Below, in pieces: positions 1-64,000 of a stretch of DNA of 64,000 bases (positions are counted from its first letter, which is position 1; each line of letters starts with the position of its first letter). This stretch comes from Terriglobia bacterium. GTDB taxonomy: Bacteria > Acidobacteriota > Terriglobia > JAIQFV01. The stretch is from contig JAIQFV010000001.1 in assembly GCA_020073085.1 (NCBI GenBank), positions 186,001-250,000 on the forward strand, in the 5' to 3' direction. A model generated the notes under the pieces. The model was not told the DNA's origin, did not search any database, and saw only the letters and a list, made by a program, of their open reading frames with translations. The translations under genes and the position numbers were made by a program.

Positions 1-1628
1 CCTCTTCCAGCACCCCCATTGAGCCGTGCCCCCATTCCCCATCCCAAAGCATCCAGAGAAACCCCATCCTGTTCCACACGCAATTTTAGATGCTTTTCCT
101 TGAGGATGCGTGGCTCATACACCATTCTCAAATCGCGCGCGACAAACGTGGGAACCGGGTTCCCCTCCCCATACGGTTCAAGCGAGACCATCTCCGCATA
201 CAGCTGGTCATCTAGATCGGAGAGGCGAACTTCAGCGTCAATCTCCAGACTCGGGATCAGATCCTCCGGCGTAAGGACCGCGCGCGCATAGGCATTCAAC
301 CGTTGGCGCAGTTCCGCAATCCGCTCCACCGGCAGAGAGAAGCCGACGGCATGAGAATGTCCGCCATAGCGCGTGAATAGATCCTGCACCTGGTCCAGGG
401 CCCGAAGCAGATGAAATGCCTTGATCGACCGTCCGGACCCCTGGGCCACTCCATCTTCACAGGCCAGGATGAGGGTCGGACGGTGGTATTTCTCCAGGAC
501 TTTCGAAGCGGCGATCCCGATGACCCCACGGTGCCACCCCTCGCCCGCGAGAACCATGACCAGGTCCTCTGTCAAGGCGGGATCCCGGGTGAGTTGCTCA
601 TCGATGGACTGAAGGATGTGCTGCTCGATCTGCTGCCGCTCGGAGTTCATCTGATTCATTTTCTCGGCGAGCGACCGGGTCACCGATTCATCATCGGTTG
701 AGAACAGTTCGACCACCTCGTTTGCCCCGCCCATCCGCCCCACAGCATTGATACGCGGAGCGATCCGGAAGCCGATGTCACTCGAAAGAATCTTTTTATC
801 CTTCAACCCCGAGATTTCCAAAAGCGCCTTCAATCCCACATTGGCGGGCTGGGCCAACCGCTCCAGGCCAAACTTGACGATGACCCGATTCTCCCCGACC
901 AGCGGCACGACGTCGGCAACCGTTCCGATGGCGACTATCTTCAGAAATGAAGGGAGGAGCGACAGCCGGTTGGTCTTCTGGAGCAGGGCTTGGACGACCT
1001 TGAAGGCGACCCCGCAGCCGCACAGGTTCTCATTGGGATACCCGCAGTCGCTGCGCTTGGGATTGAGGACGGCCAGCGCCTGGGGAATTTCGGTCTGGCC
1101 TGCTTCGTCTTCTTCCGGAAGATGATGGTCGGTGATGATCGTATCGAGGCCCAGGGCAGACGCCGCCCGCACGACTTCAAACGACCGGATACCGGTGTCC
1201 ACGCTGATGACGAGTCGAAAGCCCTCGGCGGCGGCACGCTCGATAACGTCCTCTTTCATCCCGTACCCGTCGATCAGCCGGCGCGGGATGTGGTAACGCA
1301 CCTCACCCCCCAGCATCTGGATCGCTTTTCGAAGGATGACCACGGCCGTCATCCCGTCGACGTCATAGTCCCCATAGATCAGGATTTTTTCGTGCTTTTC
1401 GACTGCTTCCAGAATACGCTCGACTGCCCGCGGAAGACCGCACATCAACGCGGGATCATGCAGGTCAGAGAGCGAGGGGTGCAAGAACTTGTAGGCGTGC
1501 TCCGGGTTGGCGAGCCCGCGGTTGATCAGCAGGCGTGCCATCAGCTCGGAACAACCCAGTTCTCCCTTGAGCGTGGCCGTTTTCGAAGGATCGGCGGTAG
1601 CGAGTGACCATTTCATGATTCGGCCCAT
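1..1628 (-). CDS. recJ: Single-stranded-DNA-specific exonuclease RecJ (3' end missing)
   Basis: Reading the minus strand from ATG at 1628 gives an open frame of 542 codons that runs off the window start, so the C-terminus is missing. The DHH-family signatures are visible: YGDYDVDG at about residues 85-92, then DTGI and ITDHHLPEE, followed by the DHHA1-like half. RecJ is a cytoplasmic 5'-3' exonuclease on single-stranded DNA that acts in recombination and mismatch or base-excision repair. A second in-frame ATG at 1616 (MKWSLAT) is an alternative start; neither has a strong ribosome binding site. The 82-bp repeats lie just upstream. The family call rests on motifs read directly and is secure. 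Confidence 0.93.
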   Translation of the reverse strand, partial: MGRIMKWSLATADPSKTATLKGELGCSELMARLLINRGLANPEHAYKFLHPSLSDLHDPALMCGLPRAVERILEAVEKHEKILIYGDYDVDGMTAVVILRKAIQMLGGEVRYHIPRRLIDGYGMKEDVIERAAAEGFRLVISVDTGIRSFEVVRAASALGLDTIITDHHLPEEDEAGQTEIPQALAVLNPKRSDCGYPNENLCGCGVAFKVVQALLQKTNRLSLLPSFLKIVAIGTVADVVPLVGENRVIVKFGLERLAQPANVGLKALLEISGLKDKKILSSDIGFRIAPRINAVGRMGGANEVVELFSTDDESVTRSLAEKMNQMNSERQQIEQHILQSIDEQLTRDPALTEDLVMVLAGEGWHRGVIGIAASKVLEKYHRPTLILACEDGVAQGSGRSIKAFHLLRALDQVQDLFTRYGGHSHAVGFSLPVERIAELRQRLNAYARAVLTPEDLIPSLEIDAEVRLSDLDDQLYAEMVSLEPYGEGNPVPTFVARDLRMVYEPRILKEKHLKLRVEQDGVSLDALGWGMGARLNGGAGR

Positions 1629-1676
1629 TCTACCACGCCGAAAAGATGTGGGGAATTTCAATCGTGGGGTGCCGCA

Positions 1677-1922
1677 CCGGGTGCCGCGGGCATCGCGCTT
1701 TTTGTGATGCCTGCGCTGTCGATAGGGTCGCCCCGCCGAGCTGCTCGAGAATGAACTGCCGGGTGCCGCGGGCATCGCGCTCTTTGCGATGCCTGCGCTG
1801 TCGATAGGGTCGAACCGCCGAGCTGATCGAGAATGAACTGCCGGGTGCCGCGGGCATCGCGCTCTTTGCGATGCCTGCGCTGTCTCTAGGGTCGAACCGC
1901 CGAGCTGATCGAGAATGAACTG
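1677..1922. repeat. Three tandem 82-bp repeats, each with a hairpin
   Basis: Copies begin at 1677, 1759 and 1841, an exact 82-bp period, with few differences between copies. Each contains an 11-bp imperfect inverted repeat, GCGGGCATCGC and GCGATGCCTGC, around a 7-base loop. The array sits about 50 bp upstream of recJ, in its likely leader. It is not CRISPR: there are no variable spacers. It resembles tandem extragenic palindromic elements. 82 is not a multiple of three, so any reading through it shifts frame at each unit. Confidence 0.85.
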
Positions 1923-2086
1923 CCCAAGAATGCCGCAGCCGCCCAGGAGAACCATCAACGCACCTTTATCCGACTCCACCTCTCTCCAGAAATCAACTGT
2001 CACCTCTCACCTGAATTCACTTTGTCGTCATCCCGGAAAAAATTGAAATCGGAAGCAAGCGTGAGCGTCACTTTGTGAAATTTTTC

Positions 2087-2114
2087 TTGACACCCCCCCC
2101 CCCCTCTCTATGTT
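2087..2114 (+). promoter_or_regulatory. Promoter-like element with a C12 tract as spacer
   Basis: A perfect TTGACA at 2087-2092 is followed by twelve consecutive C residues (2093-2104), then TCTC, then TATGTT at 2109-2114. The spacing is 16 bases, close to the sigma-70 optimum of 17. The large exported protein gene starts at 2225 with GGAGGAGG at 2212-2219, leaving a leader of about 100 bases. Homopolymer tracts placed between -35 and -10 are known phase-variation switches (for example Neisseria porA and Bordetella fim promoters). The elements are seen; switching is inferred. Confidence 0.55.
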
Positions 2115-2224
2115 ATCGATTAAAGCGCTCGTGTTTTCCCCCTCGTCACCACGAGCGACCCCAGGTTCAGATTTAGGACGTTGTTCCTTTCATTCCTTTT
2201 CCTCTTTCCCCGGAGGAGGCTCTT

Positions 2225-5200
2225 ATGTCAGCACCGGCACCTCGAATCATTTGGACCCGGCAGTGCTCTGTCATCTTGGGCCGCAATGGCGCATCCGAGA
2301 ATCATGAACCACAGCATGTCGAGACTCGAGACTGTCCGCCCTGGATTTCTGTAAATGAGAATTCATCAGAGAGTGATTCCTTCGCTGGAGATTCGCCTGG
2401 CGCCGGAAGAACGACATGGAGACCAGACCTCATTTCTCTTCTCATGCTTTGCCTTCTCAGTCTGCTGCTCGCCTCTCCGCTTCAGATGAATGCGGCAGGT
2501 CCCAATCCCACTTCACTGTCGGCGAGTCCGAACAGCATCACCATGCCCGGCAGCGTCAGGTTCTGTGCAGGCGGTGGAGCCAACATGACGGTCGATCTGA
2601 AGTACTACTGGGACGGCGTCTTGTATGAAACCGACTACGGGGTGACCTTTGGATCGGATGGCTGTGTTGACAATTGGTACGACAGCGACTCCTTTGCCGG
2701 CAATTATACTTTTAGATGGATTCGCAATTCTCTCAACGGTCCGAGCGGCGCCTGGGCCAACGTCTCCACCCCTTTGACCTTGTACCCCCAACCCTCTCCA
2801 CCCACCATCTCCTATTTCTATGCCGACCAAAGCACCATCAACATCCATCAATGCACGATTGTGCGTTGGAGTTCGGAGAATGCTACGTCGGTTGACCTAA
2901 GTGGCGAGGACGTACCACTCGAATACTCCACACAAGAGTGTCCTCTCTCCACTGCTCAATATGTGCTCACCGCGCACAACGAATCAGGTCAGACCGCAAG
3001 GGCTTTTTACACCATACACGTCAACACCCAAGTGAACGACGCCGTTTATGTCGATCAGACCTCGCTGCCTGCCATGGAGGTCGGACGAACCTATTCTGTG
3101 TATGTGACCATGAGAAACACAGGAACGACCACCTGGACTGAGGGTCAACTCTTTCGATTAGGCTCCAGGAACCCATCCAATAATACCACTTGGGGATTAA
3201 GTCGAGTCTCCCTGGCGCCAGGGGAAAGTGTTCCCCCAGGGGCCACCAAGACCTTCGCGTTTAATGTAGTAGCGCCGGCCAACCCCAATACATACTACTT
3301 TCAATGGCAAATGACCCGGGATGGGGTGGGATGGTCTGGAGCTCAGAGTCCCAGTACACCTGCGTCCGCAGTCTTACCGCCCACTTCGATGAACTTTAGT
3401 CCCACCCAGGGAAACGCCGGCAATGACATGTATACCCTCACGGTGGGGGGTGGCGCCAACATCAGCATCGGCTTCAAGTACGAATGGTCCGGCAATATCG
3501 GAAATGTCGTCACGGTGGACCCATGGGAGCATGCTTTGGACGGCTCCGGTCAGGCCAGAAACATCAAGGTCAATCACAATGATGCCCCGGGCACCTACTG
3601 GTATCGTGCAATTAAGATCGCTGGAGCGCCGGACTGGGTGAACTTTTCTTCACCCTACCCCTCCTTTACGATCTTGCCGCCAAAACCGTTTACCAATTCG
3701 CTTTCCATTACACCGGGTTCCATAAAGCCTCCTGCCAGTTACACCATGACCGCGCGGAACACAGGCGGCGCAAAAGTGGACACTCGTTTTATGCTGAACA
3801 ACGGCGGCCCTCTCTATGACACTGGTTTTCCGACCTTCAATCCGGCACTCAATAATCCTCCTGGTGAGCCGGCCCAGGTCACTGTTAATGCGGCCACCTG
3901 CACGACCTCGGGGGATTATCTTTTCACGGGATTACGGAATACCCTTCTCCCCACTTCTGACTGGTCAGACCAACCGCAGAACAACATCCGGCGCATTTTC
4001 GTCAGTTGTCCCGACGCGCCGGCTCTCGATCAGAATTCCCCGGTGGTGCCGAGTACCGTCGCGGCAGGCGCAAGCAATGCAATCACCATTAACGGAACAA
4101 GTCTCTGCGGTCCGGTGACAATCACCAGTGACAACCCGGGAATCACATTTTCGAATCCCACCTCGGCAGGAGACTATTCCGGAGGGTTTGTGACTGCCTC
4201 CATGCAGGTCGCTGCTGCTGTGGCGCCTGGGCCCTATCTTTTTACTGTCAGAACCCCCTGTGACCAAGTGTCGGGAACGATCTCCGTGGCGCCCCCCTCG
4301 CTCCCGATCATCGCCATTGCTGACACCCAGGGTTCACCCACTGACCTCACGGTCCAATATGGCTCCATAACCGTGACGCAGGAGTCTCCTCACAACCCCC
4401 AATCTTACGACGTCACATTAAAGAATGTGGGGGCACAACCCTTGGCCATCAGTTCCATCGGGCTGCAGCACCATGTGGAGCAGGGATGGAGTGACGGCGC
4501 GGGAGTGTATTCGATGCTGAACCTGCCCGCCCTCCCAGTCACTCTCGCTTATGGTCAGACTCTGACATTTTCTGTCCAGTTTGACCCTTCGTTCGATTTG
4601 CTCTTGTCAGCCCATGTCAACTCTTTGTTGTACTTCTCTGAAATTGTGGTGCAATCTAACGATCCGAATACCTCCACAAAGAAGGTGGGCCTTTTTGCCA
4701 CCGCCACCGCCAATGGAATTGGGGATGCCCCCAATGGACTCGTCCTCCGGGCAGATGGTGCAGATTTGCGGGGTATCTACGATCTCAATACCGGCCCGGA
4801 TAGCACGACCTACGAGCTTGTCCTGCTCGGGTTGCCCGTTGGCGACGGGATCAAGATCCCCTTCGCTGGCTCTCAGAATTTCAATGCGGACAACGTAGTA
4901 GTCACGGCCTCCGGGGAAGGTCAAATGTCCCTTCGAAACTTTGTGATGGCCCACGGCGGGTCGATCCTGGGAGTTTCCAACACCGGGGGAGACACTACCA
5001 TCCAATTCAAAATGGCGGTTCCTAAACTTCCTTTGAACACCTCGCAGGGGTCGATTTCATTCAGTTTTCAGACGTTTCTACCCGCTACCCTCACCGTTTA
5101 CGACTACACCGCGATGTGCGATGCGAATATCCTCGATTTGTTCAACAAACTTCAAGTCTGTGTGGTCCAGCAGTCCGGGGGTCTAAGCGGGTTTGATCTC

Positions 5201-7096
5201 AGCAATTTGATCATCAACGGGAAGTTCAACCCTACTGTCCTGAACGATTTACAACAGAAATCCGCGAGTATTACGAATTGCCTTGTAGCGAACCTCCCTC
5301 CACTTCATGCCATTCTGGACCTGTCGCGCCGTTTGGGGAATCTCTCGCCGGGACAGATTCCTGAAATTCTGACCGATGCCGGTGAGTTGATTCAGTTTCT
5401 TCCCGTGCCCGCCAGCGTCAAAAAGGCCATTACCATCGCCGCTCAAGTGGCTCCCCTGATTGAGACTCTCCTTAGCCACGTGAGCAAGGCCGATAAGATC
5501 ATTGCTCTGGCGAAAATTGGTGGGATCATCAACCATCGTCTTGCTCCTACTGAACCCGTCGTGATTCCAGTTATTTTCCTTTATCCCTGCATCGTCTATT
5601 CCGTTGACTCTTTTTCTATGGTTAATTATGAAGATTGGTTCTTGCCGGGAGATCCACGAGTGCGAATAGATGGGATCGAGGTCGAGTCCAATTGCGCCTT
5701 TGTCGGTACGGCAACCATTAGAATCCATAGCCTACTGATTGATATCGTCGGCATGGTTGCTGATCAACTTACCAGGGTGGTGAGAGATATTCCCGCCGCG
5801 GTGGCGCCGGGGGGCGCAGGTCTCGATTGCGACCCAGTGACCTTTCAATGTAGAGGTCAGGAATTCTTGGAAGTCACGAATTCCCTCAAAGCACTGCAAA
5901 TCTCACCGACCACGTTATCATTTACGGCGCCCTACGGGGGCCGATCGGGGGCGAGCAGTTTTGATGTCACAAACACTGCCTTGCTCTGTCCACGACCCAG
6001 TCCCGACAGCCTCACGTACCAAATACCCGTAGGAAACGCCTGCGGGATTCCATTTTTTCCTCTTCAGCAGATGACCCATCACCAATGCGATGGGAGTGGC
6101 GATGAAACTCTTACCTGTCCATCATTGGGCTTGAGCTCAGTTGCCACTAATGGTCTTGCTGCCGGGGATTCATTGAATTTCAGTCATGTGTTTGATTTGA
6201 CGGATATGACCCTACTCGGTGGTCGTCCAATCCAGACGATCAACGAAAAGGTTGTTTTCCCAGGATTTGGCTGTGTGAATTTGGTGGGGAATGTGCAAAC
6301 ACCTCAAATCTCGCAAGATAAAGCGCTCTGGTATTTTGGGAGGGGCAATCAGCCACCCTTGGGATTTACCCTCGGAGCAACAAGTGCGACACTAACTGCC
6401 AATGGCGTGAACACAGGGACATTCGTATGGACAATCATCAATGGGACAGATAAGTTGACCCTTGAGAACAACTCGACGACAATTACAAAGACCAATGCAA
6501 ACACGCTCGGAATCAGCAGCACGTCCTTCAGCACAAAGGCAAACGATGTGACGGTTCAACTGAATTATACACCTCCAGGGGCGACGCAGCCGATTACATT
6601 TTCTTGGAGTCTCAGCATTGACTCGCCTTACAAGTTGGTCCCCAATCTGCTGCCCGGGACTCCATACCCAGAAGATCTTGGTATCAGTGGAAGTTGTGGA
6701 GAAGGGGCACCAACTGGCACTGACGGCTTTCAAACTATAATCCGTTATCAAATTCGTAGCTTCTTTAACAGTCTGATTACAGTAGCACAAGTGAATGAAT
6801 CATTCAGCGACTTTAAAGATATTTACATCGGGAACAATTGGGGAATTCCTCCCCAAACTCAGTTTACGACGACTGATGGGACGGTTGGCGATTACATTTG
6901 TATAGGGAGCCCCGGCTTCACTCCTACACCGCTGCCTCCCCAGTCGCCATTGTCGGATGTCCAAATTGATCAATGGACGCAAGCGTGGTTCGTGGGAAGT
7001 TTAGCTGAATCAGGCGGCGTTTTGGTCCAGACTAACACACTGGTTCGATATCAAGATCACGCGAGACACACGAACATAAAGTCACCAGTCAGATAA
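2225..7096 (+). CDS. Very large exported multi-domain Ig-like protein
   Basis: 1623 residues, probably surface-exposed or secreted. A hydrophobic segment at about residues 69-85 looks like a signal peptide core or anchor, but about 68 residues precede it, which is unusual. A beta-sandwich-like unit (GGGANMTVDLKYYWDG) at about 110-190 recurs at about 390-485 (GGGANISIGFKYEWSG) and more weakly at about 490-595. Residues about 272-375 match the NBR1-type Ig-like domain (VYVTMRNTGTTTW, RLGS, WGLSRVSL, YYFQWQM). A choice-of-anchor/ASH-like domain follows near 715-810 (YDVTLKNVGAQPLAISSI). Around 1000-1120 it is predicted helical. No catalytic motif was recognised. The start has a strong GGAGGAGG site. 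It leads a four-gene AT-rich block. Adhesion or a structural role is a guess. Confidence 0.8.
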   Translation: MSAPAPRIIWTRQCSVILGRNGASENHEPQHVETRDCPPWISVNENSSESDSFAGDSPGAGRTTWRPDLISLLMLCLLSLLLASPLQMNAAGPNPTSLSASPNSITMPGSVRFCAGGGANMTVDLKYYWDGVLYETDYGVTFGSDGCVDNWYDSDSFAGNYTFRWIRNSLNGPSGAWANVSTPLTLYPQPSPPTISYFYADQSTINIHQCTIVRWSSENATSVDLSGEDVPLEYSTQECPLSTAQYVLTAHNESGQTARAFYTIHVNTQVNDAVYVDQTSLPAMEVGRTYSVYVTMRNTGTTTWTEGQLFRLGSRNPSNNTTWGLSRVSLAPGESVPPGATKTFAFNVVAPANPNTYYFQWQMTRDGVGWSGAQSPSTPASAVLPPTSMNFSPTQGNAGNDMYTLTVGGGANISIGFKYEWSGNIGNVVTVDPWEHALDGSGQARNIKVNHNDAPGTYWYRAIKIAGAPDWVNFSSPYPSFTILPPKPFTNSLSITPGSIKPPASYTMTARNTGGAKVDTRFMLNNGGPLYDTGFPTFNPALNNPPGEPAQVTVNAATCTTSGDYLFTGLRNTLLPTSDWSDQPQNNIRRIFVSCPDAPALDQNSPVVPSTVAAGASNAITINGTSLCGPVTITSDNPGITFSNPTSAGDYSGGFVTASMQVAAAVAPGPYLFTVRTPCDQVSGTISVAPPSLPIIAIADTQGSPTDLTVQYGSITVTQESPHNPQSYDVTLKNVGAQPLAISSIGLQHHVEQGWSDGAGVYSMLNLPALPVTLAYGQTLTFSVQFDPSFDLLLSAHVNSLLYFSEIVVQSNDPNTSTKKVGLFATATANGIGDAPNGLVLRADGADLRGIYDLNTGPDSTTYELVLLGLPVGDGIKIPFAGSQNFNADNVVVTASGEGQMSLRNFVMAHGGSILGVSNTGGDTTIQFKMAVPKLPLNTSQGSISFSFQTFLPATLTVYDYTAMCDANILDLFNKLQVCVVQQSGGLSGFDLSNLIINGKFNPTVLNDLQQKSASITNCLVANLPPLHAILDLSRRLGNLSPGQIPEILTDAGELIQFLPVPASVKKAITIAAQVAPLIETLLSHVSKADKIIALAKIGGIINHRLAPTEPVVIPVIFLYPCIVYSVDSFSMVNYEDWFLPGDPRVRIDGIEVESNCAFVGTATIRIHSLLIDIVGMVADQLTRVVRDIPAAVAPGGAGLDCDPVTFQCRGQEFLEVTNSLKALQISPTTLSFTAPYGGRSGASSFDVTNTALLCPRPSPDSLTYQIPVGNACGIPFFPLQQMTHHQCDGSGDETLTCPSLGLSSVATNGLAAGDSLNFSHVFDLTDMTLLGGRPIQTINEKVVFPGFGCVNLVGNVQTPQISQDKALWYFGRGNQPPLGFTLGATSATLTANGVNTGTFVWTIINGTDKLTLENNSTTITKTNANTLGISSTSFSTKANDVTVQLNYTPPGATQPITFSWSLSIDSPYKLVPNLLPGTPYPEDLGISGSCGEGAPTGTDGFQTIIRYQIRSFFNSLITVAQVNESFSDFKDIYIGNNWGIPPQTQFTTTDGTVGDYICIGSPGFTPTPLPPQSPLSDVQIDQWTQAWFVGSLAESGGVLVQTNTLVRYQDHARHTNIKSPVR

Positions 7097-7113
7097 TTAT
7101 AGAGGAGTCAACT

Positions 7114-8148
7114 GTGAAGCTCGTGTTATGCATCTTAATCATTTTCGTTCTTTCCATCCCTACAATCACTGAGATTGGTCCAACTCCAGGCAGCCAACTC
7201 GTCAGGCCAGTATTTGAAAAGGCAGATGTCGTCTGTAATTGCTTTGTAAGGTCTCTTTCGCCTGCAAACACACAACCTTCAATCGTCAAAGGGAACTGCC
7301 CAGGCCCAGCTCGAATGAGCGCAGACATTGTTGTGCGAGATTGGTATAAGACAAGCCAATACAGTCTGGCATCACTAGTCGTCGAGTACGATCAGGATCA
7401 AGCGTGCTATTCGATAACCCAGCCAACGGTTTGGAAGGGAGAGACAGCCCTCATGTTTCTTAAGGCGACTCCATCTGCAACATATGCATGGGCTGATACT
7501 TTTCTGGCAGCGATTCCCTTTAAGTCATTACCTCCGCAATCAGGACAGTTAGGGCCAGGCAAGCTTCAGGCCGCGTTGATGTTTGTCGCAAATCAACAAA
7601 ATCGAGAAGATCAAATCCGTGCGTTGCGACTACTCCACGGATTTGATACTCTTACCCCAGATTCAGTATCAAGCATACTTCCGCTATCCGATTCCAAGGA
7701 TCCTGACGTCGCATTTCTAGCATTGGCTGTCTTGCTCACGACGAAGACACCTGAGAGCGTCGAGAGGTTAGTGAGATACCTGGACGCATATAAAGGCGAT
7801 CGTGGGCCACTGGCCCTGATCAACATCAATACAGACTTGGCCCAGATTCGAGATGTGCGTGCTCTATCACACCTCGAGTTGCTGTGTAGCTCAAGATTTG
7901 CGTTGATCAGGGACGGAGCGATGCGTGCACTGCGAGGAATTAAGAGTCCCCATAGCGTTCCCGTCTTGGTTCAACGACTGGATGACTCGGATAGCGATAT
8001 CAAATATCTCGCTGTGATTACACTTGCTGAGATTCTTGGCAAATACGAAGGCGATTATGCACCCAGTATGTATCTCTTCGACAAGAAGCCCAGTTTCTAC
8101 ACAAATTTATGGAAAACATGGTGGGCCAATGAGCGGCACACGCCATAG
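7114..8148 (+). CDS. Exported HEAT-repeat protein
   Basis: 344 residues from a GTG start with a GAGGAG site six bases upstream, 17 bases after the large protein gene, so probably co-transcribed. Residues 1-20 form a short signal peptide. Residues about 30-130 contain cysteines and a strand-rich pattern (ADVVCNCFVRSL, WKGETALMFL) loosely like NTR/TIMP-type folds; this is only a resemblance. Residues about 160-320 are helical pairs typical of HEAT/PBS-lyase repeats (for example SPHSVPVLVQRLDDSDSDIK), which usually mediate protein-protein contacts. The base composition is clearly more AT-rich than neighbouring housekeeping genes. No enzyme motif is visible. Confidence 0.75.
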   Translation: MKLVLCILIIFVLSIPTITEIGPTPGSQLVRPVFEKADVVCNCFVRSLSPANTQPSIVKGNCPGPARMSADIVVRDWYKTSQYSLASLVVEYDQDQACYSITQPTVWKGETALMFLKATPSATYAWADTFLAAIPFKSLPPQSGQLGPGKLQAALMFVANQQNREDQIRALRLLHGFDTLTPDSVSSILPLSDSKDPDVAFLALAVLLTTKTPESVERLVRYLDAYKGDRGPLALININTDLAQIRDVRALSHLELLCSSRFALIRDGAMRALRGIKSPHSVPVLVQRLDDSDSDIKYLAVITLAEILGKYEGDYAPSMYLFDKKPSFYTNLWKTWWANERHTP

Positions 8149-8446
8149 CGCTTATCGTGACATCATCCGCTGGCAGGAGTTGCAAGTGACCACAGAACGC
8201 GGATCTCCTTCAAGTCCAACTGTTTCCAACAGCCCGTTCGGGATATGCTCCCCTATCCCTCTTTCCGAACCCGGTCAAACTTTCCCGCAAAACATAGCCA
8301 TAATCAGACCTGACGGCAAATCCTATCCTGTGCGAACCTGCATGTGGACAGTCACGGGGCCTGGCGTGGAGAGCTTTGGACACGGGTCGATCAAAAACAA
8401 CATTACAAGTCCGGGCAGGGGCTCCGATGTCTTGGCTTCGAGGTAA
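8129..8446 (+). CDS. Small hypothetical protein
   Basis: 105 codons from ATG at 8129, overlapping the end of the HEAT-repeat gene by 20 bases and ending three bases before the next start. That spacing, and the same strand, fit translational coupling in one operon. The product has no signal peptide, no transmembrane segment and no motif I recognise; it is rich in Pro, Ser and Gly, with a central PDGKSYPVRTCMWTVTGPG stretch. The ribosome binding site is weak (GGTGG). It may be real or a chance open frame; the tight packing is the main support. Confidence 0.4.
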   Translation: MSGTRHSAYRDIIRWQELQVTTERGSPSSPTVSNSPFGICSPIPLSEPGQTFPQNIAIIRPDGKSYPVRTCMWTVTGPGVESFGHGSIKNNITSPGRGSDVLASR

Positions 8447-8449
8447 ACT

Positions 8450-8887
8450 ATGAAAAGGATGTTATTCACAATCCTGAGCTTTGTCATGTTTTCCATCGTT
8501 ATCCATGCTCAGTCATCAACCGCCCCAGGAGAGATGGAGACTCCAGAACGAGTGATCAGACGAGAGATAGAGTCCGGTCTTCTCTATGGGCATGACCACA
8601 AGGTTCTCGGAGGCATGTGCGATGCCGCTGCAGTGATTGTAACGAAGATTCTGGGAGAAAAGAATCTTACAGTGAGCGAGATCGATGGGGTACTCGTGGT
8701 TTTCTCCGCGGCTTTTGCAGGTCCTTCTGAGATTGTGTCTGATCGGGAACCGAGAACAACTTTGTTCGTTCTGAAGTACCTGGAACTCTCCATCAAGGAT
8801 GCACCATTGAAGAAAAGGATCGAGCATACAAGGATCCATACAAAGGAGCAGTATGCAAAGTGGGTGAAAGACCTTCCCAGAAGGTAA
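8450..8887 (+). CDS. Small exported hypothetical protein
   Basis: 145 residues from ATG at 8450 with a GAGGT site five bases upstream. Residues 1-21 (MKRMLFTILSFVMFSIVIHA) are a clear signal peptide ending in an AxA-like site before QSS. The mature part is charged and mostly helical with an IREIES-like and a KYLELSIKDAPLKKR segment; no family was recognised. It is the last gene of the AT-rich block that begins with the large exported protein. About 250 bases without a gene follow, holding only weak inverted repeats. Confidence 0.65.
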   Translation: MKRMLFTILSFVMFSIVIHAQSSTAPGEMETPERVIRREIESGLLYGHDHKVLGGMCDAAAVIVTKILGEKNLTVSEIDGVLVVFSAAFAGPSEIVSDREPRTTLFVLKYLELSIKDAPLKKRIEHTRIHTKEQYAKWVKDLPRR

Positions 8888-9137
8888 GCATTGCCGTTGT
8901 GGCACACACACCGCATTCATTGCGAAACGGGGGCTTGCTACAAGAGAAGAGTCAGACGGAGAAACCGAAGAACCTAACTGCGAGTTGGTTCTCTGCGATA
9001 AGCATGAGTTGAAACGCAATTCTCATGGGGCTTAAGACTCGCGCCACAGGAATTGGCTGGGCAATTGCTAATGACTCGAAAGGGGTACTCATCGAAGCGA
9101 AGGAAATCCGGAAAATGACTGCATCACGAGGTGGCAC

Positions 9138-10241
9138 ATGAGAAGAAAGAATGGCTCTGCAAAGATTATAAGAGTTAGTGGTGATTTCGTTAGCCTCATT
9201 ATCCTGTTGTTGTCTGTCTCCACGACCTGTTGGGCGCAGGGCAATTCTGCCGCGGCACACGCGGATCGAGCGGGCATGGCGCATGGCGACGGCTGGCAGA
9301 AGGGGGCCGTCAAGACCTGGGTGGCCCAGGGAACGGTGACCATTTATCGTCAGTCGGCAGAATCGTCCGCGGCGACCAGCGACACTCTGCAATCCCAACA
9401 GACGTTTCCGGTGACCGTGATTCACCAGGCTGATCCTGCGGGAGGCGGCTCCAAGGGCGATAAGCTCCAACGATTCGTTTTCAAGGCGCCCGACGCCTCC
9501 CCAGACGGGTCAACAGCACTGCAATCCTCTTTTGTCAATCCTCGCTCCCCTGAAAGGATCCTCACACGCGAAGGAACCGATGGCAACGACCAGTGGCACT
9601 CGGCTGGCCCCCTCAGCACGAAGGCGGCAGGCCATGTCCAGCGCTTCATTGAATCCCAAACCGAGCGCTCCCTGGAGGCGTTGTTCAACTTCCGCAAGCA
9701 TGGCAAGAACCTCGCAGACCTCACCGACAGGTTTGCTGCACAGGGGCAAGGGGCGAACGGAGCTGCCGATAATGGCAACGACAATGGAAACGGGAATGCC
9801 AATGGACATCGTGATCGAGCCCATCCCACTCCAGCCTTTGAGGCCGCCAGGAACAGGAAGGTCATTGAAGTCGCCGATTCATCCGGAAACGGGCATGGTC
9901 CCCAAGGCGGCGCGCCGGGGCAATCGACGCGCTATTACATTGACGACGCCACTTCGCTGGTCACGCGCATGGAATTTGATTACGACACCGCGACCGATCC
10001 GTTTTCAAATCAACCGGTCGCGCTCACCGAGGTCTATGAGTTTTCGGACTACCGTGACGTTCCCCTCGCGACCCCCGACCCGTTTTCAGCAAAGCCGACG
10101 GCCAAGGCAGCAGATCCCGGCGCGACCGTCAAATTCCCGTTCCGGATCGATCGCTACATCGCCGGCCAGTTGGCCGAGTCGCTCGTCTTCACGCGCGTCG
10201 CCCTCGGCCGCACCCTGGCGCCGGAGAATTTCCGGAAATAA
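9138..10241 (+). CDS. Exported protein with LolA-like C-terminal region
   Basis: 367 residues from ATG with a GAGGTGGC site. A signal peptide spans about residues 1-34, ending CWAQG. The middle carries a low-complexity Asn/Gly linker (GNDNGNGNANG) near 205-220. The C-terminal part (RYYIDDATSLVTRMEFDY, then VYEFSDYRDV and FPFRIDRYIAGQL) has the strand pattern seen in LolA/LolB-fold outer-membrane lipoprotein-sorting relatives common in Acidobacteria. That fold is inferred from sequence rhythm, not a signature. It is probably periplasmic. There is no obvious operon partner; the downstream peptidase is convergent. Confidence 0.6.
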   Translation: MRRKNGSAKIIRVSGDFVSLIILLLSVSTTCWAQGNSAAAHADRAGMAHGDGWQKGAVKTWVAQGTVTIYRQSAESSAATSDTLQSQQTFPVTVIHQADPAGGGSKGDKLQRFVFKAPDASPDGSTALQSSFVNPRSPERILTREGTDGNDQWHSAGPLSTKAAGHVQRFIESQTERSLEALFNFRKHGKNLADLTDRFAAQGQGANGAADNGNDNGNGNANGHRDRAHPTPAFEAARNRKVIEVADSSGNGHGPQGGAPGQSTRYYIDDATSLVTRMEFDYDTATDPFSNQPVALTEVYEFSDYRDVPLATPDPFSAKPTAKAADPGATVKFPFRIDRYIAGQLAESLVFTRVALGRTLAPENFRK

Positions 10242-10313
10242 GGCTTTGGACACAGATGAACACAGACGACGCGGAGAGACTGAGCGTGCGCCCGTCGCGG
10301 CCGGCTGAGTCCT

Positions 10314-12551
10314 TCACAAATTCTTCAAGATGAAATCGGTCATCATTTCGCGCATGTGGCGAACCAGGGCCGGGTCGACCACGCCGTGGCGCGATTTGGG
10401 ATACAGCATCAGCTCGAACTGCTTTCCGGCTTTCTGCAGATCGTAAATAAACTGAATGGTATTGGCCATGTGGACGTTGTCGTCGATGGCCCCGTGAATC
10501 AGCAGCAGCTTGCCGTGAAGATCCTTCGCGGCGGCCCGCGGTGCCGTTTTCTTGTATCCCTCGACGTTGTTCTGCGGCATCCGCATGTAGCGCTCCGTAT
10601 AAATCGAATCGTAATCGCGCCAGTCGGTGACGCTTCCGCCCGCAATGCCGATCTTGAAACTGGTTGAGTGCGTCAGGGTGTAACTGGTCATGAACCCGCC
10701 AAAGGACCAGCCCCACAGACCAATGCGGGATCCATCCACATACGGCTGCATCTTCAACCACGCCACGCCGTCTTCGAGGTCGCGCAGTTCCAGCTCCCCA
10801 AAATTTTGATAAATCGGCCAGACCGATTGAGCTCCCTTGCCGCTGGCACTGCGGTTATCACAGATCCAGATAATGTATCCCTTCTGGGCCAGCAACTGAT
10901 ACCACATATTGCCCGGCCCGCCCCAGCCGTCCCGGACGCTCGGGGCGTGAGGACCCGAATAGGTGTAACTCATAACGGGATACTTTTTGCCGGGGTCGAA
11001 ATCCGGGGGCTTTAACATCGTGGCTTCCATCTCGAAACCGTCGCGCGTCTTGACCTTAAGAAATTCCCAGCGAGCCAGCTTGTACTCCTTGAGCTTCTCC
11101 ACCTTGTTCTCGTCAATCGCCCGGACCAACGTTCCATCGGACTTGTACAATCGCACCTGCGTGGGGGTGTGGATATCACTCCAGGAATCGATGTAATGCG
11201 AACACTTGGGATTGAAATTTGGATTGTGACTGCCTTCTCCCTGAGTGATCCGGGTGCGGCCTGTCCCATCGAGCCTCACGCGGTAGGACTGATTCCCCAC
11301 CTGGTTGTATTCGTTGGATGAGAAGTAAGCAAATCCATTGTCCTCATCCACGCCAAAGAATTTGCGGACCTCCCACTCCCCCGAGGTGACTGCCCCTACC
11401 AGCTTTCCCTCGGCGGCGTAGTGATACAAATGGCTCCACCCCGTCCGCTCGCTCTCCCACAGGAACGAACCGTCCTTCAGCCAGGTAGGAAGTTCCGAAA
11501 CATTCACCCAGGTTTTGGACGCCTCATGAACCAGAGTCTCCGGTGAATCGGGGGAAGCTGCGACATTGAGATCGAGCCAGGTCTGTTCGCGGTCCTGAAT
11601 TTCGTACACGAGTTTCTTGCTGTCGGGAGTCCACCCTACCCGCGTGATCAGAAACTCCCCTCCATGGTACTTAAAATTATTCACCCACCGCGTCGCGCCC
11701 CCCGCGGCGTTGACGACCCCTAATTCAGCCGCCGGATTGGGCTCTCCCGAAATGGGATATTTCGTGTCTTCGAGGACCTGATCGTACGGGATATGGTCGA
11801 CGACCGGAAAGTTTTTGACGCGAGACTCGTCGAGCTTCAGATAGGCCAGCTTTGAGGAATCCGGGCTCCACCAAAAAGCGCCATAATTGCCGCGTCCGTA
11901 AATTTCCTCCTGGTAGACCCAATCGAGCCGCCCATTGAGCAGGGTTGCGTTCCCATCGCTGGTTAACGCCCGTTCCTTCTGGGTTGCCACATCGACGACG
12001 TAAAGATTGTTCTTGCGAACAAACGCTATCAGCTTCCCGTCGGGAGAAAACTCCTCGTCTTCCTCCGGATCAAGGCTGTTGGTCAATCGCACTGCCACCT
12101 CGCCACCAAACGGGTAATAGAAGAGGTCCCCGGAAAAATTAATGACTGCCGCGGTCGCCTCGGCATTCATTTCGTAGTTGCCGCGATGGGCGATCTGGCG
12201 GGCCTGATCGGCGCTCATCCCGGGAACTTTCGCAAAGGCAGCCTCCATCTTGGCCGTGTCGAAGAAGGGTTCCTCCTCCCCTGTCATCGCATTGACCCGC
12301 ATCAGCTGGCCCTGCGGCGCTCCCGCTCCCTGTGGCCGCTCGGCGCCCGGCGGGCGCTTGGTCCAAAGATAGTGAATGCCGTCCTTCATCCAGCGCAGCC
12401 CCGCGGGGGGATTGCCGTTGAAGTTGACCCGAACCTTCGGATCCGGGCTGTAAATCTCGTCCAGCGTCAAAAGTTTCTGCTGGGCCAGAACCGGCAGACA
12501 AACAAAAAACACTCCGATCAGCACAATCAAGTTCCGCAGGCGGCTTGACAT
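10314..12551 (-). CDS. Dipeptidyl-peptidase IV-type S9 peptidase
   Basis: 745 residues with a signal peptide (1-23), so periplasmic or secreted. The N-terminal beta-propeller contains the Glu pair of DPP IV in DWVYQEEIYGRG (E215-E216), which holds the substrate N-terminus. The C-terminal alpha/beta hydrolase has the triad: Ser616 in GWSFGGF, Asp about 690 in HGAIDD, His722 in KSRHG. It should release X-Pro or X-Ala dipeptides from peptide N-termini. The nearby POT-like transporter at 12889 and the other peptidases suggest use of peptides as nutrients. Length matches the bacterial DPP IV family. GGGAGG lies about 12 bases before the start. Confidence 0.93.
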   Translation of the reverse strand: MSSRLRNLIVLIGVFFVCLPVLAQQKLLTLDEIYSPDPKVRVNFNGNPPAGLRWMKDGIHYLWTKRPPGAERPQGAGAPQGQLMRVNAMTGEEEPFFDTAKMEAAFAKVPGMSADQARQIAHRGNYEMNAEATAAVINFSGDLFYYPFGGEVAVRLTNSLDPEEDEEFSPDGKLIAFVRKNNLYVVDVATQKERALTSDGNATLLNGRLDWVYQEEIYGRGNYGAFWWSPDSSKLAYLKLDESRVKNFPVVDHIPYDQVLEDTKYPISGEPNPAAELGVVNAAGGATRWVNNFKYHGGEFLITRVGWTPDSKKLVYEIQDREQTWLDLNVAASPDSPETLVHEASKTWVNVSELPTWLKDGSFLWESERTGWSHLYHYAAEGKLVGAVTSGEWEVRKFFGVDEDNGFAYFSSNEYNQVGNQSYRVRLDGTGRTRITQGEGSHNPNFNPKCSHYIDSWSDIHTPTQVRLYKSDGTLVRAIDENKVEKLKEYKLARWEFLKVKTRDGFEMEATMLKPPDFDPGKKYPVMSYTYSGPHAPSVRDGWGGPGNMWYQLLAQKGYIIWICDNRSASGKGAQSVWPIYQNFGELELRDLEDGVAWLKMQPYVDGSRIGLWGWSFGGFMTSYTLTHSTSFKIGIAGGSVTDWRDYDSIYTERYMRMPQNNVEGYKKTAPRAAAKDLHGKLLLIHGAIDDNVHMANTIQFIYDLQKAGKQFELMLYPKSRHGVVDPALVRHMREMMTDFILKNL

Positions 12552-12770
12552 TTTTTCATTTCCTCCCGGTGAGCATCGAATATTTGATGGGTTGGTTTGA
12601 CAGACCGTTTATAATTCCCCTCGTTTGAGTGAGGCGTCACAGCATAGCCCAGCACTTTCGGGATTCAAAGATATTTATGACTCATGAGGATCTCAAGGGA
12701 CCTCGCGAGGAGGCCGCCACAATTGCCTGGTGGACTAATTCATGGTTAGATGTGCCCCTCCTGCAAGAGC

Positions 12771-12797
12771 CCGCGATGGGAAATGCGCCCATCGCGG
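12771..12797. repeat. 10-bp perfect inverted repeat in the 12552-12888 gap
   Basis: CCGCGATGGG at 12771-12780 and CCCATCGCGG at 12788-12797 flank a seven-base loop. No T-run follows, so it is not a standard terminator. It lies 92 bases upstream of the transporter start, between divergent genes, and shares a GCGATG-type core with the hairpins at 1677-1922. The rest of the 337-base gap holds no convincing gene. Confidence 0.65.
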
Positions 12798-12888
12798 CTG
12801 CCAAACCCTGGTCACCCTAAGATTCCCGCTCTGAAAACATCGGATTCCTGATCGGGTTGAACAGAATCAATTCTGAGAGGACATTCCC

Positions 12889-14289
12889 GTGGGATTCAAA
12901 GACCGGTTGCAGGAAGTGAGGGTGGGTTTTCAAAGTTCCTTCTGGGTGGCCAATATCACCGAAATTTTCGAGCGCCTTTCCTACTACGGCGCCTTCGCCT
13001 CGCTCGCTTTGTACCTGCAGGAGAAACTGAATTTCTCCACGACGCAGACCGGCACCCTGACCGGCATTTTCGGCGGCATGGTGTGGTTCCTTGCCATTTT
13101 CGGGGGGGCCGCCGCCGACCGCCTCGGATTCCGCCGCGCGCTGTCGATCGCCTACTTCATCCTCGCCACCGCCTACTTTCTGATCGGCTCCATCGGCGCG
13201 CCCTGGCTTGCCCCCTTACGCAATGCGGTTCCGCTGGGCCTGTTTGTCGGCTTCATCCTCATTCTTCCCGCGCTCGGCGTTTCGCTGGTGAAGCCATGCG
13301 TCGTCAGCACCACGGCGCGTGCCTCGAATGAAAACGTGCGTTCCATCGGCTATTCGATTTACTACACCATGGTGAATATCGGCGGCGCCGCCGGCCCCTT
13401 GGTGGCCAACTGGGCCCACCGCAATTTCGGCGTGGAAAAGGTCTATCGCATCGCCGCCTTGAGCGTGCTCGCAATGTTCTTTGTGGTGCTGCTCTTCTTC
13501 CGCGAACCACGCAAGGCCGGCGACAGACCGCCTCCTTCGGTCGCCGAGGTGGCGCGCAACTTCTGCATCGTGCTGGGGAATTACAAGCTGGTCTTACCGG
13601 TGCTCCTTGTCGCCCTGGGACTTGTGGCCGCTTCGCTCGCCGGAGTCGCGGTGCCCTGGTGGATCTGGATCGTCATTCTCGTGCTCGCGATGGCGGGCAT
13701 GAGCCGCTTCATGTGGTTCCTGGTGCTGTTCACCGGATATTGGATCGTCTTCTGGCAGGAATTCATCAGCCTGCCCGGCTATATTCACAACTACATCGAC
13801 GCCACCGCTCCCGTCGAGGCAATCCTCATCACCGACGGCCTCGTTGTGATCGTGCTGACCATTGTCGTGAATTACTTGACGCGTAGGATTCCCGCGTTCC
13901 CCGCGGTTATCCTCGGCACCGTCATCTCATCCGTTGCGTGGCTCATTCTTGCATTCCGCCCCACTATCTGGGGCGCGGTGCTGTCACTGGTTGTGCTCGC
14001 GCTGGGCGAGATCATTCAGTCGCCGCGCTATTACGAGTACATCTCGCGCCTGGCGCCCCCAGGCCAGCAAGGCACCTACATGGGCTTCGCGTTTTTGCCG
14101 ATCGGCATCGGCTCGCTCATCGGCGGATGGTTTGGCGGAAGCATCGTGCACCATTTCGGCGAAGTCACACACCAACCCGCTCGCATCTGGTTCGCGGTGA
14201 CCGCCGTTGGCCTGGCGACCGCCGTGCTTCTTGCGATCTACAACAAGATCGTCCGCCCGGGGCAAGCCAACGAACATGCCACCCGCTGA
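12889..14289 (+). CDS. POT/PTR-like peptide transporter (MFS)
   Basis: 466 residues from a GTG start with GAGAGGA upstream; at least twelve hydrophobic segments, inner membrane. ERLSYYGAFASLALYL at about 24-39 matches the first PTR2 signature and GYSIYYTMVNIGGAAGPL at about 153-170 the second, so this is a proton-coupled oligopeptide transporter relative. The central part between the two six-helix halves is long and hydrophobic, with WVPWW-type sequence at about 255-300, as in POT members with extra helices. The substrate is not certain, but the divergent DPP IV-type peptidase fits uptake of di- or tripeptides. Confidence 0.82.
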   Translation: MGFKDRLQEVRVGFQSSFWVANITEIFERLSYYGAFASLALYLQEKLNFSTTQTGTLTGIFGGMVWFLAIFGGAAADRLGFRRALSIAYFILATAYFLIGSIGAPWLAPLRNAVPLGLFVGFILILPALGVSLVKPCVVSTTARASNENVRSIGYSIYYTMVNIGGAAGPLVANWAHRNFGVEKVYRIAALSVLAMFFVVLLFFREPRKAGDRPPPSVAEVARNFCIVLGNYKLVLPVLLVALGLVAASLAGVAVPWWIWIVILVLAMAGMSRFMWFLVLFTGYWIVFWQEFISLPGYIHNYIDATAPVEAILITDGLVVIVLTIVVNYLTRRIPAFPAVILGTVISSVAWLILAFRPTIWGAVLSLVVLALGEIIQSPRYYEYISRLAPPGQQGTYMGFAFLPIGIGSLIGGWFGGSIVHHFGEVTHQPARIWFAVTAVGLATAVLLAIYNKIVRPGQANEHATR

Positions 14290-14348
14290 ACACTGACGAA
14301 CACCGGGGCACAGAGACACGGTATGCCGGTTTTCGAAGAGGCACAGTC

Positions 14349-14678
14349 CTACAGATTCAAAAGGGGAATAGCAAACGGAATGTAGTGGAAGGAAAAGGCC
14401 GTTGCGGAGTCCTGTTCAAATTCTTTCAAAACGAACTCCCGGTAAATCATCTCATCCATCAGATCGTCGTCCCACCCGTACATCTCAAAATAAAGCCACA
14501 CGTCGCACTGGGAGAAACCATCCCCGCTGCGTTGTACCAGGACCATTTTTACTTCCGGGATGGAGGCATACAGGTCCCGCACTTCATCCCGAAGGACAAA
14601 AGCGAGATCTGAGGGCTCACGCCGCTGAAGCAGGGGGGTCCAGTCACCCGGAAAAACTGAAGACGCCTCAAAGTTCAT
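14349..14678 (-). CDS. Hypothetical protein, 109 residues
   Basis: Starts at ATG 14678 (MNFEASSVFP). The sequence is non-repetitive, acidic and varied (PEVKMVLVQRSGDGFSQCD, YGWDDDLMDEM), which looks like a genuine soluble protein rather than a shadow. No signal peptide or known motif. Its start codon lies directly against the heptamer array, which therefore occupies its upstream region; no ribosome binding site is visible, so expression is doubtful. Confidence 0.5.
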   Translation of the reverse strand: MNFEASSVFPGDWTPLLQRREPSDLAFVLRDEVRDLYASIPEVKMVLVQRSGDGFSQCDVWLYFEMYGWDDDLMDEMIYREFVLKEFEQDSATAFSFHYIPFAIPLLNL

Positions 14679-14679
14679 G

Positions 14680-14847
14680 TTCAAAGTTCAAAGTTCAAAG
14701 TTCCAAGTCCAAAGTTCAAAGTCCAAAGTTCCAAGTCCAAAGTTCAAAGTTCAAAGTCCAAGGTCCAAAGTCCAAAGTCCAAAGTCCAAAGTTCAAAGTT
14801 CAAAGTCCAAGGTCCAAAGTCCAAAGTCCAAAGTCCAAAGTCCAAAG
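14680..14847. repeat. Heptamer tandem array, 24 copies (TYCAAAG type)
   Basis: Exactly 24 consecutive 7-base units, mainly TTCAAAG and TCCAAAG with some TTCCAAG and TCCAAGG. There is a higher-order period: the 49-base block at 14743-14791 (seven units) is repeated identically at 14792-14840. A degenerate tail continues to about 14875. Open frames across it in several phases are artefacts of the repeat. It resembles the short tandemly repeated repetitive heptamers described from cyanobacteria. Confidence 0.95.
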
Positions 14848-14897
14848 TCGAGAAATCAGGTCCAAGTTCCAAGTTAAAGCCCCAGTGCTTTTTCCGG

Positions 14898-14974
14898 CTT
14901 CTGACTTCTGACCTCCGAATTCCGACTTCTGAATTCCTGCCTCTGGTTTCTGACTTCCGACTTCTGACCTCTGA
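14898..14974. repeat. Second heptamer array, 11 copies (YTTCYGA type)
   Basis: Eleven contiguous 7-base units such as CTTCTGA, CCTCCGA and ATTCCGA, more degenerate than the neighbouring array but with the same period. The unit sequence is unrelated to TYCAAAG. Both arrays lie between the minus-strand M24 peptidase (15032-16228) and the minus-strand hypothetical gene (14349-14678). Confidence 0.88.
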
Positions 14975-15031
14975 CTTCATTCGCAGGCGTCTTTCAGATC
15001 CTCAAATACCTCTTTCAATCACCCCGCCCGA

Positions 15032-16228
15032 TCACTCCCCCACATCCACCAGCACCAGTTCCCGCTGAATGGGTTGACCGGTGACGCGGATCTCGAAGTT
15101 ATCCCCCATGTAAACGTCGATCTCGCTGCGGACCCCGAATTCGTTGGGCAGGTAGACACCCGGCTCAATGGAGAAGCAGGTCCGCGGGATCAGTTTCCGG
15201 TCGTCCTGAGTCTCCAGATTATCGATGTGGGCCCCGTTGCCATGGACTTCCAATCCAATATTGTGCCCGGTGCGATGAATGAAAAATTTTCCATAGCCCT
15301 TGGACTCGATATGACCCCGGGAGACGTCATCCACCTCCCAGCCGTAGGGCGTCTCCTTGCGGCCAGCCCGCTGTTTCAGGTACTCCACCGCCGCATCGCG
15401 TGCTCCGACCACTACATTGAATATCTCGCGATGGCGCTGGCTCGGATTTCTCCCGCAAAAACCGGTCCACGTGTAATCGGCATAGACCGAATCGTGCTTC
15501 TTCAACTTGGCCCAGTAGTCGATCAAAACGAAATCCCCCTTCCGGATCTCCTTGTGTTTCTCCCGGGTGGGACCGTAGTGGGGATTGCCGCTGTTTTCAT
15601 TGACCGCGACGATTGGCGCATCGTAGGAGGTCAGCCCCTCGACTTCAAAACGCTCCCACATCCACTGTTGAATCTCGTACTCCGTGGTCTGTTGCCCGCG
15701 CCTCAAGCGGGCGCCGATCTCGGCATAGGCGCCATCCTTGATGGCCATCAGTTTTCTCTCGGCCTCATGGTGCATGGCCAGCTGCTCTTCACTCCATCGG
15801 GATTCAAAGAACTGGACGAGGTCTTTCGAGCTGACCACCTTCTTCCCGAGGGATTGGATCAGTTCGATCGTGCCCGCATCCACCCGTGAGAGGTAAGGAA
15901 TGGCACATTGAGGGGAATATTCCATTGCAATGGTCGTGGCACCCTTCATCATTTCCCTCAAATGTTCGGTCATGTCGCGCCAGCTCAGAAACAGGATCTT
16001 CTTGCCGGGAAGAAAGTCCAGGTTTGTCGGTTCAATGACACTGTGCAATCGCACCGGCTCGCCCGAGGGAGGAATCCAAAACCACCAGCGTCGGGTTAAC
16101 ATCGTTCCTTCCTTCCACCCGACGACCTTGCGGGCAATGGGATTGCCTCCTTGAAAGTCATACATCAGCCATCCGTCGATTTTGTAGTCCTTCAGCGCAG
16201 CCTGAATGCCGGCAATGTCGATGCTCAT
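15032..16228 (-). CDS. M24 family aminopeptidase (Xaa-Pro type)
   Basis: 398 residues, no signal peptide, cytoplasmic. The C-terminal pita-bread fold carries the five expected metal ligands: Asp237 (LIDYWAK), Asp251 (YADYTW), His322 (RTGHNIGLEVH), Glu355 (SIEPGVY) and Glu369 (RSEIDV). The first 150 residues form the creatinase/prolidase-like N domain. It should cleave N-terminal residues before proline or related dipeptides. Substrate within the Xaa-Pro aminopeptidase/prolidase group cannot be fixed from sequence. The gene is alone on the minus strand, followed by the heptamer arrays. Confidence 0.88.
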   Translation of the reverse strand: MSIDIAGIQAALKDYKIDGWLMYDFQGGNPIARKVVGWKEGTMLTRRWWFWIPPSGEPVRLHSVIEPTNLDFLPGKKILFLSWRDMTEHLREMMKGATTIAMEYSPQCAIPYLSRVDAGTIELIQSLGKKVVSSKDLVQFFESRWSEEQLAMHHEAERKLMAIKDGAYAEIGARLRRGQQTTEYEIQQWMWERFEVEGLTSYDAPIVAVNENSGNPHYGPTREKHKEIRKGDFVLIDYWAKLKKHDSVYADYTWTGFCGRNPSQRHREIFNVVVGARDAAVEYLKQRAGRKETPYGWEVDDVSRGHIESKGYGKFFIHRTGHNIGLEVHGNGAHIDNLETQDDRKLIPRTCFSIEPGVYLPNEFGVRSEIDVYMGDNFEIRVTGQPIQRELVLVDVGE

Positions 16229-16420
16229 GAATCAATTCTCCCCAAAGGATTATTTGATGTTAGTTGCCTGGATTCCGGAAATCAGTATAGCAGATTTAAA
16301 AAGGGAACGGACTCAAGTCTGCAACAGCGGAGCGAAGAATATGAAGGATTTCGTGCGGGCGGGCACTCCGGCAACCTCGTCGCCCTCCCGAGTCGCCCGG
16401 GGAGACGATGGATTGCGGAG

Positions 16421-17134
16421 CTACCGGAACAATCGGTCGACAATGGCAATGTGGTAAGCCAGAAAGCACCCAAACAGAACGCTCATCGTGCCGGCAAGAA
16501 GGCGGATCTGATGGTTGAACCGGTCAAACCTGCGAGCGGTAAAGATAAACGGCAAGCTGATGGCGGTGCTCATGACCAACATGCCGGCGATGGAGCCCAC
16601 CCCGAACACCAACATATAAATCAGCCCGTACAGCGGCGAAGGCAACGTCGTCAGCACCAGCAGGGTGAGCGCCGCGCTCCCGGCCAGCCCGTGCACCATA
16701 CCTACCCACAGCGGCTTTTTCCCCAGGGTGACGGAGTGGTGCGAACCCGCGGCATCGGGGGACTTCAAATGTGAGTGAAAATGAATATGGAGGGGGCCGC
16801 CCTCCTGATGGGAATGTAAATGGAGATGTTCCCCGCGCCGGAATTTCCAAAGGGCATTGGCGCCGAGCAGGATCAGCATCAAGGCCACGGAAAACTCGAA
16901 CGACAACGCCACTTTCGCGGGGATCGAAAGGCGCAGAACCAGAACCAGAACTCCAACCATCATCAACGAGGCGGTGTGACCCAGACCCCACAGTCCGCCG
17001 ACCAGGGCCGATTTCCAGAGGTTGCGGTGCTCACTCACAATAGTGGAGACGGCGATCAGGTGGTCAGCATCCAAAGCGTGCTTCAAACCGAACACGAACC
17101 CGAGGCTTATGGTCACTACCAAGGAAGGAGACAT
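16421..17134 (-). CDS. Nickel/cobalt transporter family protein
   Basis: 237 residues with about six membrane segments. GLKHALDADH at 16-25 is the NiCoT/UreH-type signature whose His and Asp residues bind the metal. A cytoplasmic-loop stretch rich in His (HLHLHSHQ, HIHFHSHL, near 103-122) is typical of metal carriers. It probably imports or exports Ni or Co across the inner membrane. It may be co-regulated with the Rrf2 regulator 200 bases upstream on the same strand. A weak promoter-like pair (TTGAAA at 17214-17219, TAATCT 17 bases later on the minus strand) lies between them. No hydrogenase or urease gene is in the window. Confidence 0.8.
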   Translation of the reverse strand: MSPSLVVTISLGFVFGLKHALDADHLIAVSTIVSEHRNLWKSALVGGLWGLGHTASLMMVGVLVLVLRLSIPAKVALSFEFSVALMLILLGANALWKFRRGEHLHLHSHQEGGPLHIHFHSHLKSPDAAGSHHSVTLGKKPLWVGMVHGLAGSAALTLLVLTTLPSPLYGLIYMLVFGVGSIAGMLVMSTAISLPFIFTARRFDRFNHQIRLLAGTMSVLFGCFLAYHIAIVDRLFR

Positions 17135-17335
17135 CGATCACCCATGGTTGAAAACAGGAAGCGAGCAGTTCCCTTCAAAAAGTCAGCGGAAGATTACACC
17201 GGGGAGCCGACACTTTCAACCGGATTGACCGGAAAATCGCAGGGATTCCCCTCCACCGTGATCGACCGAGTCGACCACTCTTCCCCGATACAACAGCGGC
17301 ACCCTTCGTTACGAATAAAATGCCCCGGAATGGAA

Positions 17336-17797
17336 TCAGACGACGGCGACTTTTCCGACGCTGGCGGGGTGGATCGCCTCCCGGTTGGACCGGTTCTTCA
17401 ACAAAACGTCCTTCAGCGTCACACGCCGGAAGATTTCCAGGACACTTGCGCGCGCTTCCGCGCAAACCTCATGAATCGAGCACCAGGACATGCGTTCACA
17501 TTCAATCCCGGGGGTGAGACACTGATTCAAAACAATCGAACCTTCAATCGCTTCAATAACGTCTAAAAGGGAAATTTCTGCCGGATCCTTCTCTAATGAA
17601 TAACCGCCCGCCGCACCTCGATGTGACTTAATAAAACGCGCGTGTGTCAATTGTTGCAGTATCTTTGAAAGAAAATGAGAGGGAATATTTTCGGAATAAG
17701 CCAATGCGGGCAAATGAACAATGTTGCCCCGAGGAAACTCAGCCAGTCGCGTCATGACTCGCAATGCATAATCACTTGCTCGGGTGAGTTGAAACAT
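17336..17797 (-). CDS. Rrf2 family transcriptional regulator with three cysteines
   Basis: 153 residues. The N-terminal winged helix (LTRASDYALRVMTRLAE, then GAAGGYSL at 61-68) is typical of Rrf2/IscR/NsrR proteins. Cys93, Cys100 and Cys106 match the spacing of Fe-S cluster ligands in this family, so it probably senses iron-sulfur status, nitric oxide or redox. Two CTTGAC motifs lie in its own upstream region, which may serve as promoter or operator. The gene on its 3' side encodes a nickel/cobalt transporter; regulation of that gene is only suggested by adjacency. Confidence 0.88.
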   Translation of the reverse strand: MFQLTRASDYALRVMTRLAEFPRGNIVHLPALAYSENIPSHFLSKILQQLTHARFIKSHRGAAGGYSLEKDPAEISLLDVIEAIEGSIVLNQCLTPGIECERMSWCSIHEVCAEARASVLEIFRRVTLKDVLLKNRSNREAIHPASVGKVAVV

Positions 17798-17954
17798 ACG
17801 CCTCCTTTCCCCTAGTCAAGCCTCCGCTGGGCAATTCTACCATTTATGTAAACGTCAAGCTACTCTCATCGAGTGGGAGCTGGGTGAGGGGGAAAGACTC
17901 AGGGAGGAGAGGGAAGGCGTTCTCCTCGCCCGGGAATCGCGCCGGAGCATGGGT

Positions 17955-18884
17955 TCAGGCCAGGATGGGCCCTGGCTCTGCGGGCCGGAGCCGCCGCTCC
18001 GCCAGATAGAGGCGAAGTCCGTCCCGCCAGAACTCCATGTCGTCCATCCCGTAACGCGCTAATTTAGAATGGGCAAGGACGGAATAAGTCGGGCGCTTGG
18101 CAGCGGCCCCGAACTTTTCAGAGGTCGTTGGCGTCAGATTTGCCTTCAACCCTGCCTCCTCAAAGATGGCGCGGGCAAACTCGTGCCAGGAACACTCCCC
18201 CTGCGCCGTGACATGAACCACGCCATAGAGTGATCCCTGGGCTCCGGCGGGGGGTATTTCCGTGCGGCGATCTCGTTCAAACAGGACCAATTCACGGATC
18301 TTGCGAGCGGCCTCGGCGGCCCGCGTCGGGGTCAGCACCTGGTCGTTCACCACGCGGATCGGTTGTTGCTCGCGTTGCAGTCGCAACATCAGGTCCACGA
18401 AATTGTAGCCTTTACTGCTGCGCCCGGCGTCGCCATAGAGGCCGCATGTCCGGATGATAAAATGGCGAGGACAGTTGTGTTTCACAAAGAATTCACCCGC
18501 CAGTTTTGAAGTGGCGTAAACACTCTGCGGGTTGGGGGCATCCTCCTCGGTATAGGGGGCACCCTTGGCTCCGTCAAAAACGTAATCGGTGGAAGTGTGG
18601 ACGAACAGGGCATCATGCTTGCGGCAAAGCTGGGCCAGGTGTCGGACCGCAAACGCATTGACGGCGAAGGCTCTTTCTTGGACCGTTTCACACAAATCGA
18701 CCCGATGATACGCGCTCGTGTTGAGGACGACGTCGGGATAGGCCCGGCCGAATAGCCGTTCCGCCGAATCATAGTTGGCGATGTCAAGGTCCTTGTGCCC
18801 GAGCGCAACGACCGTCTCATTCTCGAAGGCAGCGGCTAGCTCGCCTCCCAACTGCCCATTGGCCCCAATAATAATGACTTTCAT
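17955..18884 (-). CDS. rfbD: dTDP-4-dehydrorhamnose reductase (RmlD-like)
   Basis: 309 residues from ATG 18884, where MKVIIIGANGQLGGEL gives the nucleotide-binding motif right at the N-terminus; an upstream in-frame ATG at 18914 would add ten residues. It has the short-chain dehydrogenase YATSK site and the RmlD pattern (DVVLNTSAYHRVDLCE). It would reduce a dTDP-4-keto-sugar in rhamnose synthesis. No rmlA, rmlB or rmlC is in the window, so substrate may come from elsewhere or differ. It is the last gene of the glycan cluster, 66 bases after the aminotransferase. Confidence 0.85.
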   Translation of the reverse strand: MKVIIIGANGQLGGELAAAFENETVVALGHKDLDIANYDSAERLFGRAYPDVVLNTSAYHRVDLCETVQERAFAVNAFAVRHLAQLCRKHDALFVHTSTDYVFDGAKGAPYTEEDAPNPQSVYATSKLAGEFFVKHNCPRHFIIRTCGLYGDAGRSSKGYNFVDLMLRLQREQQPIRVVNDQVLTPTRAAEAARKIRELVLFERDRRTEIPPAGAQGSLYGVVHVTAQGECSWHEFARAIFEEAGLKANLTPTTSEKFGAAAKRPTYSVLAHSKLARYGMDDMEFWRDGLRLYLAERRLRPAEPGPILA

Positions 18885-18950
18885 ATCCCTGCTCTTCCGG
18901 CTCGAAGCATGCAAACCATTAGACGGAAATCTTGCCTCTGTCCTCCCCTC

Positions 18951-20099
18951 TCAGGAGGCATAGAATTCCGAAAGCTGCGTCACAACATATTCCTGCATGG
19001 CCTCGGTCAACTCGGGATACATCGGGAGAGCCAGCACTTCACGGCAGGCCGCCTCGGTGGCCGGGAAATCGCCCTCTTTGTACCCCAAGTACTTGAAGCA
19101 AGCCTGCAGGTGTAACGGGATGGGATAATAAACGGCTGTCGAGACCCCGCGGCCCTGCAAGAATTTCTGCAGTTCGTCCCGGCGCTCCGCGCGCACGACA
19201 TACTGATTGAAAACGGACTTTGCGTAAGGTTGGATCATCGGAGTCTTCACCTTCATTCCGAGCCCCGATCGGGCAATCAAGGCGTCGTAAGTCCCGGCAC
19301 GCAAGCGCCGAGCGTTGCACCACTCGTCGAGGTATTTTAACTTCACGCTGAGCGCCGCCGCCTGAAGGGCGTCCAGCCGACTGTTATAGCCGACGATTTC
19401 ATGGACGTACTTGGTGCGCCCCCCATGCATTCTGAGGAGCATCACCTGGTCTCGCAGATGTTCGTCATGGGTGACCACCATGCCTCCATCCCCGAGGCCT
19501 CCCAGGTTCTTGGACGGGAAAAAGCTGATGCACCCCAGATCGCCCATGGACCCCGCTTTCTGCCAGCTCCCCCGGAGGCGGTACTCCGCCCCAATGGATT
19601 GCGCAGCATCCTCAAGAACCCTCACGCCCCGATTCCGGGCAAGTTCAAGGATCGGCTCCATGTCAGCCGGCTGCCCGAACAAATGGACGGGAATGAGGGC
19701 TTTCGTCCGGGGAGTCATCTTCGCTTCGATCTGCCGGGGATCGAGGTTGAATGTCACGGGGTCAATATCCACAAAAACCGGGACTCCCCCCGCGTTGTAG
19801 ATCGCACCGGCGGTCGCAAAGAAGGTAAAGGGCGAGGTAATGACCTCCTCGCCGCGCTCTATTCCCGCTGCACGCAAACCGAGGAGGAGTGCGTCGGTTC
19901 CCGAGGCCACGCCCACTGCGTACGCCGTGTGACAGTAGCTGGCGATCTCCTTTTCCAACGCTTCGACCTTCGGTCCGAGAATGAAGCCCTGCGATTCGAG
20001 GACTTCGTGGATCGCTTTTTGCATCTCCTCGCGAAGACGCGCGTACTGAGCGCGCAAATCCACTGCGGGGACTTTCATCAGGACGGATGATTTTTCCAT
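18951..20099 (-). CDS. DegT/DnrJ/EryC1/StrS-type sugar aminotransferase
   Basis: 382 residues from ATG 20099. Lys197 in FFPSKNLGG is the PLP-binding lysine and Asp164 in EDAAQS contacts the cofactor ring. It should transfer an amino group to a nucleotide-linked keto-sugar. The open frame extends 65 codons further upstream, but that part has no family similarity, so the downstream start is preferred; MKVPAVDL at 20078 is another option. It lies within the six-gene glycan cluster, consistent with making an amino-deoxy sugar for a surface polysaccharide. The exact sugar cannot be read from the sequence. Confidence 0.9.
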   Translation of the reverse strand: MEKSSVLMKVPAVDLRAQYARLREEMQKAIHEVLESQGFILGPKVEALEKEIASYCHTAYAVGVASGTDALLLGLRAAGIERGEEVITSPFTFFATAGAIYNAGGVPVFVDIDPVTFNLDPRQIEAKMTPRTKALIPVHLFGQPADMEPILELARNRGVRVLEDAAQSIGAEYRLRGSWQKAGSMGDLGCISFFPSKNLGGLGDGGMVVTHDEHLRDQVMLLRMHGGRTKYVHEIVGYNSRLDALQAAALSVKLKYLDEWCNARRLRAGTYDALIARSGLGMKVKTPMIQPYAKSVFNQYVVRAERRDELQKFLQGRGVSTAVYYPIPLHLQACFKYLGYKEGDFPATEAACREVLALPMYPELTEAMQEYVVTQLSEFYAS

Positions 20100-20333
20100 G
20101 ACCGGCTGCTTTGACCTCCGTGAGGAAACTGTCTCCCGATGATGTAATGGCCGGCTGTCAGCTCCCAGTCTCCGCCACTGCACCAAAGAAAAAGCGATTA
20201 TACTCTTGTGAGGCTCCTCTTCAACGAAGAAGCGAGATGCACGGATGGGAACCAAAATCTCCTTTGCTTCTCCGGGACGCCGTGTCCGGCTCACGGCCGC
20301 AACAACCGTCCCGTTTCAGGTTGGTGACCGGCC

Positions 20334-21137
20334 TCAGATCTCCAATGCGCCTGGTCCAGCGCTCCCCTCCCGCTTCGCATCCATTGAACTGTCCGGCTGC
20401 GGCTTTTCCATTTCAAAGACCAGATAAGCCCAACGTGACGGCGGAATGAGCCTTGTGGCAACTCGGGTTATCGTATCTAACAATTTCTGAACCGCCCGCC
20501 ATCGCCCCAAGCTCGGGGCACCAAAGCGGTAATGCAGAATCATCCGAAACACCGGGAAGGGTTGTCGGAATTGCAGCACCGGTGAAAAGCCCATTTCGCG
20601 GTGTATGAGATCCTGCAGGGCCTGCGGCGAGTTGCGCTTGATTCCGGCCTCTGCTTTGACCAGCCAGATCTGTAACCGCACGATAAAATTCCTCCCATTG
20701 GGCTCGATGATGACAATCCTTCCTCCTGGCCGGCAGACTCGCAAAATTTCCTTTAGAGTTGCCGCGCGGTCCGCCACATGATGCAGGACGTCACGGCACA
20801 GGACGATATCAAAGGACTCTCCGGGGAAAGGCAGATGGTCCGCACTCGAACAAGCGAAACGGCACCGCGAAAGCTGGACCCGTGCGAAGACGAGCTTGTT
20901 CGGAAAAAGATCGATTCCGAACAACTCGGACTCGGTTTCTTGAAGAAAGGATAGATTCCCTCCTTCGCCACACCCCACTTCAAGGAGTCGTTGCCCCCGG
21001 CGGGATTGAACGCCGTCCAACAAGGCCTTCTCCGTCCCTGAAAAATAGGGGGCGCTTGTCTGATGGTGAAACCGCCGGGCATCCGCGGCTTCAAAATAGA
21101 GGGACTGAATGGTCGAGAACTTGTCGGGAGGGATCAA
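20334..21137 (-). CDS. Class I SAM-dependent methyltransferase
   Basis: 267 residues. LLEVGCGEGGNLSFL at about 51-65 is motif I of Methyltransf_11, ELFGIDLFPN is motif II, and FDIVLCRDVLHHV is motif IV/post-I. The substrate is unknown; position in the glycan cluster suggests a sugar or lipid-linked intermediate. A C-terminal stretch after about 230 is variable. It is separated from its neighbours by 97 and 234 bases, looser than the rest of the cluster. Confidence 0.85.
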   Translation of the reverse strand: MIPPDKFSTIQSLYFEAADARRFHHQTSAPYFSGTEKALLDGVQSRRGQRLLEVGCGEGGNLSFLQETESELFGIDLFPNKLVFARVQLSRCRFACSSADHLPFPGESFDIVLCRDVLHHVADRAATLKEILRVCRPGGRIVIIEPNGRNFIVRLQIWLVKAEAGIKRNSPQALQDLIHREMGFSPVLQFRQPFPVFRMILHYRFGAPSLGRWRAVQKLLDTITRVATRLIPPSRWAYLVFEMEKPQPDSSMDAKREGSAGPGALEI

Positions 21138-21234
21138 TGGGGACTCTAAGTTTCCATGAAGAATTTTGGAATCCTTCCTTTGGAGGAGTACAAGTTGATC
21201 GGCCCACCACTCGCATGGACTCCGGGAGGTGAGC

Positions 21235-23665
<2,431 letters not shown>

Positions 23666-24754
23666 CTACTGCTCCTTCATCGCGAGCGGTTGCACCCAGT
23701 CCACTCGTCCGATCCATTCTCCGACGTTTTCTGAGTACCAGCGGATGGTCCGCCGGATGCCCTCCTCCCAGGAGACCTGGGGTTTCCATCCCGAGACCTG
23801 GTGCAGTTTTTGATAACCGACCAACAACTCCTCCACATCGCTCGTCCCAGGACGAAACCGTTGCTCCACGATGTGCAGGGGTTTTTCCTTCCAGTACCCT
23901 TCCTGCACGCCGATTCTGAAAATCAGGCGATACCAGTCTTCGATGGAGATGTTCTCCCCCTGGCCGTAAGTATAGACTTCTCCGGGACGGCCATAGAGCG
24001 CCACGCTCAAGTGGCCTTGAACCCCATCGTCGACGTAACAGAAATCCCGCCGCGCTTTCACGTAACCAAGTTCAATGACATCCCGCAAGAGCGCCTGGCT
24101 GATGATCGTGCCGGTCACGTAACGAGGGTTCTGGCGAGGACCGTAATTGTTAAACATGCGTGTGGTGACGCCCGGGAGCCGGTAGGCATCGTAATAATTC
24201 ATCGTCAGAAAGTCGGAAGCCACCTTGGAGGTTGCATAAATGCTTTTGGGATTCAAGGGGGAACGCTCATGAAGGATCACACTTCCGTTCTCATGAAAGT
24301 CGTGCTGGCTCTTCACGGCTTCGTTCACATTGCCATATTCCTCTGAGGTGCCCGCAGTATCCAGCTTGAAGATTGGAACATCGTTGTCAACGATCGACTG
24401 CAGGAGGTTCAGCGTGCCGAGGACATTGGAATAAACGGTGTCATAGGGGCGCTCCCAGCTCTCGCCCACATGGGCCTGCGCGGCGAGGTGGAAGATGATG
24501 GTGTCCCGGCCATCCTTCAAGTCGCGCACCGCCAAATCGACGGAATGCTTGTCGACCAGGTTTCCGCGATAGATTCTGATTCGATCCCGCAGATGGTTGA
24601 TGTTTCGGAGCTCATGACTGGAGGTGGCGCGGACAAATACCCGCACATCAGCGCCATATTCGACCAGAGTCTCCGTGAGGTGGGAGCCGATAAACCCGTC
24701 TGCCCCGGTGATAAGAGCAGTTCGGCCCTTATACTCGTTGGCCAGGCTCTTCAT
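23666..24754 (-). CDS. NDP-sugar 4,6-dehydratase, probably GDP-mannose type
   Basis: 362 residues, first gene of the minus-strand glycan cluster. GADGFIGSHL at 17-26 binds NAD; TAGTSEEYG and SIYATSKVASD carry the Thr, Glu and Tyr-Lys catalytic residues of 4,6-dehydratases; FNNYGPRQNPRYV is also family-typical. It forms a 4-keto-6-deoxy sugar nucleotide. The downstream Fcl-like gene favours GDP-mannose as substrate, but some dTDP- or CDP-glucose dehydratases look alike. Confidence 0.82.
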   Translation of the reverse strand: MKSLANEYKGRTALITGADGFIGSHLTETLVEYGADVRVFVRATSSHELRNINHLRDRIRIYRGNLVDKHSVDLAVRDLKDGRDTIIFHLAAQAHVGESWERPYDTVYSNVLGTLNLLQSIVDNDVPIFKLDTAGTSEEYGNVNEAVKSQHDFHENGSVILHERSPLNPKSIYATSKVASDFLTMNYYDAYRLPGVTTRMFNNYGPRQNPRYVTGTIISQALLRDVIELGYVKARRDFCYVDDGVQGHLSVALYGRPGEVYTYGQGENISIEDWYRLIFRIGVQEGYWKEKPLHIVEQRFRPGTSDVEELLVGYQKLHQVSGWKPQVSWEEGIRRTIRWYSENVGEWIGRVDWVQPLAMKEQ

Positions 24755-25033
24755 AAATGGGACCCTTTAAAGGTAAGCAAACGAACACGCCCGCGAATCT
24801 TGTCTCCGCGTTGAGCCATCAGGAACAGGGCGGGATTCCTCTGACCATCCTGAAGAAACGGCCTGCGACCCGACCCATCGCATTTTACACAGTTATGTCC
24901 CATAAAGCCATTCCTCACCGTGCCCGGGTTGAAACAAACACCTTGGCTAACTCAAAGAAACGGCCATACAGCCCGCGCGCGGGGATCCGAGGAAAGATCC
25001 TCGATGCCGGTGGGGGCTCACTTACCGCTTGGT

Positions 25034-25411
25034 TCAATCCGCGCCGAAGGGATGGTCGATCAGATAAAGCCATCGGCCGTCGGGTTGACGTCGGACGACC
25101 TCGATGGATTGGCCTTCCCTGTCGATCGGTTTTCCATCCGGCCCATTGCCAGTCAAATGCCACTTTCCACTCAGCAAGGCCACCTCTCCCGCCTGAAGGC
25201 AGTACCTCGTTTCAATGGTCATCTTCCCATGTAGATCCAGAAGCCGCGCGAATCTCTCTCGAATCGCAGCCAAACCATGGGCGTCCTGTCCAGAAGAATT
25301 GCCAGCCAGGGTCGCTTCGGGCTCATACAAGGCCAGGAGGGGTTCGATTTCCCCGGAATTGAATGCTTCGGTAAATTGAGGGTGCAAATCTTCAGGCCTG
25401 GTCCATGGCAT
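25034..25411 (-). CDS. SnoaL-like / NTF2-fold protein
   Basis: 125 residues from ATG 25411 (MPWTRPED). The pattern FTEAFNSGEIEPLLALYEPEA at the N-terminus and a strand-rich half ending RWLYLIDHPF is that of small NTF2-like polyketide-cyclase/DUF4440 proteins. These form cone-shaped barrels with varied or no enzymatic activity. An upstream ATG at 25426 adds five residues. The next gene on the same strand is an aldehyde dehydrogenase 117 bases away. Confidence 0.7.
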   Translation of the reverse strand: MPWTRPEDLHPQFTEAFNSGEIEPLLALYEPEATLAGNSSGQDAHGLAAIRERFARLLDLHGKMTIETRYCLQAGEVALLSGKWHLTGNGPDGKPIDREGQSIEVVRRQPDGRWLYLIDHPFGAD

Positions 25412-25528
25412 GTTGAATCCCTTCAATGGGTCGAAGAGAAGAGGGCATAATCCGAGGGGAGTTTATCGAGAGAGCGAACTGAAATCCCAAACCCGAGTCG
25501 TCGAGAAAAACCCGGACTGACGGGGCAT

Positions 25529-27082
25529 TCAAGGACGAAATTTCCTCAGCCAGCGGGAGTGGTAAAGCACCTTCAGGGCGCGTGAAAGGAGGGTGGCGAA
25601 GTTCTTGGAGTAGGGGTACCAGTTGATTTCCCGCCGTAACCCGATCCGGTCCTCCAGCACGCTCTGCACAAAACAGTACTTTTGGATTCCACCCTCCCCG
25701 TGCCGGAAGCCAATTCCGCTTTCCTTGACGCCGCCAAAAGGAACCTCCGTCGCCAGGTAGTTTACCAGGCAATCGTTTATGCAGACGCTGCCGGATTCCA
25801 TGCGCCGCGCCAGGGTCCTGGCCCTGCTTCTGTCGCGTGTCCAAATGCTGGAGTTGAGCCCGTATCTTGACTCATTCGCCAGGCGCAATGCCTCGGGAGC
25901 GTCTTTAGCGCGCATGATGGGGATGATCGGGCCAAAAGTTTCCTCGGTCATAATCTTCATCGAGTGGTCCACGTCCACGAGAACTGTGGGTTCATAAAAG
26001 AGGCCGGACAAGTTGGGATTTCTCTTCCCCCCCGCCAGGATTCTCGCGCCCTTCGCGACGGCGTCGGCAACATGGTCTTCGACAATCTCGAGTTGTCGGG
26101 ACATGGTCATCGAGCCCACATCCACATTGAAATGGGTGTCAATTCCCTGCCGCAGACCCTTCACTTTCTCGACGACCCTGGCGATGAAAGCCTCGGCGAT
26201 CGGTTCCTCGACATACACGCGCTCCACCGACATGCAAATTTGTCCGGAGTTGGAAAGGGCCCCCCAAACCGCCCCATTTGCGGCCCGCTCGAGGTTGGCA
26301 TCACGGAGGACGATCATTGGATCCTTGCCGCCCAGCTCTAATGTCACCGGCTTCAACGTATTGGCCGCGCGCGCCATCACCCTCTTGCCGGTCGCGACAC
26401 TCCCGGTAAAGGCAATCTGATCGGCATAGTCGATGAGGGCCTCCCCTGTCTCGCCAAAACCAGTCACCACCTGCAGGAGGTTCTTGGGGAGCCCGGACTG
26501 TTCCGCCAACCTTTGCCCGAGGAGGGCGGAAAGCGGCGTGAATTCAGAGGGCTTGATGACGACGGCATTCCCTGCCATTAAGGCCGGAATCGATTCTCCC
26601 AAGGTCATCAATAGAGGAAAATTCCAGGGAGCGATGATCCCCACCACCCCGCGGGGCAGATGCGATGTGCGGACCCGCTTGGTTTTGAGCAGAACCAAGC
26701 CGATCGGATGGACACGATCCCGCAAGAACTCTTCCGCATTTTTCGTGTAATACTCGATCGCCGCGCACACATACATAATCTCCGCCGAGAGTGCCTCGGT
26801 CCGGGTCTTGCCGGTTTCTGCGACAATCGTGTCGATGATCTCTTTTTCCTGATCGAGCACCCGGTCTCGCACGGCGACCAGGATCTGTGCCCGTTCCCGG
26901 AACGAAAGTTCGCGCCAACTCTCAAACGTATCGCGCCCCTTCGCCACTGCAATTTTCACTTCATCCGGCTCGACAACCGGCACGTCTGCGATCTTCTCCA
27001 GTGTGGCGGGATTGACAACGGGAAAGGTCTTCTTCATTTGTGAAACGGACTGTTGCTCACTCTCCACGGCAGGTATGCTCAT
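25529..27082 (-). CDS. NAD(P)-dependent aldehyde dehydrogenase
   Basis: 517 residues from ATG 27082, which has GGAGGA six bases upstream; an earlier ATG at 27100 would add six residues. APWNFPLL, ELGGKDPM (general-base Glu about 249) and SGQICMS (catalytic Cys about 283) are all present. The protein oxidises an aldehyde to the acid; the sequence around GVVGIIAPWNFP and the extended C-terminal tail (to RKFRP) suggest a succinate-semialdehyde or aromatic/long-chain aldehyde type, but the substrate cannot be fixed. The C-terminal 30 residues are basic and may touch membrane. Confidence 0.92.
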   Translation of the reverse strand: MSIPAVESEQQSVSQMKKTFPVVNPATLEKIADVPVVEPDEVKIAVAKGRDTFESWRELSFRERAQILVAVRDRVLDQEKEIIDTIVAETGKTRTEALSAEIMYVCAAIEYYTKNAEEFLRDRVHPIGLVLLKTKRVRTSHLPRGVVGIIAPWNFPLLMTLGESIPALMAGNAVVIKPSEFTPLSALLGQRLAEQSGLPKNLLQVVTGFGETGEALIDYADQIAFTGSVATGKRVMARAANTLKPVTLELGGKDPMIVLRDANLERAANGAVWGALSNSGQICMSVERVYVEEPIAEAFIARVVEKVKGLRQGIDTHFNVDVGSMTMSRQLEIVEDHVADAVAKGARILAGGKRNPNLSGLFYEPTVLVDVDHSMKIMTEETFGPIIPIMRAKDAPEALRLANESRYGLNSSIWTRDRSRARTLARRMESGSVCINDCLVNYLATEVPFGGVKESGIGFRHGEGGIQKYCFVQSVLEDRIGLRREINWYPYSKNFATLLSRALKVLYHSRWLRKFRP

Positions 27083-27207
27083 ATCGTCCTCCGAGCCCAA
27101 CCTTCCCGGGGGATGCGCTCGCCCCGAAATCTCAGGCAGAATTCAGCTGTGTTAGAATCAACCCATGCGGCGGCTGATTGGAAAATTCTACGAAGGCAGG
27201 ATGTTAC

Positions 27208-28155
27208 TTGAAACAAAAGTGGGCGTCAACAAAGCGACCTGACCGCTCCCCGGAACTGCACGTCGTTATCATCGGTGGCGGGCGAGTCGGACAAACGCTG
27301 GGTCGACTCCTGTCCGACCAGGGCTTCGTGATCGACAGCGTGGTGTGCCGGACCCTGCCCCGCGCCAAGGCTGCCCGGCGATTTACGAGTGCACGGCGCG
27401 CAAGCAACCGGATCACCACGGACCTGTTCCCTGCTGCTCGGATTGTGTTCATCACGACCCCGGATGCTTCCATCGCTCCCACTGCCCTCCTCCTGTCCCG
27501 CCTTCCTGTCAATTGGGAGGGCAAGATCATTTTTCATACGAGTGGCGCCCTCTCTTCCCGGGAACTGGGGGCCCTGTCCACGAAAGGAGCCCGCATCGCA
27601 TCGCTTCACCCCCTGCAAACCTTTCCCTCACCCGTCGAAGGAGTGAAGAGGGTCAAGGGAATTTTCTTCACCTTTGAAGGGGACCGCGGGACTGAAGCTG
27701 TGGCCCGGAAGTTGGTCCGTGCGCTGGGCGGCCGCCTCGTCAAGCTCGAAGCGAGGGACAGACCCCTTTATCATTGCGCGGGGACCTTCGCCTGTGGCGC
27801 CCTGCTTGCCCCCCTCTCAGTGGCATACGAGCTTTATGGAAAGATTGGGATCGATGAGAGAACCGCGCGCGCCATGCTGAAGCCCATAGTGAATGCTACC
27901 GTCGAAGTGGCTCAGAACTCGGACCTCCGGAAGACCATCACCGGCCCGATCTCCCGGGGAGATGCCCCGACCATTGCGGGACATATTCAGGCACTCTCCA
28001 AGGTCGCTCCGCAGTACGGGACCCTTTACAGGTCTCTGTCACTCCGGCTGCTCGAACTGGTGGGGACCTCCATCTCCAAAGCGAAGTCGGATTCGATCAG
28101 AAGGCTGCTGACGGGAAAGTCTCTAACAGGAAGGCGTCGCTCGAGACGAGATTGA
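27208..28155 (+). CDS. Rossmann-fold protein with DUF2520 domain
   Basis: 315 residues from TTG 27208, chosen because an AGGA site lies about eight bases upstream; a further in-frame TTG is at 27178. LHVVIIGGGRVGQTLGRLL is an NAD(P)-binding motif at about 18-36, followed by a second helical DUF2520 domain with YHCAGTFACGALLAPL. The family resembles NADP-dependent oxidoreductases such as pyrroline-carboxylate or ketopantoate reductases, without assigned substrate. Divergent from the aldehyde dehydrogenase, 125 bases apart. Confidence 0.8.
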   Translation: MKQKWASTKRPDRSPELHVVIIGGGRVGQTLGRLLSDQGFVIDSVVCRTLPRAKAARRFTSARRASNRITTDLFPAARIVFITTPDASIAPTALLLSRLPVNWEGKIIFHTSGALSSRELGALSTKGARIASLHPLQTFPSPVEGVKRVKGIFFTFEGDRGTEAVARKLVRALGGRLVKLEARDRPLYHCAGTFACGALLAPLSVAYELYGKIGIDERTARAMLKPIVNATVEVAQNSDLRKTITGPISRGDAPTIAGHIQALSKVAPQYGTLYRSLSLRLLELVGTSISKAKSDSIRRLLTGKSLTGRRRSRRD

Positions 28156-28228
28156 CTTCCTGGAGTGATGGACCCGGTTTGAAAGTGGGACCGGAGTTTT
28201 CGGCGGAAGGCACAGACGGTTGGTACAC

Positions 28229-28693
28229 ATGATCGAGCAATGTATCCGTAGAACTCTTGCGGTGAATTCACCCCTTGGCGGAGTCGGCAGGGCAGGTATC
28301 CTGCCGACTTCTGAGGAATTGAGCGAATCGGTCCAGGGCCGTCTGACCCGCCTCGCGCCTGAAATATTGATGTGGCTCCTCTCCCTGCTATCGGTCCTGG
28401 CGCTGGGACTTCTCCTCTCGAGTCCGACGCCATCCTATGCCAGCAAAAAAGCGGGATCCGAAAGGATTCATCTGGTCGACATCAACCATGCCAGCGTGGA
28501 AGAACTGGCGACGCTGCCCGGAATTGGAAAAGTCACCGCTCGAAGAATTGTTGAATTTCGCGAAAAGAACGGTCCCTTCCGGCGCCTTGAAGATTTGCTC
28601 ATCATCCGAGGCATCAGCGAAAAACGTCTCCAGCAGATTCTGCCCCGAATGTCGCTGGGGCCTGATCCAGGAAAACCACAGAAGACCAAGTGA
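28229..28693 (+). CDS. ComEA-like helix-hairpin-helix DNA-binding protein
   Basis: 154 residues if started at ATG 28229; ATG 28370 gives a 107-residue form starting directly at the hydrophobic signal segment (MWLLSLLSVLALGLLL). The mature C-terminal part is a ComEA-type HhH pair: VDINHASVEELATLPGIGKV then FRRLEDLLIIRGISEKRL. Such proteins bind double-stranded DNA in the periplasm during uptake. The upstream start places a palindrome inside the gene, so the short form may be the true one. No other competence gene is near. Confidence 0.75.
   Translation: MIEQCIRRTLAVNSPLGGVGRAGILPTSEELSESVQGRLTRLAPEILMWLLSLLSVLALGLLLSSPTPSYASKKAGSERIHLVDINHASVEELATLPGIGKVTARRIVEFREKNGPFRRLEDLLIIRGISEKRLQQILPRMSLGPDPGKPQKTK
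28283..28308. repeat. 9-bp perfect inverted repeat
   Basis: GTCGGCAGG at 28283-28291 and CCTGCCGAC at 28300-28308 with an eight-base loop. It lies in the N-terminal coding part of the ComEA-like gene if the first start is used, or in its leader if the second is used. No T-run follows. It looks like a dispersed extragenic palindrome, which argues for the downstream start. Confidence 0.6.
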
Positions 28694-28845
28694 ATTGAAG
28701 GACCTGAAGGAGGGGGTGTTCCCGCCTGAGGATTTCTTGGACGGCTCCCGTGGATTGCGGCTTGGAGGAGCACGCCCGATGATGCGGGGCAACATCGTGA
28801 CAACAATCGAACGGGCCCGATCCTGAATTCGACCGGCTCTCTTCT

Positions 28846-29886
28846 TTAATATCCCTCCGTCGTGTTGGTTACCTTCCCTCGAAACAGCCGGTAAAGATAG
28901 ACGAAGTATCCGGTCGTTAGAACCATTCCAATGACCCACCATACGAGGCCCACGCTGAGACCGTAGTGGCCGGAGGCCGTGTTGTGAACCGTCAGATTAA
29001 ATCGAGGGTCTGTACTGGCCGGCAATACATTGGGGTACATTCCGAAGGCAGCGCCTCCAAGCATCCCGGCCAGGTACGCACTGGATGACACAAAAGCAGC
29101 TTTGTCATTCCCAAGAGAACGAAAATAGAACATTCCGACCAGCCCCGCGAACACCAGGACGGGAATGAGCCAGCCAAACCAGTGCGCCCGGTAATTGTCG
29201 TAGAGTTCCGGACGAATGTTCAGAGTCACGGGCAGCGACGCTACGGTCAGGAAAGCCACTCCCCACCAGGCGCGTGCAGCGGCCTGCCGGGCGCGCAAGT
29301 TTATTTCTCCCACGGTTTTGGCGGCCACATAGAGCGCCCCATGCGAGGCGAGCGCCAGGAAAGCAAACACCCCGATCAAAACCGTGTACCAGTCGAGCAC
29401 GCCGGCATTGGGCCCCACCAGGAAGTTGGTCCAGAGAGGTTCAAAAAAATATCCGTCCGCCTGCAGGGGAACTCCTCGAAAAACGTTGCCCAGCGCCGCG
29501 CCGAAGAAGATGGCCAGCAAGGCACTGGACAACGAAAAGATGCCGTCGAAGAAGCTATGCCACACCGTGCCCTCGAGGTGGGCCCGGAATTCAATCCCGA
29601 GGCCGCGCAACATCAACAGCCACAGGACCATCATCAACGGAAGATAGAACCCGCTGAAGCTGGACGCATACAGCATAGGAAAGGCAAAATAAAGAGTTCC
29701 TCCGGCTGCCAGCAACCAGACTTCATTCCCGTCCCAAACCGGGCCAATCGACTTGATGACCGTTTGGCGCTCGCCATCGGTGCGCGCGACCCAAAGGTGG
29801 ATGATCCCTGCCCCCAGGTCGAAGCCATCCAACACCACATACATGACCAGCATGATTGCAACCAATATGAACCACAAAGTTTCCAT
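28846..29886 (-). CDS. cydB: Cytochrome bd ubiquinol oxidase subunit II
   Basis: 346 residues from ATG 29886 with GAGAGG seven bases upstream; an earlier in-frame ATG at 29919 is not needed. METLWFILVAIMLVMYVVLDGFDLGAG at the N-terminus is the canonical CydB start, and about eight membrane helices follow. It forms the membrane heterodimer with CydA that reduces oxygen to water at high affinity. The gene follows cydA by 129 bases. No CydX-like small gene was found between them and cydDC is not in the window. Confidence 0.95.
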   Translation of the reverse strand: METLWFILVAIMLVMYVVLDGFDLGAGIIHLWVARTDGERQTVIKSIGPVWDGNEVWLLAAGGTLYFAFPMLYASSFSGFYLPLMMVLWLLMLRGLGIEFRAHLEGTVWHSFFDGIFSLSSALLAIFFGAALGNVFRGVPLQADGYFFEPLWTNFLVGPNAGVLDWYTVLIGVFAFLALASHGALYVAAKTVGEINLRARQAAARAWWGVAFLTVASLPVTLNIRPELYDNYRAHWFGWLIPVLVFAGLVGMFYFRSLGNDKAAFVSSSAYLAGMLGGAAFGMYPNVLPASTDPRFNLTVHNTASGHYGLSVGLVWWVIGMVLTTGYFVYLYRLFRGKVTNTTEGY

Positions 29887-30015
29887 GAAAGGCCTCTCGT
29901 GTCTCTTTGGAACAACCACGTTTGCAACTGGAGCGGTCGGCCACCGGCGGCCAGCGATCCGTCACCTGTGAAATACCGCCGGGGGACATAAACACTCCAG
30001 CCGCGAGACAATTTC

Positions 30016-31344
30016 TCACCGGACCTGGATATCCGGCCCATGCTCCAATTCGCGACGGACCAGAAACAAGAAAAGAATTCCCATGACCAGGTACATTCCC
30101 ATGAATCCGAGCAAAGTAAATAATCCATTCCCCGCGGAAATTCCCGGTGACGCCCCGTGCTCAGTGCGGAGCAGTCCAAATACCAGCCAGGGTTGCCGAC
30201 CTACCTCCGCCGTAATCCAACCCGCAGTGTTCGCGATGTAAGGAAAAGGAAAGCTCAATAACAAAACCCAGAGCATCCATTTGGATTGGAACAACTTCCC
30301 TCTCCACAGGAGGAATACGGCCACTAGCAAGGCAGCAATAAAGAGAGTCCCCAGTCCGACCATGATGTGATAGCTGTAGTACAGGAGCGGGAGATTATCG
30401 GGCCACTGGTCGCGGGGGAAAGCATCCAGACCTTTGACCTCCGCCTCCCATCGGCGGTAGGTCAGAAAACTGAGCATTTTCGGAATCACGATCGGGTTGT
30501 CCATCTTCTGCAACACCGTGTCAGGCTGACCGATGACGACCAGTGGGGCTGCAGTATCAGTCTTAAAGAGTGCCTCCATGGCGGCCAGGGTGACAGGCTG
30601 GTGATGTGCCACCAGCCGGCCCTGCTGATCCCCCAACGGAAACAACTGAAGGAAGCTGAAGACAAATCCCGTCACGACACCCAACCGGATGAAGATCTTG
30701 GCCTGTTCGGAATGTTTCCGATCCAACAGATAAAAGGCGCCCACCGCAGACATTACAAAAGCGGCGGTGACGACAGCGCCGCTCATGTTGTGGGCATATT
30801 GCCACCATGCCCAGGGATTCAGAATTAGACCCCAAAAACTGCTCAGCATCAGGGAGCCATCCGCCGCCTGGGTGTAAGCGACCGGATGCTGCATCCAGGC
30901 ATCAGTGGCCACAATGAAAAAGCCCGAGATCCAGGAGCCCAGGAATACCAGAAATGCCATCCACCAGTGCCCCCACCGGCCGAGCCGTTTTTCGCCATAG
31001 AGAAACAACCCCAGAAAAGAGGACTCGAGGAAAAAGGCAAACACGCCCTCCATAGCCAGCGTTTGACCGATCACGCCCCCGGCAAACCGCGAAAACTTCG
31101 CCCAGCTGGTGCCAAACTGAAATTCCATGGGGATCCCTGTCACCACGCCCAGGGCGAAATTGATGGCAAAGATCCGGGCCCAAAAACGGGCCGCCACGTT
31201 GTAACGGTCATCTTTTTTCCAGAGGGCCAGGCTTTTGAGAATGACGATTAACAACCCTAACCCCATGGTCAGTTGGGGGAAGAGGTAATGAAATGTGACG
31301 GTGAACGCAAAGTGCAGGCGATGGACTAAGAGTGCACTCTCCAT
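30016..31344 (-). CDS. cydA: Cytochrome bd ubiquinol oxidase subunit I
   Basis: 442 residues from ATG 31344 (MESALLVHRL), with AGGAGG about ten bases upstream; the longer frame to 31407 lacks family similarity. Heme ligands are visible: His19 in TVTFHYLF, a His in WWQYAHNMSG, and the Met in YHIMVGLGTLF. GWITAEVGRQPW is also conserved. The protein is short, so the quinol-binding Q-loop is of the short type. Inner-membrane terminal oxidase used at low oxygen. Confidence 0.95.
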   Translation of the reverse strand: MESALLVHRLHFAFTVTFHYLFPQLTMGLGLLIVILKSLALWKKDDRYNVAARFWARIFAINFALGVVTGIPMEFQFGTSWAKFSRFAGGVIGQTLAMEGVFAFFLESSFLGLFLYGEKRLGRWGHWWMAFLVFLGSWISGFFIVATDAWMQHPVAYTQAADGSLMLSSFWGLILNPWAWWQYAHNMSGAVVTAAFVMSAVGAFYLLDRKHSEQAKIFIRLGVVTGFVFSFLQLFPLGDQQGRLVAHHQPVTLAAMEALFKTDTAAPLVVIGQPDTVLQKMDNPIVIPKMLSFLTYRRWEAEVKGLDAFPRDQWPDNLPLLYYSYHIMVGLGTLFIAALLVAVFLLWRGKLFQSKWMLWVLLLSFPFPYIANTAGWITAEVGRQPWLVFGLLRTEHGASPGISAGNGLFTLLGFMGMYLVMGILFLFLVRRELEHGPDIQVR

Positions 31345-32004
31345 GATATGTGGGGCCTCCTGAAACCCGCGATGCCGAAGGAGTCGGGTGCCGAGTAGAA
31401 GGGTCAACCGGAATGGGGATCACCGGCCGAAAGAGAGGCACAAATTCTGATGGTGAACACAAAGCCTGAATGAATTAGACATTCCGACTACCCTGAACGC
31501 CGAGGCGTCATTCTGACGTTTGGCAGGTTGGGACGAGGTGATCCGGCGAGCTCGCCCATTAAATGCTCCCCAAGGTGTATAACCATCTCAACATTTTGCT
31601 CGTGACCCTTCCATACCTTCTTCTGGATCCAACCCAATCACGCAGGAGTCTACCCCATCAATTCTTCACGTTCAACCTCCTTTGCGAATCCATGGAGTCG
31701 ATCCGCAATCCGACGGTCATCACCAAAGGTGGTGGGCTGAGATCGGGTTCGTAGGTTCATTACGGGAGACCGCCAAAAAATAATCCGGCTGGAGAAATCC
31801 ACAGAATATTCCTGAAGAATTGAATATGCACCATGTCACCGCGTGTTGACGATTACAAGTGAACTACCCTGCTTGAAGTTGAAAATCTAACGTACACGGC
31901 AGTTAAGATATTGATATTGCATGTGATATTTTCGTTATAGTATAGAAGTATTGGTGGCCTGTAAAAACCCGGGGGACGGGTAGCGGTCCTCAGAAAGGTT
32001 TTAC
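31345..32004. other. 660-base non-coding gap between divergent cydA and kinase genes
   Basis: No open frame here looks like a protein and no tRNA or riboswitch was recognised. It is AT-rich towards its right end (about 31790-31960). Promoters for both flanking operons should lie here; one candidate for the right-hand operon is listed separately. Confidence 0.6.
31917..31946 (+). promoter_or_regulatory. Candidate sigma-70-like promoter for the kinase operon
   Basis: TTGCAT at 31917-31922 and TATAGA at 31941-31946 are 18 bases apart inside an AT-rich stretch; an overlapping TTGATA/TATAGT pair with 19-base spacing is also possible. The histidine kinase start is about 60 bases downstream. Confidence 0.4.
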
Positions 32005-33393
32005 TTGACCACTTCGGCTCTCAGCGGGCAGCAGGTGAAGTTTCGATTGCTGTGGATCGGAATCTTCATCATCATGGTGCTACTCGCCAGTGTGACATAT
32101 CCACCCAACACCCTACCGTTGCGATCCATCAACCGTGTCCTGTTGATGGCAGCGCTCTGGCATCTCCTCGTGTTTTTCACTCCTCTCAGTCAACTCCTTC
32201 GAGGCGGGTTCGACGTGGCGGCGATCTTGGTGGATGTTGTTTTCATCAGCTGGGTCGTTCGGATTACGGGCGGATTTCAAAGTGAGTTCGGGCTCCTGTA
32301 CTTCGTCGAGTTGATTCTCGCAGCCGTGTTCTCCGAACGGCTCCAACTCCTGCTGGGATTCATTTTTATTGAGCTGGGTGTGTGCTCTCCCCTTCTCTCC
32401 TTTCAGGGGCAGGGTCCTTCGGCCTCTGGCTCGGGCTCTGTTCTCATTCGATTAGGCTTCTGGAAAGCCGAAGACCTTTCCGGCCTGGGGGTGCGCACGG
32501 CAGCCCTCGTGGCGGTTTATCTCATCGGGTTTGTAGGAAAAACCATGAAGGAACGGGGATTCGCCCAGGGATCCCGCCTGGTCATTGCCCCGCCCGGAAA
32601 AGGTTCTTCTCCTTCCCCGATGACTGTTCCCATGGTAGAATCCCCGCGCAAGAACTCGAAGGGAGTGTCTGCCGTTGGGGAGCACCTTTCGATCATCTCG
32701 CACGAACTTCGGTCGCCGCTGACCATCTTGCGCGCGTACACCGACCTGCTCAAGGACCCGCACCGAGGAACCAGCACTGAAGACATCGTTTCGAAAATCG
32801 ATGAAGAAGTGACCGAACTGTCCGAAATGATTTCGAACCTGGATGCGATTGTTGACGAGAGAACCGCTCCTGAGACGGAAGCCCTCAAGACCGTTGATCT
32901 CGTGACCTTGCTCAAGTCCCAGGTGGACCGGCACAAATCCCTGAGCGCCTTACACAACTTCCTCTTCCAGTCCCGGCGGGCCGAGGTCGAGGTATACGGA
33001 GACCGGAACAAACTGGCCCGCGCCTTCAGCAACCTGATCAGTAATTCCGTCAAATATTCACCAGAAGGGGGCTATATTGAAGTGGGGATTGACATCCAGG
33101 AACGACGCCATCTGGATTTCTTCGCCACCCCGCCTCGCTCCACCAACCCTTCCCAGCTTTTCGCCGTGGTGAGAGTGATCGACACTGGAATCGGAATGTC
33201 GCTGAAGTCGATATCCTCCGCATTCGAGAAGTTCACGCGGGCCGAGAGTGAGCGGACCCGAGGGATCGCCGGCACCGGGTTGGGTCTTTATTTGAGCCGC
33301 AAGATCATCGAGCAACACCAGGGGGCTATCCATCTGGAAAGCGTCGAAGGTCGCGGAACCACGGTGACAGTGGCCCTTCCGCTCTCCATCTGA
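32005..33393 (+). CDS. Membrane sensor histidine kinase
   Basis: 462 residues from a TTG start with AAAGG upstream. Residues about 13-180 contain five or six hydrophobic segments with no large periplasmic domain, so sensing is probably within the membrane. The phospho-acceptor His233 is in SIISHELRSPL. The ATPase domain has the N box (NLISNSVKYSPEGG), G1 (DTGIGM), F (FEKFTR) and G2 (GTGLGLYLS). The next gene is a lone receiver domain ten bases downstream, so phosphate should pass there. Confidence 0.92.
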   Translation: MTTSALSGQQVKFRLLWIGIFIIMVLLASVTYPPNTLPLRSINRVLLMAALWHLLVFFTPLSQLLRGGFDVAAILVDVVFISWVVRITGGFQSEFGLLYFVELILAAVFSERLQLLLGFIFIELGVCSPLLSFQGQGPSASGSGSVLIRLGFWKAEDLSGLGVRTAALVAVYLIGFVGKTMKERGFAQGSRLVIAPPGKGSSPSPMTVPMVESPRKNSKGVSAVGEHLSIISHELRSPLTILRAYTDLLKDPHRGTSTEDIVSKIDEEVTELSEMISNLDAIVDERTAPETEALKTVDLVTLLKSQVDRHKSLSALHNFLFQSRRAEVEVYGDRNKLARAFSNLISNSVKYSPEGGYIEVGIDIQERRHLDFFATPPRSTNPSQLFAVVRVIDTGIGMSLKSISSAFEKFTRAESERTRGIAGTGLGLYLSRKIIEQHQGAIHLESVEGRGTTVTVALPLSI

Positions 33394-33403
33394 GGAGAAT
33401 GAC

Positions 33404-33790
33404 TTGGACAACAAGAAAATCATTGTCGTGGACGACGAGGCGGGGGTTCGAGAGGCCGTGGCCACCGTGCTGTCGGAAGAGGGCTACGCCGTTCTCGAGG
33501 CCGGAGATGGTACGAGCGGTGTGTCGCTGGCATTGCGGGAGCGTCCGGCGCTTGTCATACTGGACGTTCTCATGGAACCCATGAGCGGTTGGGAAGTCTG
33601 TCGCATTCTCCGCCAGATCAAGGAGCTTGCGGACACGCCGGTTTTGATGTTGACGGGGAAGCAGGACGTGAAAGACAAGATTACCGCCATGCAGGTGGGT
33701 GCCAACGACTTTCTGCCCAAGCCGTTCCGAAACGAGGAGTTGAAGCGGCGCGTGGAACGGCTGGCCTGTGGGGCGATTTTAACTTACTAG
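33404..33790 (+). CDS. Single-domain response regulator
   Basis: 128 residues consisting only of a receiver domain: acidic pair Asp10-Asp11, phospho-acceptor Asp54 (LVILDVLMEP), Thr in LMLTGK and Lys in LPKPF. No output domain, so it must act through protein contacts or as a relay. The start is TTG with GAGGAGA ahead. It sits between the histidine kinase and the EAL protein, which suggests control of c-di-GMP turnover. Confidence 0.92.
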   Translation: MDNKKIIVVDDEAGVREAVATVLSEEGYAVLEAGDGTSGVSLALRERPALVILDVLMEPMSGWEVCRILRQIKELADTPVLMLTGKQDVKDKITAMQVGANDFLPKPFRNEELKRRVERLACGAILTY

Positions 33791-33804
33791 GCGGAGGGGT
33801 GGAT

Positions 33805-35166
33805 TTGAAGAAAGACGACGCCGGCCGGTTGAACCGTCAGGGTTGGAGCGAAGCCCATGTACCCAGTCCTTCAGACCTCGCCCTGAATACCTTGACGGTC
33901 CTGGAGTGCGGCACTTGTGATCTGCGGCAGACGACTCTCGATTCCGTGACGGGGTTTCCCACCATACCAACCCTGAAGGTGGATGTTGACCTGTTGTTTG
34001 ATACTCATCCCCGGGTGGGAGTGATTTACCTGCAATTAGGCAAGTTCAGCGGGCTTGAGAGCGCCTATGGCTGGGAGTTGTTCGGGGAGATCCTGCACAT
34101 CGCGGCCGCCTCGATCAAGACCTGGAGCGTGTCGGGCGAGTGGAAAGATCGCATCCTTTCCATCCACTTCAACAACGTGGATGGATTTTATCTCGTAGTA
34201 ACGATGAACGGTCTCAAGTCAGAGACACCCCATCTCCTGCTGGAACTGCTGGCACACCAACTCCGTGACCTCGTGTACAACGCCTTATGCGCCGAATTCG
34301 GCCGCAACGTCATCGACCTCCTGGGAGTTTTTCAATACTCCATGAAATTGGAGCATGACCCGCGGGTGCGCGTGAGCCGGCAATTGCACCGGGCCTTCAA
34401 GGACACATCACGACTGGTGAACCGCTCGGAGCGCAAGGAACAAGACGCCCTGGAACAGGAAGTACGGAATATCATCACACAACGGATCATTCACACGGTG
34501 TTCCAGCCCATCGTCCATCTGGCGAGCCAGCAGCGCGTGGGCTACGAAGCGCTCACGCGAGGCCCGGAAGGCAGTCTCCTGGAAAACCCCGAACCGCTCT
34601 TCGCCGCCGCGCGCGACAACTCGTTACTGATGGAGTTGGAATCGATCTGCCAGGCCTCGGCGTTTGATTCCATCCTCGCCTTCAAACCGCAGGGCCGTAT
34701 TTTTGTCAATACCTCCTCCAACTTCATCACGCATCCCCTCTTCCACAAGCGGCTCAAGGAGACTGTCCTCAAGAAGCTCGTCCCCTCGCTGGTCTTTGAG
34801 ATCACCGAAAAGGAAGCCATCGAGAACTACCAGGATTTCAGGAATGCGATCGACCCCGTCCGCAAAGCAGGCGTCCGGCTGGCCGTCGACGATGCGGGGT
34901 CCGGCTATGCCGACCTCGAATCCATCGCCGAGGTCCGGCCCGAATACATCAAGATTGCCAATTCCATTACCCGCAATGTTTCCCACGACCTCATCAAACA
35001 GGAGATCGTCTCCAGTTTCCTCGGGCTCGCCCTCAAACTCCGCTCCACCGTCATCGCCGAAGGCATCGAAACCCGGGAAGACTTTCATGTCCTGAAACGC
35101 CTCGGGGTAGAGTATGGACAGGGCTACTTCCTCGGACGCCCGGCCCAACTCGTGAAAGCCAGCTGA
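33805..35166 (+). CDS. Degenerate GGDEF plus EAL c-di-GMP phosphodiesterase
   Basis: 453 residues from TTG 33805, preceded by GGAGG at seven bases; the longer frame starting in the receiver gene is a shadow. Residues about 45-210 resemble a GGDEF domain, but the signature loop reads FNNVDGFY, so cyclase activity is unlikely. Residues about 215-450 are an EAL domain with YEALTRG, FVNTSSN, EITEKEA, AVDDAGSGYADL, YIKIAN, AEGIETR and GQGYFLG: the metal- and base-forming residues are mostly kept, so hydrolysis of c-di-GMP is plausible. No membrane segment. Co-transcribed with the kinase and receiver. Confidence 0.86.
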   Translation: MKKDDAGRLNRQGWSEAHVPSPSDLALNTLTVLECGTCDLRQTTLDSVTGFPTIPTLKVDVDLLFDTHPRVGVIYLQLGKFSGLESAYGWELFGEILHIAAASIKTWSVSGEWKDRILSIHFNNVDGFYLVVTMNGLKSETPHLLLELLAHQLRDLVYNALCAEFGRNVIDLLGVFQYSMKLEHDPRVRVSRQLHRAFKDTSRLVNRSERKEQDALEQEVRNIITQRIIHTVFQPIVHLASQQRVGYEALTRGPEGSLLENPEPLFAAARDNSLLMELESICQASAFDSILAFKPQGRIFVNTSSNFITHPLFHKRLKETVLKKLVPSLVFEITEKEAIENYQDFRNAIDPVRKAGVRLAVDDAGSGYADLESIAEVRPEYIKIANSITRNVSHDLIKQEIVSSFLGLALKLRSTVIAEGIETREDFHVLKRLGVEYGQGYFLGRPAQLVKAS

Positions 35167-35525
35167 GAAAGCTCACCAAGGGTGCCCTCCTCCCGTCCTT
35201 TCGGGCCGATGAGGTGTGCAATCGTGAAGCGTGGAGACCGGTGTAATCGGTTTCGATTCCCTCCTGTTCGAACCGGTCATGGCCGCGCGCCTTTTACCAA
35301 CATGGGATGGCGCGAGCCGTCTCCCTCCTGTTTTTCAAGAAATGGATTCCTGGTGGGGGAATGAATGCTTAAACGCGGTCTCTGATGCGTGGCCATGGGG
35401 CCAGGGCGAAGAGGCCAGCGCCCACGGGGCAGGCAACCGAGCCTGAGCCCGCACGAGGTCCCATTATCAAAACTCCACCGCCCTTGCGGACTGACACGAC
35501 CTGCCGGGCGACGGGCCGAGGGTTC
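35167..35525. other. Non-coding gap between convergent genes
   Basis: About 360 bases between the EAL gene and the radical SAM gene, whose ends face each other. No convincing gene and no strong terminator hairpin were seen. Confidence 0.5.
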
Positions 35526-37073
35526 CTAATGGGCCCTCATCGACACTCTGACCTGGAGCTTTTTTTGGCGGTAAAAACGGTTGAAAACATTGGCTGCGGT
35601 TTTGATAAGGATCTTGGTCGAAAATCCCATGTTCTTGCGGCGAACGCTGTCGGCCGCCATTCCATATCCCGCATAGGCCCCGCGAAATGCCAGGCAGGCG
35701 AACAAGTAGGCCATCTTCCCGCCCCATGACCACCTCCGGGCTCTCCCGCGCCGGGTCCGCTTAAGGCTCTCCCGGATGGAATAGAAGCTGTCCCAGCACT
35801 TCTTGTTCTCGGCGTGCAATTCACTCATGGTGATGTTCTGGTGTTTGACAATGTCGACCGGCCTGAGCGGCTTTAGCCAGTACCGGTCCTGAAGAATTTG
35901 AGTGGTATGTTTCGCAACGAAATCCGGTTTCCCCCGGTACTTCTTGTCGTTCATCATCTCATAAAAATCTTTGGTCCCGGGATAGGGATTAAACACCGTA
36001 AACTGCGCAAACAGCGTACCTGACTCGGTGGCAAACTTCCGCATCGTCCGGATGGTCTGGACGGTATCGGATTCAAGCCCGCTAATGATCGAGCTCAACA
36101 CGTAGATCCCGCAATCCTGGATCCGCTGAATGGCCTCCACCATTTCTTGTCCGATGGGATTCCACAGCTTCCCGACACTCTTGAGGCCTTCTTCGGAGAA
36201 TGATTCGACTCCGATCAGCGCCGTCCGGATTCGCATCTTGTGGTACAGGGCCTGTAGGTACTCTTCATCCGAGGTCGCCTCGGCGGTCATTTGGGCGAAG
36301 GCGAACATGTCGCGGGGGACGTTCCGATCGTACTCGTCAAAAAACTTCAACCGGTCCTCGCGGATTTGCTCGAGCTCCTTCCGTTTGTTTTCTCCCGGTT
36401 CACGGGCGATCCGGCCCAGGGTCGACGGATTGAAATTATCGTCCGCGAAAACGATGTATCGAAATCCCAGGTCATACAGCTCATTGACTTCCTCGATAAC
36501 TTTGTCACTCAAGCGCTGGCGCGGCTGGCGTCCTTCGGTCACCCAAACGGAACAAAAACTGCAATTCTCAGGACACCCCGCCACCGTCTGCACCGTGGGA
36601 AAAATGTACTTGGCGGGGTCGAGAAGATCCCATTTCGCTTTCAGCATCGCGTCGCCGGCCACCCGGCCCCCATCGTACTTTCGCCGCAAATTATTCTCGA
36701 CCGCATCTTTGACGACCTGACCCCATACGACTTCTCCGCTGCCCGTGACAACTGCGTCGGCCCCCATTTCAAGCGGTTCCTCCGGGAAGATCGTGGCGTG
36801 TATGCCCCCCATGATCACCTTGGCGCCCCTCGACTTTGCCTCTCTCATGACCCGATACCCCGGGATACAGTTGCCCGTCGTGATGCCGATGCCGACGATA
36901 TCTCCCGGGCGAACATGTGCCGGATCAAATTGCTCAATGGACTCATCGACGAGTATGGGTTCACCGACAAGCTCCCCAGGCGTCGCTTGCGCGATGACAT
37001 AAAGCCATCTTGGAGTAATGATGCTGTAGCCCACAGTAGACATCGAAGGATTCACCAGGATCACTCTCGCCAT
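35526..37073 (-). CDS. B12-binding radical SAM protein
   Basis: 515 residues from ATG 37073 (MARVILVNPSM), with GGAG about seven bases upstream. Residues about 1-130 form the cobalamin-binding-like Rossmann domain (GGIHATIFPEE). The radical SAM cluster site is Cys167, Cys171 and Cys174 in GCPENCSFC. The C-terminal 200 residues, with two short hydrophobic stretches, are of the type seen in B12-dependent methylases of lipids or hopanoid/carotenoid substrates, but substrate is unknown. Stand-alone gene. Confidence 0.85.
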   Translation of the reverse strand: MARVILVNPSMSTVGYSIITPRWLYVIAQATPGELVGEPILVDESIEQFDPAHVRPGDIVGIGITTGNCIPGYRVMREAKSRGAKVIMGGIHATIFPEEPLEMGADAVVTGSGEVVWGQVVKDAVENNLRRKYDGGRVAGDAMLKAKWDLLDPAKYIFPTVQTVAGCPENCSFCSVWVTEGRQPRQRLSDKVIEEVNELYDLGFRYIVFADDNFNPSTLGRIAREPGENKRKELEQIREDRLKFFDEYDRNVPRDMFAFAQMTAEATSDEEYLQALYHKMRIRTALIGVESFSEEGLKSVGKLWNPIGQEMVEAIQRIQDCGIYVLSSIISGLESDTVQTIRTMRKFATESGTLFAQFTVFNPYPGTKDFYEMMNDKKYRGKPDFVAKHTTQILQDRYWLKPLRPVDIVKHQNITMSELHAENKKCWDSFYSIRESLKRTRRGRARRWSWGGKMAYLFACLAFRGAYAGYGMAADSVRRKNMGFSTKILIKTAANVFNRFYRQKKLQVRVSMRAH

Positions 37074-38059
37074 GTTTCGCTCCTTACTTAGTGTGCCCAT
37101 TTTGGGGATCCACTCCGTTCAGTGAGGTCGAGGATCCTGAGATCGGCCAGCCTACACCTCGGCCCCTCAAACGGTGCTTGATGGCTACCCTCGTGAATGA
37201 TCAGGCTCTCACTTTGAGTTCTATGTTCAAGGCCTCACGCTCGGGGAAGTAGAGATATGGCCCTCCGATTCCGTCCGCTAGGTCATCACGGCAGAACGTA
37301 GAGGATGCGCTTCCTCAAGCCTTAACTTAAAGGCCCAGCCTTGGAACGACTGGGCCGGCCTATTTACTGTTCACTAGCGTCGCAGCTTAACGAAGGCCCG
37401 TGCCAACGCAAGTGGGTGCGTACGAGTGACAAAGAGGCAGGTCGGATCCAATAGGGAGCAGAAGGTGAGTGAGCGGGTGAAGATGTACGAGCAGGCAAAA
37501 AAGTCGGCGGTCCGAGGACCAAATCCAGACCTCGCCGCCGAACAGCCCCGGCATCATTCCAACAACGGTTGCGCCACTTCCGAAACAGGGGGGCCAAAAA
37601 ACAAAGAGCTGCCGCCACAAGATTCGCCGCGCCTCCGGCGTTGCGCGCAACATCGCGCATCTCCTCCCGGAAAACATCCCCTCGGTCGACAGTTTCGACC
37701 CGGGGCACCGGAAGGTACCATGCTTGCCACAAGTGGACAAGAAACCTGAAGCCCTGTCGCTTCATCGAAGGCAGTGTAGCATTCCGAATTGTTTGAAAGC
37801 AAGACCATCCCAACATGTGTTCAATTTTGACCACTCGGGATCCTTCGTCCGCAGTTCAAGATTAGTGAGGAGAGGAGATCCCGTGGCACTTCCCACCGGG
37901 GAATCCGGCCTTCCCCTCAGGATTACCCTGGATTGTCCCCGATGAATCACACCCGGATCCGGAAACTTGTCCCTTGGGAGAACATGATCGGGGGTGCGAA
38001 CTCGACGCCGCGAGTACACAGAACCGCCGACCCGCTGAGGGGAATTCGAGCCATTTTTC
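37074..38059. other. Long region without a convincing gene
   Basis: Nearly 1 kb. A 157-codon minus-strand frame at 37364-37834 has irregular composition, overlapping frames on both strands and no ribosome binding site, so it is not called. GGCCCAG at 37332-37338 pairs with CTGGGCC at 37350-37356, a weak hairpin without a clear T-run. No RNA gene was recognised. Confidence 0.5.
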
Positions 38060-39397
38060 TTATTTGGGGAACAGCCTGGAATATACCCTCTGACTCGCGC
38101 TCTTGCCCAGGTAAAGAAGTGGGCCGAGGGCAATAAGGACAGCGCCGAGACTCAATGTGTTGATTGGCCCGAGTTTTTCTCCATAGTTGCGGATCACCGT
38201 CGCCCCAATCAGCAACAGCGGAAATACCCCAACGGTGATGACACCAAAGAGCCGGCCGGGAACCCGGTACGGCCGATCGAGCCCCGGTTCTCTAATGCGA
38301 AGAAATACCAGCGCGGCGAATTCAAGCAGGATGCTCATTCCGGTCAGGAGCACATCCAACATCACCACCCTCTCAAACCCGAGACCCAGGCAGAGTCCCC
38401 ATACACACGCGCAGGCGATAATCGCCACCGTCGGCACCCCGGTCTTCGGACTGCAATAGGCAAAAACCTTGGGCAGGAACCCATCCTCCGCCATCACGGC
38501 CGGCAACCGAGAAAGGGACATGACAAGGGCATTGAATGAACCTACCGCGGCGACTGCCCCGGCCACCATGAGGGCTGCGGCCAATCCGTCTCCCCCGAGT
38601 GTCCGGGCGATATCGACCCATCCCCCCGTGCTCCACGCCTCGAGAGGAATTCCAGTCCTAGCCAAGGCCGCAACGGGGATGACATAGGTCAGCGTGACGA
38701 GGATGCACGAACCCAGCATGGCCAACGGATACGTTCGTCGGGGCCGATCGACTTCCTCGGCGATGGTCGAGGCATTGTCCCACCCCATATAGTTCCACAT
38801 CGAAATGAGAATCCCGCCCAGAATGTCGAGATGGTTCATTGAAACGGGGGCGGTTTGGATCCCCTCATGATGATGCAACCCATACCCTACCACCAGCAGG
38901 AACGGACTGAGGATCGCCACGGTCACCCCGATAGATCCTCGGCCGACCGCGACCGCCCCCTGCAGATTCCAGAGGACACAACCCACGATCATCGCAACAC
39001 CGATCAACAGAGGGATGTGGCCTCGATCGAGGACAGGCCAAAATCTCACCACGTACCAGGCAAACAGAGTGGGATAGATGGCCATGTCAAAAACGCTGCC
39101 CACAAAACTCAGCCAGGCCTCTTGAAATCCCCAGAAGGGGCCCATGGCCCGGGAAACCCAAACATAGAAGCCCCCCTCCTTGGGCAAAGCGCTCGCCAGT
39201 TCACTCACCATCATTGCCGTGGGGACACCCCAGAGCAGGGGGGTGAGCAGGAGAGTTACAATCGCCCCGAAATATCCGGCCTTTTGGACCAGGTCCTCCA
39301 GCCCAAACGGCCCGCCACAAACCATGCAATAAGTTGCAGCGATCAGCGCGAGGAGAGAGAGCTTCCTGGGTTTGTTCATGATCCGGGAGTGGGTCAT
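38060..39397 (-). CDS. APC family amino acid permease
   Basis: 445 residues from ATG 39397 with AAGGG upstream; the frame extends another 300 bases but that extension is not protein-like. About twelve membrane helices. GGPFGLEDLVQKAG near the N-terminus occupies the position of the APC helix-1 motif, and LPKEGGFYVWVSRAMGP is the conserved helix-2/loop sequence. It probably carries amino acids or amines across the inner membrane by exchange or symport. Substrate is unassigned. Confidence 0.85.
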   Translation of the reverse strand: MTHSRIMNKPRKLSLLALIAATYCMVCGGPFGLEDLVQKAGYFGAIVTLLLTPLLWGVPTAMMVSELASALPKEGGFYVWVSRAMGPFWGFQEAWLSFVGSVFDMAIYPTLFAWYVVRFWPVLDRGHIPLLIGVAMIVGCVLWNLQGAVAVGRGSIGVTVAILSPFLLVVGYGLHHHEGIQTAPVSMNHLDILGGILISMWNYMGWDNASTIAEEVDRPRRTYPLAMLGSCILVTLTYVIPVAALARTGIPLEAWSTGGWVDIARTLGGDGLAAALMVAGAVAAVGSFNALVMSLSRLPAVMAEDGFLPKVFAYCSPKTGVPTVAIIACACVWGLCLGLGFERVVMLDVLLTGMSILLEFAALVFLRIREPGLDRPYRVPGRLFGVITVGVFPLLLIGATVIRNYGEKLGPINTLSLGAVLIALGPLLYLGKSASQRVYSRLFPK

Positions 39398-40332
39398 CGA
39401 AGTCGTGCCCTTTCGATGACTATTGACTGGTCTCGCAACACATCGTCCTGAATTGACTCTCCGGGATGAATCCATGGACTGCCGGGGCGCGCCTGTGGAG
39501 GGGGATGTCAACATGCGGTCGGCCCGCCCCCTCCCCCGCGTCAAAACCCTGCCAAACAGGCACATGAAATGGGATGGATCAAGCCTCCCACCGGGAAACC
39601 ACCAAATTCCGGATGCGAAAGTTAGCACCAGTCCAACAGGGTGTAAAGAGAAGAGAGGGCGAGGAGGCGGACATTCTTCCATTGACGAGGGGAATGAGGC
39701 CCACAACAAGAAAAGGCCGAACGATCAATCGGGCAATAGGTGATTCTTCAGCATTCACAGACGCGCCTTGAGCGCTTACGAGCGACCTCCATCCGTTCAG
39801 TCACCAATCCTTTTCGCAAGATCCCTGGTAACCGATTATTGGCCTCCTTCGTCTCGTTAAGTGTGCGGAGGCTTGCAGATTGTCGCCCCTCATTTCTGGA
39901 GGCAAGGGAAACCCCCATCCGAAACGAAACAAGAGGTTAGGCCGATTCAAACTCTTTCCACTTCAGAAATTGAATGAATACATCCTTAAGCCAGTTCGTG
40001 TAGTGTCGAGTTGGCTGGCCGGCTCTACAAAACCGCGCCAGGACACCACTTTTGGATGAATGCCTTTCCGTCACACTATAGAGTTCACAAGGCGTGTGAA
40101 AAAAAGAGCTAATGGGGACGGAGTTTTCAGACGATAAGATCGCTTCACCTGGTGGCGGTGCCCCTTGGGAGCCGCGGACCGGCGAAACTCACCTTCAGAC
40201 TTCAACGCGGGAAGACGCTTTGGTCAAGAAAAGGACCTTCTGAATTGCTAGACAAAGAACCCACTCCGATCGGTCGGAGTTCCCCTCCCCTTCAAGATTC
40301 ACTTGTACCTATTTATTTCAAGGAGACTTTTA
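39398..40332. other. Long non-coding gap between divergent genes
   Basis: About 930 bases between the permease and the zinc protease. Open frames present are short and uneven on both strands. No tRNA, riboswitch or strong repeat was recognised. Confidence 0.5.
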
Positions 40333-42942
40333 ATGCGACTTTTCAGATACATCACTCTGCTTATTTTGTTTGCCGGCCTTTCGATGGGCCAGACCCCACC
40401 TTCTGAAGAGGGTGGCTCACAGCGGGAAAGGCCCGGGATGCCCGGAATGTCTCAGACCCCTCCGGAGCCCAAGCCCTATGAAAAAGTGATCACCAAGGAG
40501 GCCAAGTCGAAACAGGGAATCTTCACTGTCCATCAGGTGAAGGAAAAGTGGTATTACGAGATTCCGAAGACCGAACTGGACAAAGAGTTTCTGTGGGTCA
40601 GCCAGATCGCCCGAACCACGCTCGGGGCGGGTTATGGCGGTCAAGCGCTGGGAAGCCGGGTCGTGCGGTGGGAGCGAATTAACAATCGAGTGCTCCTTCG
40701 CGACATTAAGTACGATATTGTGGCCGATCCGAAGGAACCGGTCGCCCTGGCCGTGAAGGCGGCGAACAACGACACGATCCTGATGTCCTTCAACATTGAG
40801 GCTTGGGGAAAGGACGAGGCCCCCGTCATTGACGTCACGCGTCTGTTCACGACCGACTTGAATGAAATCAGCGCCCACTCTTTTTTGCGCGCCTCCTCGT
40901 TTGACAGCGCCCGATCGTTCATCGATCGCATTGCAACCTTCCCGACCAACATTGAAGTGGAGACCACCCATACCTATACATCGCCACCCCCATCGGCTGG
41001 CGGCTCCCCGTCGCCGACTCCGCAAAGTCCTTTTGCCGCAAGCATGCGGGGGGGCAGCGCCACCGTGGTCCTTCATTACAGCATGGTTAAGTTGCCTGAA
41101 AAGCCGATGATGCCGCGCGTGTTCGATGAGCGCGTCGGGTATTTCACCGTCCGGCAGATCGATTATGGACGGGACGAGCACCGGGCTCCCAAACGTACCT
41201 ACATCACCCGCTATCGACTCGAGAAGAAGGACCCCACGGCTGCCCTTTCGGAACCGGTGAAGCCGATTGTGTATTACATCGATCCCGCCACGCCGAAGAA
41301 ATGGGTGCCCTATATCAAGCGTGGAGTGGAAGCCTGGCAAGTGGCCTTTGAAGAGGCCGGATTCAAGAACGCCATTCTCGCGAAGGACGCCCCGGCGCCG
41401 GAACAAGATCCCGACTGGAGTCCTGATGACGCGCGCTACTCGGTGATTCGCTGGTTGCCTTCAACGGTTGAAAATGCCATGGGGCCCCACGTCAGCGACC
41501 CGCGCACCGGCGAGATTCTTGAAGCTGACATCTCCATGTACCACAACATCATGAACCTGCAGCGCTCCTGGTACTTTCTGCAGGTAGGCCCGCTGGATCC
41601 CCGCGCTCAGAAGCTCCCCCTGCCGGATGACCTCATGGGAAGGTTGATCGAATACGTCGTGGCTCATGAAGTCGGCCACACCCTCGGCTTCCAGCACAAT
41701 ATGAAGGCCAGTTCGATGTACCCGCAGGAAAAATTGCGGGACCGCGAGTGGGTTAAGAAGATGGGACACACCCCCTCCATCATGGATTATGCCCGGTTTA
41801 ACTACGTGGCACAGCCCGAGGACAACATCGACGTCGACGATCTTGTCCCCGGCATTGGCCCCTATGACAAGTGGGCGACCATGTGGGGATACAAACCGAT
41901 CCCCGGAGCAAAAACACCCGATGAAGAGAAGGCCACACTCGATGAATGGTCCCGACAGCAGGACAAGACACCCTGGCTCCGTTTCTCAACGCCCGGGTCC
42001 CAGGGAGCAGATTTCGGAGAACTCACCGAGGCCGTCGGCGACGCCAACGCCATCAAGTCCACTGCGCTCGGCTTGAAGAACCTGGAACGCGTGTCAAATA
42101 TGCTGCTGACAGCCACCACCACAGAGAAAGGTGAACCTTACGACGACCTTGAGGAGCTGTACGGCCGGATGCTAGGTCAGTGGACCCTGGAGATGAACCA
42201 CGTCGCCGCCATTGTCGGTGGATTTAACACTCAAGAGAAATACATCGGGCAGGATGGGGTCATCTTCCAGCCCTTGCCGCGCGATCATCAAGCGGCAGCA
42301 GTGAAGTTTCTCAATGACAATGCCTTCATGACTCCCTCCTTTTTCATCAAGCAGGATATCCTCCGCCGAATTGAGCCCGTCGGAGTCATCGACCGCGTGC
42401 GCAATGCACAACGCAGCATACTCAACAGCTTGATGAATCCTGCGCGGTTGGCCCGATTGGTCGAACAAGAAGCGGTGGATGGGAAGGGTTCGTATGCCCC
42501 GACCGAATTCCTCGCCGATGTGCGCAAGGGCGTGTGGAAGGAACTGGACGGGACGGGACCGGTCAAGATCGACGCCTTCCGTCGTAATTTGCAGCGCTCC
42601 TTTGTCGAATTGATGGACGAGCGCCTGAACCGTCCCGCTCCCACTCTCCCTTCAGGTCCCGGATTCACGGCACCTCCCACGACGGGAGATGTGCGTCCCT
42701 TCTTCCGGGGTGAGTTGAAGGCGGTCAGCGCGGCCGTTACTGCGGCCCTGCCACGCACCTCGGACCGTGAAACGCGGCTCCACCTGGAGGACATCAAGGA
42801 CCAGATCGCCAAGGTGCTGGATCCCAAGATTGACCCTCCCTCGACTGCCACGCCGACCGGCCCGTCGCGGCGCGGCAATGATCTCCTGGAGGATTGGCAA
42901 GACCCGAACACCTGCTGGCCCGATTATCAGGTCAAGAGGTAG
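40333..42942 (+). CDS. Exported EcxA/DUF4953-type zinc metalloprotease
   Basis: 869 residues from ATG 40333 with AAGGAGA upstream; signal peptide about 1-18. The metzincin-like site [11 protein letters not shown] places the zinc ligands at His445, His449 and His455 with Glu446 as base, and [10 protein letters not shown] supplies the Met-turn. The N-terminal half is a DUF5117-like domain and the C-terminal region matches DUF4953-containing proteins widespread in Acidobacteria and Bacteroidetes. It is probably periplasmic or secreted. A GC-rich hairpin follows the stop codon. Confidence 0.88.
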
Positions 42943-42949
42943 GGGCTCT

Positions 42950-42981
42950 TCGGGGGCCCTCCGATCTCTCGGGGCCCCCGA
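42950..42981 (+). terminator. Terminator-like hairpin after the zinc protease gene
   Basis: TCGGGGGCCC at 42950-42959 pairs perfectly with GGGCCCCCGA at 42972-42981 across a 12-base loop, eight bases after the stop codon. There is no proper T-run behind it, so termination efficiency is uncertain. Confidence 0.6.
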
Positions 42982-43286
42982 TTGGAATTCCGGAAACAGT
43001 TTCTATTCATCTGATTTCCTGCTGGAACTTGGTCTGGTTAGGTCCTGCGGTACGAAGATGGCTCATTCCGGTGGATCGGAGTGAGCTTTTTTTCTCACCT
43101 GAAATTCGGAGGCTGCTTAAAGACCAGATGAGTCCAGTCAATCAAACCGTTTTTCAACCCAGACAACGAGGGCGTATCCCTGTCACTGGACACCTAGGTC
43201 TTTTCGCGGCTGTGTGATCGACGTCACAGAGACGACCCCTGACATGTGCAGGGAAAAACCTCCAAAATCCGGAAAAACAGATTGAC

Positions 43287-43315
43287 TTGAGTATACCGGT
43301 GGAGTAGCGTTAATC
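43287..43315 (+). promoter_or_regulatory. Candidate promoter for the DUF3857 gene pair
   Basis: TTGAGT at 43287-43292 and TTAATC at 43310-43315 are 17 bases apart. The first gene starts at 43430 with GGAGG upstream. An overlapping TTGACT at 43282 is an alternative -35. Moderate match only. Confidence 0.4.
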
Positions 43316-43429
43316 TATATTATGCTCTGGGATAGTGTCCGCTCGGCGGACCGCCCAGGTGTTTGCCCCCAGCAACGGCATCAATCAGCATCGCACCCAT
43401 CCACTGCTTATTAAGGAGGCTTGGATACC

Positions 43430-45406
43430 ATGTTGCCTGGAAAAGGTCGTCTTGCGTTCATTGCAGGTTTCGCCCTGCTCTTCTTCATCTGCCTCATGTC
43501 GGCTCCCGCTCTGGCGAAGGATGATTGGCCGGCTCCCTCCCCGGAGGAGCTGGCGATGAAAGACAATCCCGCCAGTCCCGGCGCCCACGCCATGATCCTC
43601 TACCGGGAGAGTATCAGCGACGACAAGGATTCCTTCGAAACCTATTATTACCGGATCAAGATCTTCACCGAAGCCGGAAAGAAATACGCGGACATCGAGA
43701 TTCCATTTTTTCACGGCACGGGATCAGTGAAGGACATTCGCGCCCGCACCGTCCATCCCGACGGCAAGATCATGGAATGGGATGGAAAGGTGTATGAGAA
43801 GTTGTTGGTGAAGGCAGGCGGGGTCAAGCTTCAGGCCAAGACGTTCACCCTGCCGGAAGTCCAGCCGGGCAGCATCATCGAATACAAGTACCGGCTCCAG
43901 TTCGATTCCCTCAAGCTCTACAACACCCACTGGAACGTGCAGGAAGATCTGTTTACCCGAAGAGCCGTGTTCTCCCTGCGCCCCTTTATAGGCGACACCG
44001 CACCCGGATTGTATTGGCGGTCTTTCAAACTTCCCCAAGGCACGGAGCCGCAAAAGCAGAAAGACAGCTCCATGCGCCTGGAGGTCAAGGATGTCGCGGG
44101 ACTGGAGGAGGAAGAGAATATGCCCCCGGCCAGCGAGGAGCGAGGCCGGCTGGAGTTCTTTTATCGGCAGAATTCCAAGGAGACCATGGAGGAGTTTTGG
44201 AAACGGATCATCAAAGGACGGGCCGACTACAGCGAAAATTTCATTGGCAAGCGCGGCGCCATCAAGCAGACCGTTGACCAGACGGTCGCCGCCGGCGACT
44301 CTCCGGAGGTCAAACTTCAAAAGCTTTATGCCCGCACACAGCAGATCCACAATTTTGCCCTGGATGTGGGAAAGACCGAGAAGGAAGAGAAGCGGGAAAA
44401 ATTGAAGGACAACAACAACGTTGAGGATGTGTTAAAGCACGGCTACGGTTCGCCGCAGGACATCAACCGTTTCTTTGTGGCCCTGGCCCGCGCCGCCGGT
44501 TTCGAGGCCGATTGGGTCAACATTGCCCCGCGCAACCGGAACTTCTTCCATCCTGAACTGCAGGACACCACCCAACTGGAAGCCGACATCGTCGTGGTGG
44601 CCCTCGGCTCGGAAAAAGTGTATCTCGATCCGGCCTGCAGCTTCTGCCCGTATGGTTTTCTTCCCTGGTACGAGACCGCCGCGGGCGGCGTTCGCATCAA
44701 CAAACAGGGAGGGGAGTTTGTCAACACAACCACGCCGAAAAGCTCGGATGCCCTGGTGGAACGCAAGCTGGATGTTCGCCTGGGGGCCGACGGGAAGCTG
44801 GAGGGAAAATGGACCGTGAACTTCCGCGGCCAATATGCCTTGGAACATCGTGAGGATGGTCGCACCCAGGACGAGACCGGTCGGCGCAAGGATCTCAGCG
44901 AGGAAATCAGGAAGTGGTTCCCCGCCAATGCCCTTCTCGAGATTACCAGCATGACAGGTTGGGAAGGGTCGGCTGAACCCCTCCATGTCGAAGGCACCTT
45001 GACCCTGCCCGAGTTTGGCATGTCCACCGGGCGGCGGCTGCTCCTGCCTCTCAGTATCATGGCCCCGAGTCATCCCGGACGATTCCAAACGACACAGCGG
45101 AAGCATCCCGTGTATTTCCGCTACCCCTTTCAAACCGTGGATGAGGTCACGGTGCAGATGCCGGAAGGATTCAAAGTCGAATCCCTGCCGAAGTCCGAAT
45201 CCACCCCTGCCGCCAGCGCGGCCATTTTCCAGGTGTCGTGCAAGCAGGAGGGCAACCAGTTGCGCATCACGCGGCGCGAGGGCTTGGAGGGATTTTACTT
45301 CCCCCTGCAATACTACGAGGCGATTCGAAACTTCTTCGACATGATGAAGGGCAAAGATGATGAAAAAATTGTTTTGCAGTCGACTCCGTCGGCCCAGGGC
45401 CACTAG
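43430..45406 (+). CDS. DUF3857 protein with transglutaminase-like domain lacking catalytic residues
   Basis: 658 residues from ATG 43430, GGAGG ten bases upstream; signal peptide about 1-29 (ending APALAKDD). Residues about 50-220 match DUF3857 (YYRIKIFTEAGKKYADIEI, ARTVHPDGKI). Residues about 290-400 align with the transglutaminase-like fold, but where active members have GDCKD this protein has GSPQD (residues 340-344): the catalytic Cys is Pro342, and the His position falls in LEADIVVV. It is thus probably inactive, perhaps a partner or scaffold. The next gene, an intact paralogue, overlaps it by 50 bases. Confidence 0.85.
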   Translation: MLPGKGRLAFIAGFALLFFICLMSAPALAKDDWPAPSPEELAMKDNPASPGAHAMILYRESISDDKDSFETYYYRIKIFTEAGKKYADIEIPFFHGTGSVKDIRARTVHPDGKIMEWDGKVYEKLLVKAGGVKLQAKTFTLPEVQPGSIIEYKYRLQFDSLKLYNTHWNVQEDLFTRRAVFSLRPFIGDTAPGLYWRSFKLPQGTEPQKQKDSSMRLEVKDVAGLEEEENMPPASEERGRLEFFYRQNSKETMEEFWKRIIKGRADYSENFIGKRGAIKQTVDQTVAAGDSPEVKLQKLYARTQQIHNFALDVGKTEKEEKREKLKDNNNVEDVLKHGYGSPQDINRFFVALARAAGFEADWVNIAPRNRNFFHPELQDTTQLEADIVVVALGSEKVYLDPACSFCPYGFLPWYETAAGGVRINKQGGEFVNTTTPKSSDALVERKLDVRLGADGKLEGKWTVNFRGQYALEHREDGRTQDETGRRKDLSEEIRKWFPANALLEITSMTGWEGSAEPLHVEGTLTLPEFGMSTGRRLLLPLSIMAPSHPGRFQTTQRKHPVYFRYPFQTVDEVTVQMPEGFKVESLPKSESTPAASAAIFQVSCKQEGNQLRITRREGLEGFYFPLQYYEAIRNFFDMMKGKDDEKIVLQSTPSAQGH

Positions 45407-47363
45407 CCTTATTTTGTGGGGGCTGGTCCTCGCCTGGATCGGCACGGCGGGACCGGCCCGTGCCGCAGCACCGGAATGGCTTCGCACCGCGGCGCACGAG
45501 GCCCTGCCCGACTATCCCAAGGAAACAATTGCAGTCCTCCTGCTCTCGGAACAAATGACCATTGTTCGAGACAACGGCGAGATCGAAACGCAGTATCGAC
45601 GCGCGTATAAGATCCTGCGGCCGGAGGGCCGGGAGAGGTACGGGACTTTTGCGGTGGATTTTGACAAAGACACGCGCCTGAGCAACCTGAAAGCATGGTG
45701 TCTTCCGGCCAGCGGAAATGAGTACGAGGTGAAAGAGAAGGACGCGGTGGAAACCGGTTTTTCCGAGGAACTTTACAACGACACCCACCACAAGGTGCTG
45801 ACCATCCCCGCCGCCCTTCCTGGGAATGTGATCGGATACGAATACGTCCAGCGAAAACGCCCCTACATCCTTCAGGATGAGTGGTGGTTCCAACGGAACA
45901 TCCCGGTGCGGCGCGCCCGTTTCTGGCTCAAGCTGCCCGCCGGCTGGGAGTTTGATTCATTCTGGGCTAACTACAAGGGCCCGGATCCGCGAGCGAACGG
46001 AGAGAACCAGTATGTGTGGGAGCTGGAAAACATTCCGGCCATTGAGAATGAACCGGAGATGCCGGCATGGCTTGCACTGGCGGGACGCCTGGCAGTGAAG
46101 TACCTGCCTCGGGACCCGTCGCTGCGGGAACAAAATCGAGCCTCATGGGAATCTGTTGGAAAATGGTATGCAGGACTCACCGCCTCGCGCCGCGACTCCA
46201 CCCCGGAGATCAAACAAAAGGTCGCTGAACTGATTGCGGGCAAGACCCAAACCCTCGACAAGATGCGAGCGATCGCCTCGTTCCTCCAGCGCCAAATCCG
46301 CTACGTGGCCATCGAAATCGGCATCGGGGGTTACCAGCCTCACATGGCTGGAGAGGTTTTCACGCACCGATACGGCGACTGTAAGGACAAGGTGACCTTG
46401 CTCAGCACCATGCTGAAGGAGATTGGCATCGAATCGTACTATGTCCTCGTGGATACCGACCGGGGCATTGTGCTGCCAGGATTTCCTTCGGCCTTGAGCT
46501 TCGACCATGTGATCCTGGCGATTCGGCTTCCAGAGGAGGTGACCGGGGAGGGCTTGTTTGCCAAGCAGGACCATCCCAAGTTGGGGCGGTTGGCCTTTTT
46601 TGATCCGACCGACCCGTATACCCCGCTGGGGTATCTGCCTTCTTCCCTTCAGAAGAATTACGGCTTGTTGATCGGCCCGGCGGGCGGAGAACTGGTGGAG
46701 TTGCCGTTGCTTCCGCCGGCCAGCAATCGACTCCTGCGCACTGCAAAAATGACGTTAAATCTGGACGGAACCGTTTCCGGGGAGGTCGAAGAAATCCGAT
46801 GGGGTGCTCCGGCCGCCGATCAGCGCGCCCTGTTCCTCAGGACGGCCCCGGCGGAGCGGGCCAAAGTCCTGGAGCGCTTGCTGGGCGCCTCGCTGGCAGG
46901 TTTCGCATTGACCAAGGCTTCGATCGTCGGCCTCGAAGAGTATGACCAGAACCTGGTCGTGCGCTACCAGTTTGTGGCACAAAGCTATGCCAAGACAGCC
47001 GGCAGCCTGTTGCTCATCCGGCCGCGCGTGCTGGGGAACAAGGGTTCCAGCGTCATGGAAAAACAGGAACGAAAGTATCCCGTGGAATTCTCCGAAGCCA
47101 CCCTCCATTCGGACCTCTTTGAGTTCACGCTTCCGCCCGGCTTCGTCATCGACGAGCTGCCTGGACCTTTAAAAACCGAATTTGATTTTGGAAAGTACAG
47201 CAGCAAGGTCGAAGGCCACGGGAATACGCTCCGTTACGAGCGCCTGTATGAGATCAGGGACGTGATGGTTTCCAAGGAAAACTTCAGCCAGTTGAGGAAG
47301 TTCTTCCAGCAAATTGCCTCCGACGAGCGCTCCAATGCGATCCTGCGCCGGGAAATCCCTTAG
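45357..47363 (+). CDS. DUF3857 protein with intact transglutaminase-like domain
   Basis: 668 residues; start ATG 45357 lies inside the previous gene with AAGGG six bases upstream. Signal peptide about 1-36 (ARAAAPEW). DUF3857 spans about 60-230. The transglutaminase core has Cys342 in RYGDCKDK, His384 in SFDHVIL and the Asp in FFDPTDPY, so the cysteine-protease-like triad is complete. Such exported proteins probably act on peptides in the periplasm; substrate unknown. It is translationally coupled to the inactive paralogue. Confidence 0.87.
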   Translation: MMKKLFCSRLRRPRATSLILWGLVLAWIGTAGPARAAAPEWLRTAAHEALPDYPKETIAVLLLSEQMTIVRDNGEIETQYRRAYKILRPEGRERYGTFAVDFDKDTRLSNLKAWCLPASGNEYEVKEKDAVETGFSEELYNDTHHKVLTIPAALPGNVIGYEYVQRKRPYILQDEWWFQRNIPVRRARFWLKLPAGWEFDSFWANYKGPDPRANGENQYVWELENIPAIENEPEMPAWLALAGRLAVKYLPRDPSLREQNRASWESVGKWYAGLTASRRDSTPEIKQKVAELIAGKTQTLDKMRAIASFLQRQIRYVAIEIGIGGYQPHMAGEVFTHRYGDCKDKVTLLSTMLKEIGIESYYVLVDTDRGIVLPGFPSALSFDHVILAIRLPEEVTGEGLFAKQDHPKLGRLAFFDPTDPYTPLGYLPSSLQKNYGLLIGPAGGELVELPLLPPASNRLLRTAKMTLNLDGTVSGEVEEIRWGAPAADQRALFLRTAPAERAKVLERLLGASLAGFALTKASIVGLEEYDQNLVVRYQFVAQSYAKTAGSLLLIRPRVLGNKGSSVMEKQERKYPVEFSEATLHSDLFEFTLPPGFVIDELPGPLKTEFDFGKYSSKVEGHGNTLRYERLYEIRDVMVSKENFSQLRKFFQQIASDERSNAILRREIP

Positions 47364-47450
47364 CTACTGCTCCGCTCCCGGGCGGGCCAGGGTCCGCAGC
47401 CGGCGTCGCCCTATCGCCTTGGAGTCCTGTGTGAAGGCGGTCCGCCTCAT

Positions 47451-47990
47451 TCAGGGCTGTTTCTCTTTAACATCAACCCGCTGTGCCTCCCACTCGAGGT
47501 ATTTCGCAAATGTCTCTGGCTTCCCCGCAGGAGCGATTTCGAATTTTCCATGCAGCTTTCCGTCCGGCCGCCGATCGTAGGATAGCCGGTATCGTGGCGT
47601 GCCCGGTATTGCCTCGCTTACAAACGTCACCTTGGCATCAGGGCCCGTCTGAACCGTATAGTGAATGACGTGGTCTTCGACATCAAAGTAGATGGCATGG
47701 AAGACGGACGGCACACCCTCGCGATAAATGATCATGAGATCCTCATGCGTGGACGCCGGGCGGCCATTCGCTGCCGGGTATTCCGCGTGGTTCCGACGCA
47801 CCAGGATGTTCTTTTGAAGATCGAATGAAAACGTAAATCGGCCCTTCGCTTCCCCCGGTTTTGCCACCGCTTCCCAGTCCCCCGCTAGAAACTGCAGGGA
47901 ACCCCACACCTCTTGTTTTTCTGCCGAGATTACAGGCTGGGCCAGAAACATGAAGGCGTACAGGCACACCCAATAGCTGAAACGTTTCAT
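47451..47990 (-). CDS. Small exported protein, DUF1579-like
   Basis: 179 residues from ATG 47990 with GAGGTG upstream; the open frame goes further up but the signal peptide (MKRFSYWVCLYAFMFLAQPV) fixes this start. The mature part begins WGSLQFLAGDWEA, like the LAGTW motif of DUF1579 or lipocalin-type barrels, and is strand-rich with a repeated YR/YDR rhythm. No catalytic residue stands out. It is convergent with the transglutaminase gene. Confidence 0.7.
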   Translation of the reverse strand: MKRFSYWVCLYAFMFLAQPVISAEKQEVWGSLQFLAGDWEAVAKPGEAKGRFTFSFDLQKNILVRRNHAEYPAANGRPASTHEDLMIIYREGVPSVFHAIYFDVEDHVIHYTVQTGPDAKVTFVSEAIPGTPRYRLSYDRRPDGKLHGKFEIAPAGKPETFAKYLEWEAQRVDVKEKQP

Positions 47991-48252
47991 ATGGCACCTC
48001 GGGTTTGTAATCGCGGTCTGACCGCGTATTTCAGTTCCTGCGGCATGGTGCAAGAGCAGATTCTACCCCACAAACGGGGCTCAAACGAAGGTCTTGAGTC
48101 GGTGTGGTCGCCATCAACGTCCTCCCGCCGTCAGGTGAAATGTTCGGGGGTGAAACCCGACGCCGCCCTCAGCGTATAAGAGCAGTAGCTAAGCCTGGGT
48201 AAGCAAAGAAGCGGTGCTTGGCCGACTCGAATCGTCATCTGACCTCAAGAAT

Positions 48253-48299
48253 CCCCGCTCCCCCATGACCTTGCCCATGGAGTTCGGAGCGGGGTCATG
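48253..48299 (+). promoter_or_regulatory. Two crossing perfect inverted repeats in a gene leader
   Basis: CCCCGCTCC (48253-48261) pairs with GGAGCGGGG (48286-48294), and CATGACC (48264-48270) pairs with GGTCATG (48293-48299). The two stems share bases 48293-48294 and cross, so they exclude each other or form a pseudoknot. The permease start is 66 bases downstream. This could be an attenuator or a translation-control structure, or an extragenic palindrome. Confidence 0.5.
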
Positions 48300-48364
48300 T
48301 TAACTTAGGCATCTGTCCACTCGGATCCAGCCAGATGGGCCTTGAGGCTCGACGGAGGAAAAAC

Positions 48365-50791
48365 ATGGAGAGTATATGGGGCGATCTTCGTTACGCATTC
48401 CGAATGCTGTGGAGGAGCCCGGGGTTCACCATGGTTGCGGTGTTGACATTGGCGCTCGGGATTGGTGCCAACTCCGCGATCTTCAGTGTCATCAATGCCG
48501 TGCTGTTGCGGCCGCTTTCATTCCGTGATCCGTCGAGGCTCGTTCTCATCACCGAGCACAGCAAGTTTCCCATCCTCACCACCTCCTATCAGAACTATGT
48601 GGACTGGCGTGACCAGAGCCATTCTTTTGACGGCATGGAAGCCACGCGCGCCACGAATCTGACCTTGACCGGCGGCGGCGAGCCGGAGCGTCTGACCGCC
48701 CGCATGGCGACGGCGGGTCTGTTTCCCTTGCTCGGCGTGGACGCGACGGTCGGCCGGACCTTTTTGAAGGAAGAAGACCGGGCGGGCGGGGCTCCGGTTG
48801 CTTTGGTCAGTTATGGTCTGTGGCAGCGCCGTTTCGGAGGGTCCCGTGATCTGATCGGCAAGACGATTGATCTCAATGCGCAACCCTATACCGTGGTCGG
48901 TATCCTCCCCTCGGGATTCCAGATCCTGCAGCCGGCCGACGTTTATGTTCCCTTTGAGCCGTGGGCCAAGACGCTGCCGGATGACCGTTCCTGGCATCCA
49001 GGGATCATGCCGGTCGCTCGATTGAAGCGGGGCGTCACCATGCTGCAAGCCCGCACCGAGATGCAAACCATCGCCAAGCGGCTGGAGCAGCAGTATCCCG
49101 TTTATGATACGGGGGTCAGCTCCGATGTGGTCGGGGTGCAGGAGCAAATGGTGCAGAACGCCCGCCCGGCCCTGCTGGTCCTTCTGGGCGCCGTGGGTTT
49201 TGTCCTGCTGATTTCTTGTGTGAACGTGGCCAATCTGCTGCTGGCCCGCGCCACATCGCGCGGCAAAGAAGTTGCGATCCGAACGGCACTGGGAGCCAGT
49301 CTCGGACGGGTCGTCCGACAACTGCTGACGGAGAGCGTCGTGCTGGCGCTTGCCGGCGGCGGATTGGGACTGCTCCTTGCCTCGGCCAGTATCGGGCCGT
49401 TGCTGAAGCTCTCAGCCGGAAGCGTTCCCAACATGGGTCCTGTCGGGATTGACCGGTGGGTCCTGGCGTTCACCATGGGGATTTCGGTCTTGACGGGAAT
49501 CCTCTTCGGCCTAGTCCCGGCGCTTCGCACCGCAAAGTTGAATCTGAGGGAATCACTCAGCGAAGGTTGGCGCAGCTCGTCAGCGGGAGCTCGACATCAT
49601 CGTCTCCGGGCGGCCCTGGTCGTTTCTGAGATCACCCTGGCCATGCTGCTGCTTGTCGGCGCGGGTCTGCTCCTGCGGAGTTTTCAGCGCTTGCAGGAGG
49701 TGCCGCCGGGCTTTCAGCCGGATCATCTCCTGGTGGCGGATCTTCCGATTTCGCCGACGACCTATGCCAAACCCGACCAGAGATTCCAGTTCTTCGACCG
49801 GCTCGTGGATCGTGCCAGAGGGCTCCCCGGAGTTCGCTCGGCGGGTGCTGCCTCGTTTTTGCCGGTGAGCGGGGGAGGCTCGATCATTCATTTCAACATT
49901 CATGGCCGCGCGCCGAAGAGCGCGCATGATTTTGTGGCTGCCGGCTACCGCACGATCACGCCGAACTATCTGGAGACCCTGGGCATCCCCCTGTTGCAGG
50001 GGCGGAGATTCACAGACGCGGATAATGACAAGGCGCCGGCCGTCGTCGTCATCAACGCCACCATGGCGCGAACCTTCTTCCCCGGAGAAAACCCTCTCGG
50101 CAAGCGCATGCAACTCGGGGCGCTGCCGGAGGAACAGGTCCCCTGGATGGAGATCGTGGGGGTGGTAGGCGATGTGCGGCCGGGATTGGGCCTGGATCCC
50201 CAGGCCGAAATGTACTTGCCGTATCGCCAGGCCGATGCCGTCCTGCCGGTCTTTCAGCTTTCCGTTGTTTTACGCACCTCGATGGATCCGATGACCGAGT
50301 CTTCATCGCTCCGGGCCGCACTCGCTGAAATTGACAGCAACCAGCCGCTGGTGAATGTCCGCACCATGGAAGAAAACATCTCCGGCTCGGTGGCGCAACC
50401 CCGGTTCCGAACCTGGCTGTTGGGGATCTTTGCGGTCGTCGCGCTCATCCTGGCCGCGGTCGGGATCTACGGGGTGATGTCGTACTCCGTCAATCAGCGG
50501 ACGGGTGAAATCGGCGTCCGGATGGCGCTCGGCGCCGAAGCCATGGATGTCTTTCGACTCATCGTCGGCCAGGGGCTGTGGCTGGCGCTCATCGGGGTGT
50601 CGATCGGATTGCTTTTCGCTGCGGGGTTGACGCGTATCCTGCGCACTTTTCTGTTTGGTGTGAGCGCGCTCGATCCTGTCACGTTTCTGGGCGTGGCGTT
50701 GGCGCTTACGGCGGTCGGCCTCGCGGCTTCGTACCTTCCCGCGCGCAGGGCAACGAAGGTCGACCCGATGGTGGCTCTGAGAGAAGAATAA
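48365..50791 (+). CDS. MacB/FtsX-type ABC permease of about 808 residues
   Basis: Start ATG 48365 with GGAGG five bases upstream; the earlier ATG at 48335 adds ten unrelated residues. MESIWGDLRYAFRMLWRSP is the conserved beginning of the duplicated permease family abundant in Acidobacteria. Two MacB-type periplasmic domains and two FtsX blocks are visible, with membrane helices near 20-40, 275-295, 330-350, 375-400, 420-440, 690-710, 740-765 and 775-800. The ATPase is not encoded next door. Function (export or mechanotransmission of lipids, peptides or drugs) is not fixed. Confidence 0.92.
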   Translation: MESIWGDLRYAFRMLWRSPGFTMVAVLTLALGIGANSAIFSVINAVLLRPLSFRDPSRLVLITEHSKFPILTTSYQNYVDWRDQSHSFDGMEATRATNLTLTGGGEPERLTARMATAGLFPLLGVDATVGRTFLKEEDRAGGAPVALVSYGLWQRRFGGSRDLIGKTIDLNAQPYTVVGILPSGFQILQPADVYVPFEPWAKTLPDDRSWHPGIMPVARLKRGVTMLQARTEMQTIAKRLEQQYPVYDTGVSSDVVGVQEQMVQNARPALLVLLGAVGFVLLISCVNVANLLLARATSRGKEVAIRTALGASLGRVVRQLLTESVVLALAGGGLGLLLASASIGPLLKLSAGSVPNMGPVGIDRWVLAFTMGISVLTGILFGLVPALRTAKLNLRESLSEGWRSSSAGARHHRLRAALVVSEITLAMLLLVGAGLLLRSFQRLQEVPPGFQPDHLLVADLPISPTTYAKPDQRFQFFDRLVDRARGLPGVRSAGAASFLPVSGGGSIIHFNIHGRAPKSAHDFVAAGYRTITPNYLETLGIPLLQGRRFTDADNDKAPAVVVINATMARTFFPGENPLGKRMQLGALPEEQVPWMEIVGVVGDVRPGLGLDPQAEMYLPYRQADAVLPVFQLSVVLRTSMDPMTESSSLRAALAEIDSNQPLVNVRTMEENISGSVAQPRFRTWLLGIFAVVALILAAVGIYGVMSYSVNQRTGEIGVRMALGAEAMDVFRLIVGQGLWLALIGVSIGLLFAAGLTRILRTFLFGVSALDPVTFLGVALALTAVGLAASYLPARRATKVDPMVALREE

Positions 50792-50959
50792 GGCTAAGCG
50801 AAAGATTTGATGCACGCTTTGCGAAAATGACAAGAGGGATCCTTGTTGAACGCAGCCTGGGGGTCTGTCTCTAAGCTGCCCCTCTGGTCAACCGGCGGGT
50901 AAAGGATCCGGAGCCGGACTCGCAGCCCTTTCATTGACGCACATCCGAGTCCCCTTCTC

Positions 50960-51421
50960 TTATCGGTCCGAAGACGCAGTCTCGCCACTGACAGGAGAAG
51001 GGTTGCGAAGATCCCGCGACATCATCCAAAGATCGTTGCGCTCAAACCACCCGATGCCCTTCCAAAAAGCCTTCGCCTGCGGATTTTCTCTTTCTATGAA
51101 TAAGTGGCATCTCTCGATGCCGCAGGCCCGCAGTTTATCGAGGCATCGAAGCACCAGCGCGGAACCAATTCCACTCCGCCTTTCACGCCGCGCCACTGCC
51201 ACATGGTGGAGGTAGCCGCGCCGTCCGTCATGCCCGCCCAAGGCCGCACCCACGAGGCGGTCTCCGTCATAGGCGACGAAGCTCATCCCGGGATTTCGGT
51301 CCAGAAAATGATTTATGCTTTCTGGCGAGTCAGATTCGCGTAATGCGATCCCTTCCGATTCCCTCCACAAAGCATGGGCCGCGGGATAATCCTGCATCGT
51401 AAATTCGCGGATTTCAACCAT
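50960..51421 (-). CDS. GNAT family N-acetyltransferase
   Basis: 153 residues from ATG 51421 (MVEIREFTMQDYPAAH), where the fold begins. RRERRSGIGSAL at about 80-91 is the acetyl-CoA pyrophosphate loop (RxxGxG/A) and FIERENPQAKAFWKGIGW the C-terminal motif. It acetylates an amine of unknown identity. Longer in-frame start codons exist but add non-homologous residues. Convergent with the permease gene. Confidence 0.87.
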   Translation of the reverse strand: MVEIREFTMQDYPAAHALWRESEGIALRESDSPESINHFLDRNPGMSFVAYDGDRLVGAALGGHDGRRGYLHHVAVARRERRSGIGSALVLRCLDKLRACGIERCHLFIERENPQAKAFWKGIGWFERNDLWMMSRDLRNPSPVSGETASSDR

Positions 51422-51539
51422 GGTGAACGATCGATGATTCTCCTGTTGGGGACACTCGTCGAGTTGGGCGCGCCGTGTGGGTCGCACAGTAGCTCTCACC
51501 TCGCCGGGCGCAGATCCTGAGGAGAGAGTCCCTCCGGAT

Positions 51540-52565
51540 CTATTTTCCTTTGACCCTCTTTTTCACGGACGATGGGCGTGGACTGGGCCCCGGGGCGGCC
51601 GCAATTCCCTTCTCCTCCAAATTCCGGTATTTGTCGGTGGCTTCGACCAGTCCCGCGGCAATGCCCGGCTCCTTGGAGTTGTGCCCGGCATCGGGGACGA
51701 TGATGAGTTCCGCCTCAGGCCACCGCCGGTGAAGATCCCAAGCGCTCCGGATGGGGCAGACCAGATCATATCGTCCCTGCACGATGGTCGCCGGAATGTG
51801 CCGAATGCGCTCGACATCCTCGAGGAGTTGATTCTCATTGCGGAACCAGGCGCCGTTCACGAAATAGTGACATTCGATCCGGGCGAAGGCCTCCGCAAAC
51901 TCATCAGCCCCGTAGGAAGCGATAAAGTCGGCATCGGGAAGCAGCTTGCTGGTGGCCCCTTCCCAGATGCTCCACGCCTTGGCAGCAGCCTTTCGAATCC
52001 CGGTGTCGTCTGAGGTCAGACGCCGATGGTAAGCCGACATCATGTCGCCGCGTTCCACTTCGGGAATCGGCTTGAGATATTCCTCCCAAACATCCGGATA
52101 GATGTCCGACGCTCCCTGCTGATAAAACCAGAGCAGCTCCGAGCGCCGCAACAGGAAGATGCCACGCAAGACCATCGCGGTGACGCACTGGGGATGTGCC
52201 TCGGCGTATGCCAGGGCCAGGGTGCTGCCCCAGGAGCCGCCGAACACCATCCAGCGGTCAATGCCGAGATGTGTCCGCAGCTTCTCCATGTCATCCACAA
52301 GATGCCAGGTGGTGTTCTCTTGCAGGCTGGCGTAGGGCGTGCTCTTGCCCGATCCGCGCTGATCGAACATGATGATTCGCCAGGCGGCCGGGTCAAAAAA
52401 CCGCCGATCCGGAGGGGTGAAACCCCCTCCCGGTCCCCCATGAACAAAAACCGCGGGCTTTCCTTGAGGATTGCCGCACTCTTCGTAATAAAGCGTATGG
52501 ATCGGGGAGACCTTCAACGTTCCGGTTTTATAAGGTTCGATTTCCGGATACAGGGTTCGCATCAT
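51540..52565 (-). CDS. pip: Proline iminopeptidase (S33)
   Basis: 341 residues from ATG 52565, with AAGGAG just upstream (a second ATG at 52562 gives the canonical MRTLYPEIEP beginning). VHGGPGGG at 41-48 is the oxyanion-hole motif; Ser111 in FGGSWGST is the nucleophile, with Asp in RYDLVCP and His in DAGHNSKEP. It removes N-terminal proline from peptides in the cytoplasm. It complements the X-Pro peptidases elsewhere in the window. Confidence 0.93.
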   Translation of the reverse strand: MMRTLYPEIEPYKTGTLKVSPIHTLYYEECGNPQGKPAVFVHGGPGGGFTPPDRRFFDPAAWRIIMFDQRGSGKSTPYASLQENTTWHLVDDMEKLRTHLGIDRWMVFGGSWGSTLALAYAEAHPQCVTAMVLRGIFLLRRSELLWFYQQGASDIYPDVWEEYLKPIPEVERGDMMSAYHRRLTSDDTGIRKAAAKAWSIWEGATSKLLPDADFIASYGADEFAEAFARIECHYFVNGAWFRNENQLLEDVERIRHIPATIVQGRYDLVCPIRSAWDLHRRWPEAELIIVPDAGHNSKEPGIAAGLVEATDKYRNLEEKGIAAAPGPSPRPSSVKKRVKGK

Positions 52566-52955
52566 CTTCTCCTTCATAAATGGAATGAACACACAAAGCA
52601 TTTTGGAGGCCGGAGCTTCGCTAGGAAGCACACAGGATGGGCAATTCGAAAAAGAAATTCAAGAGAAATCGACCACATTGGCGCTCCCTCCCTCACCCAC
52701 CATGTACCGGACCTTGATTTCGCCGCCACCCAGCGCAATTAAAAATCAGGCTGTACGGTGTCGAGGGCCGAACGCGTGCTTGTCCTCGCCGTCCATAATC
52801 CCGGATTGGGGCGAGGTCTCCCCCCGTCCCCTCGGACGAAGCCCCGATTGACCCCCGTGGATTCCTGTGAGAGAATTTTCACAAAGCCTGTCGGACTGAC
52901 CGAATGGTGGGGGGGACTGGGCGCCGACCACACCCTGCTCTTCGAGGAGGCTCAC

Positions 52956-55118
52956 GTGGTCAGCACAATGCTGTCGCATTTCCAGGTTCTTTCCAAAATC
53001 GGAGAGGGTGGCATGGGAGAGGTCTACCGTGCGCTCGATACCAAGCTCGGGCGGGAGGTGGCCATCAAGATCCTTCCGCGAACCTTGCTCTCGGACCCTG
53101 AACGGCGGGATCGATTTGAAAAAGAGGCCCGAGCTGCGGCCGCACTCACTCACCCTAACATTGTCACGATCTACTCTATCGAAGAGGCCGAGGATCTTCG
53201 TTTTATTACCATGGAGCTGGTGCACGGCATCCTCCTCTCCAAATTAATCCCGGAACAGGGTCTCCCCCTGCGAGGGTTCTTCCGGCTGGCCATCCCGATG
53301 GCCGATGCGGTCAGCGCGGCCCACGAACGCAGCATCATTCATTGTGATCTGAAACCTGACAATATCATCGTCACGCATGAGGGCCGCGTGAAGATCCTGG
53401 ACTTTGGGCTGGCCAGAACCACCTTGCGGGGACCCTTCCTGGAAGAAGGAGAGCTTCCGACACGACCGCTCGCCAATGGAATGGGGGTCTGGGGCACGCT
53501 GTCCTATATGTCCCCCGAGCAGATCGAGGGGAAGGAACTGGATCACCGCACCGACATTTTTTCACTTGGAGTCATTCTTTTCGAAATGGTCACCGGGAGG
53601 CGTCCCTTCCGGGCAAAGACCACCGCCGAGATGATTGCATCCATCCTCAAGGATACGCCTCCGTTGGTCAACGACATTAAGCCCGGACTCCCCCGGCAGC
53701 TGGGACGCATCATCCGGCATTGTCTGGAGAGGGATATCCGCAAGAGGCTGCAGATGGCGCTCGACCTGCGGAATGAACTCGAAGCCCTCGAAGCAGAAGT
53801 GGGTGCGGACAGCGAAGAGCTTCCCTCCATTGCCGTGGTCCCATTCACCGACATGAGCCAGGAGAAAGACCAGGATTACTTCTGCAAGGGCATTGCCGAA
53901 GAGATCATCAGCACCCTGAGCAAGATCAAAGATCTAAATGTCGTTTCCCGGATGTCCTCGTTCCAGTTCGATGCGAGCAGGGTGGATAGCCGCGAGATCG
54001 GCCGGCAGTTGGGCGTCAATACCCTGCTGGAGGGAAGCGTTCGCAAGGCAGGTGATCAGATCCGGATCACCGTCCAGCTAATTAATGTGTCCGACGGATA
54101 CAACCTCTGGTCGGAGCGATTTGACCGTGAGTTTAAGGATATATTCGCCATCCAGGATGAGATTGCTTCCAGCATTGCACGGGTGCTGAAAATTACCCTG
54201 AGCCCGAAGGAGCGGCACATCCTGCGAAAGATACCCACGACCTGCCCCATGGCCTATGATTACTATCTCCGGGGAAGACATTTCTACTACGACTATAACA
54301 AGCGGACGGTTGAAACGGCCGTGCGGATGTTCTCCCGGGCAATCGAGATTGATCCCCAGTATGCCAACGCCTACGCCGGCCTCGCGGACTGCTGTGCGTA
54401 CCTTTACATGTACGGGGGCCGGAAGGAAACCCACCGCACGGAAGCGGATGCCGCCAGTGAAAAGGCCCTGCAGTTGGATCCCGAGTCAGCCGAAGCCAAC
54501 GCCTCCCGCGCGATCGCCCGCGCCCTGCTCGAGCAATACGAAGAAGCGGAAACGCTGTTTGAAAATGCCATCCGGCTGGACCCCCGGCTCTTTGAGGCGT
54601 ACTACTTCTATGCCCGCACTTGCTTTGCCGAGGGAAAGGCGGAGAAGTCCCTGGGACTGTACGAAAAAGCCATGGAGGTTCGCCCGGAAGATTACCAGAC
54701 GCCGCTCCTGGTGGCCCAGATCTATGATGATTTAGGCCGGCGGGGCGATGCCGAGCGAGCACGACGACGCGGGGTGGAGCTGGTGGAAAACAGACTGGGC
54801 CGGAATCCCGAAGACGTTCGCGCGCTTTACATGGGGGCCAACGGGCTCGTTGCTCTCGGCGAGAACGAAAAGGGCCTGGAATGGGCCCGCCAGGCCCTGG
54901 CGATGGATCCCAACGAACCGATGGTGCTTTATAACGTCGCGTGCATCCAGTCGCTCGCCGGAAAGATTGAGGAAGCGATCGACTCCATCGAGCGGTCAGT
55001 CGAAAACGGGTTGACTCAAAAGAGCTGGCTCGAACATGACAGCAACCTCGATCCTCTCCGCAACCATCCCCGCTTCCAGGCCGTGGTCGCGCTCCTGGGC
55101 AAGGGTTATGTCGTTTAA
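52956..55118 (+). CDS. Ser/Thr protein kinase with TolB-like domain and TPRs
   Basis: 720 residues from GTG 52956, which has GGAGG five bases upstream; the upstream part of the frame is not kinase-like. Kinase at about 8-270: GEGGMGEV loop, Lys38 (VAIK), catalytic loop HCDLKPDN with Asp131, DFG at 149-151, and APE-like SPEQ. The loop has Cys instead of Arg before Asp, so it is a non-RD kinase. Residues about 290-420 match the TolB/FlgO-type domain (SIAVVPFTDMSQEKDQDYFCKG). At least five TPR units follow to the end. No membrane helix. Its stop overlaps the chrB start. Confidence 0.92.
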   Translation: MVSTMLSHFQVLSKIGEGGMGEVYRALDTKLGREVAIKILPRTLLSDPERRDRFEKEARAAAALTHPNIVTIYSIEEAEDLRFITMELVHGILLSKLIPEQGLPLRGFFRLAIPMADAVSAAHERSIIHCDLKPDNIIVTHEGRVKILDFGLARTTLRGPFLEEGELPTRPLANGMGVWGTLSYMSPEQIEGKELDHRTDIFSLGVILFEMVTGRRPFRAKTTAEMIASILKDTPPLVNDIKPGLPRQLGRIIRHCLERDIRKRLQMALDLRNELEALEAEVGADSEELPSIAVVPFTDMSQEKDQDYFCKGIAEEIISTLSKIKDLNVVSRMSSFQFDASRVDSREIGRQLGVNTLLEGSVRKAGDQIRITVQLINVSDGYNLWSERFDREFKDIFAIQDEIASSIARVLKITLSPKERHILRKIPTTCPMAYDYYLRGRHFYYDYNKRTVETAVRMFSRAIEIDPQYANAYAGLADCCAYLYMYGGRKETHRTEADAASEKALQLDPESAEANASRAIARALLEQYEEAETLFENAIRLDPRLFEAYYFYARTCFAEGKAEKSLGLYEKAMEVRPEDYQTPLLVAQIYDDLGRRGDAERARRRGVELVENRLGRNPEDVRALYMGANGLVALGENEKGLEWARQALAMDPNEPMVLYNVACIQSLAGKIEEAIDSIERSVENGLTQKSWLEHDSNLDPLRNHPRFQAVVALLGKGYVV

Positions 55119-56055
55119 GGTGAGAAACAAACCGGAACCGCTCCCGCCAACCCCCTGGCTGCTGCTCATGTTCAGCCTGCCGGCGAAACAGGCGAGTCAG
55201 CGGGTCGAGATCTGGCGCAAACTGAAGCGCTTTGGCGCCGTCGCCCTGCGCAGTTCAGGACACCTTCTCCCCTCCACGCCCGAAAATCTCGAACACTTTG
55301 AATGGCTGGCCGCTGCGATACGAAAGTATCGAGGGCAGGCGTCCGTGGTCCTGGTCCATTCCATCGATGACCTCCCCTCTGAACAGCTGGCCCAATTCTT
55401 CATCGAAGCTCGATCGCGCGACTACGAAGGGTTGTGCCGCGACCTCAGGAAATCCGCCGCCGAGGGCAACCCTTCGCCCGCTCGCCGGGCCCGGCTCCGC
55501 CGACGCTTCCAGGAGATCCTGTCCATCGATTTCTTTCACAGTCCACTCCGCCACCGTGCGGAACGCCTTCTGGCACGCTTTGACCAGGAGGCCCCTTGGG
55601 CTCCTGTGCCTCCGCGGAAGGGCTTCCACGCGAAGAAAGGTTTTCAGGGCCGGACGTGGTTGACGCGCCCACGGCCCGGGATCGATCGCGCGGCGTCGGC
55701 CTGGCTGATCCGTCGATTCATCGATCCCCGGGCCCGCTTCAGGTTTGCAGGCAATGCTTCCTCCGTGAAGGAGGCCGTCCCGTTTGACATGTTCGGCGAT
55801 TCTGGATTCGGACATCGTGGGGACGACTGCACCTTTGAGACCTTGTGCAAGGAGTTCGGAATCCGGGATCCGCGCGTCCGCTCGATCGCCCAGATTATTC
55901 ATGATGCCGATCTTGAGGACGACAAGTTTGGTCGCCGCGAAGGTTGGGGAATCGATCGCATCCTGGCCGGCTGGGCGCGAACAACGATCTCCGACGAGGC
56001 ACTCCTGCGGCGCGGGATGGACCTGATCGACGGGCTCTACCGATCCCTTTCCTGA
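55108..56055 (+). CDS. chrB: Chromate resistance protein ChrB
   Basis: 315 residues from ATG 55108, overlapping the kinase stop by 11 bases. WLLLMFSLPAKQASQRVEIWRKLKRFGAV is the ChrB N-terminus; WLTRPRPGIDRAASAWLIRRFIDP and IIHDADLEDDKFGR are the C-terminal ChrB/chromate-resistance-exported signatures. In studied systems ChrB senses chromate and controls chrA. The matching chromate transporter lies 1.9 kb downstream, after two unrelated genes. The overlap with the kinase gene suggests shared transcription. Confidence 0.88.
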   Translation: MSFKVRNKPEPLPPTPWLLLMFSLPAKQASQRVEIWRKLKRFGAVALRSSGHLLPSTPENLEHFEWLAAAIRKYRGQASVVLVHSIDDLPSEQLAQFFIEARSRDYEGLCRDLRKSAAEGNPSPARRARLRRRFQEILSIDFFHSPLRHRAERLLARFDQEAPWAPVPPRKGFHAKKGFQGRTWLTRPRPGIDRAASAWLIRRFIDPRARFRFAGNASSVKEAVPFDMFGDSGFGHRGDDCTFETLCKEFGIRDPRVRSIAQIIHDADLEDDKFGRREGWGIDRILAGWARTTISDEALLRRGMDLIDGLYRSLS

Positions 56056-56165
56056 GAGCCGGTCGCCCCCAGGACGCCGGGCGCGCGGGAGCCGCTTGCC
56101 CTGGATGGCCACGCCCCTCCGCCCGAAGCTGCCTTCCAACCCGCCATTTCCCTCTTTCCAATAAT

Positions 56166-56204
56166 ATGATATACATATAACAAGTAATGTGATATAGGTA
56201 TAAC
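56166..56204 (+). promoter_or_regulatory. Two operator-like direct repeats before peptidase E gene
   Basis: TGATATACATATAAC at 56167-56181 and TGATATAGGTATAAC at 56190-56204 differ at two bases and are 23 bp apart. Each is an imperfect palindrome with a TATA-NN-TATA core. They stand out as an AT-rich island in GC-rich DNA between chrB and pepE. TATAAC could also act as a -10. Likely a promoter with a dimeric regulator site; ChrB is a conceivable regulator. Confidence 0.5.
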
Positions 56205-56231
56205 TCATCTCCATGACTCCAGGAGCCGGCG

Positions 56232-56960
56232 ATGTCACAAACAGCCAGGCGGTTGTTGCTGATTTCCAATTCGACGACCTATGGGCGGGATTTTCTGGAC
56301 CATGTGGAGCCGGACCTCAAGGAGATGTTCGGGACCACCCGGCGCATCCTTTTCATCCCGTATGCCCTCTATGATCGCGCGGCCTATACGGCCAAAGCGA
56401 GAGCGCGTCTTGCGGCGATGGGATATCCTCTGGATTCCATTCATGAAGCCCCCTGTCCCGCCCGTGCCGTGGAAGGGGCTGAGGCCCTTTTCGTGGGCGG
56501 CGGCAACACGTTTCGACTCCTGAAGGCCCTCTATGAGGCCGAGGTGCTCGATCCCATCCGGCGACGCGTCGCACAGGGGATTCCCTTTGTCGGATCGAGC
56601 GCGGGTTCCATTGTGGCGGGCCCCAGCTTGAAAACGACCAAAGACATGCCGATCGTCCAACCTCCCTCCTTCGAAGCGCTCGGCCTGGTCCGGTTCCAGA
56701 TCAGTCCTCACTACCTCGATCCCGACCCGCATTCGACGCACATGGGCGAGACTCAGGAGGAGAGAATTCTCCAGTTCCTCGAAGAGAACGATGCCCCGGT
56801 GGTGGGCTTGCGGGAGGGTTCATGGCTCGTCGTCGAGGAAAATTCGACGCGATTGAAAGGAAGGACGGGCGCGCGCGTTTTTCGCCGGGGATTCGATCCT
56901 GTGGAAGTCCAACCCGGAGCGACGCTCGACCCGTACATCCATTTGACGGGGCTTTCATGA
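56232..56960 (+). CDS. pepE: Peptidase E (S51, alpha-aspartyl dipeptidase)
   Basis: 242 residues from ATG 56232 with AGGAG seven bases upstream. GGGNTFRLLKAL at about 89-100 and GSSAGS at 121-126 are PepE signatures, with Ser123 as nucleophile and His in ISPHYLDP. It hydrolyses Asp-X dipeptides in the cytoplasm. Its stop overlaps the start of the next gene by an ATGA junction, so they are translationally coupled. Confidence 0.92.
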   Translation: MSQTARRLLLISNSTTYGRDFLDHVEPDLKEMFGTTRRILFIPYALYDRAAYTAKARARLAAMGYPLDSIHEAPCPARAVEGAEALFVGGGNTFRLLKALYEAEVLDPIRRRVAQGIPFVGSSAGSIVAGPSLKTTKDMPIVQPPSFEALGLVRFQISPHYLDPDPHSTHMGETQEERILQFLEENDAPVVGLREGSWLVVEENSTRLKGRTGARVFRRGFDPVEVQPGATLDPYIHLTGLS

Positions 56961-57955
56961 GGACCCGGACCACAGTGCTGCTCAGCCGGCAGGAGACGGC
57001 CGATCTTCTCTCTTTGGAGGAGTGCATTGCCGCCGTCGAGCGGGCCTTCAAATGGCACGGCGAGGGGCGGGCCCGGCCTCCGGGAATTCTGAGCGTTCCT
57101 TCCGGGGAAGGCGCCTTCCATATCAAGGCCGGGCTGCTCGAGATTTCGGGGAAGAAGTATTTCGCGGCTAAAACGAATGGGAACTTCTTTCGAAATAGCC
57201 AACGCTTTGACTTGCCCAATATCGTTGGAACGATCGTCCTCTGCGACGGTGAAAACGGCCACCCGCTGGCGATCATGGATTCCATCGAAATCACCATTCA
57301 ACGAACCGGGGCAGCCACGGCCGTCGCCGCAAAACATCTTTCCCGCCACCCATCCAGGGTCGCCGTCATTTGCGGTTGCGGAAATCAGGGACGGGTTCAA
57401 CTTCGCGCCATCTCCAAGGTGCGGTCAATCGAAAGGGCTTTTGCCTATGATTCGGACAAAGCTACGGCAGACCGGTTTTGCACGGACATGTCCCGGGAGC
57501 TGGGGTTTGACGTCATGCCGACCCGAGATCTGGCAGAAGCCGTTCCCCAGAGCGATATCTGTGTCACCTGCACGCCGTCAACAGAGTACTTCTTGAAAAA
57601 GGAATATGTGTCGCCGGGCACTTTTGTCGCCGCCGTGGGCGCTGACAGCGAACACAAACAGGAACTTGATCCGGCGCTCATGAGCTCCGCAAAAATCGTG
57701 GCCGATGTTTTGGAACAGTCTGCCACGATTGGGGACCTCCATCATGCCATCGAAGGCGGATGGGTCACCCGGGCGAGCGTCCATGCGGAGTTGGGGGAGA
57801 TTGTCGCCGGGAAGAAGCCAGGCCGCACTGCCGACGACGAGATCATCATTTTTGACAGCACGGGAATGGCGCTGCAGGATGTTGCGGCGGCCGCCGCAAT
57901 TTATGATAAAGCTGTTGCCCGGGGCCGAGGAACGCGGTTCGACTTCTCGACCTAG
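56957..57955 (+). CDS. Ornithine cyclodeaminase/mu-crystallin family protein
   Basis: 332 residues from ATG 56957; the earlier frame from 56822 lies in the peptidase E gene. VAVICGCGNQGRVQLRAI is the NAD(P)-binding motif at about 137-154, DICVTCTPS and the FVAAVGADSEHKQELDP segment are family-typical. Relatives include ornithine cyclodeaminase, alanine dehydrogenase of archaeal type and ketimine reductases, so the reaction is uncertain. It lies between pepE and chrA, 31 bases before the latter. Confidence 0.87.
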   Translation: MRTRTTVLLSRQETADLLSLEECIAAVERAFKWHGEGRARPPGILSVPSGEGAFHIKAGLLEISGKKYFAAKTNGNFFRNSQRFDLPNIVGTIVLCDGENGHPLAIMDSIEITIQRTGAATAVAAKHLSRHPSRVAVICGCGNQGRVQLRAISKVRSIERAFAYDSDKATADRFCTDMSRELGFDVMPTRDLAEAVPQSDICVTCTPSTEYFLKKEYVSPGTFVAAVGADSEHKQELDPALMSSAKIVADVLEQSATIGDLHHAIEGGWVTRASVHAELGEIVAGKKPGRTADDEIIIFDSTGMALQDVAAAAAIYDKAVARGRGTRFDFST

Positions 57956-57986
57956 AGGGGCTTCCCCTCCCTCTTCCCTCGATCCA

Positions 57987-59150
57987 ATGACCGAATTGAT
58001 CAATCCCAAGAATCGTGAGGCCTCCCAAGAAGCCCCGCTCCATTCCTTCCTGTTTTATTTTCTTCGCCTGGGCGCCCTGGGATTCGGCGGGCCCATTGCG
58101 CTGGTCGGCTACATGCAACGCGACCTGGTCGAAGGGCGGCGATGGATTTCCAGGGACGACTTTCTCGAAGGATTGGCCCTTGCCCAGCTGGCGCCCGGCC
58201 CTTTGGCCGCCCAGCTCGCAATCTATCTGGGATACCTCCGCGCCGGATTCTGGGGCGCGACGCTGGTTGGATTTGCGTTCATTCTGCCTTCATTCCTGAT
58301 GGTGCTCGGGCTGTCGGCGGCCTACGTCCGCTATGGCGGTCTGCCCTGGATGCAGGCCTTGTTTTACGGGATCGGCGCCGCGGTGATTGGGATTATCACC
58401 CGGTCAGCAGCAAAGCTGATCAAGTCCAGCCTGGGAAGTGACCCGCTGTTGTGGATCATCTTCAGTGTCCTTGCGGTCTCGACGGCCGTCACGGGAAAGG
58501 AAATCATCTGGCTGTTCCTGTTGGGGGGATTGATTCCCCTGTTTATCCGAATATTCAGGGAACGCACCGCAGGACGGTCTCTTCCCAGACTCACCCTGGT
58601 GCTGACCGTTGGCGCGTTACCACTCACCAACCGGTTCTTCGAGATCTTTTTGTACTTTTCAAAAGCCGGGCTCTTTGTGTTTGGGAGCGGACTGGCAATT
58701 GTCCCGTTTCTTTATGGGGGGGTGGTTCAACAGCACCACTGGCTTAATGATCGACAATTTATTGATGCCGTGGCCGTGGCCATGATCACCCCTGGACCGG
58801 TTGTCATTACGGTCGCCTTTATCGGCTACCTGGTCGGCGGTCTGGCAGGCGCCACCGCGGCGGCGCTAGGCGTCTTCCTGCCAGTTTATCTCGTGGTGGT
58901 GATCCTGGGACCCTACTACAAGGCCATCTCCAAAGACCCCCGCGTCTCTGCCTTCGCAAAGGGGGTTACGGCCGCCGCGGTCGGGGCGATTGCCGGGGCG
59001 GTCGTTGTTCTCGCCCGCCGTTCCCTCCATGACCTCCCTACCGTCGCCATCGGTGTCGGGACCCTGATTCTTTTACTGCGTTGGAAAATCCCGGAACCGT
59101 TGATCATCCTCGCCGCTGCTCTGCTGGGCCTCGCACTTTATCGGGGATAA
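57987..59150 (+). CDS. chrA: Chromate transporter ChrA
   Basis: 387 residues from ATG 57987 (MTELINPKN); the longer frame to 57705 overlaps the previous gene. The N-half has FLRLGALGFGGPIALVGYM and LAPGPLAAQLAIYLGY, and the C-half has the matching FSKAGLFVFGSGLAIVPFL and ITPGPVVITVAFIGYLVGG, the duplicated CHR domain of a long-chain ChrA. It expels chromate from the cytoplasm. No convincing ribosome binding site is seen. It belongs with chrB. Confidence 0.92.
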   Translation: MTELINPKNREASQEAPLHSFLFYFLRLGALGFGGPIALVGYMQRDLVEGRRWISRDDFLEGLALAQLAPGPLAAQLAIYLGYLRAGFWGATLVGFAFILPSFLMVLGLSAAYVRYGGLPWMQALFYGIGAAVIGIITRSAAKLIKSSLGSDPLLWIIFSVLAVSTAVTGKEIIWLFLLGGLIPLFIRIFRERTAGRSLPRLTLVLTVGALPLTNRFFEIFLYFSKAGLFVFGSGLAIVPFLYGGVVQQHHWLNDRQFIDAVAVAMITPGPVVITVAFIGYLVGGLAGATAAALGVFLPVYLVVVILGPYYKAISKDPRVSAFAKGVTAAAVGAIAGAVVVLARRSLHDLPTVAIGVGTLILLLRWKIPEPLIILAAALLGLALYRG

Positions 59151-59644
59151 GAGCCGGCACTCGGGGCAAATTTTCCAATGCGGCCCTCCTCTTCTCTCTT
59201 CTTGTTGCAATATCGGCGAGAAGACTATAGACTTCGAACCGTTCTGTTCCATGTCAAGGGGGCAGGAACGCGTTCAGGAGAAAGGCGAGTCTCGCAAATT
59301 CTTCCTCTCAGCACTTATTCGAGCAGAGCGCTCATTTCACGCGCCGATGAACCCGGTCCATAATTCTCCGGAAACCCTAGCCCCCTTCCCCTCGTAGAGA
59401 GACTAGCCAAGGAGTCGCTGCGGTCGGGCCGGCCAGCATGAAATCCACCGGGAATCCATAAGCAAGGGAAGCTCGCTATTCCAACCACGCCACTTGATAC
59501 AGACTCAATGAACTTTCAAGGGAGAAGACCGCTCCTGCTCTCAAGCCCTCCAGGACTCCCTTATGGAACACACCATTACCTTCCCGTCTCCGGGCTCTCG
59601 ATTTGCCGTTCTTTCGGCTTAATTCATCTGAAAGGAGTAATTTC
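59151..59644. other. Non-coding gap of about 490 bases
   Basis: Between chrA and the M16 peptidase. No gene, tRNA or strong hairpin recognised. A GAAAGGAG ribosome binding site at its right edge serves the next gene. Confidence 0.5.
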
Positions 59645-61057
59645 ATGAGAAAAGCAGTCCGCTCCTTGTTCGTGCTGCTCACCCTGGCGCTGGTTGCGTC
59701 GAGCATTCCGTCACTGGCTCAAGCTCCGACAAAACCTCCAGCCAAGGCCGCACCCACGAGCAAAGGAGTCAAGGTTGATTTCAAAGACTTGAAACTCACT
59801 AATGGCTTGCGCGTCTTGATCGCGGAGGACCATACCGCCCCGGTCATTTCGTTGGCGGTGACCTACAACACGGGTTCGCGCAACGAGCGCCAGGGCCGCA
59901 CCGGCTTTGCGCATCTTTTTGAGCACATGATGTTCAAAGGGTCCGAGAATGTCGGAACCGGCGAGCACATGCTTCTCGTGTTCAACAACGGCGGCAATCT
60001 GAACGGTTCCACCAATGAGGATCGCACCAATTATTTTGAGGAACTGCCGGCCAACCAGCTCGACCTGGCGCTCTTCCTCGAGGCCGACCGGATGCGTTCG
60101 CTCCCCACGGCCATCACCAAGGACAACCTCGACAACCAGCGCAATGCCGTGCAGGAAGAGCGCCGGCTGGGGGTCGACAACCAGCCCTACGGCAAGACCG
60201 AGGAAAAATTCCAGGAGACCATGTACGACAACTTCGCCTACAAGCACTCCGTCATCGGCTCCATGGAAGACCTCAACGCCGCGAGCGTGGATGATGTCAT
60301 CGACTTCTTCCATGTCTATTATGCCCCCAATAACGCCGTCCTGGCGCTGGTGGGAGACTTCAAGACCGACGAGGCCCTGGCCAAGATCAAGAAGTATTTT
60401 GAAACCATCCCCTCCCATGCCGCTCCGCCCCCGGTCGATTCCACGGAGCCGGAACAGACGGCGGAACGCCGTTTCTCCATGGAGGATCAGCTGGCACGAC
60501 TCCCGCAGCTCTCCATCGGCTACAAAGGGTTCGTCGGCAACACCCCGGATTTTTATGCTATGCAGGTGCTGAACCAGGCCCTCGCCAGTGGCCAGAGCTC
60601 ACGGCTTTATCAAATTCTCGTCAAGGACAAAGAACTGGTCGCGAACATCTTCGGATTTGTGCGAGAGATGCGCGGACCCGGTTACTACCAACTCACCGCG
60701 ACCCTGAAGCCCACCACGAAGTTCGAGGATGTGGAAGCCGTCATCAATGAACAGATCGTGAAGTTACAGCAGGAACCCATCGCGGATTGGGAGCTCCAGA
60801 AAGCCAAGAACTCGGCGCGTCGTTTCTCCGTCCAGGCGCTTCAAAGTACGCTCGGCGTCGCCATCCGTCTCAGCCAGTACGGGGTCTATTACAACGATCC
60901 GGGCCTGATCAATTCCCAGTTTGAAAAAGTCGATGCGGTGACCAAAGCGGACGTGCAGCGAGTGGCCAACAAGTATTTGAAGGTAACCAATCGAACCGTC
61001 GCCCAAACCGTACCCAAACCCAAAGCCGCCGGCTCGCCGGCCGGCATGGGACGCTAA
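59645..61057 (+). CDS. M16 zinc peptidase, active subunit
   Basis: 470 residues from ATG 59645 with AAAGGAG upstream; signal peptide about 1-26. The inverted zinc motif HLFEH gives His90, Glu93 and His94, and the third ligand lies in NAVQEERRL. This is a pitrilysin/processing-peptidase-like metalloprotease, periplasmic. The next gene, 19 bases away, is a second M16 half without the zinc motif, so the two probably form a heterodimer. Confidence 0.93.
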   Translation: MRKAVRSLFVLLTLALVASSIPSLAQAPTKPPAKAAPTSKGVKVDFKDLKLTNGLRVLIAEDHTAPVISLAVTYNTGSRNERQGRTGFAHLFEHMMFKGSENVGTGEHMLLVFNNGGNLNGSTNEDRTNYFEELPANQLDLALFLEADRMRSLPTAITKDNLDNQRNAVQEERRLGVDNQPYGKTEEKFQETMYDNFAYKHSVIGSMEDLNAASVDDVIDFFHVYYAPNNAVLALVGDFKTDEALAKIKKYFETIPSHAAPPPVDSTEPEQTAERRFSMEDQLARLPQLSIGYKGFVGNTPDFYAMQVLNQALASGQSSRLYQILVKDKELVANIFGFVREMRGPGYYQLTATLKPTTKFEDVEAVINEQIVKLQQEPIADWELQKAKNSARRFSVQALQSTLGVAIRLSQYGVYYNDPGLINSQFEKVDAVTKADVQRVANKYLKVTNRTVAQTVPKPKAAGSPAGMGR

Positions 61058-61076
61058 GAGAGGAGATCATAAAATC

Positions 61077-62564
61077 ATGAACCGAATCATCTCAATACTG
61101 CGTCGGGCAATGTGGGCGGCAGGCGTCGGAACAATGGCCTGCTCACTCGCTTTGGCTCAGCAGTCGATGCCCCCCCAATCGGTCAAGGGCGCCGTCGTCA
61201 AAGGCAAGGCACCGGTCAGCAGTGAAGTCTTAAAAGTCAAGCTCCCTAAGCCCATGGAGAAGAAGCTGAGCAATGGGCTTCAAGTGATTGTGCTTGAAAA
61301 TCACAAGCTGCCGACCTTCAACATGCAGATGGTCATTTTGTCGGGCGGGTTCTCAGACCCCTCGGGCAAGCCCGGACTTGCGCAGGGCACCGCCACTATG
61401 CTGCGTGAAGGGACTAAAACCCGGACGAGCAAACAAATTGCCGAGCAGATCGACTCCCTGGGTGCAACTCTCACGGCCAACGCCAGTTTGTCTTCGATCA
61501 CGAGCACGGTTTCAGCATCGGGCTTGACCGACAATCTGGACGGGGTGATGGAACTGTTTGCAGACGTCATTCTGAATCCCAATTTTCCGGCCGATGAATT
61601 CACCAAATTGAAGACCCGCATGATGGCCCAGCTCCGGCAGGCTCGTTCTCAGCCAGGCTTCCTGGCCGCCGAAATGTTCTCGAAAGCGATGTACGGCGAA
61701 CATCCGGCCGGACGCATCTTCCCAACCCCGGAGGTCATTCAGAGCCTGACGCCCGAGATGCTGGCCCAGTTCCACGCCGCCTATTACCGGCCCAACAATG
61801 CGATTTTCGCGATTGTGGGCGATGTCAAGCCGGACGAGGTGGTTGCCAAGCTTGAAAAGGCTTTTGCTGCTTGGAAGCCTGCCGACGTGCCGAAGACTGT
61901 GATTCCCAAGGCCGGCGAACCCGGCGCGGCGAAGATCCGCCTGGTTGACCGGCCGGGCTCGGTCCAAACGAATCTTCTCGTCGGGGATCTGACCATCGAG
62001 CGAACCGATCCTGATTTCTGCCCCCTCGAAGTGATGAACCGGGTGATCGGCGGTGGACCCAGTGGTCGGCTGTTTATGAATCTGCGTGAGGACAAGGGGT
62101 ATACCTACGGGGCGTACAGCAATGTCAGTGCGTTCAAGTATCGCGGAGTCTTCCAGGCCAACACCGAGGTCCGCACCAACGTGACCGACGGAGCCATGAA
62201 GGAGCTGATGTATGAAATCAAGCGCCTCCGTGATGAAAAGGTGCCGGCCACGGAGTTCGAAAATGCCAAGCGCGCCATCATCGGCGGTTTCGCGCTCGAA
62301 CTGGAATCTCCTCAAAGGGTGCTTCAGAACATCATTACGCAGAAACTCTACAACCTCCCGGCCGATTACTGGGACACCTTCCCCCAGAAGATCGCGGCGG
62401 TGAGTGTGGAGGATGTCCAGCGCGTTGCCAAGAAGTACCTCGACTTCGATCATCAACAAGTAGTGGCCGTCGGCGACGCCAAGCAGATTGAAGAGCCGTT
62501 GAAGAAATACGGCGCCATCGAAGTTTACGACACTGAAGGCAAGCTGAAACCTGCAGGACAGTAA
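61077..62564 (+). CDS. M16 family protein, inactive subunit
   Basis: 495 residues; signal peptide about 1-28. The site of HxxEH reads GLAQGTATML, so zinc binding is absent. It keeps the Arg/Tyr substrate-binding region (GRLFMNLREDKGYTYGAYS) seen in the non-catalytic subunit of heterodimeric M16B enzymes. It is presumably the partner of the preceding gene. Two inverted-repeat structures follow. Confidence 0.92.
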   Translation: MNRIISILRRAMWAAGVGTMACSLALAQQSMPPQSVKGAVVKGKAPVSSEVLKVKLPKPMEKKLSNGLQVIVLENHKLPTFNMQMVILSGGFSDPSGKPGLAQGTATMLREGTKTRTSKQIAEQIDSLGATLTANASLSSITSTVSASGLTDNLDGVMELFADVILNPNFPADEFTKLKTRMMAQLRQARSQPGFLAAEMFSKAMYGEHPAGRIFPTPEVIQSLTPEMLAQFHAAYYRPNNAIFAIVGDVKPDEVVAKLEKAFAAWKPADVPKTVIPKAGEPGAAKIRLVDRPGSVQTNLLVGDLTIERTDPDFCPLEVMNRVIGGGPSGRLFMNLREDKGYTYGAYSNVSAFKYRGVFQANTEVRTNVTDGAMKELMYEIKRLRDEKVPATEFENAKRAIIGGFALELESPQRVLQNIITQKLYNLPADYWDTFPQKIAAVSVEDVQRVAKKYLDFDHQQVVAVGDAKQIEEPLKKYGAIEVYDTEGKLKPAGQ

Positions 62565-62586
62565 CCCTTCCCAACTCCGCAGGGTC

Positions 62587-62648
62587 AGGGACAGACACCT
62601 AACTGTTCGTGTTCTCCGAAATTGTACAGCGAGCAGGTGTCTGTCCCT
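62587..62648. repeat. 14-bp perfect inverted repeat (GGGACAGACACC type)
   Basis: AGGGACAGACACCT at 62587-62600 and AGGTGTCTGTCCCT at 62635-62648 are exact complements over a 34-base loop, about 22 bases after the M16 stop. It has the look of a mobile or REP-like palindrome rather than a terminator. Confidence 0.75.
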
Positions 62649-62666
62649 TTCCCCTTTTGCATTGGT

Positions 62667-62711
62667 AGCCCCCGGTCCGCCGCGGCGGATTTTTCTCGCC
62701 GGGGGCTTTTG
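62667..62711 (+). terminator. Rho-independent terminator after the M16 pair
   Basis: AGCCCCCGG at 62667-62675 pairs with CCGGGGGCT at 62699-62707 and is followed by a short T-run; an inner palindrome TCCGCCGCGGCGGA extends the structure. It lies between the M16 operon and the outer-membrane barrel gene. Confidence 0.75.
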
Positions 62712-62907
62712 CGTTCAGATATTTTCCAAGAGCCGCCCACCCTCCCTTCAACGTGATGTCTCATCGAATGTCTCTCAATTTTCCTTGAATTCGCTCTGGC
62801 CCGGTTCTACACTCAATTTCGGCCAGTTGTCCCCCTGCCGGCTTCTCATTTCAATCCAGCGTCCGGCGACTATGAAGAATCCCTAATTGTGAATCAAGGA
62901 GCATCCG

Positions 62908-63528
62908 ATGCGAAGAATAACATGGTTCTTTTTTCTATTATCATTCGTACCCGCAACTCTAGCGGCTCAAGAGGTGCCCAAGGTTGAAATTTTCGGAGGC
63001 TATTCAAACTTTCGGATACCGACCGGAATTAACCTGTCCCGAATCGAGGATCTGCCCGGTGTGATTACCATTACTACCGACAAGGCAAGCTTGAATGGAT
63101 GGAATTTGTCGGTCACGGGGAATATCAACCGATGGCTTGGGGTGGAAGGTGATTTCGGCGGATATCGCGGCACCGTCGAAACACAGACGGGGATTATCCA
63201 TCTCCCTCCCAGCATTTCGAATGGCACACGGAGGGTCAGAATTCACTCTTACATGCTAGGTCCCCGCTTGTCGTATCGTGGTGATAAGAGGATTACTCCA
63301 TTCGCCCACGCCTTATTTGGCATTGTGGGCATGGTCCTCGTCGAGACGCCACCCTTGGTTGGGGGCTCCCGATACCCCTTTGGTCTGGCGCTTGGCGGAG
63401 GTTTTGATATCAACGTCGCCAGGCACATGGCCATTCGCGCCATTCAAGCCGACTACGTGAGGAGTCGTTTCGGTTTCACAGCCGAAAACAATCTCCGGCT
63501 GTCGTTTGGGGCTGTCATTCGTTTCTGA
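62908..63528 (+). CDS. Small outer-membrane beta-barrel protein
   Basis: 206 residues from ATG 62908 with AAGGAG upstream; signal peptide about 1-20 (ATLAAQ). The mature part has alternating strands such as VEIFGGYSNFRI, LGVEGDFGGYRG, FGLALGGGFDINV and a terminal Phe (GAVIRF), as in eight-stranded OmpA-like/OmpW-like barrels of Acidobacteria. It lacks a periplasmic OmpA domain. The role, porin or structural, is unknown. Confidence 0.82.
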   Translation: MRRITWFFFLLSFVPATLAAQEVPKVEIFGGYSNFRIPTGINLSRIEDLPGVITITTDKASLNGWNLSVTGNINRWLGVEGDFGGYRGTVETQTGIIHLPPSISNGTRRVRIHSYMLGPRLSYRGDKRITPFAHALFGIVGMVLVETPPLVGGSRYPFGLALGGGFDINVARHMAIRAIQADYVRSRFGFTAENNLRLSFGAVIRF

Positions 63529-63659
63529 AATGGCCTGTGGGCTCGGTACCTGAAATCAGGCAGGGATGGTTGTGTCCCGACCCCCTTTGTTTATATTCTT
63601 AGATTCCAGCGCGGGAGTTTCGGGAACATTGTGTAGATTGCAGAATTGACGAGGGCCCT

Positions 63660-64000
63660 TTGAAGGCGCCGCTTCCGATGATCGACGGGGTTAGCCCATG
63701 TTGCCAATGGCTTCCGCCAGGTCCCTGGAAAACTATTCTGGGTTTTCTGGAGGAACGGCACTGTCGCGTGGAAATCTCAACCTGGCTATCCCGGATGGCA
63801 AGGGGGCAGGTAGTGGATGAATCCGGGCATCCCCTGAATTCAGAAAGTCCTTATCGTGTTGGATCCTGTATTTATTACTACCGCGAGATTCAGTCGGAAA
63901 AAAGCATCCCCTTTCCTGAGACCATCCTTTATCAGGATGATCACCTTCTGGTCGTCGATAAACCCCATTTTGTGCCCGTGGTCCCCTCCGGACGATTTCT
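63660..64000 (+). CDS. RluA-family pseudouridine synthase, N-terminal fragment
   Basis: An open frame from TTG 63660 (or ATG 63678) runs off the window end, about 113 codons. The sequence PLPMIDGVSP, then WLPPGPWKTILGFLEERH, and ILYQDDHLLVVDKPHFVPV match the N-terminus and the start of the catalytic domain of RluA-like rRNA pseudouridine synthases; the catalytic Asp motif (RLDxxTSG) would lie beyond the end. The TTG has a GAGGG site about five bases upstream; both starts are possible. Confidence 0.82.
   Translation, partial: MKAPLPMIDGVSPCCQWLPPGPWKTILGFLEERHCRVEISTWLSRMARGQVVDESGHPLNSESPYRVGSCIYYYREIQSEKSIPFPETILYQDDHLLVVDKPHFVPVVPSGRF

Follow-up and report, generated by a model that had tools for sequence, protein, structure and literature searches.

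We propose that the sequence TTGACA-C12-TATGTT, found in a 64-kb stretch of DNA (the window) upstream of a gene for a 1623-aa exported Ig-like protein, is probably an ordinary sigma70-type promoter. Its C12 tract would stand at the far end of a preference for C-runs seen throughout the class, with selection appearing to hold the spacing of the two hexamers and not the purity of the tract. This reading draws on the sequence itself, the homologous promoters, the constant spacing in two copies and a class-wide C-run bias, all of which are shown. Overall, the promoter is very probably real, with an unusual but explicable spacer, and phase variation is possible but unsupported.

Promoter, leader and genes served

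Direct reading and a consensus scan revealed exactly what the preliminary description had claimed, twelve C residues between TTGACA and TATGTT in a spacer of 16 nt. The arrangement has the form of a sigma70-type promoter (two hexamers separated by 16-18 nt, ahead of a gene) and lies 110 nt before the ATG (2225) of the 1623-aa ORF. The site scored 10 of 12 consensus matches. Over 10 kb, equal-scoring matches occurred 5 times versus 6.0 in shuffled sequences, a frequency at the shuffled level, so the score alone is no proof and the case for a promoter is made by location and homology. We consider the promoter very probably real, as judged from sequence, because it is common to the paralogue at G000:C2 and because the leader hairpin starts 6-12 nt past the -10 element in each of four copies (window, C2, C56 and C10). 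The position of this hairpin, followed by GACCCC(A/T)GGT, also lends support to the start region assigned here and is consistent with the start 6-9 nt past the -10 that a sigma70-type promoter would have. Location and the homologous C2 promoter likewise support the claim that the large exported Ig-like protein is expressed from a sigma70-type promoter whose spacer contains C12, and we infer that transcription proceeds from this pair of hexamers. The features are listed in the table.

Features of the promoter region and the genes downstream (window coordinates)
Feature	Position	Strand	Basis
Promoter-leader cassette	2040..2740	+	Sliding identity with the C2 copy of about 80-94%, dropping to about 45-65% on either side
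-35 element TTGACA	2087..2092	+	Consensus scan; TTGAC conserved in the promoters of paralogues C2, C13 and C56 and of the G002 homologue
16-nt spacer, C12 (2093-2104) and TCTC (2105-2108)	2093..2108	+	Direct reading; C2 paralogue CCCCCACCCCCCGCTC also 16 nt
-10 element TATGTT	2109..2114	+	Consensus scan; about 30 nt of surrounding sequence shared unchanged with the C2 paralogue; leader hairpin 12 nt downstream
Hairpin GCTCGTG (2127-2133)/CACGAGC (2150-2156), C5-containing loop, then conserved GACCCC(A/T)GGT	2127..2156	+	Four genome copies
Strong Shine-Dalgarno GGAGGAGG (2212-2219) and possible sequestering arm TCCTC (2200-2204)	2200..2219	+	Direct reading; fold predicted in window, C2 and C56
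ORF of the 1623-aa exported Ig-like protein	2225..7096	+	Real ORF; hydrophobic segment at about residues 70-90; two paralogues of the N-terminal part
HEAT-repeat exported protein, probable second operon gene	7114..8148	+	17-nt gap after the Ig-like ORF

The hydrophobic segment of the 1623-aa protein resembles that of exported proteins whose leader is long, and a comparison against Pfam placed N_BRCA1_IG just below the cut-off. The operon described earlier is plausible, given the short gap before the HEAT-repeat gene. A protein search of the genome_contigs database returned an Ig domain in Duganella as its sole match, which is irrelevant to the promoter.

Upstream, recJ lies on the opposite strand. 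The same-genus genome G001 is without the Ig-like gene and has recJ close to the genes found from about 9434 onward in the window. The window from about 1731 to 9433 is an accessory block; in G001 an IS200-like (Y1_Tnp) transposase gene alone parts recJ from the downstream genes. In addition, an 82-nt unit is repeated three times in tandem at window positions 1677-1922; it contains GGGTGCCGCGGGCATCGCGC...GCGATGCCTGCGC, a dispersed REP-like palindrome with more than 40 matches genome-wide and a few in the same-genus genome. The recJ/transposase region of G001 also carries a related repeat.

Spacer length and tract purity in homologous promoters

The only close relative of the promoter is that of the C2 paralogue (289373-291421), whose product is 60% identical to the Ig-like protein over residues 1-688 and whose promoter block is 88% identical. 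The contrast between a block of about 700 bp and its much less similar flanks (see the table) suggests that the promoter-leader cassette was recently copied or gene-converted between the window and C2. The C2 promoter reads TTGACG-CCCCCACCCCCCGCTC-TATGTT, with a spacer of 16 nt in which the C-run is interrupted. The two spacers differ by two point substitutions with zero change in length, and indels of 11, 8 and 1 nt are found within about 130 nt. A tract that slips freely would probably vary in length, and the two spacers are equally long, so the simplest reading, drawn from a single comparison with one close copy, is that the spacing is maintained whereas the purity of the tract is not.

The more distant relatives keep TTGAC and lack the C-tract, reading TTGACT TCCACTTTTC... 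in C13, TTGACA CTGGAAACC... at C56, a leader relative, and TTGACA TGGTTGC... in the homologue of G002, a genome of the same family. The homopolymer is thus not retained across the homologous promoters, being interrupted in C2 and absent in C13, C56 and G002. With spacing held and purity not, the tract would be a tolerated by-product of a C-rich spacer composition, and we infer from these alignments that selection acts on spacer length.

The gene of the C2 paralogue (L082, G000:C2:284000-296000) shares its Ig-like N-terminal half with the window gene, but its C-terminal half differs and bears the metalloprotease-like motif HEIGH. Both genes encode modular exported proteins with one common promoter-leader cassette. 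A second Ig-like paralogue (L083, G000:C13) is broken by an in-frame TAG stop.

C-runs in the genome and across the class

The occurrence of long tracts was counted by pattern searches of the genome (5.79 Mb, 68 contigs) and compared with Markov models (orders 1-5) fitted to the window sequence. A C12 run is expected 0.003-0.045 times per 64-kb window and is thus rare at that scale. Genome-wide, however, tracts of at least 12 were observed twice (a non-promoter C14 run at G000:C2:99086 and the C12 of the window) versus 0.3-4.1 expected. C12 is notable for one window and ordinary for the whole genome. Likewise, 30 distinct C/G runs of at least 9 were counted in the places read versus about 28-151 expected, the longest being 14, 12 (window) and 11, so that long C/G tracts are not over-represented in the genome. 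Eighteen of these 30 runs lie inside ORFs of at least 100 aa, and no contingency pattern was seen among the other long C-tracts of the genome. The only other TTGACA-C9 of the genome was rejected as a promoter, since it falls just within an ORF that by eye looks like urocanase.

A different picture emerged from promoter-like sites. In a survey of 200 genomes of the class, with reversed patterns as controls, TTGACN followed at once by C6 and by TANNNT 16-18 nt away gave 55 matches versus 4 reversed; the survey includes related, hence non-independent, genomes, yet the contrast is large. Replacing C6 with G6 gave 7 matches (9 reversed) and with T6 gave 16 (13 reversed). A C6 in mid-spacer gave 22 (5 reversed), two of them being the window and its paralogue. 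The examples read in the own genome and G001 precede genes that by eye look like gcvT, hrcA and nfo, and those before the gcvT-like and hrcA-like genes form conserved pairs between the two genomes with unchanged spacing. In genus g9, all 7 genomes retain C6 at one promoter (TTGACACCCCCC...TGTGCTACTTT), with variation in the following six bases. C-runs past the -35 element are therefore usual at ordinary or housekeeping promoters and give no sign of a contingency gene.

The window promoter shares with these ordinary promoters a C-run directly after TTGACN and a distance of 16-18 nt to TANNNT, but its C12 well exceeds the C6-C7 that they usually carry. Only 5 of 299 genomes have TTGACA with C8 or more directly behind it. 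Both points, and the intragenic position of the other TTGACA-C9 of the own genome, count against our reading. Four class matches to TTGACA-C8/C9 were set aside as promoters, with no obvious -10 at the correct distance by eye. In the mechanism that we favour, the class would prefer C-runs immediately past the -35 hexamer, of which C12 is the extreme case, and selection would appear to hold the 16-nt spacing and not the purity of the tract. The C-rich strand may aid promoter function. Occasional slippage would probably yield weaker or stronger variants, and nothing demonstrates an evolved switch. The measurable bias of the class towards a C-run directly past the -35 is the more useful result, and it carries a warning that a poly-C promoter spacer in this class cannot on its own be taken as evidence for a contingency locus.

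Alternative readings and known systems

The preliminary description had taken the tract for a possible slippage switch of phase variation. In such a promoter C12 would slip to give spacers of 15, 16 or 17 nt, and would switch or grade the expression of the surface protein. The tract is a pure homopolymer of at least 9 residues wholly within the spacer, as in slippage of the opc/porA type, and the gene it would control encodes a large exported protein and lies in an accessory region that the same-genus genome lacks. A 16-nt spacer is one below the usual optimum, so the addition of one nucleotide could increase activity. Precedent is given by opc (opcA) of Neisseria meningitidis, in which, according to a statement in PMC3447861 citing Sarkari et al. 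1994, the length of a poly-C promoter tract governs expression, low with C11 and high with C12. Against this stand the interrupted tract of the C2 paralogue at equal spacer length, the relatives without the tract, the C-runs at housekeeping promoters and a genome not enriched in such tracts. We rank phase variation second, on account of the constant length and the interrupted tract of the paralogue, and regard it as unlikely. The C2 copy might descend from a variable ancestor and have become locked, which counts against our preferred reading; the fuller proposal that an opc-like switch for the giant Ig-like protein evolved from a class-wide C-rich spacer, with C2 as its locked counterpart, seems slightly less likely still. 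If slippage were shown, a group with no known case of promoter-spacer phase variation would gain one; a literature search for phase variation and homopolymers in Acidobacteria, to which the host appears to belong, found no relevant paper.

By analogy, the opc promoter is the nearest known system. As described in that source, about 11-12 C residues stand in a row in this promoter, which serves an outer-membrane protein gene, comparable to the C12 of the same size before an exported protein here. However, both length variation and change of expression are demonstrated for opc and would be predictions for the window promoter, which has a consensus -35 and a paralogue in which the tract is interrupted with spacing kept. 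The porA promoter of Neisseria also carries a homopolymer between the -35 and -10 elements, but it is a poly-G tract with documented strain-to-strain length variation, in contrast to the C-tract of the window. In Bordetella pertussis, the fim3 promoter depends on an activator and lacks a normal -35, and its tract lies upstream of the -10 element, in contrast to the window tract between two recognisable hexamers. The likeness to fim3 of B. pertussis is that of poly-C at the promoter of a surface structure, where, in the account given in PMC10172299, deletion of a single C accompanied a change of phenotype.

The remaining readings deny the tract any role of its own. Under neutral drift, a C-rich spacer would have lost its interruptions by point mutation, and its C-richness would be functionally meaningless. 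Two substitutions suffice to interconvert the window and C2 spacers, and 0.3-4 such tracts are expected per genome, but drift leaves the class-wide excess of C6 after the -35, over G6, T6 and mid-spacer C6, unaccounted for, making it improbable. We consider it very improbable that the C-tract is incidental to a 5'-leader in which the hairpin and a predicted stem sequestering the Shine-Dalgarno act as the relevant regulator of several exported-protein genes. Four copies of the hairpin with GACCCC(A/T)GGT occur at a similar distance past the -10 in the own genome, and a stem covering the Shine-Dalgarno is predicted in three of them. All (100%) of the alignment cells of the stem are paired in the four copies, but with only one compensatory change (G-C to A-U in C56), and covariation was not above shuffles (115/500). 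In addition, the copies may be mere duplicates, and hairpin models gave no convincing copies beyond the own genome, with E-values of 0.005-0.04 among the 151 genomes searched, for which chance suffices.

The leader hairpin is, as judged from these sequence searches, lineage-restricted, and positions 1600-2600 gave no Rfam match. Its copies are located at 2127-2166 of the window and, on the minus strand, at L072, L109 and L123, with a loop of the form CCCCC...GTC; a fifth, weaker match was found at C51. The copy at L109 (minus strand of G000:C56:8000-12000) stands ahead of an ORF of 95 aa, a gene for a small cysteine-rich exported peptide and one for a thioredoxin-like protein (CKWC), which possibly form a secreted-peptide operon.
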